This document shows positions 1 through 38,557 of a DNA stretch of 38,557 nt, piece after piece. Position 1 is the stretch's first letter, and each line of letters starts with the position of its first letter. Below the pieces are notes generated by a model, which ran no database searches, was not told the origin of the DNA, and saw nothing but the letters and a program-made list of their open reading frames with translations. A program made the position numbers and the translations under genes. The DNA comes from Candidatus Shapirobacteria bacterium (GTDB lineage: Bacteria > Patescibacteriota > Microgenomatia > UBA12405 > UBA6130), in assembly GCA_027039485.1 (NCBI GenBank), contig JALWDZ010000013.1, positions 1-38,557 of the forward strand. The letters are read 5' to 3'.

Positions 1-87
1 CCCCTAAAGTAGGGGTAAACCCGAGGTGTAAAGGGTAAACCACCTCCGAGGTGGAATACACTCCGCCAGCCGGCGGAACACCTCGGG
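1..87 (+). repeat. GAGGTGT palindromic (REP/MITE-like) element, long variant with CCCCTAAAGTAGGGG prefix and mini-palindrome insert
   Basis: cccctaaagtagggg-taaacccgaggtgtaaagggtaaaccacctccgaggtgg...ctccgccagccggcgga-acacctcggg; same architecture as copies at 32371 and 37924. Confidence 0.9.
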
Positions 88-118
88 ATAATCTTAAGCT
101 CCAAGTTCCAAGCTCCAA

Positions 119-1111
119 TTACCTAGTTCCTAGTTCCTTTTTCACCTCAATCCCCACAAACCCGTGCTCGATAATGCGGTCAAGGTAGCCGGGAATCCGA
201 TAGTAGCGGCTAATTTGTTCTAAAATTTCCGCCGGCGAGAACTCATGGGCATCCGCAGCCACATCAGGCTGAAAAAAACGCCCGCCGGTCAAAAGTTGGG
301 CCGGGCACATGCCTAAACCAGCCCGGCGAAAAACTGAACTTACTAGCGGGCCAAAAACAACCTTTTCCACCCGACAGACCATACTATCATGACGCCCCAC
401 TGCGCTCTCTCGATATTCTTCCGGAGCTTCGGGGTCCACCTGGAAGCGAATCTTGTCCCCCGGCCTCAACATGGCATAACGCCAATCTCCAGGCTTAAAC
501 GCCCGCCCCTCAAAAGTCTTGCTGCCATTCCGAATCATGGCAAAATAGAAAGGGTAAAGTTTCATCTCTATAGTCTTTGATCCAGCTGGCCGTTTGGCTT
601 GCGCCTGCTCTCGAAGTGCTTGCCATTTCTCTTCTTTAGCCCAAAGGTGATTTAAAAGCGGCTGAAAAGTATCCCCTAACTTTTCCAAAGTTTCCCTCCC
701 ACTCAAAGAGCCAACCGGGCCGGCTCCCAAAATAAGAGGCAATACCTCGTCGGCTGGCTTTACTATTTGGGTATCCAAGACAAGGTCTAGAGTAAAAGCA
801 TACGGTTCCAGCCTAAAATAGTCTTTAAAAGAAGCCAACATCCACAATGATATTTCTCTAACCATATCCAAAATAAGATAAAGCCCCTTAGGGTTTTCTA
901 AATCCCAAAGGCGGAACTGTTCAGCTACCCCCTGGAAAGTTTTCCAACCCTGCTGGCCATACAATTCTTGGAGGGCCCTTTCTTGGATTCCTACTAATTT
1001 GCGCCAATTTGTTTGTTCTCTCGCGGAAATAACATCCCCCCGCCAACTTGGCCCCCCGAGATCAGAACCAAAAAGCTTTTGCATACCTTGCAGCAATTCT
1101 TTGAAAGCCAT
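119..1111 (-). CDS. Hypothetical protein with C-terminal ASCH/PUA-like domain
   Basis: ORF; C-terminal MKLYPFYFAMIRNGSKTFEGRAF...LRPGDKIRF...IIEHGFVGIEVKKE resembles ASCH domains; N-terminal ~180 aa not recognised. Confidence 0.75.
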   Translation of the reverse strand: MAFKELLQGMQKLFGSDLGGPSWRGDVISAREQTNWRKLVGIQERALQELYGQQGWKTFQGVAEQFRLWDLENPKGLYLILDMVREISLWMLASFKDYFRLEPYAFTLDLVLDTQIVKPADEVLPLILGAGPVGSLSGRETLEKLGDTFQPLLNHLWAKEEKWQALREQAQAKRPAGSKTIEMKLYPFYFAMIRNGSKTFEGRAFKPGDWRYAMLRPGDKIRFQVDPEAPEEYRESAVGRHDSMVCRVEKVVFGPLVSSVFRRAGLGMCPAQLLTGGRFFQPDVAADAHEFSPAEILEQISRYYRIPGYLDRIIEHGFVGIEVKKELGTR

Positions 1112-1267
1112 ACCTGAAGTATACCGCCTCCTATAACATTATTCAATCGGTAAATTATCCAACTCCAACTAAATACTGCTGTAAAAAACGTTTCCAATAT
1201 AGTCATTGCGTTATAATATTGCAACTAAAAGGTTATCGATTTTATAAATAAGGCATTATTTAAAATA

Positions 1268-1831
1268 ATGAAAGAATCTCTAATTCCACAACCCAAATAC
1301 ACCGAAAGTGCTCCTCAGCCTCTTGATAAGATTATTTCTAAAACCTTCGAGAATTATTTCTTTTCCCTGCCATTTATTCCGCATAGAAGAGAACTAGGGC
1401 AATTCTTAAATTCTAAATTAGCCAATTTTGATCCCAACGAAATGGAAGATTTAATACAAAGAAAGCCAATTCTAAATGTAAAACTTATTTCTCGCTATCT
1501 AAAGCGAAATGATTTTCTGGGAGCATATGAGGCTTTCTGGGCAACATGGAATCCTGTAACTCATAAAGCCATTCGGTCTGTGTATGATGCTTTGGGAGGA
1601 AACGATAATGCGCCGATAGCAACAATTGGCGCATTTTTATACAGTGGACTAGTTCACACTCTCCATCCATACATGATCCCCATTTATATCATCTTAGCTA
1701 TCAATGGGCGTTGGACAGATATTGCTTCCACGGCTATGGTAGTTACTGGCACATTTGGCGCTCTAAGCATTCCGGTAGCAACCCGTAAAATCATCCGTGT
1801 TAAAAATGCCAAAAATATTAGGGAACGTTAG
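1268..1831 (+). CDS. Hypothetical protein with hydrophobic C-terminal segments
   Basis: 187-aa ORF; hydrophobic stretches PYMIPIYIILAI and STAMVVTGTFGALSIPVA. Confidence 0.6.
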   Translation: MKESLIPQPKYTESAPQPLDKIISKTFENYFFSLPFIPHRRELGQFLNSKLANFDPNEMEDLIQRKPILNVKLISRYLKRNDFLGAYEAFWATWNPVTHKAIRSVYDALGGNDNAPIATIGAFLYSGLVHTLHPYMIPIYIILAINGRWTDIASTAMVVTGTFGALSIPVATRKIIRVKNAKNIRER

Positions 1832-1886
1832 GAAGTGCAAATGCAGATTATCTACCAATATACTTCTTAAGCCTAATTTTCTATTT

Positions 1887-2894
1887 CTACATCCATTCAA
1901 GAGTAAAAAAGTCGTATTTGGATTTCTGGGGGTAAACTTGCTGGTAGCGCTCTAAAAAATGCTTTCTGGCACCAGAAAGATTGACCGCCTCGGCGCCAAT
2001 GTTGCGCGTTCCTTGAGAAAGCACAATGTTAGTTCCCAAACCATTATAATCGGGGCCCAAAACAAACATATGAGCCACTTCCCCCGTCTTGTCAAGCCAT
2101 GTTTTCTTAGTAACCCCCACTACCAGTTGCCCATTATCCAGCGCCGCCCGCAATCCGGCCAACGTCTTTACCGGCCGCCAGCCGCGCCGTTGTGCCTCCG
2201 CTCCCTTAAACCACTTATCAGCCCGGTCAGAACTCAAAAAATGGTAAATTTTGTCAAACCGGCCACCGTACTTTTTCATTGCCCAGCTAATCTGGTCGGC
2301 GGTCATTGGATTAGGCCGAAGATCATTGCCCTCCACCAGCATCGTTAAAGCAATAGGGTCGTCCGCACCCTGATGGCCAAAAAGAGCCCGAATCAAGTCT
2401 ATCGCCCGAATGTTGCAAACATAAATCTCGTTTCCCTTAGCATCCTTATTATTTCCATAGCGCTGGCCTTTTTGGGAGAAATCATTAATGTCTAGATAGC
2501 CTAGCACTAAAGCAAAGCGCTCGCTTATAACTTTCAGCCGCAATTGTTGGCTATCGGGCTGCCGCCCTAATTCATTCTCCCGCCACTGGCGAATCCTTTG
2601 GATACCCGGATCCGAATTAAGCGGCAAATCGCCAAGCGCCAGCCGGTTAAGATCCCCTTCTAAAGCTGGCGACATATATTTTTCCCGAAGTCGCCGGCCC
2701 AATTCCATTTTGCCCCTAAATTCTGGCGAAAGCGGCAAAGGAACATATTTCTGCCGTTCCGGTCCGGACGCCGCCAACTGCTCTTGCCCAACCGATTTTT
2801 TCCCGCAGCCAGCCAATAAAGCTGTCCCTGCTGTTGCTGCTGCGCCTTTCAAAAAATCCCGCCTGGTAATGCCCTTGCTACCCTCGTCTTCCAT
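1887..2894 (-). CDS. Tat-type lipoprotein, unknown function
   Basis: N-terminus ITRRDFLKGAAATAGTALLAGCGKK: twin-arginine motif plus lipobox; TATTAT 6 nt upstream of ATG at 2894. Confidence 0.75.
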   Translation of the reverse strand: MEDEGSKGITRRDFLKGAAATAGTALLAGCGKKSVGQEQLAASGPERQKYVPLPLSPEFRGKMELGRRLREKYMSPALEGDLNRLALGDLPLNSDPGIQRIRQWRENELGRQPDSQQLRLKVISERFALVLGYLDINDFSQKGQRYGNNKDAKGNEIYVCNIRAIDLIRALFGHQGADDPIALTMLVEGNDLRPNPMTADQISWAMKKYGGRFDKIYHFLSSDRADKWFKGAEAQRRGWRPVKTLAGLRAALDNGQLVVGVTKKTWLDKTGEVAHMFVLGPDYNGLGTNIVLSQGTRNIGAEAVNLSGARKHFLERYQQVYPQKSKYDFFTLEWM

Positions 2895-3048
2895 AGCCTT
2901 ATAATAGCACGCCAACTAATTAGCATAACAACCGAATAGATCACAAAAACAGGAAAGCCCACTCGCCGGCTGACAGATTAGTTCCTAGTTCCATTTTTAC
3001 TTTTAACTTATTTTCCACTTTCCACTTAAACTTTTCACTTTTCTGCTC

Positions 3049-4293
3049 CTAGTTCCAATCCGGCTTCTTGGCGCTAATTACCGCTGCCCAAAACTGCCCT
3101 GGCTGGAGGTACTGGCGGGCAAAGTCAGCCACCGCCGCTTCTTCCACCGCCGCCACTTTCGCCGCCACATCCGTTGGCAAGAGGACCCGCCGCTCAAAGA
3201 GCCAGCTTTTGTTCAACAAACTGGCCACCCGGGCCGGGTTTTCATAGCTCATCAGCAGCCGCCCCCGGACCATGTTTTTGGCCCGCTGGATCTCGCTCCG
3301 GCGCAAATTCCGCCCCACCCGCCGCAGTTCTTCGCGAATAATCTCCAGGCTGGTAGCCAGCTTGTCCTGGCGCACCCCGGCCTTGACGGCAAAATAGCCA
3401 GCCGGCTGGTATTCGTGCTGGCTGGCCCAAAGGTAATAGGCCCAACCGCGCCGCTGGCGGATTTCCCGGGTTAACCGCGAGCTGAAGCCGCCGCCCAAAA
3501 CCGCCGCCAAAACCTTGCCGGCCCACTTTTCCTCAGCCCGGCGGCCCACCGTTGGCACCCCCAAGACAAAATGGGCCTGCTTGACATCTTTCTCTTGCCA
3601 ACGCAATGGCGCTGAAGTTGGTTTTGGTTTAACCCGAGGGCTAGTCGGCTGCCCCGCCGGCAAGGCAGCAAAATATTGCTCCACCCAATCTTTGGCCCGG
3701 CGGCAGTTGCCAATCGCCCCAACAACTGCCAAGCTAGCATTGCCGCCCCGATACCACCGGCGATAAAAGCGCCGAAAATCAGCCGCTTGAAAACTAGCAA
3801 TCGTCTTTTGGTAACCAATAATCGGCCGCCCCAACCGGTTGCGCCCCAAAACCTGTTGTTCGAACAGGTCGTCGACATTGTCCATCGGCCGGTCCAAATA
3901 CATCCGCAGCTCTTCCAAAATCACTCCCCGCTCTTGGCCAACATCCTCTTGCCGAAAAAGGGGCGCCGTCATCATCTGGCTGATAATTTCCAACCCCGAA
4001 GCCAAATACTCCGGCGGCAATTTCAGCCAAAAGGCAGTGTTTTCCTTGTCGGTGTAAGCATTGTTCAGGCCGCCTAGGCTGTCAATCACCCGCGCCAGCT
4101 GGTCGGCCCGGGGCCATTTTTTCGTCCCCCGAAAAACCATATGCTCCAAAAAATGAGCCAGGCCGGCTTCTCGGGGCGCCTCGTTTTTTGACCCCGTCCG
4201 GGCCATAAACTCAATGGCGACCGAAGTTGCCGCCGGCTGGGGCAGGAGAAAAACATTGAGCCCGTTGGCCAACCGAAATTGCCGCAATTCCAT
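3049..4293 (-). CDS. M16 family zinc peptidase (insulinase/processing-peptidase-like)
   Basis: HFLEHMVFRGT (HxxEH) motif, ELxxxLG..NAYTDKENTAF, typical M16 C-terminal half. Confidence 0.92.
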   Translation of the reverse strand: MELRQFRLANGLNVFLLPQPAATSVAIEFMARTGSKNEAPREAGLAHFLEHMVFRGTKKWPRADQLARVIDSLGGLNNAYTDKENTAFWLKLPPEYLASGLEIISQMMTAPLFRQEDVGQERGVILEELRMYLDRPMDNVDDLFEQQVLGRNRLGRPIIGYQKTIASFQAADFRRFYRRWYRGGNASLAVVGAIGNCRRAKDWVEQYFAALPAGQPTSPRVKPKPTSAPLRWQEKDVKQAHFVLGVPTVGRRAEEKWAGKVLAAVLGGGFSSRLTREIRQRRGWAYYLWASQHEYQPAGYFAVKAGVRQDKLATSLEIIREELRRVGRNLRRSEIQRAKNMVRGRLLMSYENPARVASLLNKSWLFERRVLLPTDVAAKVAAVEEAAVADFARQYLQPGQFWAAVISAKKPDWN

Positions 4294-4359
4294 TGCTTTC
4301 CAATAATAGCACAACGCCGCCGCCGGAGTGCGATGCCCCCGCGTATTCTAGGCGATTTA

Positions 4360-4423
4360 CCCAGGTGTCAACCTAGGACACCTCCGAGGTGGTTTAGTCC
4401 GCCGGCTGGCGGAGACACCTAGG
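4360..4423 (-). repeat. Divergent GAGGTGT element in reverse orientation carrying the mini-palindrome
   Basis: minus strand: cctaggtgtctccgccagccggcggactaaaccacctcggaggtgtcctaggttgacacctggg. Confidence 0.7.
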
Positions 4424-4482
4424 AAGTTGAGGCGAGAAATATGCTGATTTTTGATTCTTGAGGCTTATCAGAATAGTCTGAT

Positions 4483-4557
4483 TGGCTCCGGCGGGAGGAT
4501 TCGAACCTCCAACCTCGGACTTAACAGGTCCTCGCGCTACCGTTGCGCCACGCCGGA
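4483..4557 (-). tRNA. tRNA-Asn (GTT)
   Basis: Full cloverleaf: TCCGGCG acceptor/CGCCGGA, anticodon loop CTGTTAA, T-loop TTCGAAT, encoded GCCA 3' end. Confidence 0.95.
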
Positions 4558-4797
4558 AAGCTGCTTTAAAAACTCTCTTCCTCGGTAACTTTTTAACTCT
4601 TTCTCCCGTTTTAACGCCTCACTGCGTGTTAAAAATTCCTCCTTATATATAAGCTCCCATTTTCCGCTAAATTTTGCTGTAAAACTTTTTTTAAATGTTC
4701 TCTGATTATGTAATTTTAATCTTTGTTCTATATCGCACGTCTGGCCAATATATATTTTATTATACTCTCGATTAATGATAGCGTAAACAAAAAACAT
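4537..4797 (-). CDS. GIY-YIG endonuclease domain protein
   Basis: MFFVYAIINREYNKIYIGQTCDIEQRLKLHN...; last residues LSGVAQR* are encoded by the tRNA-Asn 5' part. Confidence 0.9.
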   Translation of the reverse strand: MFFVYAIINREYNKIYIGQTCDIEQRLKLHNQRTFKKSFTAKFSGKWELIYKEEFLTRSEALKREKELKSYRGREFLKQLSGVAQR

Positions 4798-4805
4798 GTT
4801 TTTGC

Positions 4806-4852
4806 TCCTCGCGCACCTCCGCCGGCTGGCGGAGCGCCACGCCGGAAAGCTG
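4806..4852 (-). pseudogene. Partial tRNA-Asn 5' fragment interrupted by 16-bp palindrome
   Basis: tcctcgcgc-acc-[tccgccggctggcgga]-gcgccacgccggaaagctg versus tRNA tcctcgcgctaccgttgcgccacgccggaaagctg (4529-4563). Confidence 0.88.
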
Positions 4853-5024
4853 TCTAATTATAGCAAGAGATGGGAAATGGTCAAAATAAAACACCAAATT
4901 CCAAATCACAAGCACCAAATCACAACCCTGCCCCGACGTCACGTCGGGGCAATACCAAAATCCTAAATATTCAGAGCTTAGAACTTAGAACTTGGAACTC
5001 AGTAAGAAGAAGATTAAACAATGT

Positions 5025-5113
5025 AGAATATCAGGAAAAATCAGGTAATCAAGGAAAGAGAAGCAGAGATCAGAAGAACAGGGAAAGTTAACCTGATACC
5101 CTGATACCCTAAC
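5025..5113 (+). repeat. CCTGATACC/ATATCAGG composite repeat (copy 1 of 5)
   Basis: agaatatcaggaaaaatcaggtaatcaaggaaagagaagcagagatcagaagaacagggaaagttaacctgataccctgataccct. Confidence 0.8.
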
Positions 5114-5227
5114 CAAGCTCCAAGCTCTGAGTTCCAAGCTCCGAGTTCCATTTTAACTTTCCACTTAAACTTTTCACTTTTCCCATCTCCTCTTGACAAA
5201 TTCACATTTTGGGTATATATTCAAAAT

Positions 5228-5704
5228 ATGGGTCGCCATCGGAAACATTGCCGGGTTGCTTTTTGGCCCGAGATCCGCCGCTTTCGGCCAGTAGCTCGCC
5301 AGCACCGGCCAGCGGTGGTCCTTTCCCGGGCCGAGGTTGAGGCGTTGCGCCTAGCCGATTTTGCCGGTTGGCAGCAAATTCCTGCCAGCCGCCGGTTGGG
5401 CGTTTCCCAAAGCACTTTCCAACGCCTCCTCCGGCGCGCCCGGCAGAAGGTGGCCCAAGCGTTAGTTATTGGTCAAGAAATTCGCTTGGAAGGAGGTGAG
5501 GCAAAAATGAACGGTTTTGGTCGTGGTCGCGGTGGGCAAGGTGGTTTTGGCGCCGGTCCGGGCGGCTATTGTGTCTGCACCAATCCCAAGTGCGGCTACA
5601 AAGTCCCCCACCAAGCCGGCGTCCCTTGCTACCAAATGAAGTGCCCCAAGTGCGGCAGCTCAATGATTCGCGAGGAAGCCGCCAGCGCCCTCAAGAACGA
5701 GTGA
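5228..5704 (+). CDS. DUF134 (UPF0251) HTH protein fused to C-terminal zinc ribbon
   Basis: FWPEIRRFRP...LSRAEVEALRLADFAGWQQIPASRRLGVSQSTFQRLLRRARQKVAQAL followed by CTNPKCGYKVPHQAGVPCYQMKCPKCGSSM. Confidence 0.88.
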   Translation: MGRHRKHCRVAFWPEIRRFRPVARQHRPAVVLSRAEVEALRLADFAGWQQIPASRRLGVSQSTFQRLLRRARQKVAQALVIGQEIRLEGGEAKMNGFGRGRGGQGGFGAGPGGYCVCTNPKCGYKVPHQAGVPCYQMKCPKCGSSMIREEAASALKNE

Positions 5705-5715
5705 TAGAATAGGGC

Positions 5716-6444
5716 GTGGGGCAACTTTACCTTGGCACATCAGGTTTTAGCTATGCCGACTGGCGGGGTGAATTTTACCCGCGAGAACTTTCGCCCCGCC
5801 AGTGGTTGGAATTTTACAGCCAGCAATTTAACAGCCTGGAAATCAACAGCACCTTCTACCGCCTCCCCCGCCCGGCCACCTTTGCCAACTGGCACCGCCG
5901 CACTCCGGTCGACTTTCGCTTCGCCATCAAGGCGCCCCGCCGTTTGACCCACTTTCATCGCCTCAACATTGGCCCGCCCCTTTGGCAATGGTTTTGGCAA
6001 GCTATCCAGCCGCTCCAGGAAAAATTGGCCGTTATCCTCTGGCAGCTGCCGCCCAGCTTCCAATTGAACCTTAACCGCCTCCAGCAATTTTTGAACCGTT
6101 ACGCCCAAACGGCGCGCTTCGCTTTCGAATTCCGCCACCCCAGTTGGTTCCAGCCGCCGGTTTTTCAGCTTCTCCGCCAACACAACGCCAGCCTGGTTTG
6201 GCACGACGCCCAAGCCTTTCCCCAACCGCCGCGCCGGCCAACTGCCGACTTTGTTTACCTCCGCTTCCACGGGGTGGAAATCCTCTACAACTACGAATAC
6301 AGCCGGGAGCAGCTGGCCGCCTGGGCCAAAATCATCCGCCGCCAGTTGCAACACAGGGATGTCTTTGCCTACTTCAACAACGACCCCGGCGCCTTTGCCC
6401 CCAAAAACGCCCGCGACCTCGCCCGCCTTATCCAGCAAAATTAG
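5716..6444 (+). CDS. DUF72 (YecE-like) family protein
   Basis: LYLGTSGFSYADWRGEFYP...EFRHPSW...YLRFHG...YFNND; GTG start. Confidence 0.93.
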   Translation: MGQLYLGTSGFSYADWRGEFYPRELSPRQWLEFYSQQFNSLEINSTFYRLPRPATFANWHRRTPVDFRFAIKAPRRLTHFHRLNIGPPLWQWFWQAIQPLQEKLAVILWQLPPSFQLNLNRLQQFLNRYAQTARFAFEFRHPSWFQPPVFQLLRQHNASLVWHDAQAFPQPPRRPTADFVYLRFHGVEILYNYEYSREQLAAWAKIIRRQLQHRDVFAYFNNDPGAFAPKNARDLARLIQQN

Positions 6445-6475
6445 CTCCCCTCTAGGCACAAAATTTCTCCAAAAT

Positions 6476-6530
6476 CCCGAGGTGTAAAGGGTAAACCACC
6501 TCCGAGGTGTAATGCACTTGACACCTCGGG
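6476..6530 (+). repeat. GAGGTGT palindromic element
   Basis: cccgaggtgtaaagggtaaaccacctccgaggtgtaatgcacttgacacctcggg; preceded by aggcacaaaatttctccaaaat leader. Confidence 0.95.
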
Positions 6531-6619
6531 AAATGTCGTAAAATATGATCCTTTCCAACACCAATCTAGCCCCACAAGCCAAACCAATCAATCAGCAAAA
6601 GGCGTGTTAAAATAAACCA

Positions 6620-7456
6620 ATGGCAGTTTCAACAACTAAAAAAGTTTATCCGGAGCATATTTATGATCTGACCCGCCGCCAAGTTGCCGGTGATTATCTG
6701 CGCCGCGAATTAAGGAAATACCTCGGCCGTCTAGATCCAAGCCAATGGCCAAAAATGGACCAAGATATAAAGTGCTGGTTTGATCATTCCCCCTACCTTT
6801 ACCCCGTCCGCGACTTCTGGAACGGCTTTTGGGGCATAGCTATGGGCTTTAAACTCAAAATTGGCCTCTTGGACTTTATCAGCGCCGAAAATGTCACCTG
6901 GCAAAAAGAAAAACTTCCCGTAGATCAGCTTTATTTTGGCGGCTCTTGGCCCTCGTTCCACCCTATTGGCAAGGAGAAGTACGCTTCGGCCATAGCGGTA
7001 GCAAAGCTCTATCGCCAGCAAGATATTTTGGCCAAAGAAAGGCCTCTAGCGGCTGCCTACCAAAAATTCCGTCAGCAATTGGGTGATTTTCCAATCATTG
7101 TTACCGAAAAGAAATGGAACAACAAAGTTGGCCTGGTTGTTTACGATGGCAACGGCCGCCTAAATCAAGCTATTCTTGATGGCAAACAAAAAATCGCCGC
7201 CTGGGTGGGTCGCTTTAACGACAGAACTTTTCGGCTGGCCAATTTCTGGGTGCCGACGCCGTTACTAATGGAACTAACAGTCCGGGCCCGCTCCTTTTGG
7301 CAACAAAAGAAAGAGGCTGCATTCAGAAAATTGATTGCCAGCATAAAAATAGTTGTCGGCGATTCCCAAAGCGGCTTTTATGAGTTAAGGCAGCGAGCCC
7401 TTTGGGGACCGCCAGAATTTATTCGTGATTTTTGGGCTATTTATAACCAGAAGTAA
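6620..7456 (+). CDS. Hypothetical protein, possibly ParB/Srx-like
   Basis: 278-aa ORF; GLVVYDGNGRLNQAILDGKQKI is weakly reminiscent of DG.xR ParB/Srx motifs; TAAAAT 6 nt before ATG. Confidence 0.7.
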   Translation: MAVSTTKKVYPEHIYDLTRRQVAGDYLRRELRKYLGRLDPSQWPKMDQDIKCWFDHSPYLYPVRDFWNGFWGIAMGFKLKIGLLDFISAENVTWQKEKLPVDQLYFGGSWPSFHPIGKEKYASAIAVAKLYRQQDILAKERPLAAAYQKFRQQLGDFPIIVTEKKWNNKVGLVVYDGNGRLNQAILDGKQKIAAWVGRFNDRTFRLANFWVPTPLLMELTVRARSFWQQKKEAAFRKLIASIKIVVGDSQSGFYELRQRALWGPPEFIRDFWAIYNQK

Positions 7457-7505
7457 CGTCAGAAAGTCGCTTCCTATTTCATCTGAAAGGTGAAAGTGTG
7501 CCGAT

Positions 7506-8147
7506 CTATTCCAAATCCGCTAAAGTGTTGTGAAGCCAGACGAGGCTATCTTTCCCAATAACTTCAGGTTTCCGCGATAAGACCATAAAAGTTGCCGTGA
7601 AGGTTGCGTGCCACAGATCTATATCCCATTTGTTCTCAGTCCTCTCGAGACTGACCAAAGCTACTCTATAATTATCAGGGTTCCATCCTACTCTTCTCGC
7701 TTTCACTCTAAGATCCTTTCTTGCCTTTTTTAATACTCCTCGCAAACCACCTCGATATCCCTCTTCTGAATATTCTCTGCTTGGCACCACTATCCCCGAT
7801 ATTCTTGCTGGCCCTATATCTCGCCCCACTTCAACGTTCCCATTGCCATTTCTGTCCTCCACATAAAGAAGATACAAACCCTTTAACAATTTCGAGGCCC
7901 TTTCGTCTAACAAACCCTCTCCTAAAAGTCTTTCAAAAAATTCTCTGGCCCCAACTACACCTTCTCCGGTGTCTAAAAAAATTTCTGCTCTCATTTGGGC
8001 CTGGCTAAATTCCAAACTACTAGCCCCCGGCTCCGCCTGAAGCAAATTTGCAACTAATTCCCTCATAGGAGGCCTATTTAACATCGCCTCCACCTGTGCC
8101 AGCCTCCAGGCAATATTTTCAGTTCCTCTCTTGTCTTCTATTCCCAT
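7506..8147 (-). CDS. Hypothetical protein
   Basis: ORF with TATAAT just upstream of ATG. Confidence 0.7.
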   Translation of the reverse strand: MGIEDKRGTENIAWRLAQVEAMLNRPPMRELVANLLQAEPGASSLEFSQAQMRAEIFLDTGEGVVGAREFFERLLGEGLLDERASKLLKGLYLLYVEDRNGNGNVEVGRDIGPARISGIVVPSREYSEEGYRGGLRGVLKKARKDLRVKARRVGWNPDNYRVALVSLERTENKWDIDLWHATFTATFMVLSRKPEVIGKDSLVWLHNTLADLE

Positions 8148-8207
8148 TGCCCCAGTATTATACCACAACTATAGGGCACCTTAGCTACGCGTGTTAAAAT
8201 AACTAGT

Positions 8208-8915
8208 ATGGAAAACGCCCAATTAGGAATATGGATCATTGACGACCGTTACCTCGGCCCCCACATTGCATACCATCTCTTAGAAGGAGGCTGGCCCGTC
8301 TATTTTTCAGACTCCTTAAAATCGGCAATGGAAGGCGCTAGAACTGGTAAACTCCTTAAACTTAGTATTCCTGAAGAAATCGAAAGAGTAGAACCCAAAC
8401 TTCGTCCCCACAAATTTATACCTGCTCTTTGGCAAAGAGAGGGCGATCGACTTGCTCTGAGAAGAGAAGGGCTTCCCTTGCTCCCCCTAAATGAGGTATC
8501 CCTCTTGTTGTTTCACACCGGAACGGAGGCCTTGAGGAACACCGAAAAAGTTAACCTCTCCCGGAGAGAACGGCTGGAATGGAATAGAGAAGGAGCCCAA
8601 GATGTGTTAAGGTTTATTAGAGATAGAGGCATTGTCCTTACCCCTCTAGCTTATTCAGCCGGTGCTTTTAGCTATGGCTCTTTAGAAAATGCAAAGAGAT
8701 GGGGTTTCAAAGGAGTTTTTGACGCTTTAGAAATCCATGAGGCTCTCGAAAAGAAAAGAATTTCTTTAGCAAATCTTGAAGAAGTTTTGGAAGGGGCTCT
8801 AAAAGAAACGACAAGGGGGCAATTTGTGGAAATAACTACTAACTATGGGAGAACCGCATTAGAAATCAGATATCCTTTAAAAAAAGAGCTTATCCGCGGC
8901 GAATGGGCTCGGTAG
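8208..8915 (+). CDS. Hypothetical protein
   Basis: 235-aa ORF; TAAAAT 7 nt before ATG. Confidence 0.75.
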   Translation: MENAQLGIWIIDDRYLGPHIAYHLLEGGWPVYFSDSLKSAMEGARTGKLLKLSIPEEIERVEPKLRPHKFIPALWQREGDRLALRREGLPLLPLNEVSLLLFHTGTEALRNTEKVNLSRRERLEWNREGAQDVLRFIRDRGIVLTPLAYSAGAFSYGSLENAKRWGFKGVFDALEIHEALEKKRISLANLEEVLEGALKETTRGQFVEITTNYGRTALEIRYPLKKELIRGEWAR

Positions 8916-9091
8916 GTTTAAGAGTTTTCCGCTCAGGAGACAGAGGCTACTCTACCCACCGGCAGAACATCTCGAGAAATGGATTAATAACAATGGCAGC
9001 AATTGTGCAATCATTACGCAATAAACAAAGAGAGGCTTAAATACCGGCTGGCCAACCAGAAATAATCGGCCGCTTGAAAAAACAAAGCTAA

Positions 9092-9367
9092 CTAACTGTC
9101 AGATGCTTCTTCGCGCGGGGGGAGATAAAATGGACACTCTTTTTCCAAACACTGAACAAAATTATTTTCCTTATCAACAACTTCTACCCTGATACTATCC
9201 TCTTTATCATAGCAAAAGGCCGTACTTAAATCTAAGCGACTAATAATTTCACCCCTCGCTCTTTCCACTTCTCGCACTATTTCAACCAAATTTAAGGTCA
9301 CGTCACAATTGATCGGCAAAAACTGTTCAACGTTCCTACTTATTTGGTTTCTCTCTTTTAATCCCAT
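9092..9367 (-). CDS. Hypothetical small protein
   Basis: ORF; internal ATG at 9367 preceded by TATAAT at 6 nt. Confidence 0.55.
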   Translation of the reverse strand: MGLKERNQISRNVEQFLPINCDVTLNLVEIVREVERARGEIISRLDLSTAFCYDKEDSIRVEVVDKENNFVQCLEKECPFYLPPREEASDS

Positions 9368-9544
9368 AGTCCAATTATACCCGCGCCATCGGCCGGGGTC
9401 AACAGAAGCCAGTTCCAAACCCCAAGCCCCGGGTTCTATCTATCTCGTCATGCCGAAGCCTGCCCCGACATTCGTCGGGGAAAATTCCAAACTCCAAATC
9501 TCAAACAAATCCTAAATCCTAATGACCCAAATCCTAAATTTTGG

Positions 9545-9631
9545 CAAAAAAAGAGCCTGAAGATTTACGAGATTTGAGAGTGGTCATACCACCGGTTGCG
9601 TTTTAAACGCCTCAAATCTCTACTTCAGGCT
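9545..9631 (-). terminator. Branched intrinsic terminator for lipoprotein gene
   Basis: minus: AGCCTGAAG-ta-GAGATTTGAG-[GCGTTTtAAACGC][GTGGTatgACCAC]-CTCAAATCTC-gtaaat-CTTCAGGCT-CTTTTTTTG. Confidence 0.85.
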
Positions 9632-9644
9632 TCAAGTTTTTACT

Positions 9645-10325
9645 TCAGCGGGTGTCAACAAATAAGTAATTCACTCCTGGATGGAGAGAGCTAGGAAGAT
9701 CAACATTCAAACCCATGTAGCGAATTACTTGTTCCACCCAAGTCCTGTCCTTATCTGTGAAAATTTTTTCGGTCGTGAAACTCATATAATCACCGTAAAT
9801 ACTTATTTTTACTTCTAAATTTTCCCGGCGACAAAGTAAATCTTGCTGGAGGCGGCAGTATTTCATATTCAAGTGTACCGGCAGTATCACTAGCTTGGGA
9901 CAGGACGATCCCCAGATTTCTCCCTGCAGGGTTCCGTCCGCTTTTTGCCCCGTTTTCCGCCAATAACACTCGCCGCTGAGCCGCAGCTCATCAACTGTTT
10001 TTGGTTCCACCGCGAACAAGTCTACCCCATAGGGGTAGACTACAGGTAATTCAACCAAACCATTAAGCTTCACTGTACGTTTTTCATGATCCCTTATCCA
10101 AGCATCTATGAATGTGGGCAACCCCCTTGTATCATATTTAAACCAAACCTCTATACCGCGACCGATTGGCCGCGGCGTCGGGGTTGGGGTTGGCCTTGGC
10201 GTAGGGGTGGGAACCGGAGTTGGCGTTGGCGTTGGCCGCGGCGTTGCCTTCCCACCGCAAGCAGACAGCAAAATCACAAACACCAGGACAAAAAACAAAA
10301 CTAAAAACCTTCTTTTGTCAAACAT
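9645..10325 (-). CDS. Lipoprotein with Pro-Thr-rich linker
   Basis: MFDKRRFLVLFFVLVFVILLSACGG lipobox; PRPTPTPTPVPTPTPRPTPTPTPRP; Shine-Dalgarno AAAGGAGGG before ATG at 10325. Confidence 0.85.
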   Translation of the reverse strand: MFDKRRFLVLFFVLVFVILLSACGGKATPRPTPTPTPVPTPTPRPTPTPTPRPIGRGIEVWFKYDTRGLPTFIDAWIRDHEKRTVKLNGLVELPVVYPYGVDLFAVEPKTVDELRLSGECYWRKTGQKADGTLQGEIWGSSCPKLVILPVHLNMKYCRLQQDLLCRRENLEVKISIYGDYMSFTTEKIFTDKDRTWVEQVIRYMGLNVDLPSSLHPGVNYLFVDTR

Positions 10326-10517
10326 CGTAAACCCTCCTTTTGAAATTTGAAATAGGAAAATCTTTTTTCTATCCCCGAATGGATAGCTTACTGAGCATTG
10401 GTAGACTAATGCCCAAAAAGCTACCCACTCGGGCAAGGAGGTTTGCTACCCGCTGATTGTAAAAGTGCTCTAACAAAAACAAACTTCACACAGCTTTTTG
10501 TGTTTGTTTGCTTTTGT
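10326..10517 (-). promoter_or_regulatory. Long structured 5' leader with mutually exclusive hairpins
   Basis: Predicted promoter TTGACA-17-TATATT (10552..10524 minus); two GGGTAGC and one GCTATCC that can pair either with GGGTAGC or with downstream GGATAG. Confidence 0.5.
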
Positions 10518-10568
10518 TGCCCTAATATAACACACTATGGGGTATTTGTCAAGCGCTCGCGACGATAC

Positions 10569-10597
10569 TTGACAAACGGCCTAAAATAAACTATTAT
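10569..10597 (+). promoter_or_regulatory. Sigma70-type promoter (TTGACA-17-TATTAT) for 10607 ORF
   Basis: TTGACA 10569-10574, 17-nt spacer, TATTAT 10592-10597, ATG 9 nt later. Confidence 0.7.
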
Positions 10598-10606
10598 TTC
10601 ATTAGA

Positions 10607-11242
10607 ATGCCAGAAGATACAGAAGTACAAGCACAAGCAGCAGCTTTAATGGGTGAAAAAGCGCCTCGATTGGCCTTTCTCCCAGGCGTAGATGTGACAA
10701 GATTTACACTACATGAAAAAGAAAACCTAGGTGTGGCTGAAAAAGTCTTTAAAACTCTAAAATATCTCCGCGATTCTTTTCCGGCTGAACCAGACGAAAT
10801 AGACCATATAAACTCAGCAGTGCCGGAGCGGCAGCTTAAGTCACCACAAGATATTTTCAAACTTTTTGTCCCAAAAACCCCAGATAAGTTTGAGGTGGTT
10901 AAAGTTGGATATTCTAAACCCCCCATAGCTTCTCTTAAAATCGCTGCCAGCGAAAAAGGGTCAATTTTTCGAGATGGAGAACCAGTTTGGCATGTAATGA
11001 CACTAGACGACTATAACTTTAATGAGGACGGCATATTAACAATAGCTAGGGCTCATATAGCTCTGCTCAAAACACCATCGCAAGAGGGTACGCCGGAAGT
11101 ATTTTTTCGTTTCTCAGAAGGAAAACCGCCCGCAGATAAAGAACAAAAACAAACGGAGAAGGGATACACATTAGTTTTAAATACCTTCGGTAGTACAGGA
11201 TCCCACAAGCTTATCTTTTTCTCAAAACCGGAAGCACAGTAA
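10607..11242 (+). CDS. Hypothetical protein
   Basis: 211-aa ORF with consensus promoter upstream. Confidence 0.75.
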   Translation: MPEDTEVQAQAAALMGEKAPRLAFLPGVDVTRFTLHEKENLGVAEKVFKTLKYLRDSFPAEPDEIDHINSAVPERQLKSPQDIFKLFVPKTPDKFEVVKVGYSKPPIASLKIAASEKGSIFRDGEPVWHVMTLDDYNFNEDGILTIARAHIALLKTPSQEGTPEVFFRFSEGKPPADKEQKQTEKGYTLVLNTFGSTGSHKLIFFSKPEAQ

Positions 11243-11263
11243 ATTAGGGTCTAAAAGCTTATT

Positions 11264-11302
11264 CCTTCCACCTGGGAGGTGGAAATATACCTACGCCTCG
11301 GG
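11264..11302 (+). repeat. Short GAGGTG element (class B)
   Basis: ccttccacctgggaggtggaaatatacctacgcctcggg; similar copies at 22363 and 31913. Confidence 0.8.
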
Positions 11303-11338
11303 AGACAGGGTTAACAACAACCGTGCTAAAATACACCG

Positions 11339-12211
11339 ATGACCAAGCGCGAGGAGTTGTTTTGGCTCTTGCGGCAAATTCCCCCGCATCAAGTGGCTGC
11401 CTATTCCCAGCTTGGCCAGCTCCTCGGTCTCCCGCCGCGCCTGGTGGGCCGCCTCCTCCACCAAAACCCCGATCCAAAAATCCCCTGCTTTCGGGTTGTC
11501 CACCGCGACGGCACCCTGGCCAGCGGCTACAAATTTGGCGGCCGGGCGGCCCAAAAAGCGCGCCTCCAAGCCGCCGGCGTCCCCTTCCAAACCCCCAGCC
11601 GGGTGGCCCCAACCGCCTTTTGGCGGCCAACCATCCTCTTCTTTGACATCGACGACTGCCTCTTCCCCAGCCAGCAGTTTAAAACCGCCATCTGGCAATT
11701 CTTGGCTCCCAAATTGCACCTCTCCCCCGCCCGCCTCAGCCACTATTACCACCAATATCGCCGGAGCCAGGACCACCGCCAAGGTTTTCCCCGCGGTTTC
11801 CAGCGCTGGCTTGCTGTCAAGCAAGGCATGGCCACCAATCTCCAAGGCTGGCTCAACCAATTTTGGCAGCAAAACCGCCGCCGCTTCCGCCGCCCCAAAC
11901 TAAATGCCATCTTGCACCAACTCAAAAGCCGCTATCTTTTGGGCATTTTCTCTCGCGGCGACCCCCAGTTCCAACAGCGCAAGCTGGCCGTTCTTGGCCT
12001 CGACCAATTCTTCCTCCCCAGCCTCATTTTTATCAGCCCCGGCAGCAAAACCGACCTGGCCGCCCGCATTAACCGCCTCACCTCGACAGCCACCGTCCAT
12101 GTTTTTGACAACCTCAGCCGTTACCGCCGTCTCTTTCCGCCGCCAGCCCACTTCCACCACTGCCCCTTCCCCAAAAGCCTCACCATCCTCCGGCAATTCC
12201 TTCGCCGCTAA
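11339..12211 (+). CDS. Fusion: MGMT-like DNA-binding domain + HAD-like phosphatase
   Basis: N-term IPPHQVAAYSQLGQLLGLPPRLVGRLLHQNPDPKIPCFRVVHRDGTLASGYKFG; C-term ILFFDIDDCLFPSQQ...LLGIFSRGD...HVFDNL. Confidence 0.85.
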   Translation: MTKREELFWLLRQIPPHQVAAYSQLGQLLGLPPRLVGRLLHQNPDPKIPCFRVVHRDGTLASGYKFGGRAAQKARLQAAGVPFQTPSRVAPTAFWRPTILFFDIDDCLFPSQQFKTAIWQFLAPKLHLSPARLSHYYHQYRRSQDHRQGFPRGFQRWLAVKQGMATNLQGWLNQFWQQNRRRFRRPKLNAILHQLKSRYLLGIFSRGDPQFQQRKLAVLGLDQFFLPSLIFISPGSKTDLAARINRLTSTATVHVFDNLSRYRRLFPPPAHFHHCPFPKSLTILRQFLRR

Positions 12212-12269
12212 GCAGCCAATTTTTGCCCCAATTTTCACCCCTTCTTCAGGCATAAAGATTATCAAAAAT

Positions 12270-12324
12270 CCCGAGGTGTAAAGGGTAAAACACCTCCGAG
12301 GTGTAAAGCACTTGACACCTCGGG
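12270..12324 (+). repeat. GAGGTGT palindromic element, immediately upstream of RAYT
   Basis: cccgaggtgtaaagggtaaaacacctccgaggtgtaaagcacttgacacctcggg. Confidence 0.95.
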
Positions 12325-12347
12325 AAATTGTGCTATTATAAAGTAAC

Positions 12348-13019
12348 ATGCCAGTCCGAATCACACCTCTCGTCAACGGAGAAATCTACCACGTTTTTAA
12401 CCGGGGCATAAATCACCAGCCTACCTTTCGTTCCCAACGCGACTACCGCCGGGCCCTTTTGACCCTCCGTTTTTATCGACTGCTCCACCCTCCTCAACGG
12501 CTTTCCATTTTCCTCCAAACCGACTCCAAAAAACGCGAGGCCGTCCTCACCGCTGCCGAAAAACACGGCTCGCTGGTCACCATTTTAGCCTTCTGTCTAA
12601 TGCCCAACCATTTCCACCTCCTCCTTCGCCAGGAAGCCGACAACGGCATCAGCAAATTCATGAGCAATTTCCAAAACAGCTATACCCGCTATTTCAACAC
12701 CCGCTATCAACGCGACGGCGCCATTTTTCTAACCCAATTCAAGGCCGTTCGCATCGAAACTGAGGCTCAACTTATTCATGTCTCCCGCTACATCCACCTC
12801 AATCCCTACTCCAGCTACGTCGTCAAAACCCACCAGCAACTCCTCAACTACCCCTGGTCATCTCTTAATGAGTATCTTCAACCCAACCAGGCGCTCATCA
12901 GCCAACCCCAAATTGTCCTTTCGTCCTTCAAAAATCCCCAAAAATACCAACAATTTGTCCTTGACCAGGCCGACTACCAACGGCGGCTAGACGAAATCAA
13001 ACATCTTACCCTCGAATAG
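12348..13019 (+). CDS. REP-associated tyrosine transposase (RAYT, Y1_Tnp/IS200-like HUH)
   Basis: GEIYHVFNRGIN..., AFCLMPNHFHLLLRQ (HUH), NSYTRYFNTRYQRDGAIFLTQFKAVRIE. Confidence 0.95.
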   Translation: MPVRITPLVNGEIYHVFNRGINHQPTFRSQRDYRRALLTLRFYRLLHPPQRLSIFLQTDSKKREAVLTAAEKHGSLVTILAFCLMPNHFHLLLRQEADNGISKFMSNFQNSYTRYFNTRYQRDGAIFLTQFKAVRIETEAQLIHVSRYIHLNPYSSYVVKTHQQLLNYPWSSLNEYLQPNQALISQPQIVLSSFKNPQKYQQFVLDQADYQRRLDEIKHLTLE

Positions 13020-13090
13020 TTCCATTCTTACCAATCTCTATTTTCTCACCCCAATTTGCCCCCACTGTAGGTACAAAAACACTCCCAAAT

Positions 13091-13176
13091 CCCGAGGTGT
13101 AAAGGGTAAAACACCTCCGAGGTGTAATGCAGAGGTGTAATGTAATGCAGAGGTGTAATGCACTTGACACCTCGGG
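13091..13176 (+). repeat. GAGGTGT palindromic element with internal tandem expansion, downstream of RAYT
   Basis: cccgaggtgtaaagggtaaaacacctccgaggtgtaatgcagaggtgtaatgtaatgcagaggtgtaatgcacttgacacctcggg. Confidence 0.95.
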
Positions 13177-13220
13177 ATTTTTCACTTCCCTAAAACTCCC
13201 CTTGCCAACTGGCCTCGGAT

Positions 13221-14063
13221 ATGGTAAAAATAACTATGGCTATTGTTTGGGCTTTTCTTTTAATCACTATTTTGCCCATTCTTTTGGCAAAAACCATCAT
13301 TGTCGTCCGCCCCTATGAAAAAGGCCTCGTCGTCCGCCTTGGCCGCTACCGCCGCACTCTCGAACCAGGCTTTAACCTAGTCATCCCCCTTGTCGACTCC
13401 GTCATCCGCGTCGATATGCGCGAGCAGGTCATCAACGTCAACCCCCAACAGGTCATCACCAAAGACAACGTCAGCGTTTTAGTTGACGCCGTCATTTACA
13501 CCAAAGTCATCGACCCGGTCAAGGCTGAATTCGCCGTGGCTAACTTTGAATTGGCGGCAACAACTTTGGCCCAAACCACCCTCCGCAATTTGATTGGCGA
13601 CAAAACTCTGGACGACACCTTGGTTGCCCGCGACGCTTTGAATACCGCTCTCCGCGACACTCTCGACACGGTCACCCACAATTGGGGCGTCAAAGTTACC
13701 CGGGTGGAGCTCAAGCGGATTGACCCGCCCGAAGACATTACCAAAGCCATGAGCAAGCAAATGAAAGCCGAACGGGAGAAGCGCGCCGCCATTTTGGAAG
13801 CCGAAGGCATCAAGCAATCACAAATTCTCACCGCCGAAGGGGAAAAGCAGGCCGCCATTCTCAAGGCTGAAGGGGAAGCCGAAGCTTTGCGCAAGGTATC
13901 AGAAGCAGCTCAAAAATACTTCCGGGACCGGCCGGAGGTTTTAAAACGGCTGGAAGTTTTAAAAACGGCCTTGGCTAAAAACACCAAGTTTGTCATTCCC
14001 GGCAACAGCCAGCTCCTCAATCTCCTCAACTTGGACAAAGCAGAAAAAATCACCTCCTCATAA
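13221..14063 (+). CDS. SPFH/band-7 (prohibitin-like) membrane protein
   Basis: N-term TM, VVRPYEKGLVVRLGRYRRTLEPGFNLVIPLVDSVIRVDMREQVINVNPQQVITKDNVSVLVDAVIY; C-term EREKRAAILEAEG repeats. Confidence 0.95.
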   Translation: MVKITMAIVWAFLLITILPILLAKTIIVVRPYEKGLVVRLGRYRRTLEPGFNLVIPLVDSVIRVDMREQVINVNPQQVITKDNVSVLVDAVIYTKVIDPVKAEFAVANFELAATTLAQTTLRNLIGDKTLDDTLVARDALNTALRDTLDTVTHNWGVKVTRVELKRIDPPEDITKAMSKQMKAEREKRAAILEAEGIKQSQILTAEGEKQAAILKAEGEAEALRKVSEAAQKYFRDRPEVLKRLEVLKTALAKNTKFVIPGNSQLLNLLNLDKAEKITSS

Positions 14064-14179
14064 AATTAAATTCCCTGCCTGCCCCGACGTTACGTCGGGG
14101 CAAATCCTAAATTCTAATGACCTAAATCCTAAATAATGTTCAAAATTCAAATGACCAAATGACCAAAATAAAAGACGTC

Positions 14180-14325
14180 ACCTTTTGTCATCCTGAGGAG
14201 CGAAGCGAGCGCATGAGATTTAATCAGGTGTGGGATTAATGCGCTGCGCTAGATTTTTACCCTGACTCCGCCGGCTGGCGGAACGTCCTGGGGCTTCGCT
14301 AACGCTCAGAATGACATAGTTTAAA
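14180..14325 (+). repeat. GTCATCCTGAGGAGCGAAGCGA-family repeat with GCGCATGAGATTTAATC module and mini-palindrome
   Basis: gcgagcgcatgagatttaatcaggtgtgggattaatgcgctgcgctagatttttaccctgactccgccggctggcgga; near-identical to 22986-23078. Confidence 0.85.
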
Positions 14326-14454
14326 TGTTTTGATCATTTAGTCATTTGGTAATTTGAATTTGTTTAGAGTTTAGGATTTAGGATTTTGGTATTGTTTGTT
14401 ATTTGGGATTTGGAATTTGGTGCTTATTTTTCCTGGTTCTATTATAATGCTCTT

Positions 14455-15639
14455 ATGAAGGTGGCGATTGTCCATCACCGCATTGGCGGCTTGGACGGCG
14501 TCTCCCTGGAAATTGCCAAGCGCCGCCGGGTCCTAGAAAGCCTCGGCCACCAGGTTATCCTTATTTCCGGCCCCAACCAGCAAGGCGCCGACTACGTCCT
14601 TCCCGACCTGGCCATTCCCCCGCCCCACCGCCGCCAGCGGCCAACCCGCCTCCAAACCGCCCTAGCTGCCATCCAGCAGCGGGAGCGCTTCCAATTTCTC
14701 TTTGTCCACAATATCTTCAGCCTCGGCCGCCATCCCCAGGCTGCCCGCGACATTTTGGCTTTCCTCGACCGCTGGCAGGGCAAAACCGTCGCCGTCAACC
14801 ATGACTTTTATTGGGAACAGCCCTTTGGCCGCCAGCTAACCCGCCAACAGCGCCAGGCCCTCCTCCCCCGCCGTCCCTACCTCCGCCACGTCGTCATCAA
14901 CTCCCTGGCCGCCCGCCAACTTTGGCGCCGCCGTCAACTCAAGGCAACCATTATCGGCGATGTCTTTGATTTCTCCCAATCTTTAGGCAATCCCGACCAT
15001 GCCCGCCGCCTCCGCCGCCGCCTTGGCCTCAGCCAAGCCTTGATTATCCTCCAGGCAACCCGCATTGTCCCCCGCAAGGGCATCGAGCTAGGCATCGACT
15101 TTGCCGCCGCTTTGCAAAAGCGCCTTCGCCGCCAGGTGGTTTTCTTTCTCCTCAACTACCCCGACGCCGCCGTCCCCGAATCCCGCCGCTATTTCCAAGC
15201 CCTCCGGCAGCATGCCCGCCGCCAAGGCGTCACCCTCATCGCCGGCTTCCGCTACCTCGGCGCTAATTTCTCCTTTTGGGACGGCTACCACCTGGCCGAC
15301 CTTGTCAGCTACCCCAGCCTTTGGGAAGGCTATGGCAACCAATTTTTGGAGGCTGTTTTCTTCCAAAAGCCCATCTTAGTCTTCGAATACCCGGTCTTCC
15401 GGGCCGACATCCGCCCCCACGGCTACCAGGTGCTCTCCCTCGGCAGCCGCCACTACCCAAACCACGGCCTGCGCCAAGTCCCCCAACAGCGCCTAGAGGC
15501 TGCTGTCAGCCAATACCTCCGCTGGCAGCAAACCGGCCAACTGGCCGCCATTGCCAAAGCCAACCAGCAAATCGCCCGCCGCTACAATTCCCTGGCCCGC
15601 CTCCGCCGCCACCTCCAAAAAATCCTGCGCTGGGATTAG
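14455..15639 (+). CDS. Glycosyltransferase family 4-like
   Basis: MKVAIVHHRIGGLDGVSLEIAKRRRVLESLGHQV...IILQATRIVPRKGIELGIDFAAAL...SYPSLWEGYGNQFLEAVFFQKPILVFEYPVF. Confidence 0.9.
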   Translation: MKVAIVHHRIGGLDGVSLEIAKRRRVLESLGHQVILISGPNQQGADYVLPDLAIPPPHRRQRPTRLQTALAAIQQRERFQFLFVHNIFSLGRHPQAARDILAFLDRWQGKTVAVNHDFYWEQPFGRQLTRQQRQALLPRRPYLRHVVINSLAARQLWRRRQLKATIIGDVFDFSQSLGNPDHARRLRRRLGLSQALIILQATRIVPRKGIELGIDFAAALQKRLRRQVVFFLLNYPDAAVPESRRYFQALRQHARRQGVTLIAGFRYLGANFSFWDGYHLADLVSYPSLWEGYGNQFLEAVFFQKPILVFEYPVFRADIRPHGYQVLSLGSRHYPNHGLRQVPQQRLEAAVSQYLRWQQTGQLAAIAKANQQIARRYNSLARLRRHLQKILRWD

Positions 15640-15735
15640 AAGAATCAAAAAGAAAACGGCAAACAAAAAGCTCTACCAGATAAATAAATTTTGCCCCATT
15701 TTTACCACCTCCCAGGCACAAAAATCCCCCAAAAT

Positions 15736-15841
15736 CCCGAGGTGTAAAGGGTAAAACACCTCCGAGGTGTAATGCATCCGAAAGGGTAAAACACCTCCGA
15801 GGTGTAATGCATCCGAGGTGTAATGCACTTGACACCTCGGG
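15736..15841 (+). repeat. GAGGTGT palindromic element with internal duplication
   Basis: aaagggtaaaacacctccgaggtgtaatgcatccg unit duplicated before gcacttgacacctcggg. Confidence 0.95.
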
Positions 15842-15936
15842 AAATGTCGTAAAATATAGTTCAGAAGAGCACCCCTGATAACATATGCTATAATTTTCTT
15901 ATTAACACTAGTTAGTAAATTTTCTTGTCTAACAAA

Positions 15937-16137
15937 ATGAAAGGTTGGAAAGAAAGAGAATCACGGATGCCCTGGGGCCATTTAATTGACAGCCCATGGG
16001 GTCCTCGCTTGTGTCCAGAAAGATTCAAATCGCCCGGCCATTATCATGACGGACACCACACGCCACGCCAGGCCAATCGCAATAGTAGCGCCATCTATAT
16101 AACCAAACATCTTACCACCCCCAAACGGGTTCAATAG
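15937..16137 (+). CDS. Hypothetical small protein
   Basis: Short ORF only; no recognisable domain. Confidence 0.3.
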   Translation: MKGWKERESRMPWGHLIDSPWGPRLCPERFKSPGHYHDGHHTPRQANRNSSAIYITKHLTTPKRVQ

Positions 16138-16212
16138 TTAGCGCCACCCACCAATATAAACCAGACCCCCAGGCCATGCTATAATACACTATATAGGATA
16201 ATTGGAAATGCG

Positions 16213-17403
16213 ATGAAAGAATCTTTGCGGCCTACATCTACAGACTATCTCAGCAAAATACCGCCAGAGGGTATATTGACCTCGGGAGAACTACCTCCTG
16301 AAAGGTGGCGATTAATAGCCCAATCATCCCTTTATAATTTAGAGCAGTTATCCAGCAGCAACACCTCTTTGGTAAGAGAACTGGAAGAATACTACCGACA
16401 GATAGACGCCAAGCTCCAGCTTCTCCAAGAACCAGTCGGCCTTTCCCCAGCTTTAGCCAAACATTATCTGGATCGGGTGGCCAGCTTGGGGACCGAGGAG
16501 CTCGAAGGGCGCCTCCTCACCACATTGGAGCGCATCAGGCGAGAAACCCATTCTCTTGATGATCTCGCTGCTAGCGGTGCCTGGGCACTTTTATTAAAAG
16601 AATGGGCCGGCAAGCATCTTCACCTTCCCATGGTGATATATCCCAACCACGACCCTCTAATTCCTCGACAATTATGCAAAGGATACGATGCTAGTTATTC
16701 GCCAAACTTTGAGGTTATCATCATGTGTTACAACTTGCCCTCAGTACGAGAGACATGGGAAACACTAGTAACTCAAGGAGTGCTACCTAGGGCTATTAGC
16801 CTACTCTACCATGAATCTACCCACCGCCTCCAACATTCCCTTCCGCAACGATTAATGATGAATGCCCCTCTCATTTCCTTAGGGCCAGTAATCTTTTCTT
16901 ATAACTATAATTCTGCTATAAGATTAGCAATCACATTAGCCGCTTCCGGTCTAGTTGCTCTTTCACCTAAGTTTTCTAAAAACGACCTCATTTTAGGCGA
17001 AACACATGCTCGGTTAGCTACCGCTAATTTGCCACTATCCTCTCATAACGCTGGTGGCGAGGTAATTAACACTGTTGTTGCCCTTTATCCCGATGGACCA
17101 GCGACTAAGCTCAAAGCTTTGCGGGCTTATAAGTTAATTCAAGCTTTGCACCTTCTCGGTTTCAGCGAGCGCGATATTGGTCGTTTGGTCCAAAAAGACC
17201 AGTGGTCAGCCAAAGCGGAAACCTATCCTCGATGCCAACAAGCAGTTGAACAACGGTTTGCAGCTCTGGGAATTAAAGGAAAAGAGGAACAGGAAATTAT
17301 TTTGGCAGCCATTCGCATTAGACATGCCCTGGAACTTCTCGTCAACCGCCATCAAGCCCAAGCAATCGCTAGTGAAGAGTTGCAGGCCGCCGCCCGTTGG
17401 TAA
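16213..17403 (+). CDS. Putative metallopeptidase-like protein (HESTH motif)
   Basis: AISLLYHESTHRLQHSLP contains HExxH; later ILGETHARLATA. Confidence 0.6.
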   Translation: MKESLRPTSTDYLSKIPPEGILTSGELPPERWRLIAQSSLYNLEQLSSSNTSLVRELEEYYRQIDAKLQLLQEPVGLSPALAKHYLDRVASLGTEELEGRLLTTLERIRRETHSLDDLAASGAWALLLKEWAGKHLHLPMVIYPNHDPLIPRQLCKGYDASYSPNFEVIIMCYNLPSVRETWETLVTQGVLPRAISLLYHESTHRLQHSLPQRLMMNAPLISLGPVIFSYNYNSAIRLAITLAASGLVALSPKFSKNDLILGETHARLATANLPLSSHNAGGEVINTVVALYPDGPATKLKALRAYKLIQALHLLGFSERDIGRLVQKDQWSAKAETYPRCQQAVEQRFAALGIKGKEEQEIILAAIRIRHALELLVNRHQAQAIASEELQAAARW

Positions 17404-17478
17404 AGCAAAAGGCTTTACCAGAGAGGCAAATTTTGCCCCATTTTTACCACTTCCCCAAGCACAGAAATTATCAAAAAT

Positions 17479-17510
17479 CCCCCCCTAAGGTAGGGGCAGG
17501 CCCGAGGTGT
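17479..17510 (+). repeat. Truncated GAGGTGT element fused to GAACTT-type repeats
   Basis: ccccccctaaggtaggggcaggcccgaggtgt then ttccgagttccaagctcc. Confidence 0.75.
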
Positions 17511-17654
17511 TCCGAGTTCCAAGCTCCAAGTTCTAAGTTCCAGTGACCTAGCTCCTAGTTCCAATTCTGCTCTTTTTGTTATAATAATTCATGCACCAAG
17601 AGACGCTATCTCAAAATATCAAAATATATCATTTAGCAGTTATTTTCCCTAACC

Positions 17655-18656
17655 ATGGCCCTTTTTAAGCGCATTGGCATTGATTTAGGCACCGCCAATT
17701 CCCTAGTCTGGGAAGTTGGCCGCGGGCTTGTTCTTCAGGAGCCGACCGTGGTGGCCGTTTCTCTGGAAAACAACCGCGTTTTGGCCGTCGGCCGGGAAGC
17801 CAAGCAAATGTTGGGCCGAACGCCGGACTATATTATCGCCAAACGGCCAATGCGCGACGGGGTTATCGCCGACTACGAAATTACCGAGGCCATGCTCCGC
17901 TACTTCCTCCGCCAAACTGGCGCCAGCCCCTTTTTCAAGCCTGAGGTTCTTGTTTGCGTTCCCACCGGGGTGACCCAGGTTGAGCAACGGGCCGTCCTTG
18001 ATGCCACCCTAGCTGCCGGCGCCCGCCGGGCCTACCTCATTGATGAGCCTCTGGCAGCCGCCATCGGCGCCCAAATCCCCATTGCCGAACCGGCCGGCAA
18101 CATGATCGTCGACATTGGCGGCGGCACCTGCGAAATTGCTGTCATTTCCCTCGGCGGCGTCGTCAACCACCGCAGCCTCCGGGTTGGCGGCAATAAGCTC
18201 GATGAAGCCATCAGCAGTTACCTTCGCCGCAAATACAACCTCATCATCGGCGAACAAACCGCCGAGAACCTCAAAATCAAGATCGGCCAGGCTATTCCGC
18301 CTAAAAAAGAGGCAAAAATGGAAATCCGCGGCCGCGACGCCATCACCGGCCTGCCCCGCCGCCAAGAAGTTACCGCCGGTGAGATTGCCGCCGCCCTCGA
18401 ACCGCCCCTGCGGCAAATTCTCGGGGCCATCAAACACGTCCTTGAAGATACCCCGCCAGAGCTAGTTTCTGACATCGTTGACAAAGGCATTATTCTTAGC
18501 GGCGGAACATCGCTTTTAAAAGGCCTAGATCAATATCTTAGCGGACAATTAGGCGTTGCCTGTCGGGTCGTTGACGAACCGCTGTTATCAGTTATTAAAG
18601 GGACGGCCGCCGTCCTCGAGAACCTCGATGAATACCGCAAAGCCCTCCGCTCTTGA
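17655..18656 (+). CDS. mreB: Rod shape-determining protein MreB
   Basis: RIGIDLGTANSLVWEVGRGLVLQEPTVVAVS...MIVDIGGGTCEIAVISLGG...IILSGGTSLLKGLDQYL. Confidence 0.96.
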   Translation: MALFKRIGIDLGTANSLVWEVGRGLVLQEPTVVAVSLENNRVLAVGREAKQMLGRTPDYIIAKRPMRDGVIADYEITEAMLRYFLRQTGASPFFKPEVLVCVPTGVTQVEQRAVLDATLAAGARRAYLIDEPLAAAIGAQIPIAEPAGNMIVDIGGGTCEIAVISLGGVVNHRSLRVGGNKLDEAISSYLRRKYNLIIGEQTAENLKIKIGQAIPPKKEAKMEIRGRDAITGLPRRQEVTAGEIAAALEPPLRQILGAIKHVLEDTPPELVSDIVDKGIILSGGTSLLKGLDQYLSGQLGVACRVVDEPLLSVIKGTAAVLENLDEYRKALRS

Positions 18657-19064
18657 AAATACCCATAACATTAGCACTGTTCTTGACTCCAGGGTATTTG
18701 ATAGGAACCGAATTTTATCCCCTAGCCATTCGCCTATCGCTCCAACAAAAATTCGTAGTGCACAACACCATTATGATTATTTTCCCCTATTTAACCGATT
18801 TCTAACCCAGCAAATTAATGCTACTTTTTCTCCCCATCTGGCGCCTATTCTTAATTTTTCCAACCCAAAATCACCATCCGATAGTGCTTCGATTACAACT
18901 TCTCACCAAAACTGGCACTTTACCACCGATATGTTTAATTATCACGACTCGTTTTTGCCACTTTTTTCCTGGCCGCCATTCGCCCCGGCGCCATTTTTGC
19001 CACTCTCCAAGCCGACCCAATGGCTCTCTCCCACCATTAACACTTCCTCATATCCGATAAGTAG
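18652..19064 (+). pseudogene. Possible degenerate membrane-protein gene between mreB and wecG-like gene
   Basis: One frame reads LALFLTPGYLIGTEFYPLAIRLSLQQKFVVHNTIMIIFPYLTDF*PSKLMLLFLPIWRLFLIF with an in-frame stop; hydrophobic reading then moves to another frame (RLVFATFFLAAIRPGAIFATLQADP). Confidence 0.35.
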
Positions 19065-19100
19065 CCAATTTTTGCCCATTGGCTTAGGTTTAAGAGAAAA

Positions 19101-20018
19101 ATGAAAAAGCCAAAAATTGCCAAAACGCGGCCAAAACCAGCGCCAAAATCTTCCCAAACAACACAAAAATCCCTATCTCAAGGCAAAACCGTAAAAATTC
19201 ATCTTTTTGGCAAATCAAAAGCACAATTGCTAAAAGAAATCCGGCGAAGGCTGGAAAAAGGCCAAGCAACCACTGTTGTTACCCCTAACCCAGAGTTTGT
19301 TGTCTATGCTTATAAATCCCTATCTTTCCGTAAAATCATCAACACTGCCACCTTTGCTATCCCCGACGGCAGCTATCTTTTTTGGGCTTGGGAACTGGAA
19401 AATCGCCGCCGCCGGGCCGCCGGATACCAAAATTGGCCCTTTTTAGTCCGATTTTTTTTCAGCAGCTATCAAGGCTTCAAAATTAGCTGCCGGCTTCACT
19501 GCGGCAATCTTGCGGCAAAAAGGATTACCGGCACCGATCTAGCCCTCGATCTCCTCCGTTTAGCGGCCCAGAAAAAGGGATATGTCTTCTTCCTGGGGGC
19601 AGGGCCCGGTATAGCCGCCCAGGCGGCCCGGCGGCTTCAAAAAAAGGTTTCCGGCTGGAAATTAGCCGGCACCTACAGCGGTAATGGCCGGCCGGCCGGT
19701 GATCGGGCGACCCGCCAGGCTGTTTTAGCCAGCAGCAAACCCATTTTCTTGCTGCTAGTCGCCTATGGCATGGGCAAACAAGAACGGTGGTTGCAACGCA
19801 ATTTACCCTATCTTTCGGTAAAAATTGCCATCGGTGTCGGCGGCGCTTTTGACTACTACGCCGGCGTTGTCCCCCGGGCACCGGCCTGGATGCGCCGCCA
19901 CGGTTTAGAATGGCTTTACCGCCTGATCCGCCAACCCTGGCGTTTTCGCCGCCAGCTAAAGCTTTTCCAATTCCTCTGGCTGGTTCTCAGTGAAAAAGTT
20001 TCCCTCGTTTTTGACTAG
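19101..20018 (+). CDS. WecG/TagA/CpsF family glycosyltransferase
   Basis: VVTPNPEFVVYAYK...FAIPDGSYL...RITGTDLALDLLRLAAQKKGYVFFLGAGPGIAAQAA...LLVAYGMGKQERWLQRN...AIGVGGAFDYYAG. Confidence 0.95.
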   Translation: MKKPKIAKTRPKPAPKSSQTTQKSLSQGKTVKIHLFGKSKAQLLKEIRRRLEKGQATTVVTPNPEFVVYAYKSLSFRKIINTATFAIPDGSYLFWAWELENRRRRAAGYQNWPFLVRFFFSSYQGFKISCRLHCGNLAAKRITGTDLALDLLRLAAQKKGYVFFLGAGPGIAAQAARRLQKKVSGWKLAGTYSGNGRPAGDRATRQAVLASSKPIFLLLVAYGMGKQERWLQRNLPYLSVKIAIGVGGAFDYYAGVVPRAPAWMRRHGLEWLYRLIRQPWRFRRQLKLFQFLWLVLSEKVSLVFD

Positions 20019-20302
20019 CCTCTTATAGGATTATTCTTACCATAACCATTATCTGTTTGCCTCTGACTAGATGTTAATAAAGAAGTTATGATTGACACTA
20101 AATGCTATATTCTATTATTGTCTCTTTTTGCCCAGCTTCATTATATTCATCTCGTTCTCTTTTCCCCGCATCAATTCCCGCGGATTTACAATTTTCCCTA
20201 CCTAACAAAGCTAAGTTTGTGTGAAAAGGATGTGAAAAGCTATTAAAATAAGGGCTTGTTAAAGAAGTAAAACTTATAGGAAACATTTGTCCTACCAATA
20301 AA

Positions 20303-20331
20303 AGCACGTCTTTTCCGGCGTGCTTATTATT
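20303..20331. terminator. Hairpin terminator
   Basis: aaaagcacgtcttttccggcgtgcttattatt. Confidence 0.5.
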
Positions 20332-20347
20332 CCTCAAGTTATTCTTT

Positions 20348-20623
20348 TTACCTTCCTTCTCGGTTTGCCATAAATTGTTCCATAAGAGTAAGAATTTGTC
20401 TCGCCCTCTCCGATCGTCCGGGTATCACTTCTGTATGATCTATCATGTGGGCTCGGGGTATGCCACCCTCTTTTGCAGCAACATCTTCCTCGGGTAATTC
20501 CCTCCAAAACTTTGTCACAATTTTTCCGTCTCCTAAAAAAGACATTCCGTCACCCGCGCCCTCAAACTTTTCTCGTTCTGCCACTTCTTCCACCTCCTTT
20601 CTCCTCAAAAGCTCCATTCCCAC
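20348..20623 (-). CDS. Hypothetical protein
   Basis: ORF whose start overlaps the end of the upstream ORF, operon-like. Confidence 0.55.
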   Translation of the reverse strand: MGMELLRRKEVEEVAEREKFEGAGDGMSFLGDGKIVTKFWRELPEEDVAAKEGGIPRAHMIDHTEVIPGRSERARQILTLMEQFMANREGR

Positions 20624-20967
20624 TCCCTTCTTTTTTTCTCCATTTCTATCTCTTCCCCTAACTGCTCTAATTCTAGCTTAAGCCCTGAAGGCAATTTCGC
20701 CTCTCTTATTTCCCCAAAAGTCTCTTGTCTTTCGGCCCAGAACTCGTCAAACAGTTCCGGACATTCCTTTAACAAGGCACTTCCCACCCGCGATCCACAC
20801 TGGTGAGCATCCTCATTATGCAGCTCGGGGTCACCTCCCAAAAAAAGATCGTTCTCGTCATCGTATCCGTTCAGCACCTCCTTAATAGCGGGGTTGTCCG
20901 GGTGACATTCCACACACCAATTAGCAAAGTCTTCCAAAACGCTCAAAGATATTTCTTTAATTGCCAT
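20605..20967 (-). CDS. Hypothetical protein
   Basis: 120-aa ORF, acidic; contains WCVECHP. Confidence 0.6.
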   Translation of the reverse strand: MAIKEISLSVLEDFANWCVECHPDNPAIKEVLNGYDDENDLFLGGDPELHNEDAHQCGSRVGSALLKECPELFDEFWAERQETFGEIREAKLPSGLKLELEQLGEEIEMEKKRREWEWSF

Positions 20968-21053
20968 AATTACACCTCCAGTTGACTTTTCTCTAATTTA
21001 TTATACCACACTATAGGCCTCTTGCCACCCTCCGCCCCATTTTACCCCCCTGC

Positions 21054-21105
21054 TATAATAAGCTACCGGAGAGGTGCCGGAGCGGACGAACGGGCACGAC
21101 CCGAA
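21054..21105 (+). pseudogene. tRNA-Ser-like 5' fragment preceded by TATAAT
   Basis: tataataagctacc-ggagaggtgccggagcggacgaacgggcacgac; acceptor GGAGAGG and D-arm present, no matching anticodon/T-arm follows. Confidence 0.65.
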
Positions 21106-21164
21106 GGGTACCCGTTGGGTCCTGGAGAGCGAGCTAGAGAGCAAACTGAAAAGTGAGAAAATAA

Positions 21165-21251
21165 GGAGAGGTGGCAGAGTGGCCGAATGCGCGGCTTTGG
21201 AGAAGCCGTATAGTCGCAAGACTATCGTGGGTTCGAATCCCACCCTCTCCG
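21165..21251 (+). tRNA. tRNA-Ser (GGA)
   Basis: GGAGAGG/CCTCTCC acceptor, anticodon loop TTGGAGA, long variable arm tagtcgcaagacta, T-loop TTCGAAT. Confidence 0.95.
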
Positions 21252-21404
21252 CCTTCGCCAAGGCTTCGGCGTGATAAATCCGCCTTCGCTAAAGCTACGG
21301 CGTGATAAATTCGCCATAAACATAAAACTACGGTGGAATAAATCCGCTTGTGCCTCTATATTCTCTGCTATTGATGGATCCTGGCCGGGCAATTTGTTAT
21401 CTTT

Positions 21405-21653
21405 ATGAAAATGTATTACGTGTACATTTTAAAGAAAAAAGGAGAATCTCGCTTCTACACTGGTTCTACTAACAACCTTAAACGTCGTTTAAAAGAGCAT
21501 GCTAAAAGCAAGCCTGATTATTTCCTCTATGCATACTTTGCCTTTCTAACGGCCGCTATGGCTCGCAAGTTCGAGAAATATCTAAAAACCGGATCTGGAC
21601 GTGCTTTCGCCAAAAAACATTTTCATATCGCGTCTAAGCCCTCCAGTCACTAG
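21405..21653 (+). CDS. GIY-YIG endonuclease domain protein
   Basis: MYYVYILKKKGESRFYTGSTNNLKRRLKEH... Confidence 0.93.
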   Translation: MKMYYVYILKKKGESRFYTGSTNNLKRRLKEHAKSKPDYFLYAYFAFLTAAMARKFEKYLKTGSGRAFAKKHFHIASKPSSH

Positions 21654-21660
21654 AGTGAAT

Positions 21661-21812
21661 TTTAGATCGACGAAGTTAAACGGAGTCGGTCTTTAGATCG
21701 ACGAAGTTAAACGGAGTCGGTCTTTAGATCGACGAAGTTAAACGGAGTCGGTCTTTAGATCGACGAAGTTAAACGGAGTCGGTCTTTAGATCGACGAAGT
21801 TAAACGGAGTCG
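21661..21812 (+). repeat. 31-bp perfect tandem repeat, 5 units (last truncated)
   Basis: tttagatcgacgaagttaaacggagtcggtc at 21661, 21692, 21723, 21754, 21785. Confidence 0.98.
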
Positions 21813-21814
21813 TC

Positions 21815-21830
21815 CCCACCCTCTCCGCCT
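21815..21830 (+). pseudogene. Duplicated 3' end of tRNA-Ser
   Basis: cccaccctctccgcct identical to 21239-21254; similarity continues into the following palindromic GCC..CGGCGTGATAAATCCGCC repeats. Confidence 0.8.
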
Positions 21831-21910
21831 ACGCTAAAGCTACGGCGTGATGAATCCGCCATAAACATAAAGCTTCGGCGTGATAAATCCGCCTTCATCT
21901 TCGCTAAAGC

Positions 21911-22011
21911 TAGGGGTTACATCCCCAACTCCTACTCCAACTGTGGCTCCCACTGTTCCAACTCCAACCCCGACTCCGACGGTATCGCCAACAGCCACAC
22001 CAACACCGTAG
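21911..22011 (+). pseudogene. Pro-Thr-rich coding remnant
   Basis: reads GVTSPTPTPTVAPTVPTPTPTPTVSPTATPTP* without a start codon. Confidence 0.55.
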
Positions 22012-22047
22012 TAATTGGAACTTGGAGCTTGGAACTTGGAACTCAGA

Positions 22048-22195
22048 ACTCGGTTAGGGTATCAGAGCATTAGGGTATCAAGGGAAAGGATATTAAGAAT
22101 ATCAGGATACCGGGTTAACTTTCTCCGTTCTTTTGATCTCTGATTCTCTTTCCCCGATTACCTGATTTCCTGATATTCTAACCTAATATTTCTTC
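22048..22195 (-). repeat. CCTGATACC/ATATCAGG composite repeat (copy 2)
   Basis: gggtatcaagggaaaggatatt...gggttaactttctccgttcttttgatctctgattctctttccccgattacctgatttcctgatattct. Confidence 0.8.
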
Positions 22196-22362
22196 TCCTT
22201 ACTAATTACTAAGTTCTGAGCTCTAAACTCTAAATATTTAAATGTTTTGGTAATTTGGTCATTTGGTAATTTGGATTTGTTTAGGATTTGGGTCATTAGG
22301 ATTTAGAGTTTGTTTGTGATTTGTGATTTGGAATTTGGTGCTTGGAATTTCGCATCGTGCAA

Positions 22363-22401
22363 CCTTTCACTTGGGAGGTGGAACTATACCTACACCTCGG
22401 G
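22363..22401 (+). repeat. Short GAGGTG element (class B)
   Basis: cctttcacttgggaggtggaactatacctacacctcggg. Confidence 0.8.
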
Positions 22402-22426
22402 AAATAGCACGTTCTTGCGTCTTCTT

Positions 22427-22633
22427 TCAAAGCAGCACCAGAGGGCGAAAAAGGCCAAAGGGGGTTAGGCCAAAGCTAAGAAAAGGCGGCCCAAGCGGGG
22501 ACAAGCTAAGCGGCGGGCCAAAAAAATTTATCCCCATTACTCCCCCCGGAAACGAAAGCCAAGGCGGCAGCTTATTTTCCTTTTTCTTCTTTTTCTCTTG
22601 GCGCTCCTCAGCGCCCGCCAATCGTTCTTTCAT
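22427..22633 (-). CDS. Small ORF directly downstream of cobalamin-riboswitch-like RNA
   Basis: 68-aa ORF MKERLAGAEERQEKKKKKENKLPPWLSFPGG...; starts a few nt after the riboswitch-like sequence. Confidence 0.3.
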   Translation of the reverse strand: MKERLAGAEERQEKKKKKENKLPPWLSFPGGVMGINFFGPPLSLSPLGPPFLSFGLTPFGLFRPLVLL

Positions 22634-22647
22634 CGTCTTGCGCGAGA

Positions 22648-22760
22648 CTACTGCTGGTCGGTCTTCGGACTCGTCCCCAAGGGCATCACCGCTGCGGCAC
22701 AGTGGCGGATTCGCACCGCCTTCCCAAAACTAACGGCCTTCCCACCCCGATGTTACTCGG
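22648..22760 (-). promoter_or_regulatory. Cobalamin (B12) riboswitch-like element
   Basis: minus: GGGAAGGCGGTGCGAATCCGCCACTGTGCCGCAGCGGTGATGCCC...GAGTCCGAAGACCGACCAGCAG (core plus B12-box-like 3' end). Confidence 0.82.
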
Positions 22761-22944
22761 GACAGTGGCCAACCCAGCTAATCCATGATACAAAATCAAC
22801 GGGCTACAAGCAATAATCAGAACTTGGAACTCGGAACTCAGAGCTCGGAGCTCAGAACTTAGCTTGTCTGGAGCTAGGAACTAAGAGCTAGGAACTAGGT
22901 CATTGGAACTTAGAACTTGGAGCTTAGATCTTAGTATCTTAGGA

Positions 22945-23092
22945 AGTCATCCCGCCCTTTCGCAAGAAAGGGCGGGATCTAGCGAGCGGTAAGTGAGCGC
23001 ATGAGATTTAATCAGGTGTGGGATTAATGCGTGCGCTAGATTTTTACCCCGACTCCGCCGTCCGCCGGCTGGCGGAGACACCTGGATATTTT
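22945..23092 (+). repeat. GTCATCC-family repeat: CCCGCCCTTTC hairpin + GCGCATGAGATTTAATC module + mini-palindrome
   Basis: catcccgccctttcgcaagaaagggcgggatctagcgagcg...; second module near-identical to 14203-14283. Confidence 0.85.
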
Positions 23093-23165
23093 GAAAAATC
23101 CAATGCACCACAGACCAGAGTGAGAATTTGCAAAACCATCTCTGTTCCTGCTATCATTAGGCAAG

Positions 23166-23393
23166 ATGTTTAAAACAGGATCAGATTTTGCCATTATTGA
23201 TGACGGTAACTGGCGGGGGATAATTGCTCCCCGGTCTAAGCTGTCGGCCAAGCAATTAGGATTGCTAGTAGAATTGCTTGAGGATACTAGTGCCAAGTTT
23301 TTGGCTGAGGTGCATAAAGAGTATCGGGAAGCCAAGGCCAAAGGGCTGTTAATTTCCTCAGCTAAGGTCGAGAAAGTATTAGGCCTGAAGTAA
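23166..23393 (+). CDS. Putative antitoxin of RelE-type pair
   Basis: 75-aa ORF immediately upstream of RelE-like ORF. Confidence 0.65.
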   Translation: MFKTGSDFAIIDDGNWRGIIAPRSKLSAKQLGLLVELLEDTSAKFLAEVHKEYREAKAKGLLISSAKVEKVLGLK

Positions 23394-23398
23394 TTGTT

Positions 23399-23656
23399 AT
23401 GGACTATGCCTTCACTCCCCGTGGCTGGAAAGACCTGCGCCGCTTTGATATTCCTACCCAACGAAAGATTATCCAAAAGATTAAATTCTACCTGCGATCT
23501 TCCCAGCCCTTGAGCTTTGCCAAAATTTTGGCCAACTCGCCTTACGGCACCCATCGTTTTCGGATTTTGGGCAAGACCAGAGTCATTTTTATTTACGAGC
23601 CGCGGGAGAAGCGGATTGTCATTGCCCGAATTCGTTTTCGCCGCGACGCGTACTAG
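23399..23656 (+). CDS. RelE/ParE-family toxin-like protein
   Basis: FTPRGWKDLRRFDIPTQRKIIQKIKFYL...YGTHRFRILGKTRVIFIYEPREKRIVIARIRFRRDAY. Confidence 0.8.
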   Translation: MDYAFTPRGWKDLRRFDIPTQRKIIQKIKFYLRSSQPLSFAKILANSPYGTHRFRILGKTRVIFIYEPREKRIVIARIRFRRDAY

Positions 23657-23697
23657 ACAAGAAGGGAAACTTTCACTTCAACTTTTCACTCCCCCAG

Positions 23698-23769
23698 TGC
23701 CTCTGGAGGGAATCGAACCCCCATCCCTGGTTCCGAAGACCAGTGCTCTCTCCGTTGAGCTACAGAGGC
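23698..23769 (-). tRNA. tRNA-Arg (TCG)
   Basis: GCCTCTG/CAGAGGC acceptor, anticodon loop CTTCGGA, T-loop TTCGATT. Confidence 0.92.
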
Positions 23770-23771
23770 AG

Positions 23772-23844
23772 TGCCCCTACCAGGACTTGAACCCGGATCT
23801 GGCCCTTAGGAGGGGCCCGTTCTTTCCCGTTGAACTATAGGGGC
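23772..23844 (-). tRNA. tRNA-Arg (CCT)
   Basis: GCCCCTA/TAGGGGC acceptor, anticodon loop CTCCTAA, T-loop TTCAAGT. Confidence 0.92.
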
Positions 23845-23855
23845 CCCCTATTATA

Positions 23856-24383
23856 TCAATTCATCGCCCGGACCACCTCGGCTGGCTTTAATTGGAGCAA
23901 GAGCTGGTGAAAAATATGCCATTCTCTAGGCAAAAATTTTTGCAAAACATACTTCTCTCCCGGCAGGCGCTGGTAGGGCGTCCGGTTGTCAATTCCCAAC
24001 CGCAGGCGCCAAAAATCCCGGCTGCCCAACGCCTCTTCTACCGACAAAACCCCCTTATGCAACGGCGAGCTGCGACCAAAGCTCAACTTCCACTGCCCTA
24101 AGGGCAAATCCAGCTCATCATGGACCAAACACAATTTAGCAGGCCCAGCCTGATACCATTTTAGCAATCTTGCTACTGCCCTGCCAGAGTCATTCATATA
24201 AACCAGAGGATAGGCAAAAACAAAATTTTGATGCTCGAAAATGGAGCTTAGCAGTTTTTTCTTCTCCTGCCCCTGACCCTGATAATGGTGGCGCCAAAAA
24301 TCAACCCACTCCCGGCCAGCATTATGGCGGGTGCGGGCATATTCCGCCCCCGGATTTCCCAAGCCCACAAAAATCATCTTCAT
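23856..24383 (-). CDS. pth: Peptidyl-tRNA hydrolase
   Basis: MKMIFVGLGNPGAEYARTRHNAGREWVD...YMNDSGRAVARLLKWY...LVHDELDLPLGQWKLSFGRS..HKG; ATG at 24383 with TATAAT 5 nt upstream. Confidence 0.95.
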   Translation of the reverse strand: MKMIFVGLGNPGAEYARTRHNAGREWVDFWRHHYQGQGQEKKKLLSSIFEHQNFVFAYPLVYMNDSGRAVARLLKWYQAGPAKLCLVHDELDLPLGQWKLSFGRSSPLHKGVLSVEEALGSRDFWRLRLGIDNRTPYQRLPGEKYVLQKFLPREWHIFHQLLLQLKPAEVVRAMN

Positions 24384-24523
24384 AGGCAATTATAAACCAA
24401 AATATTGGGACATGCCCAGTTCTATATTGGGGACAATATGGAACTAGGAGCGAGGAGCTAGGAACTAGGTTGCTAGATAGTAGATGAAAGAAGGGATTAG
24501 CGACTAACATGATAAAATTGGCC

Positions 24524-25387
24524 ATGGAGAAAATTTTTGATGGCCGGGCGTACCAGAAGAAACTTTTAGCCCAACTGCAGCGGCAATTTCGGCAACTGCC
24601 GGCGGGTCAGCAACAACGGCAACTGGTTTCCGTCCTCGTCGGCGACAACCCCGCCTCCCAGCTGTACATCCGGATGAAGCAGCAATTTGCCCAAAAGATC
24701 GGCATTAATTTTCAGGTCCACCAATTTGCCACCACCACTCCCCCAGCCAAAGTTATCCGCCAGGTCCAAAAATTAGGCCAAAAACCAGCCGTGGCCGGAT
24801 TGATGGTCCAGCTGCCGCTACCGGCCCGGTGGTCGCCGGCCCAAGAACGCCAGCTCCTTGACGCTATTCCACCAGAAAAGGATATCGACTGTCTTGCCAG
24901 CCAAAACCTGGGCCTCCTCCTGGCCGGCCGGCCGCGCTTCCTCCCGGCCACCGTCGCCGCCGTTGTCGCCATTCTCCGGGAAGCCGGCTTTTCGGCGGCT
25001 AAGCTCCGCGGTCAGGTTGTCACCGTCATTGGCAAATCCCTCATCGTCGGCACTCCCCTAGTCAACTGGCTCCTTCGGGCCGGGGCAACAGTTGTCAGCT
25101 GCGACCAAGCCACCCAAGATTTAGGCCGCTGGACGCGGGCCAGCAAAATCGTCATCAGCGCGGCCGGCCGGCCCCGACTCATCACCGGCGCCATGGTCTC
25201 TCGTAGCGTGGTAGCCATTGACATCGCCTCCCCCCGCGGCGACTTTGATTTTGCCAGCGTCGCTCCCAAAGCCGAATTCATCACCCCCGTGCCCGGCGGC
25301 GTTGGCCCCCTCACTGTCGCCTACTTGATGGCCAGCCTTATCAAGGCAATAGCCAACCAACAACAAACAACTAACAACGAGAACTAG
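24524..25387 (+). CDS. folD: Bifunctional methylenetetrahydrofolate dehydrogenase/cyclohydrolase FolD
   Basis: VLVGDNPASQLYIRMKQQFAQKIGI...VAGLMVQLPLPA...PPEKDIDCL...VTVIGKSLIVGTPLVNWLL...TPVPGGVGPLTVAYLM. Confidence 0.95.
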   Translation: MEKIFDGRAYQKKLLAQLQRQFRQLPAGQQQRQLVSVLVGDNPASQLYIRMKQQFAQKIGINFQVHQFATTTPPAKVIRQVQKLGQKPAVAGLMVQLPLPARWSPAQERQLLDAIPPEKDIDCLASQNLGLLLAGRPRFLPATVAAVVAILREAGFSAAKLRGQVVTVIGKSLIVGTPLVNWLLRAGATVVSCDQATQDLGRWTRASKIVISAAGRPRLITGAMVSRSVVAIDIASPRGDFDFASVAPKAEFITPVPGGVGPLTVAYLMASLIKAIANQQQTTNNEN

Positions 25388-25504
25388 GAACTAGGAACTA
25401 GGAAATTGGAACTTAGAACTCAGAACTCAGAACTTGGTAATGCGTCATCCCCCTCTTCTTGTAAGAAAGGGCGGGATGACGAGAGATGCTAAATCCTCCC
25501 ATTT

Positions 25505-26086
25505 CTATTCTGCCAGCGCTTTCTTGACAAACGGCCGCGGATCCTGGGCAATCTTTTCTCTCAAGCGTCGATATTCTTCATCTGTCCGTTTTTTAATTTC
25601 CTCTTGCACCTCTGGCGGAATTTCTGATTCAAAATTTACATCCAAACCCTTCTCTTTAAGGACAGCATCCCTGATGTCTTTATATATCCCGCCCAACTCA
25701 TCTGAAACGGCGTTATTTATGTCTCCTCGCCACTCCGTTGCGTTAAAATCCACTCCCTCCACTCCTAAATCAACAATTACAAAGCGCCGGCCAGCGGCCG
25801 AATCCAACTTCTTTTGCAAACTAGCCTCCCCTCTATGCCTGGCTATCCCCAAGTCTAGGCGTGCCAGAGCGTAAACTTCCTGAATCTTACCTCGGTTTAG
25901 GCTAGTAATGCCACTTTTCCGAAGAATACCAGCGGCCTTATTGGCCAGCTCTTGCTTTTTAGAAACATCCCGCAAATCATCTTTTGTTGTTTGGTCAGCC
26001 AGGGCGTAAACTTTTTCCAGAATTTGAGCTGGCGCTGTAGCTTCAGCAACTGGCACTCCTTCGCCAACCTCATTCACTCTCCTCAC
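25505..26086 (-). CDS. Hypothetical protein
   Basis: ORF overlapping the end of the upstream ORF (26070), operon-like. Confidence 0.7.
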   Translation of the reverse strand: MRRVNEVGEGVPVAEATAPAQILEKVYALADQTTKDDLRDVSKKQELANKAAGILRKSGITSLNRGKIQEVYALARLDLGIARHRGEASLQKKLDSAAGRRFVIVDLGVEGVDFNATEWRGDINNAVSDELGGIYKDIRDAVLKEKGLDVNFESEIPPEVQEEIKKRTDEEYRRLREKIAQDPRPFVKKALAE

Positions 26087-26840
26087 CCCCTTTCTTTCCT
26101 TCTTCCAATTTCAAAGCGGCATCGGCCGCGAATTCTACTGCCTGGCGAAACTTGTTCCAAAGAACATCGTTATGGTGCAAAATTTCCCTTTCTTCCTTAG
26201 ATAAGCCACTAATGTCGGCAGCAACCTGTTCGGCCGCTTCCCTGCTCAACCTCTTGAAGCGATATGCCCAATGTTCGAAATTATTGCCTATCTTTTCCCG
26301 CAAATTCATCAATTTCATTTCGGCAGTTTCCGCTAAATCCCTAGCGTCGCGGCGCAACGGTTCCTTTTCTTGATTTTCCCTCTCTATTGTTGCATGATTT
26401 AAATAAAGCGCTTTTTCGACAACAAACCGGGCTTCCTCCCTTATTTTTTCTATCTCTTTCTTGTCACCTTCATTAGCAGCCAATAATAAGCGATCAAGTA
26501 ACTTGTGTGCTTTGCCCACCTTATCCCATTGGCCTTTGCTCCAGCCTCCACCTATCTCCTTTAGATCGCTTAACCTCTCACCTATTTTACGGACAAGCTG
26601 GTTCACAGCCTCCCTGGTTTTCTTATCATCAATACCCTTGGCCATCTCCCCGTATTGACCAAGAGTTTGGTCCATCTTTAGGCTAAATTTCTCATATAAC
26701 AAACCCCAGGCACCAACCATCCCTTTTAACTCTCCTACGGCCATACTGGCCTCCATCACATTACCGGCCACATTTAGCCATTCCTTTGACTTTTCTCCTG
26801 CTTCAATTTCTGGTTGGACGCCTTCTCCTGTTTCGCCCAT
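26070..26840 (-). CDS. Hypothetical helical protein
   Basis: 256-aa charged, helix-rich ORF. Confidence 0.7.
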   Translation of the reverse strand: MGETGEGVQPEIEAGEKSKEWLNVAGNVMEASMAVGELKGMVGAWGLLYEKFSLKMDQTLGQYGEMAKGIDDKKTREAVNQLVRKIGERLSDLKEIGGGWSKGQWDKVGKAHKLLDRLLLAANEGDKKEIEKIREEARFVVEKALYLNHATIERENQEKEPLRRDARDLAETAEMKLMNLREKIGNNFEHWAYRFKRLSREAAEQVAADISGLSKEEREILHHNDVLWNKFRQAVEFAADAALKLEEGKKGGEESE

Positions 26841-26897
26841 TTACTATAATTAAACTATAAACTCTGCCTTTTGTCAAAAGTATTTCTCAACCCCGCC

Positions 26898-27500
26898 TTA
26901 CTCAAATTTCCTTTCGTCTTGGCGCTCGTGCTCGAAGCGGGCCGAGGTTAGGCCAACTTTTAATTCCCGGCGGGCGGTTTCCCACCAGCTTTGTTTTTCC
27001 CCCTCCTGCCACAACTGTTGAAGCTCTGCCAACTTCCTAGCAGATAGCTCTTTCAACTTAGCCTGGTCCCACTCCTGACTGGTGAAGGTAAAGATGAGAA
27101 AACGGCTTTTCACCGAGCGGCGGAACTCCTCCGCTTCAGCCTCAACTTTTTTGAATAAATCGCGGGCTGGATTGAGGTGGCCGCTGGCTAAGGCTAGTTG
27201 GCGGACCCAATGGCGCAAAGTCGTTTCCTCTTTGGGAAGGTGGTTCACTAAAAACTGGCTAAAAGGCGGCAAATCATCTTTAAACCCCAAACCGCGGACG
27301 ATGATTTTTTGGTCCTTCTCCACCAAAGCGATTACCTTTTTCTTAACCAGCCAATAAATCTGGCTGAGAAATGCCTCTTCAAACATCAAATCGCCGTTAA
27401 TCATCGTTCCTTGAGGAGAACGCCAGTTGGCTGGCTGGGCGCCTTTTAATAGCTCGCCGGAAAGGAGATAAAAATAGGTAGCTACTGACTTGTCCTCCAT
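26898..27500 (-). CDS. Hypothetical protein
   Basis: 200-aa ORF. Confidence 0.7.
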   Translation of the reverse strand: MEDKSVATYFYLLSGELLKGAQPANWRSPQGTMINGDLMFEEAFLSQIYWLVKKKVIALVEKDQKIIVRGLGFKDDLPPFSQFLVNHLPKEETTLRHWVRQLALASGHLNPARDLFKKVEAEAEEFRRSVKSRFLIFTFTSQEWDQAKLKELSARKLAELQQLWQEGEKQSWWETARRELKVGLTSARFEHERQDERKFE

Positions 27501-27524
27501 AAGCTTATTTTATATCATAAAATT

Positions 27525-27824
27525 ATGTTGCTCAAAATCTTTCGCCCCGGCCTTAACCGCCGGATCCTTCTCGGCTTCGGAATAGTTGTTTTAGGTATCT
27601 TTCTCACCCCATTTCTCATTGGAATACCAATTTTTGTTCTTGGCTGGCTGATTATTTTCTGGAGCTTTTTTACTGAACTCCTCAACCGCTGGCGCCAAGC
27701 CGTCCGTTGGCTTGATTTTTTGGGTTTCAGCCAACTACCAGAGGAGGTTCAAAACAAAATCCGGGCTTATCTTCTCGTGATAGTGATAGCAATTTCTTTG
27801 GCTGCTTTCTTCCTTCTCCGCTAA
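27525..27824 (+). CDS. Small membrane protein
   Basis: Two N-terminal and one C-terminal hydrophobic segments. Confidence 0.7.
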   Translation: MLLKIFRPGLNRRILLGFGIVVLGIFLTPFLIGIPIFVLGWLIIFWSFFTELLNRWRQAVRWLDFLGFSQLPEEVQNKIRAYLLVIVIAISLAAFFLLR

Positions 27825-28447
27825 TCGGCAAAGTAAGCTTTCATCTTTCTTTGGACCTCTTTCACCAATGGTTGGACATCAGGCTGGTTATTAATCGCCT
27901 CTTGGGCATATTTAGGCGGAAACATCTGCTTAATCGAGGTAACATATTTATCCCCTTCCTTCGGCTGGTAAACATCCTGGACTTTTAACTGGTCTCCTTT
28001 TCGTTCAAGAACAAACAGAACTGGCTCGCTAATCCCCTCCCCTTCCTCAATTTTGCCCTCCGGAGTGTGGGTATATTCTTGGCAATAAATCCAAGCATAA
28101 GCGCGGACGACATCGGGTTTTTCATCCCACCCATAAAGGTAATGGGCACAAAAGACCTCGCCCTTGCCGCTGGTTAGGTTAAATAACGATTCCTGAGATA
28201 AGAAACTTTCAATGGCCTGGTTGATTTTTACTTTCTCTCCCGAAAGTGTTGCAGTTATGGTTGGCGTCTTTGTTGGCACCAGCTTTGTCGGCAAGATTTG
28301 GGCAGCTGGATGGGAGTTAGGCAACACAGAGGAGGTTTTGGAACGCTGCCGCAACTGCCAAAGCGCTAACAAAATTACAAAAGGCACTGCCAGGCCACCG
28401 ATTGCTACTGCCAGCCAAAATTTCCAAGAAAACAGTTGCCTTAGCAT
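27821..28447 (-). CDS. Membrane-anchored hypothetical protein
   Basis: N-terminal TM FWLAVAIGGLAVPFVILLALW; TATAAT 5 nt upstream of ATG. Confidence 0.75.
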   Translation of the reverse strand: MLRQLFSWKFWLAVAIGGLAVPFVILLALWQLRQRSKTSSVLPNSHPAAQILPTKLVPTKTPTITATLSGEKVKINQAIESFLSQESLFNLTSGKGEVFCAHYLYGWDEKPDVVRAYAWIYCQEYTHTPEGKIEEGEGISEPVLFVLERKGDQLKVQDVYQPKEGDKYVTSIKQMFPPKYAQEAINNQPDVQPLVKEVQRKMKAYFAD

Positions 28448-28504
28448 AATGAATTATACCATTTAGCAACTAACATTCGGAATTTAGAATGCAAAACCCA
28501 GCTA

Positions 28505-28612
28505 TCAAGTAATCAGGAAAAGAAAACCAGAGATCAGAAGAACAGAGAAAGTTAACCTGATATCCCGGTATTCTGATATCCTTTCCCCGATACCCTGGTT
28601 TCCTTTTCCATG
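28505..28612 (+). repeat. CCTGATACC/ATATCAGG composite repeat (copy 3)
   Basis: aagtaatcaggaaaagaaaaccagagatcagaagaacagagaaagttaacctgatatcccggtattctgatatcc. Confidence 0.8.
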
Positions 28613-28874
28613 CGCTCGCTAGTCGCTCGCTAGATCCTTCACTCCGCCTTCGGCTTCGTTCAGGATGACTTCCTAAGACACTAAGATCTAAGTTCTGAGT
28701 TCCAAGTTCCGAGCTCCAAGCTCCAAGTTCTAAGTTCTAATAACCTAGCTCCTTCAACCTAGTTCCTAGTTCCATTTTCACTTTAACTTCTTTTTCACTT
28801 TTTCTTTTCCACTTTTCACTTTCTTAGCCCTTCGCCCTTAGTCCTTAGCCCTTTTCTTACCTAGTTCCTAACTC

Positions 28875-30725
28875 CTAGTTCTTAGTTCCCTTTCTTGGCT
28901 TTGGGCCGACGAGGGCTTCGAATTCCGTCCGGTCGAGAGTTTCCTTTTTCAGCAGCTCCCGAGCCACCCGGTCCAGTTCCCGGCGGTGCTGGCGGAGAAT
29001 GCCTTTGGCCCGGCGATAGCCGCGGTTGATAATTTTTTGCACCTCGCGGTCAATCTTGGCCCGCATTTCCGGAGAAACTTCCTGCGGGGTAACAATCCCC
29101 TGCCCCCACTGGTTCAAATCCACTTGAGGGCCCAAATTCAACGGCCCCAACGGGCTCATCCCATACTCAACCACCATCCGCCGGGCAATTTTGGTCGCCT
29201 CCTGGATGTCGCTGGCCGCCCCGGTGGTCATCTCCTGAAACTGCAGCTCCTCGGCTGCCCGCCCGCCCAACAAGGCAGTAATTTGTTCCTCCAAATAGTT
29301 GCGGGTCAGGTGGGGCCGGTCGCGACTTGGCGGAATCAGAGTAAAGCCCAAAGCCAGACCCCGGGAAACGATGGAAATTTTTTGGACCGGGTCCATCTCC
29401 GGCAAATACCAGTTAACCAAGGCATGGCCACTTTCGTGGTAGGCAGTGATCGCCTTGTCCTGGGGCGAAAACGCCCGCTTCTTGGCCGGGCCAAGCTTCA
29501 CCTTTAAAGCCGCTTCCTCCAGCTCAGCCGGGCCAATTTTCTTCTTCCCCCGCCGGGCCGCCAAAATAGCCGCCTCGTTGAGCATATTTTCCAAATCAGC
29601 CCCGGAAAAGCCGACCGTCCGCTGGGCCAACTGGCGCCAGGAAACTTGGCGGGTGAATGGCTTGCCCCGGGCGTGAATTTGCAAAATTGCCTCCCGCTCC
29701 TCCAAATCAGGCAAGGTCAAAACAATACGCCGGTCAAACCGCCCCGGCCGCAGCAAAGCCGGATCGAGCAAGTCGCCGCGGTTGGTGGCGGCAATGACCA
29801 CCACCCGCTCGTTGGGTTCAAAACCGTCCATCTCGACTAAAATTTGGTTCAAAGTCTGGTCGCGCTCGCCTTGGGCGCCAAAGCCAGCCAAACTCCGGGC
29901 CCGGCCGATGGCGTCAATTTCGTCAATAAAGATAATTGCCGGGGCGGATTTTTTGGCCGTGTTGAACAAGTCACGGACCCGGGAAGCGCCGACGCCAACC
30001 AGCACCTCCATAAACTCCGAGCCGGCCATTGACAAGAAAGGCACCCGGGCCTCGCCAGCTACCGCCCGGGCCAATAGGGTCTTCCCCACCCCGCTAGGCC
30101 CGACTAGCAAAACTCCCTTGGGCGTCCGGGCCCCCAGCTGCTGGTACTTTTTAGGATGGCGGAGGAAGTCAACCACCTCCTGAAGCTCTTTCTTGGCTTC
30201 CTCCAGCCCGGCAACATCTTTGAAAGTAACCGTCTGGCGGCCGCGGACAAAAAATTTAGCCCGCGATTTGGTAAAAGAAAGAATCGAACTTTGGGCCCGG
30301 CCGGCTTGCTTGAAAAGGTAATAAAAAATGGCCACCGTTAGCAAAAGGGGGAAAATGTTGACCGCCAAGTCGCTGATGATTTTCGACCAGTTTTGGTTAT
30401 TGAAAACGATGTCCAGCTGGGCTGGGTTGACATTGGCGTCTTTAAGGGCCTGGATGAACGAGGCGCCCGGTTCGCGGTTGACCAGATAAGCCTGGTGGTT
30501 GTTGAGTTGGACCTGCAAATATTGGTCGTAGACGACGACTTTTTTGACTTCTCCGGTTTGGGCTTGGTGCAAGAATTGGGAAAAGGATTCCTCTTGGGAG
30601 GGCAGCTGCTGTTGGTAATGCCAGGCAAGGCTAAGGAAATAAAAAAGGGCCAAGGCAACCAGGAGCCAAGTTGTCCAGGATCGCCGCCGCTTGCTCCGCC
30701 GCCTCACCTTCGGTAGTTTGAACAT
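28875..30725 (-). CDS. ftsH: ATP-dependent zinc metalloprotease FtsH
   Basis: GVLLVGPSGVGKTLLARAVAGEA, FIDEIDAIGR, ATNRGDLLDPALLRPGRFDR, HESGHALVNW. Confidence 0.97.
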   Translation of the reverse strand: MFKLPKVRRRSKRRRSWTTWLLVALALFYFLSLAWHYQQQLPSQEESFSQFLHQAQTGEVKKVVVYDQYLQVQLNNHQAYLVNREPGASFIQALKDANVNPAQLDIVFNNQNWSKIISDLAVNIFPLLLTVAIFYYLFKQAGRAQSSILSFTKSRAKFFVRGRQTVTFKDVAGLEEAKKELQEVVDFLRHPKKYQQLGARTPKGVLLVGPSGVGKTLLARAVAGEARVPFLSMAGSEFMEVLVGVGASRVRDLFNTAKKSAPAIIFIDEIDAIGRARSLAGFGAQGERDQTLNQILVEMDGFEPNERVVVIAATNRGDLLDPALLRPGRFDRRIVLTLPDLEEREAILQIHARGKPFTRQVSWRQLAQRTVGFSGADLENMLNEAAILAARRGKKKIGPAELEEAALKVKLGPAKKRAFSPQDKAITAYHESGHALVNWYLPEMDPVQKISIVSRGLALGFTLIPPSRDRPHLTRNYLEEQITALLGGRAAEELQFQEMTTGAASDIQEATKIARRMVVEYGMSPLGPLNLGPQVDLNQWGQGIVTPQEVSPEMRAKIDREVQKIINRGYRRAKGILRQHRRELDRVARELLKKETLDRTEFEALVGPKPRKGTKN

Positions 30726-30813
30726 ACCATAGTATAGCAGATTTGATTGTTGGAGCTTGGAACTTAGAACTCAGAACTCAGAACTTGGAACTTAGGTACA
30801 AAATTGTCGCTAA

Positions 30814-30872
30814 TACCAGAGGTTGCCTACCTGGGCAACCTCTAAGGTTGACAACATAGGCAACCTTTGGTG
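30814..30872. repeat. Tandem hairpins (GGTTGCC/GGCAACC)
   Basis: agaggttgcctacctgggcaacctctaaggttgacaacataggcaacctttggt. Confidence 0.7.
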
Positions 30873-30984
30873 TTACTCCACGCTATTCTTGTCATCCTGA
30901 GGAGCGGAGCGACGAAGCCCCCCTTCGGTGGAATAAATCCACCTTCGGTAGGGGTAAAGATCTAGCCGAAGGCACATGGAAAAA

Positions 30985-31125
30985 GGGAACCAGGGCATCA
31001 GGATATCAAGGGAAAGGATATTAGAATATCAGGACATCAGGTTGACTCTCTCTGTTCTTCTAATCTCTGATTCTCTTTTCCTGATTACCTGATTTTTCCT
31101 GATATTTTACATTATTTAATCTTCT
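30985..31125 (-). repeat. CCTGATACC/ATATCAGG composite repeat (copy 4)
   Basis: ggatatcaagggaaaggatattagaatatcaggacatcaggttgactctctctgttcttctaatctctgattctcttttcctgattacctgatttttcctgatatt. Confidence 0.8.
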
Positions 31126-31232
31126 TTCCTCTTTACTAAGCTCCAAGTTCCAAGTTCTAAGCTCCAATAACCTAGCTCCTAGTTCCATTTTTCACTTTTC
31201 ACTTTCCCAGCTCCTCGCCCCAAAAGAGCACT

Positions 31233-31874
31233 TTAGCGGGCAACCCTTTCCCCCGTCTTGGCATTGAAGTAGAGCTTCTTTTCCCGGAAGAAATAGGGGT
31301 CGACAACATAAATGGGGGCATCTTTGAGAATGTCGGTTTGCCAATAAAGGTTGATCCCATAACCGGTGGTTTTGTCCTCCCGCCCTTCTATCTTAATCGC
31401 CTGGCGCACAATTTTGCCCGGGTCAACCAGATCCGACCCAAGCTCTTTAAAGAGATAATCATAATTGGCCGTGTTTAGGCCGGGCTTAAAAATTCTCTCT
31501 TCCCCGCCAACCTGAATTTGCCCCTTGGACCAACGGAAAGCTTTTTTATAGATGTGCTTGTCGTCGCCGGGTTTGGAGTAAATATAGACAAATTCCCAAG
31601 CGGTCCCCCGGCCATTCTTGTCCACATGCCAGCCCAAAACTTTGCCCAAACGGTAGCCTGCCGGCAATTCGGCCGCTGCTTTTTTAGCCACCTGCTTTCT
31701 TGCCGCAGCTAAGGTAATGCCCTTGCCCCGCCGCTGGGTGCTTTTTTCCACCCGGCGAACGACATCAGCCGATTTCCGATGGGCAGAAAAAGAACGGAAA
31801 GCAAAAACAAGGACCAACAAAGCAATGCCGACCCCGCCTACCAGAAAATAATTCACCCGCCCGCTTACTTTCAT
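31233..31874 (-). CDS. Membrane-anchored hypothetical protein
   Basis: N-terminal TM YFLVGGVGIALLVLVFAF. Confidence 0.75.
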   Translation of the reverse strand: MKVSGRVNYFLVGGVGIALLVLVFAFRSFSAHRKSADVVRRVEKSTQRRGKGITLAAARKQVAKKAAAELPAGYRLGKVLGWHVDKNGRGTAWEFVYIYSKPGDDKHIYKKAFRWSKGQIQVGGEERIFKPGLNTANYDYLFKELGSDLVDPGKIVRQAIKIEGREDKTTGYGINLYWQTDILKDAPIYVVDPYFFREKKLYFNAKTGERVAR

Positions 31875-31912
31875 TACCCAATATTAAAGTCTCGCCCGCC
31901 CCTTGTCAAGCA

Positions 31913-31951
31913 CCTTCCACTTGGGAGGTGGGAATATACCTACACCTCGGG
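31913..31951 (+). repeat. Short GAGGTG element (class B)
   Basis: ccttccacttgggaggtgggaatatacctacacctcggg. Confidence 0.8.
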
Positions 31952-31965
31952 GGTGTCAACATAAA

Positions 31966-32184
31966 TTATGACTCCCGACTACGGAAATGGCGCCGGTGGC
32001 GAACGTCGTTGGCAATGCTCCGGGAACGATGGCCGCCTTTTTCGCTATAATGCCGATTCTCTCCTTTGCCAAAACGCCCTAGCTCTTCCCAATAATCGCT
32101 ACCGCCCCGCTCTTCCGCTTGAACCAGCTGGCGCCAAGCCGTTTTTTTTGGGCAGCGGAATTTAAGTTTTTCCTCTTGGCCCAT
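31966..32184 (-). CDS. Hypothetical small protein
   Basis: 72-aa ORF only. Confidence 0.3.
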   Translation of the reverse strand: MGQEEKLKFRCPKKTAWRQLVQAEERGGSDYWEELGRFGKGENRHYSEKGGHRSRSIANDVRHRRHFRSRES

Positions 32185-32370
32185 CCCGCTTTTTTAACTG
32201 CCAAATCTAAAGGCTAATTAATTATTCCTATAATAACACTATTAATTAGCCGCGGCTTTTCGGGATAACAACAAGGCGCTACCAAATGGCAAACAATGGC
32301 AACAACGCCAAAAGATCACCAAAATTAAGACAAAACCAACAATCTCCCAGGCACAAAACTGTCCTAAAAT

Positions 32371-32448
32371 CCCCCCCCTAAAGTAGGGGTAAACCCGAGG
32401 TGTAAAGGGTAAACCACCTCCGAGGTGGAATGCACTTGACACCTCGGG
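32371..32448 (+). repeat. GAGGTGT palindromic element, long variant
   Basis: cccctaaagtagggg prefix; ends gcacttgacacctcggg. Confidence 0.95.
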
Positions 32449-32517
32449 AAAATTGATAAAACCATGAGGGTAAATTTTTGTTACAATAGAATTGATTAGC
32501 TATCGATGTTTTAAAAA

Positions 32518-32847
32518 ATGGACTTTGACGAATACCAGAAATTTTCCCGGCAAACGGCAATCTATCCCCACCGCGGCAAAAACTTTATCTATCCTACCCT
32601 CGGTCTAGCCGGGGAGACTGGCGAAGTAGCCGAAAAAATCAAGAAAATTATCCGTGATAAAGGAGGCCATCTTTCTGCCGCCGACAAAATTGCCATCGCC
32701 AAGGAGTTGGGCGATGTTCTTTGGTACCTGGCTAATTTAGCCAGCGAATTGGGGCTTTCTTTAAATGATATTGCCCAAACCAACTTAGAAAAACTCCGCT
32801 CCCGCCAGGCCCGGGGCAAACTCCATGGCTCCGGCGACAACCGCTAA
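32518..32847 (+). CDS. MazG-like nucleotide pyrophosphohydrolase
   Basis: FDEYQKFSRQTAIYPHRG...YPTLGLAGETGEVAEKIKKIIRDKGG...IAKELGDVLWYLANLASELGLSLNDIAQTNLEKLRSRQARGKLHGSGDNR. Confidence 0.93.
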   Translation: MDFDEYQKFSRQTAIYPHRGKNFIYPTLGLAGETGEVAEKIKKIIRDKGGHLSAADKIAIAKELGDVLWYLANLASELGLSLNDIAQTNLEKLRSRQARGKLHGSGDNR

Positions 32848-32923
32848 CATCACCATTTTTCCGCCTGGAAGCTAGAATCATGTGCTATAATTAGCATTAT
32901 ATAATTTTTTCGATAACAACAGA

Positions 32924-33340
32924 ATGGCTCGTTGGTCGCCAGAAGCCTTTGAAAAGGCTACTCAAGAAGCTCTTAAAGAACCTCCTTCGCCACGGGAGGC
33001 ATTAGAAATCATATGGGAAGGAAGCAGCAAAGATCTAGTAAGAGTATGCCAAGGAAATAGCGATAAGAGACGACTAGATGAGATTGCAAGAAATTTAAAG
33101 GAAATATATCAAATTTCTCCTTGGGATTGGGGGTTTGAAAAACTCCTTCTAGGGCATTTTGGTGATCATTTAGTGGGATTTCTGAAAGAATTGGACAGTT
33201 TTCTTGTTGAAAAAGCTAGGGGCTACGGATTTAGCCCAGAGTGCGAGGAAGCACTAAAGGAACAATTTTGGAATGAGGTGCCATATAACAAGATGAAAGC
33301 ATTTTTCCTCAGCTGCGCTAAAAAGGAAAAGAAAGGATAA
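32924..33340 (+). CDS. Hypothetical protein
   Basis: 138-aa ORF, TAATG overlap with next ORF. Confidence 0.65.
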   Translation: MARWSPEAFEKATQEALKEPPSPREALEIIWEGSSKDLVRVCQGNSDKRRLDEIARNLKEIYQISPWDWGFEKLLLGHFGDHLVGFLKELDSFLVEKARGYGFSPECEEALKEQFWNEVPYNKMKAFFLSCAKKEKKG

Positions 33341-33630
33341 TGGCCAAAGAAAAGATGCCCTTTTACAATAAATGCGAAATCGAACACGATTGTTTTGGGG
33401 GCTACATAAGCGAAATCCCCCAATGTAACCAATGTCGGAAAACATTAGGAGAGCAGCTTACTCAAGAATGCCAGTGTCGAGTAGAATTTTTACCGTCACC
33501 AAAAGAGCTGCGGTTTATCAAATTACAACCTGGCGATCCGCCGCGGTTGCAAAAAGTCATCATCAAAAATGGCTTTTATATTTCCGGCCCCTGGCTGCCA
33601 GCGTCCAAGTTTCACAGAACAGAAAAATAA
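33340..33630 (+). CDS. Small Cys-rich hypothetical protein
   Basis: Contains CNQC and CQC; TAATG coupling; AAAGGA upstream. Confidence 0.6.
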   Translation: MAKEKMPFYNKCEIEHDCFGGYISEIPQCNQCRKTLGEQLTQECQCRVEFLPSPKELRFIKLQPGDPPRLQKVIIKNGFYISGPWLPASKFHRTEK

Positions 33631-33698
33631 CGGGCAAAACACCTCCGGGGTGCAACACACTCCGCCATCCGCCAGCCGGCGGAGGCGGAACACCTCGA
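33631..33698 (+). repeat. Partial GAGGTGT element with nested mini-palindrome
   Basis: cgggcaaaacacctccggggtgcaacacactccgccatccgccagccggcggaggcggaacacctcg. Confidence 0.8.
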
Positions 33699-33807
33699 GA
33701 GATATCCATATAAGCCCCAAGTTCCGAGCTCCAAGCTCCAAGTTCTAAGTTCCAATAACTTAGTTGCCTCTTTCTCCTCTTCGACCAAAATTTGCTATAC
33801 TCAAAGT

Positions 33808-34197
33808 GTGGAACAAGAACTCAAGCAACTGGGGGCTTTGGCCGTCTATTTAATCGGTTCGCGGGCCCGGGGCCAAGAGCGGGCCGACAGCGATATCGAT
33901 ATTGCCGTAGTAGTTCAGGATCGGCAAAAGGCCGACCTGCGCCAAATTCTGGCCGTCCTAACAGAAAAATTTCCCCCGGAAAAGCTCCACCTTAGCTTGG
34001 TAGATTTAGCCCACACCTCGCCCCTTTTCCTTTACCAAATTGCCAAAGAGGGTCAGCTTCTTTTTACTTCAGACGAAAACTTCCCCTCGCTTTTTGCCGC
34101 CCAGGCTATGCAACGCTATTTTGACGACCAATACCGTCTTGACATTTTTCGCCGCCAGCTTTTGAAACGGATCAGGGAGGGCCGATATGCCTCTTAA
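33808..34197 (+). CDS. MntA-like nucleotidyltransferase (MNT antitoxin/AMPylase)
   Basis: YLIGSRARGQERADSDIDIAVV; GTG start; overlaps following HEPN ORF. Confidence 0.92.
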   Translation: MEQELKQLGALAVYLIGSRARGQERADSDIDIAVVVQDRQKADLRQILAVLTEKFPPEKLHLSLVDLAHTSPLFLYQIAKEGQLLFTSDENFPSLFAAQAMQRYFDDQYRLDIFRRQLLKRIREGRYAS

Positions 34198-34615
34198 CCG
34201 CCATTTGCTAATCCAAAAGATTAGCCAACTAGAAGAAATTATCCGCCGGATTGAAAATATGGAATTTAGCCCCCAAGAGTTGGAAAGCACTCCCGATTTA
34301 CAAGACCTGCTTACTTTTCGCCTTATCCAGGGGGTGGAAATCGCCATCGACATGGCCACCCATTTGATCGCCGGCTTAAAGCTAAAAGTGCCCGAAAGCG
34401 CCGCCTCTTCGTTTGATGTTTTAGCGCAAGAAAAAATTATCAACCAAAAGCTAGCTAAGTCGCTTCGCCAGGCGGTGGGCTTTCGCAATTTGGCCGTCCA
34501 CCGCTATGCCGACCTGGACTTCCGCCGCCTTTATCGCAACTATCGCCAAGATCTGGAAAATTTAAAAGAGTTTGTCACCACCCTCAGCCGCTATCTCGAA
34601 GAAAATAAAACCTGA
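34187..34615 (+). CDS. HepT-like HEPN RNase toxin (DUF86)
   Basis: ESTPDLQDLLTFRLIQGVEIAIDMATHLIA...LRQAVGFRNLAVHRYADLD (RNxxxHxY). Confidence 0.93.
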   Translation: MPLNRHLLIQKISQLEEIIRRIENMEFSPQELESTPDLQDLLTFRLIQGVEIAIDMATHLIAGLKLKVPESAASSFDVLAQEKIINQKLAKSLRQAVGFRNLAVHRYADLDFRRLYRNYRQDLENLKEFVTTLSRYLEENKT

Positions 34616-34712
34616 CGCCAAGCAGTAAGAGATAATATAGTTAATAATTTGAGGTCTCTTAAAAACTAAAATTAATTTGATCCAATTGCTATCTTTTGGT
34701 AAAAAGATTTAA

Positions 34713-35645
34713 ATGGACGAAAGCGGCGAAAGTTTTGAACAGTATCATCCCCAAAGCGCCTCTAATCAACCAGCACGCGAAAGCAACTGGCATTCAGAAA
34801 CTGGATTAGGCCCCGAAAAAATAACCGCCAATCTTTATCAACAAATCCAGAAATCTCCGCTTTACTCCGCTCGCCATCTCGCCCAAGCAATAGCTAACGC
34901 CCGAATGCGGATTGCAAAAGAACCCTATTTTATAGCCCCTTCTTACCAAGAACTACCAGGAATAAAATTCAAAATGGTACCCCTAAAGAAAATAATTGGC
35001 AGTGTTTCTCCGTCGTTCAAACACTGGGGTAATGAATACAGCGGAAGACAAGGAAGACACCAAAATATTATTAAATCTCTGGTAGACGCTGCTAGGTCCG
35101 ATAAACAAGAAGTGTTCCGCCAAGCTGTTAATCGTATTTTCGATCTTGACAATCAAGGGAAACATGGGATTCTGCTATCTGAATTAGAAGGTACTGCGGG
35201 ACCCGTTTATTTTGTAGTTGACGGCACTCATCGCACTAGCGCTTTCAAAGCTCTTGGCCTTGAAGCCGTTCCTTGCCAAGTTAAAAAAATACAAATCCGG
35301 GAGGTTTTTTCAACAGAACCTCGAGATCTTAGTTGGTGGGATTTAGCCCAAACAGCCGGCCTACTTAGGGGCAAGATAGAAGTCGGCAACCTCCAGCTTA
35401 GTTCCCGGAAAACATCACCTTTATATTCTATCGCAATAGAAAAAGCTGTGCCTCCCTGGGTCGCTAGTTTCAGCTATGGAACCTTCTTTAGATTCAATCG
35501 TACCTACAACGCGATTTACCCCAACAGTTTCATAAATTTAAAAAGCCTAGCTAATCCGCCCACTATTCTTCCAGAACAAATTTTCTTCGACCGGATCGCT
35601 TTCAATAAGTTTGTTAGTCAACAGTACTCAAAAGCAAGGAAATAA
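34713..35645 (+). CDS. ParB/Srx-like domain protein
   Basis: GPVYFVVDGTHRTSAFKALGLEAVPCQVKKI. Confidence 0.65.
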   Translation: MDESGESFEQYHPQSASNQPARESNWHSETGLGPEKITANLYQQIQKSPLYSARHLAQAIANARMRIAKEPYFIAPSYQELPGIKFKMVPLKKIIGSVSPSFKHWGNEYSGRQGRHQNIIKSLVDAARSDKQEVFRQAVNRIFDLDNQGKHGILLSELEGTAGPVYFVVDGTHRTSAFKALGLEAVPCQVKKIQIREVFSTEPRDLSWWDLAQTAGLLRGKIEVGNLQLSSRKTSPLYSIAIEKAVPPWVASFSYGTFFRFNRTYNAIYPNSFINLKSLANPPTILPEQIFFDRIAFNKFVSQQYSKARK

Positions 35646-35691
35646 AACACCTAAAAAACGCTACCGCCCAGGCACAAAAATTGCCAAAAAT

Positions 35692-35746
35692 CCCGAGGTG
35701 TAAAGGGTAAACCACCTCCGAGGTGGAATACACTTGACACCTCGGG
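35692..35746 (+). repeat. GAGGTGT palindromic element
   Basis: cccgaggtgtaaagggtaaaccacctccgaggtggaatacacttgacacctcggg. Confidence 0.95.
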
Positions 35747-35960
35747 AAATATCTATATAAGCTCCAAGCTCTGAGTTCCAAGCTCCGAGTTCTAATGGCC
35801 TAGTTCCTCCAACCTAGCTCCTAGTTCTATTTTTTAACTTTCCACTTAAACTTCTTTTCCACTTTCCACTTAAACTTTTCACTTTTTCAGTTCCAAGTTC
35901 CAAGCTCTGAGCTCTAAGTTCTAAATTCCTAGTTCCTAGCTCCTAGATCCTAGTTCCAAT

Positions 35961-37676
35961 CTACATCTTCTCCAGCGGCTGGATGCCGAGGGTTTCCAGG
36001 CCGAGGCGGAGAATGACCGTCGCCGCCTGAACCAAAAAGAGGCGGAATTGGCTCCGCTTTTGATCAGCCAGCCCTAGAACGCGGTGCTTTTGGTAAAAAA
36101 GATTGAACTTTTGCGCCAATTGAAAAAGATATTGGGCCAAAAAATGGGGGGCAAACTGGTTGGCGGCGCTGACAAGCACCTCAGGAAATTGGTAATAAGT
36201 CCGCAAAAGGGCCAATTCTTCGTCGTTCAATCGGGCCGGCAGCCGGGCCGCTTTCACCTCCCCACCCCGGGCCAAGATGCTCCGCCCCCGGGCATAGGTG
36301 TACTGCAAATAAGGCGCCGAATAGCCTTCGATGGCCAAAATCTTGTCCCAATCAAAAACAATGTCCCGCTGGATTTCCTGCTTGAGGTCGTTAAACTTGA
36401 TGCCGCCAACGGCCACCGCCTGGGCCACGGCCTCTTTCTCGGCCGGGCTTAAATTTTGGCCGCTGCGCTTGACCAACTGGCGGGCCCGACGCAAGCCTTC
36501 GTTGATCACCTCTTCAAGGTGGAGCGTCCGCCCCCGGCGGGTGGAAAATTTGCCCCGTTGGCCGCGGATTAAGCCGTGGCCAAGGTGGACCAATTGCCGC
36601 CGCGAGATGTAGCCCAACCGCTCGGCCGCCAAAAACACTTGCTGGAAATGGAGCCGCTGTTCGCCGCCAACCTCATAAACAATCAGGTCGGGGTGCCACT
36701 TTTGAACCCGGAATTTAATTGTTGCCAGGTCGCGGAGGAGATAGGTCGTCGCCCCGTCCGACTTGACCAGCATCGCTGGTACCTTCAAGCCCGGCAGTTT
36801 CATCACCAGCGCCCCCCGGCTTTTTTCCACCAAGCCCCGGCGGCGGGCATCAGCCAAAACTTGGTCCATCCAGCCCTGAAAATAGTAGTAAGACTCGCCG
36901 AAAGCATAGTCAATCTTGACCCCCAAAAGCCGATAGATGCGGTCAAATTCGGCCTGGCTGACCCGGACGCAGGCTTGCCAAATCCGCTTAGCCTCCCGGT
37001 CCCCTTCCTCGAGGCGGCGGAACCAGCGGCGGCCTTCTTTTTCTAGCTGGGGATTTTGGGCCGCCCGGCGGTGAAATTCAACATAAAGCTCTTCTAGCTT
37101 AGCCACTGTCAATTTGTCAAGGGGAATTTTTTGGCTCTTGATCATGTAAATCAGGCGGCCAAATTGAGTTCCCCAGTCGCCGAGATGGTTGTCGCCGATA
37201 GTCCGCCAGCCGAGAAGGCGGTAAAGGTTGTAAATCGCCTGGCCAATGTTGGTTGACCGCAAGTGGCCGATGCCAAAACTTTTGGCAATGTTGGGAGCCG
37301 AATAATCAATGACTACCGTTTTGCCATGGCCAATTTTGGCTAACTGTTGGCGAAATTTTGATTCATCAACAATGGCGGCCGCCTGGGCCAAAAGGTAGTC
37401 CGGGCGGAGCCAAAAGTTGACAAAGCCGGGCGGGGCCGCTGCCACCCGGGCCACGCCCTCAATTGGAGGCAATTTGAGGGCTAAAAGTTTGGCCAGATCC
37501 AAGGGGCTAGCCAATTCGGAGCGCTGCTTTTTCAATTGGGAAAAGGCTAACAGCGGCCAGTTGGTGGCATAGTCGCCGTGGTCGGGCCGGTCGGGATGGT
37601 CTAGCTGGACGGGAATTTTAGCCCCTAAACTCTCCCCTGCCGCGGCCACCGCCCGCCGAATTTCCTCGCTAATCAT
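35961..37676 (-). CDS. argS: Arginyl-tRNA synthetase
   Basis: VIDYSAPNIAKSFGIGHLRSTNIGQAIYNLYRLLGW...NHLGDWGTQFGRLI; C-terminal DALR-like domain. Confidence 0.96.
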   Translation of the reverse strand: MISEEIRRAVAAAGESLGAKIPVQLDHPDRPDHGDYATNWPLLAFSQLKKQRSELASPLDLAKLLALKLPPIEGVARVAAAPPGFVNFWLRPDYLLAQAAAIVDESKFRQQLAKIGHGKTVVIDYSAPNIAKSFGIGHLRSTNIGQAIYNLYRLLGWRTIGDNHLGDWGTQFGRLIYMIKSQKIPLDKLTVAKLEELYVEFHRRAAQNPQLEKEGRRWFRRLEEGDREAKRIWQACVRVSQAEFDRIYRLLGVKIDYAFGESYYYFQGWMDQVLADARRRGLVEKSRGALVMKLPGLKVPAMLVKSDGATTYLLRDLATIKFRVQKWHPDLIVYEVGGEQRLHFQQVFLAAERLGYISRRQLVHLGHGLIRGQRGKFSTRRGRTLHLEEVINEGLRRARQLVKRSGQNLSPAEKEAVAQAVAVGGIKFNDLKQEIQRDIVFDWDKILAIEGYSAPYLQYTYARGRSILARGGEVKAARLPARLNDEELALLRTYYQFPEVLVSAANQFAPHFLAQYLFQLAQKFNLFYQKHRVLGLADQKRSQFRLFLVQAATVILRLGLETLGIQPLEKM

Positions 37677-37744
37677 AGGTAATTATACAAAAAATTTAGA
37701 ACTAGGTAATTAGAACTTGGAGCTTAGAACTCAGAGCTCAGTAA

Positions 37745-37865
37745 AGAGAAGAAGATTAAATAATAAATAATATAGAATATCAGGAAAAATCAGGTAATCA
37801 GGGAAAGAGAATCAGAGATCAGAAAAACAGGGAAAGTTAATCTGATACCCTGATACCCTTTCCCT
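37745..37865 (+). repeat. CCTGATACC/ATATCAGG composite repeat (copy 5)
   Basis: agaatatcaggaaaaatcaggtaatcagggaaagagaatcagagatcagaaaaacagggaaagttaatctgataccctgatacccttt. Confidence 0.8.
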
Positions 37866-37923
37866 GGTAGGTCATTTTTAGATGTTTTACCACAGATAGT
37901 CAGGCACAAAAATGTCCCAAAAT

Positions 37924-38012
37924 CCCCCCTAAAGTAGGGGTAAACCCGAGGTGTAAAGGGTAAAACACCTCCGAGGTGTAATGCACTCCGCCAGCCGGCG
38001 GAACACCTCGGG
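37924..38012 (+). repeat. GAGGTGT palindromic element, long variant with mini-palindrome
   Basis: cccccctaaagtaggggtaaacccgaggtgtaaagggtaaaacacctccgaggtgtaatgcactccgccagccggcggaacacctcggg. Confidence 0.95.
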
Positions 38013-38134
38013 AGACATCTATATAAATGTCAAATTCCAAACAAATTCTAATTACCAAAATCCTAGTCCGCCGGCTGGCAGACTAAACAATGTTCAAATG
38101 ACCAAAATTCAAATGTTCAAAACATTTCTTCTTC

Positions 38135-38270
38135 TCGTCATCCCGCCCTTTCGTGAGAAAGGGCGGGATCTAGCGAAGCGCAAAGTCGCTGGCATCCGAA
38201 CTTGGGTTTACTCTCGTGCGCCTTCGGCTAGATCCTTCACTTCGCCTGGCGGCTCGTTCAGGATGACTTC
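38135..38270 (+). repeat. GTCATCC-family repeat with CCCGCCCTTTC hairpin
   Basis: cgtcatcccgccctttcgtgagaaagggcgggatctagcg...tcgttcaggatgac. Confidence 0.8.
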
Positions 38271-38327
38271 CTAAGATACTGAGTTCTAAGTTCCAAGTTC
38301 TAAGTTCCAATAACCTAGTTCCTGGCC

Positions 38328-38557
38328 CTAAAGTAGTAAAAAGAGTCCCAGGAGGGCGGTGGAAATGCCGGTGAAAACGGCCGCCCAGGTTGAATCGCCA
38401 AAGCCGGCATTCATAATTGTCGGCTGTGGCGTCGGCGTGGCGGCTGCCGTTGGCTCTGGCGTTGGTGTTGGTGCTGAGGTTGGCTCTGGCGTCGGAGTCG
38501 GGGTTACCGTTGGCTCTGGCGTTGGCGTGGCTGTTGGGCCCGGGGTCGGGGTTGGAG
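38328..38557 (-). CDS. C-terminus of Pro-Thr-rich surface protein with terminal TM anchor (runs off window)
   Basis: minus reads ...PTPTPGPTATPTPEPTVTPTPTPEPTSAPTPTPEPTAAATPTPQPTIMNAGFGDSTWAAVFTGISTALLGLFLLL*. Confidence 0.8.
   Translation of the reverse strand, partial: PTPTPGPTATPTPEPTVTPTPTPEPTSAPTPTPEPTAAATPTPQPTIMNAGFGDSTWAAVFTGISTALLGLFLLL

Follow-up and report, generated by a model that had tools for sequence, protein, structure and literature searches.

Small GIY-YIG nuclease genes at rebuilt tRNA genes in the Candidate Phyla Radiation: probable minimal mobile elements with one tRNA target per lineage

SegB of phage T4, a free-standing GIY-YIG homing endonuclease of T-even phages, is encoded between tRNA genes (PMC2988022). 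Mobile ORFs (mORFs) in the mitochondria of Allomyces and Glomus insert together with a replacement gene end (PMC3630166), and rRNA genes of the Candidate Phyla Radiation (CPR) carry non-intron GIY-YIG insertions, in a report whose authors set GIY-YIG apart from homing spread and leave tRNA unmentioned (PMC11270868). The closest analogues of the locus described here are T4 SegB and the fungal mitochondrial mobile ORFs. As with SegB, the nuclease gene lies outside an intron in a tRNA region and, as SegB does, would promote its own inheritance (PMC2988022); unlike that phage gene, which sits between tRNA genes, the present ORF interrupts a tRNA gene of the chromosome, with a hairpin-bearing relic left behind, and encodes a bare domain of ~80 aa. 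As with mORFs, an endonuclease ORF inside a gene brings a replacement end and the native end becomes a displaced duplicate (PMC3630166), but mORFs occupy the 3' ends of mitochondrial protein genes and are mostly LAGLIDADG, whereas the present targets are bacterial tRNA genes, often entered at the 5' end, with a hairpin in the displaced copy. The CPR rRNA insertions are similar in being small, non-intron GIY-YIG ORFs in structural RNA genes of the same radiation (PMC11270868).

The closest solved structures by sequence are UPF0213/YhbQ-like single-domain GIY-YIG proteins of the same size (PDB 1ywl, 1zg2). Unlike the window-type units, UPF0213/YhbQ-like genes were mostly not linked to tRNAs in our samples. 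REP elements with RAYT transposases combine dispersed hairpins with a small nuclease gene, the RAYTs being HUH enzymes. Dispersed hairpins and a small nuclease gene recur here, with a GIY-YIG rather than an HUH nuclease, whose tie to the dispersed palindromes would be hypothetical. Our search of the literature on GIY-YIG with CPR and tRNA returned no report of this arrangement; subscription journals lay mostly outside that search, so novelty is unproven.

The window, the whole 38,557-nucleotide stretch of DNA that was analysed, comes from a 695-kb genome in 27 contigs whose host, an ultra-small bacterium, falls within the CPR. Its tRNA-Asn unit comprises the following features.

4857-4862, minus strand: TATAAT, a -10-like box seen in the sequence, now 5' of the relic and presumed to be the native tRNA promoter
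4852-4806, minus strand: the whole tRNA-Asn 5' relic, between TATAAT and the GIY-YIG ORF
4834-4852, minus strand: left piece of the relic, a 6-nt leader plus tRNA-Asn positions 1-13 (4846-4834), an exact 19-bp copy of 4545-4563
4818-4833, minus strand: 16-bp palindrome TCCGCCAGCCGGCGGA in place of D-loop bases, between tRNA positions 13 and 17
4806-4817, minus strand: right piece of the relic, GGTGCGCGAGGA, seen in the sequence to run from D-arm to anticodon stem (tRNA positions ~17-29, one base missing)
4537-4797, minus strand: GIY-YIG nuclease ORF of 86 aa (Pfam PF01541, E = 2.6e-16)
4483-4557, minus strand: intact tRNA-Asn(GTT) of 75 nt (ARAGORN), the regenerated copy, 100% identical to the unoccupied tRNA-Asn of the same-genus genome G002

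An earlier note, made from the letters alone, had read the minus-strand order as TATAAT, tRNA-Asn fragment, GIY-YIG ORF and intact tRNA-Asn(GTT), and the sequence, Pfam and ARAGORN bear this out. It had also placed the -10 box 5' of the fragment and not of the intact tRNA, and the stop codon of the ORF inside the tRNA D-loop; both statements hold, the TAG lying at 4537-4539 with the last codons also inside the intact tRNA. The 19-bp exact repeat that it saw in fragment and intact gene, CAGCTTTCCGGCGTGGCGC, is present at 4834-4852 and 4545-4563; these are the only two sites in the 695-kb genome, even with two mismatches allowed, so that the repeat is neither common elsewhere, which the note would have counted against its reading, nor a product of chance. 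The partial tRNA-Asn copy is real, but it is not the plain 5' half that had been described, for the palindrome TCCGCCAGCCGGCGGA splits it. What the note had missed is the relic's hairpin, how broad the family is, and the existence of mirror-image (3'-regenerating) versions. In empty relatives the -10-like box lies directly 5' of the tRNA. Since the presumed native promoter has remained with the relic, and ORF and tRNA are usually only 0-20 bp apart, joint transcription of relic, ORF and tRNA is plausible. ARAGORN reads the tRNA-Asn as an uninterrupted 75 nt with the ORF outside it, which rules out a group I intron carrying the ORF; the GIY-YIG ORF is the only one among the listed ORFs in the interval from relic to tRNA, which rules out an integrase-type tRNA-targeting element.

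The encoded protein belongs to the GIY-YIG nuclease superfamily, with the GIY...YIG motif and the catalytic Arg and Glu present, and catalytic-type residues Y5, Y16, G18, R26 and E65 are invariant across 22 homologues. Third codon positions are the most divergent in close pairs of nuclease ORFs, as expected for a protein under selection. Pfam recognised no DNA-binding domain beyond GIY-YIG in the 86-aa ORF; such a domain is usual, not universal, in homing endonucleases, and this result counts against the explanation that we favour below. A comparison of the protein with phage records gave no match.

GIY-YIG genes occupy five places in the window genome: the tRNA-Asn unit, a unit at tRNA-Ser elsewhere in the window, and three loci designated L001, L003 and L004. 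At L001 (G000:C20), a unit at tRNA-Leu(CAA) repeats the pattern, with the palindromic filler CCTGCCTGCGAAGGCAGG in the D-loop of the relic. The tRNA-Ser unit is made up as follows.

21068-21134, plus strand: degenerate tRNA-Ser-like 5' relic, read by eye
21165-21253, plus strand: intact tRNA-Ser(GGA) (ARAGORN)
21405-21653, plus strand: GIY-YIG ORF
21815-21829, plus strand: duplicated 15-bp 3' end of tRNA-Ser, 3' of the ORF (sequence)

Within this unit (21068-21829), a tandem repeat of ~30 bp separates the ORF from the 3' relic. The ORF of L003 (1501-1737) lies inside 23S rRNA, between both strands of an extended hairpin stem. At L004 an intergenic GIY-YIG ORF that lies apart from RNA genes is flanked by the short inverted repeats CCCTGTTAAATAA and TTATTTAACAGGG.

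Comparison of related genomes revealed the same sites with and without the insertion. Within one genus, the tRNA-Thr(GGT) gene next to an epimerase gene holds the insertion in G050 and lacks it in G067, G089, G223 and G194; at this site G138 has a weaker GIY-YIG match without evident relic. In the same genus, the tRNA-Leu(CAG) gene next to a methyltransferase gene carries an insertion in G089 and none in G067, G223, G050 and G118. At both sites, the leader that adjoins the tRNA in the closest empty genome adjoins the relic in the occupied genome. A weaker case, with no clear relic visible, is tRNA-Glu(CTC) beside greA, occupied in G138 and empty in G118. The identical tRNA-Asn of G002, a genome of the same genus as the window, has no insertion and is immediately preceded by TATAAT, although the genes around it differ. 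Together with this unoccupied tRNA-Asn, the Thr and Leu sites support the proposal of the earlier note that a GIY-YIG unit was inserted into the tRNA gene and its 5' part regenerated; relatives with neither partial copy nor empty site would have spoken against that proposal, and most relatives have partial copies while empty sites exist. Such occupied and empty alleles in relatives of one genus, at the tRNA-Thr and tRNA-Leu loci, are one mark of a homing gene. As to co-conversion, 10 of 73 positions separate the tRNA-Thr of G050 from the one in its closest relative, but two other relatives have the very same tRNA-Thr as G050. The intact tRNA-Thr is identical in the occupied G050 and in G089 and G223, where the site is empty, an observation that counts against the explanation favoured here, which does not account for the avoidance of self-cutting where the intact tRNA equals that of empty genomes.

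To gauge how widespread the arrangement is, we collected the top-scoring homologues, by similarity to the window protein, in 238 genomes of the class and counted tRNA linkage at the 113 loci that had 300 bp or more of sequence on each side. All counts given here refer to loci and not to separate insertion events; the genomes are mostly metagenome assemblies, and the tRNAs are predictions. A tRNA on the same strand lay within 60 bp at 65 of the 113 loci and within 250 bp at 83, with no opposite-strand case, and tRNA density was 3.27/kb within 100 bp of the nuclease versus 0.12/kb at 600-900 bp. A relic search with one ungapped-leaning scoring scheme found part of the same tRNA repeated on the far side of the ORF at 54 of 89 tested loci (z > 3 versus other tRNAs). 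Where the tRNA is downstream these relics mostly begin at tRNA position 1, and where it is upstream they extend to the tRNA 3' end; some tRNA-linked loci have no detectable relic, which again counts against the favoured explanation. These same-tRNA relics, together with the two independent examples in the window genome (tRNA-Leu(CAA) at L001 and tRNA-Ser), argue that the arrangement at tRNA-Asn is not due to chance.

In a second set of 80 further loci, a same-strand tRNA lay within 60 bp at 35 of 42 complete loci of CPR or unnamed bacteria, some of them in genomes already present in the first set. Among Bacteroidota and related phyla, 19 of 26 loci had a tRNA no more than 250 bp away, in most cases an upstream tRNA-Met or tRNA-Val, and several loci of this type carry a hairpin-bearing 3' relic downstream and are thus mirror-image versions. 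The group of nucleases at tRNA-Asn was found across many CPR lineages. The same kind of insertion is present in dozens of related bacteria and is not a one-off. A phylum sample ranked by Pfam consisted mostly of UPF0213-like genes and had a same-strand tRNA within 60 bp in only 11 of 70 cases, so that tRNA linkage is a property of some GIY-YIG proteins and not of all; this, with the ranking of the main sample by similarity to the window protein, is a further point against the favoured explanation. Among the loci of the class, absence of a nearby tRNA clusters on the nuclease tree (10 changes versus 22.7 when shuffled).

A nuclease tree was built from 185 domains, 134 rows of which could be labelled with the amino-acid identity of the tRNA. 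Identity required 36 changes versus 80.5 with shuffled labels (shuffled minimum 75). For the same 82 rows, tRNA identity required 33 changes versus 55.6 shuffled and host family 55 versus 62.0. As far as sequence comparison can tell, nuclease clades track the tRNA rather than the host, and the units have spread without following host families; target-dedicated lineages discordant with the host tree are a second mark of a homing gene.

A strong stem was present on 85% of relic sides versus 13% of controls, which were single flanking stretches (78 testable regions). The hairpin replaces or splits tRNA arms at a site that varies by tRNA, for example positions 23-30 in tRNA-Lys, 26-42 in one tRNA-Gly, 11-23 in one tRNA-Gln and some tRNA-Asn, 52-64 in tRNA-Pro, and an insertion at 7/8 in tRNA-Thr and, by eye, in tRNA-Leu. 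In the window genome the TCCGCC palindrome is dispersed, also away from tRNAs, TCCGCCNNNNGGCGGA having 39 copies genome-wide versus 1 for a reversed control pattern. Further copies of TCCGCCNNNNGGCGGA stand in the window at 62, 4398, 14267, 23061, 33668 and 37987, several nested in CACCTCNGAGGTG-type palindromes. At L028, tandem units consist of a tRNA-Lys start, a hairpin and a TATAAT-containing spacer. A role of the hairpin as a folding insulator gained no support from ViennaRNA: the relic captures the 3' strand of the tRNA whether its hairpin is kept or removed, acceptor-stem probability falling to ~0.01 and 0.004 versus 0.69 without the relic. On our reading these figures are probably dominated by the energy model, in which large multiloops carry no cost for their length.

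We put at roughly three in four the probability that the window unit belongs to a family of minimal mobile elements that carry a single-domain GIY-YIG nuclease as their sole gene and in which each lineage is dedicated to one tRNA gene that it invades and rebuilds. The sequences themselves show the insertion relative to empty sites, the rebuilt tRNA, the constancy of the target, the hairpin and a spread independent of host families. The nuclease would cut an unoccupied copy of its tRNA gene, and the break would be repaired from an occupied copy, which would bring in the unit of ~0.3 kb. The start of the host tRNA would be pushed upstream as a relic that retains the native promoter, while the end of the unit would supply a fresh tRNA start and so restore a complete tRNA. 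By making the relic a non-tRNA and shortening its homology to the intact copy, the G+C-rich hairpin would, we infer, stabilise the insertion.

Several other readings of the same loci have to be weighed. Relic bases match the local tRNA, so that local duplication explains them as well as homing does, a point against the favoured explanation and in favour of a tandem duplication of the tRNA that came first, with nuclease genes settling later in a spare copy that decayed. L045, which keeps a nearly full-length, hairpin-disrupted tRNA copy 5' of its ORF, is what such a history might leave; yet relics usually break off within the tRNA, adjacent to where the ORF starts, many families share one layout, and at the Thr and Leu sites that were compared the native leader has stayed with the relic; we judge this order of events unlikely. 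The strict dedication of clades to tRNAs and the conserved architecture of the relic, especially in the Asn group, would also suit a nuclease acting on tRNA itself, with the hairpin relic as a decoy or antitoxin-like RNA. We hold this to be quite improbable, because the characterised GIY-YIG relatives I-TevI and SLX1 act on DNA (a comparison by sequence similarity only) and because an element that invades DNA accounts better for the empty sites and for the rRNA or RNase P RNA neighbours. That nearly all the genomes are metagenome assemblies invites suspicion of an assembly or annotation artefact, a negligible prospect given that the ORF is conserved as a protein and the same arrangement is seen in many independent assemblies, among them those of cultured, non-pathogenic Bacteroidota such as strains of Draconibacterium or Marivirga.

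A further possibility, which we entertain tentatively, reverses the roles of gene and relic: the hairpin-marked relic would itself be a small mobile unit with tRNA genes as its targets, mobilised by the autonomous GIY-YIG gene in the manner of REP/RAYT or MITE/transposase pairs. Solo forms lacking the nuclease gene do occur at tRNA-Leu(TAA) (L326), tRNA-Gly(TCC) (L332) and tRNA-Lys (L230), and the CCCGCCTCGAC hairpin, rare in several genomes, is located there exactly in the relic. The solo forms may, however, be deletion products, the TCCGCC palindrome is dispersed away from tRNAs too, and across 21 genomes palindrome copy number did not track the number of nuclease genes significantly (Spearman 0.34, P = 0.13). 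Slightly more doubtful is the broader proposition that a hairpin-swapped tRNA start and a GIY-YIG nuclease together constitute a new class of transposable element, in which the hairpin serves as the recognised end and is mobilised by the nuclease, autonomous forms carry the ORF, non-autonomous forms consist of the hairpin only, and the targets are structured RNA genes (tRNA, rRNA and RNase P RNA).

The homing of units dedicated to single tRNA genes would account for the many small GIY-YIG genes beside tRNAs in these bacteria, which are probably mobile elements with one tRNA gene per lineage. It would also represent a route into an essential non-coding gene without splicing, in which the target is rebuilt, and the family would offer a natural series of one nuclease fold matched to many DNA targets. 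For annotation there is a warning, in that ORFs ending in tRNAs and hairpin-bearing tRNA fragments are not necessarily errors.

GIY-YIG ORFs were also found at other RNA genes. By Rfam, those of L003 and L047 fall within 23S and 16S rRNA matches, respectively; no gene duplication was seen in either case, and both look to be of the CPR rRNA insertion kind (PMC11270868). The ORFs of L277 and L298 lie directly beside RNase P RNA (Rfam) and, by eye, seem to be enclosed by the two strands of a long stem close to the 5' end of that RNA. Three tRNA-Asn loci (L010, L015 and L018) also have a group I intron in the tRNA (Rfam), separate from the ORF, and the intron region of L018 includes a 124-aa ORF that is HNH-like by eye, without a Pfam match. 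At L269 and L286, GIY-YIG ORFs stand in the neighbourhood of tmRNA genes.

Follow-up and report, generated by a model that had tools for sequence, protein, structure and literature searches.

The window, a contig of 38,557 nucleotides from a Candidatus Shapirobacteria bacterium (source genome G000; 695 kb, 27 contigs), carries a compact module in which an intact tRNA-Ser(GGA) gene is followed on the same strand by a single-domain GIY-YIG endonuclease ORF (Pfam PF01541, 3.1e-9), a tandem array and a stub of tRNA-Ser 3′ end. A companion GIY-YIG ORF lies at a tRNA-Asn(GTT) gene (Table 1). These are the only two GIY-YIG ORFs in the window, both at tRNA genes as originally predicted, and the whole genome holds five. 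The predicted positions of the TATAAT box, tRNA-Ser(GGA), ORF and array were all confirmed by the sequence, ARAGORN, Rfam and Pfam, and the 31-bp palindromic GCC..CGGCGTGATAAATCCGCC repeats were indeed present on both sides of the module. A cobalamin riboswitch (22639-22791, minus strand; Rfam, 49 bits) is also found in the window.

Table 1. Positions of the parts of the tRNA-Ser module and of its tRNA-Asn companion in the window
Feature	Position	Strand	Basis or remark
TATAAT, -10-like box of tRNA transcription unit	21054-21059	+	Sequence
5′ pseudo-tRNA-Ser stub: acceptor/D-arm 5′ part, then anticodon-loop-like TCCTGGAGA part	21068-21130	+	
Palindrome AACGGG...CCCGTT within stub D-arm	21089-21116	+	Sequence
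tRNA-Ser(GGA), intact	21165-21251 (end also given 21253)	+	ARAGORN, Rfam
Direct repeat copy 1 = tRNA-Ser 3′ end, CCCACCCTCTCCGCCT	21239-21254	+	
31-bp palindromic repeats, TTCGCCAAGGCTTCGGCGTGATAAATCCGCC type	21248-21350	+	
Single-domain GIY-YIG endonuclease ORF, 82 aa (alternative start 21411, 80 aa)	21405-21653	+	Pfam PF01541
Tandem array, 31 bp x 4.9 copies, 100% identical	21661-21812	+	Between ORF and 3′ stub
3′ tRNA-Ser stub = direct repeat copy 2, CCCACCCTCTCCGCCT	21815-21830	+	
Downstream palindromic repeats	21831-21895	+	Same as at 21248-21350
Companion module: tRNA-Asn(GTT), intact	4483-4557	-	ARAGORN, Rfam
Companion GIY-YIG ORF, 86 aa	4537-4797	-	Runs into tRNA-Asn 5′ end
5′ pseudo-tRNA-Asn stub	4804-4852	-	Interrupted by palindrome TCCGCCGGCTGGCGGA at 4818-4833
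Exact 19-nt repeat of Asn module, GCGCCACGCCGGAAAGCTG	4834-4852 = 4545-4563	-	

The original prediction also held that partial tRNA copies bracket the tRNA-Ser module. This stands for the 3′ copy, where the two occurrences of CCCACCCTCTCCGCCT agree at 16/16 nt and score above all 100 shuffles. The 5′ stub is the weaker bracket: its nucleotides 1-23 score 13 against the adjoining tRNA-Ser, barely above the 12 reached by shuffles, because its similarity is to the 5′ sequence of another tRNA-Ser and its D-arm contains the palindrome. Inserts like this palindrome also occur in the Asn, Leu and Ile stubs. At the position of the 31-bp array, G002 has a single related stretch only.

The remaining GIY-YIG ORFs of the source genome lie at tRNA-Leu(CAA) (L001), in 23S rRNA (L003) and at L004, where the ORF is flanked by 14-17-bp inverted repeats. 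A random 250-bp ORF has a probability of 0.018 of lying within 300 bp of a same-strand tRNA, giving p = 6e-5 for the three out of five seen here. Among the 38 tRNAs of this genome that were tested, clear stubs were found only beside Asn, Leu, Ser and Ile(GAT), the other matches being few, short and low-scoring. Stubs thus accompany all three GIY-YIG tRNAs and one of ~35 others, tRNA-Ile, which bears an element in the sister species G001. At L054, L109 and window positions 4537-4557 the reading frame enters the tRNA, so that C-terminal residues are encoded by tRNA sequence. The L003 ORF (~1470-1780) occupies the loop of a 23S rRNA hairpin with arms CCCCGCCCTTTC and GAAAGGGCGGGG, and an ORF in G001 (L092, contig C60) is placed likewise.

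PF01541 matches in 56 genomes, the source genome and relatives, yielded 115 loci with flanks, from MAG assemblies and non-independent by descent. A protein tree, which rests on few columns and has many unresolved forks, divides them into groups of 68, 34 and 13. The group of 68 includes all five proteins of the source genome, and two of its members lie in 23S rRNA. Members of the group of 34 are UPF0213-like, rarely near tRNAs and mostly between protein genes, and 12 of the 13 in the last group lie within interspersed palindromic repeats. A clade of ~96-aa GIY-YIG proteins is encoded inside GTCAT...ATGAC palindromes (L097, L098, L105, L108, L117, L122, L123, L127, L130, L133, L141 and L144) and looks like a gene-bearing form of these interspersed repeats.

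A survey showing GIY-YIG ORFs to be no closer to tRNAs than other ORFs had been named as the result that would refute the prediction, and the outcome was the opposite: 56/68 in the first group lie at tRNAs, against 1.8% by chance and 1/30 for a control family, PIN-domain ORFs. The window tRNA-Ser locus is one of dozens of such tRNA loci in CPR bacteria. Several (L061, L075, L079, L106, L126) are held by G049, a single-contig genome of 1.02 Mb, which argues against an assembly artefact. In an independent set of 84 named GTDB loci, gathered with alignment A2 as query and biased towards one subgroup, 25 were near a tRNA, 25/25 on the same strand; the tRNA-adjacent loci came from Magasanikbacteria, Nomurabacteria, Levybacteria, Daviesbacteria, Doudnabacteria, Roizmanbacteria, Collierbacteria, Giovannonibacteria and other CPR taxa, with none among the records of this set assigned to phyla outside CPR. 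The broad alignment A1 held no conserved stretch.

The arrangement at the surveyed tRNA loci follows a simple rule. Where the tRNA is downstream of the ORF, the stub upstream is a 5′ part starting from nucleotide 1 (type A); where the tRNA is upstream, the stub downstream is a 3′ part (type B). tRNAs within 300 bp of the ORF are nearly always on the same strand, with one opposite-strand neighbour (L066). A stub scored above 40 shuffles at 38 of 59 tRNA-labelled loci, and about a third of the 59 had no detectable stub. Type B geometry resembles the attL/attR arrangement that a tyrosine-recombinase island would leave at a tRNA attachment site, with the GIY-YIG ORF as a passenger. However, the insertions measure about 0.3-0.6 kb with the GIY-YIG ORF as sole gene, no recombinase lies between the putative att copies, and the mirror-image type A with its 5′ stubs is equally common, which makes an island remnant barely credible. 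Target isotype clusters on the protein tree (33 changes versus 45.4 when shuffled; 0/200 shuffles), which suggests target specificity, and with 33 changes it also switches often.

An empty tRNA-Ser site in close relatives had been proposed as a check. In G001 the tRNA-Ser and its 5′ stub are kept (194 bp, 99%) without the ORF, and the flanks differ beyond about 5 nt, so that the locus counts as a copy lacking the ORF and falls short of an empty site in strict synteny. A clean empty site was found instead for tRNA-Leu, with synteny on both sides. There G001 matches G000 at 99% over 76 bp ending at tRNA nucleotide 24, and at 100% over the 246 bp running through tRNA-Leu, tRNA-Ser and tRNA-Gln. 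The source genome has a 313-bp insertion with a 24-nt flanking repeat, in the order tRNA nucleotides 1-24, palindrome CCTGCCTGCGAAGGCAGG, a copy of nucleotides 25-39 with one change, ORF and linker. At tRNA-Leu, G001 thus provides the otherwise identical, element-free allele expected of homing endonuclease genes and of the mORFs of fungal mitochondria. Retargeting between tRNA-Ser genes is seen in G002: there a homologous ORF with 73% aa identity lies after tRNA-Ser(CGA), and it is this local tRNA that the 3′ stub matches. The element has therefore switched tRNA genes, the repeat being locally derived.

The suggestion that one tRNA half is rebuilt on insertion holds for either half, with the qualification that the rebuilt part may be a plain duplication or a different sequence. 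Leu and Ser of the source genome show duplication without exchange. The tRNA-Ile gene is identical in G000 and G002 and differs at six positions in the element-bearing G001, the six forming three compensating T-stem pairs that are in essence shared by the downstream stubs. A tRNA half can thus be exchanged as well as duplicated, and G001 tRNA-Ile shows the hybrid gene with displaced native end that is typical of mORFs. The Ile locus of the source genome has a stub without an ORF; at the orthologous G001 locus, which shares the upstream sequence, the ORF is accompanied by three stubs, and one of them carries the same hairpin TCCCGACGTAACGTCGGGA. Recoding of the target as a means of protection was considered and rejected for Leu and Ser, whose G000 tRNAs are identical to ORF-less copies, and is seen for Ile only. 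Leu and Ser hence give no sign of the recoded, cleavage-resistant target that homing predicts.

Stubs are rich in hairpins. A perfect stem of at least 6 was present in 25/38 stubs versus 28/760 equal-length windows of the same loci, an 18-fold enrichment, and in the type B stubs of L080, L089, L095, L119 and L145 a palindrome replaces the anticodon stem-loop at its base. The stub palindromes belong to genome-wide repeats: the pattern TCCGCC-4-GGCGGA (TCCGCCNNNNGGCGGA) occurs at 39 sites in the source genome, against one for the reversed pattern. Copies of the interspersed palindrome TCCGCCRGCYGGCGGA (39 in the source genome) lie at window positions 62, 4398, 4818, 14267, 23061, 33668 and 37987.

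Breakpoints often fall near the anticodon or D loop, as they would if the element acted at the RNA level as a self-splicing intron of the tRNA, of group I or another kind, and GIY-YIG genes in group I introns are a textbook combination. However, both window loci contain a full-length tRNA without interruption, and Rfam gave no intron match in the window or at the G000 Leu, 23S and L004 loci, so the group I intron was rejected; a survey of CPR rRNA genes likewise found GIY-YIG insertions to be non-intron (PMC11270868). We regard a self-splicing element of any kind as very improbable. A single Rfam group I intron call was obtained at L111, a locus of the non-tRNA clade.

Proteins of the family have 78-100 aa and one domain. 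They pass the PF01541 cut-off and keep the GIY-YIG core with its catalytic Arg and Glu, with invariant Y5, Y16, G18, R26, H30, E55/62 and K59/66. In a profile search UPF0213 (1zg2) was matched at 1.1e-15, SLX1 at about 1e-7 and I-TevI barely. The AlphaFold model (pLDDT 88) has UPF0213 and SLX1 as its closest folds (Foldseek; modest E-values, 4.5e-3 and higher). Among solved structures, UPF0213/YhbQ-type proteins and the SLX1 nuclease domain are thus nearest in sequence and fold, with the catalytic residues conserved. SLX1 itself needs SLX4 and extra domains. The protein is an 80-aa catalytic domain only, with no recognisable sequence-specific DNA-binding domain. Homologous ORF pairs gave pN/pS of 0.2-0.5 (0.23 for the window Ser ORF and its G002 homologue), values that indicate purifying selection.

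Could tRNA genes simply be a passive hotspot, in which tandem tRNA duplication and decay create stubs, and small GIY-YIG ORFs merely gather at permissive, transcribed sites with no role for the nuclease? Stub-like tandem copies do exist without an ORF (G000 Ile and the Ser 5′ stub of G000, G001 and G002), and the interspersed palindromes are spread over the genome. However, stubs in the source genome occur only at the three GIY-YIG tRNAs and at Ile; the near-exclusive same-strand placement and fixed type A/B geometry would be unexpected; the ORF is under purifying selection; and PIN-domain ORFs have no such tRNA association. We therefore consider a passive hotspot unlikely.

Relatives away from tRNAs have ends of their own. 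A conserved 14-17-bp TIR, TTYACCCYGTTARATAA, bounds non-tRNA GIY-YIG ORFs at L004, L110 and the GTDB loci L185-L255. L004 (1470-1800) and two G001 copies (L110, G001:C17) occupy three different sites and have a common left end, ACCCTGTTAAATAA; their right end is likewise common, TTATYTAACAGGGT, wherever it can be seen, one G001 copy running off its contig. Conserved ends, ACCCYGTTARA or close variants, delimit an element of about 270-320 bp at 26 loci (L004 and 25 named homologues) from Thermodesulfobacteriota, Campylobacterota, Planctomycetota, Cloacimonadota, Fidelibacterota, Aminicenantota and many CPR lineages. The GIY-YIG gene is hence also the sole gene of a mobile element with its own ends. 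A simple TIR scan of the tRNA loci found mostly no TIR beyond tRNA complementarity. Solo TIR hairpins lacking an ORF (up to 30 bp inside) were absent from 380 genomes, and viral contigs held no TIR elements with a 200-230 bp interior, a weak test because this interior is shorter than that of most full elements.

Tentatively, and with some doubt, a single-domain GIY-YIG protein might be the sole mobility enzyme of tiny elements that live in inverted-repeat loops, whether between their own TIR TTYACCCYGTTARATAA, in interspersed palindromes, in an rRNA helix or in tRNA arms, the tRNA supplying the inverted repeat. If so, a structure-specific nuclease acting on hairpins would be an undescribed type of transposase, and tRNA targeting a speciality of Patescibacteria. 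The occurrence of TIR-bounded relatives in several phyla suggests that an extremely small type of transposon has been overlooked.

With UPF0213 and the repair nuclease SLX1 as the closest solved relatives and with long-term purifying selection, the nuclease might instead serve the host, in DNA repair or in cutting tRNA or other RNA, and be fixed beside tRNAs for co-expression without being selfish. Such a role is hard to reconcile with an ORF that is patchy between sister species (Leu, Ser, Ile) and jumps between isotypes, or with TIR-bounded relatives that are multi-copy and sit at different sites in the congeneric G000 and G001, and we think it improbable.

Taken together, these data favour, with a probability of about 0.73, the reading that the window tRNA-Ser module belongs to a family of minute mobile elements with a single-domain, SLX1/UPF0213-like GIY-YIG nuclease as sole gene, moved by break-and-repair and surviving where one tRNA half is rebuilt. 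The originally predicted family of tRNA-targeting GIY-YIG elements is supported, with the addition that relatives also occupy 23S rRNA or their own TIRs; cleavage and insertion are steps that we infer. The nuclease would cut the structured tRNA gene in an arm or loop, and repair from an element-bearing copy, or ectopic repair, would bring in the ORF along with a tRNA piece, either duplicated or serving as a replacement. Survivors would be only those alleles still holding one intact tRNA, so that the product would read old 5′ stub, ORF, intact tRNA in type A (window Asn, G000 Leu) and intact tRNA, ORF, old 3′ stub in type B (window Ser). Expression of the ORF and cost-free release of the tRNA would probably rely on the tRNA promoter and tRNA processing. 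The genome-wide palindromic repeat would usually break the stub further, in the D or anticodon arm, and may destroy the target site; alternatively to this part of the mechanism, the stub palindromes could be later hits.

A close parallel is offered by the mORFs of fungal mitochondria (Allomyces atp6; Glomus atp6, atp9, cox2 and nad3), where insertion of a free-standing gene for a homing endonuclease (LAGLIDADG, or in atp9 GIY-YIG) brings or duplicates a gene end, so that a hybrid gene forms and the native end is left as a downstream stub (PMC3630166). The window family shares the inserted nuclease gene, the duplicated or replaced gene end and the stub. However, mORFs affect mitochondrial protein genes and the C-terminal end only, whereas the window family lies in bacterial tRNA genes, affects either half, has a much smaller single-domain nuclease and carries palindromes in the stub. 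SegB of phages T4 and T6 is a free-standing GIY-YIG homing endonuclease encoded in phage tRNA clusters; its gene, often found with tRNAs across phages, shows microhomology of its 3′ end with the tRNA 5′ end, and tandem amplification (PMC13096335, citing Brok-Volchanskaya 2008). Adjacency to tRNA genes is common to both, but SegB is a phage gene, and the text consulted describes no intact tRNA with a half-tRNA stub (PMC13096335).

In CPR rRNA genes, GIY-YIG ORFs were reported only in non-intron insertions, mostly at the tops or bases of stem-loops, and were judged to stand outside homing, in a survey whose main text never mentions tRNA (PMC11270868). The 23S rRNA hairpin-loop ORFs of G000 contig C8 (L003) and G001 C60 resemble these insertions, and L003 lies inside an rRNA gene as they do, unlike the window module, which is at a tRNA. 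Host UPF0213-like genes differ from the window family in lying mostly between protein genes. REP palindromes partner the RAYT transposase, an HUH tyrosine enzyme. The window family likewise pairs one small nuclease gene with palindromic DNA, though with a GIY-YIG and not an HUH enzyme; that it mobilises the palindromes is conjecture. Full-text searches of the open PMC library turned up no earlier account of GIY-YIG elements residing at the cellular tRNA genes of CPR bacteria.

With this family, endonuclease elements that rebuild a gene half, as in fungal mitochondria, would extend to bacteria and to tRNA genes. It would account for a class of short 'GIY-YIG nuclease' genes and of pseudo-tRNAs passed over by annotation, and would show how hybrid tRNAs can arise. 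Moreover, it would provide testable enzymes of ~80 residues, with a genomic neighbourhood that reveals the target, a tRNA isotype or stem-loop.
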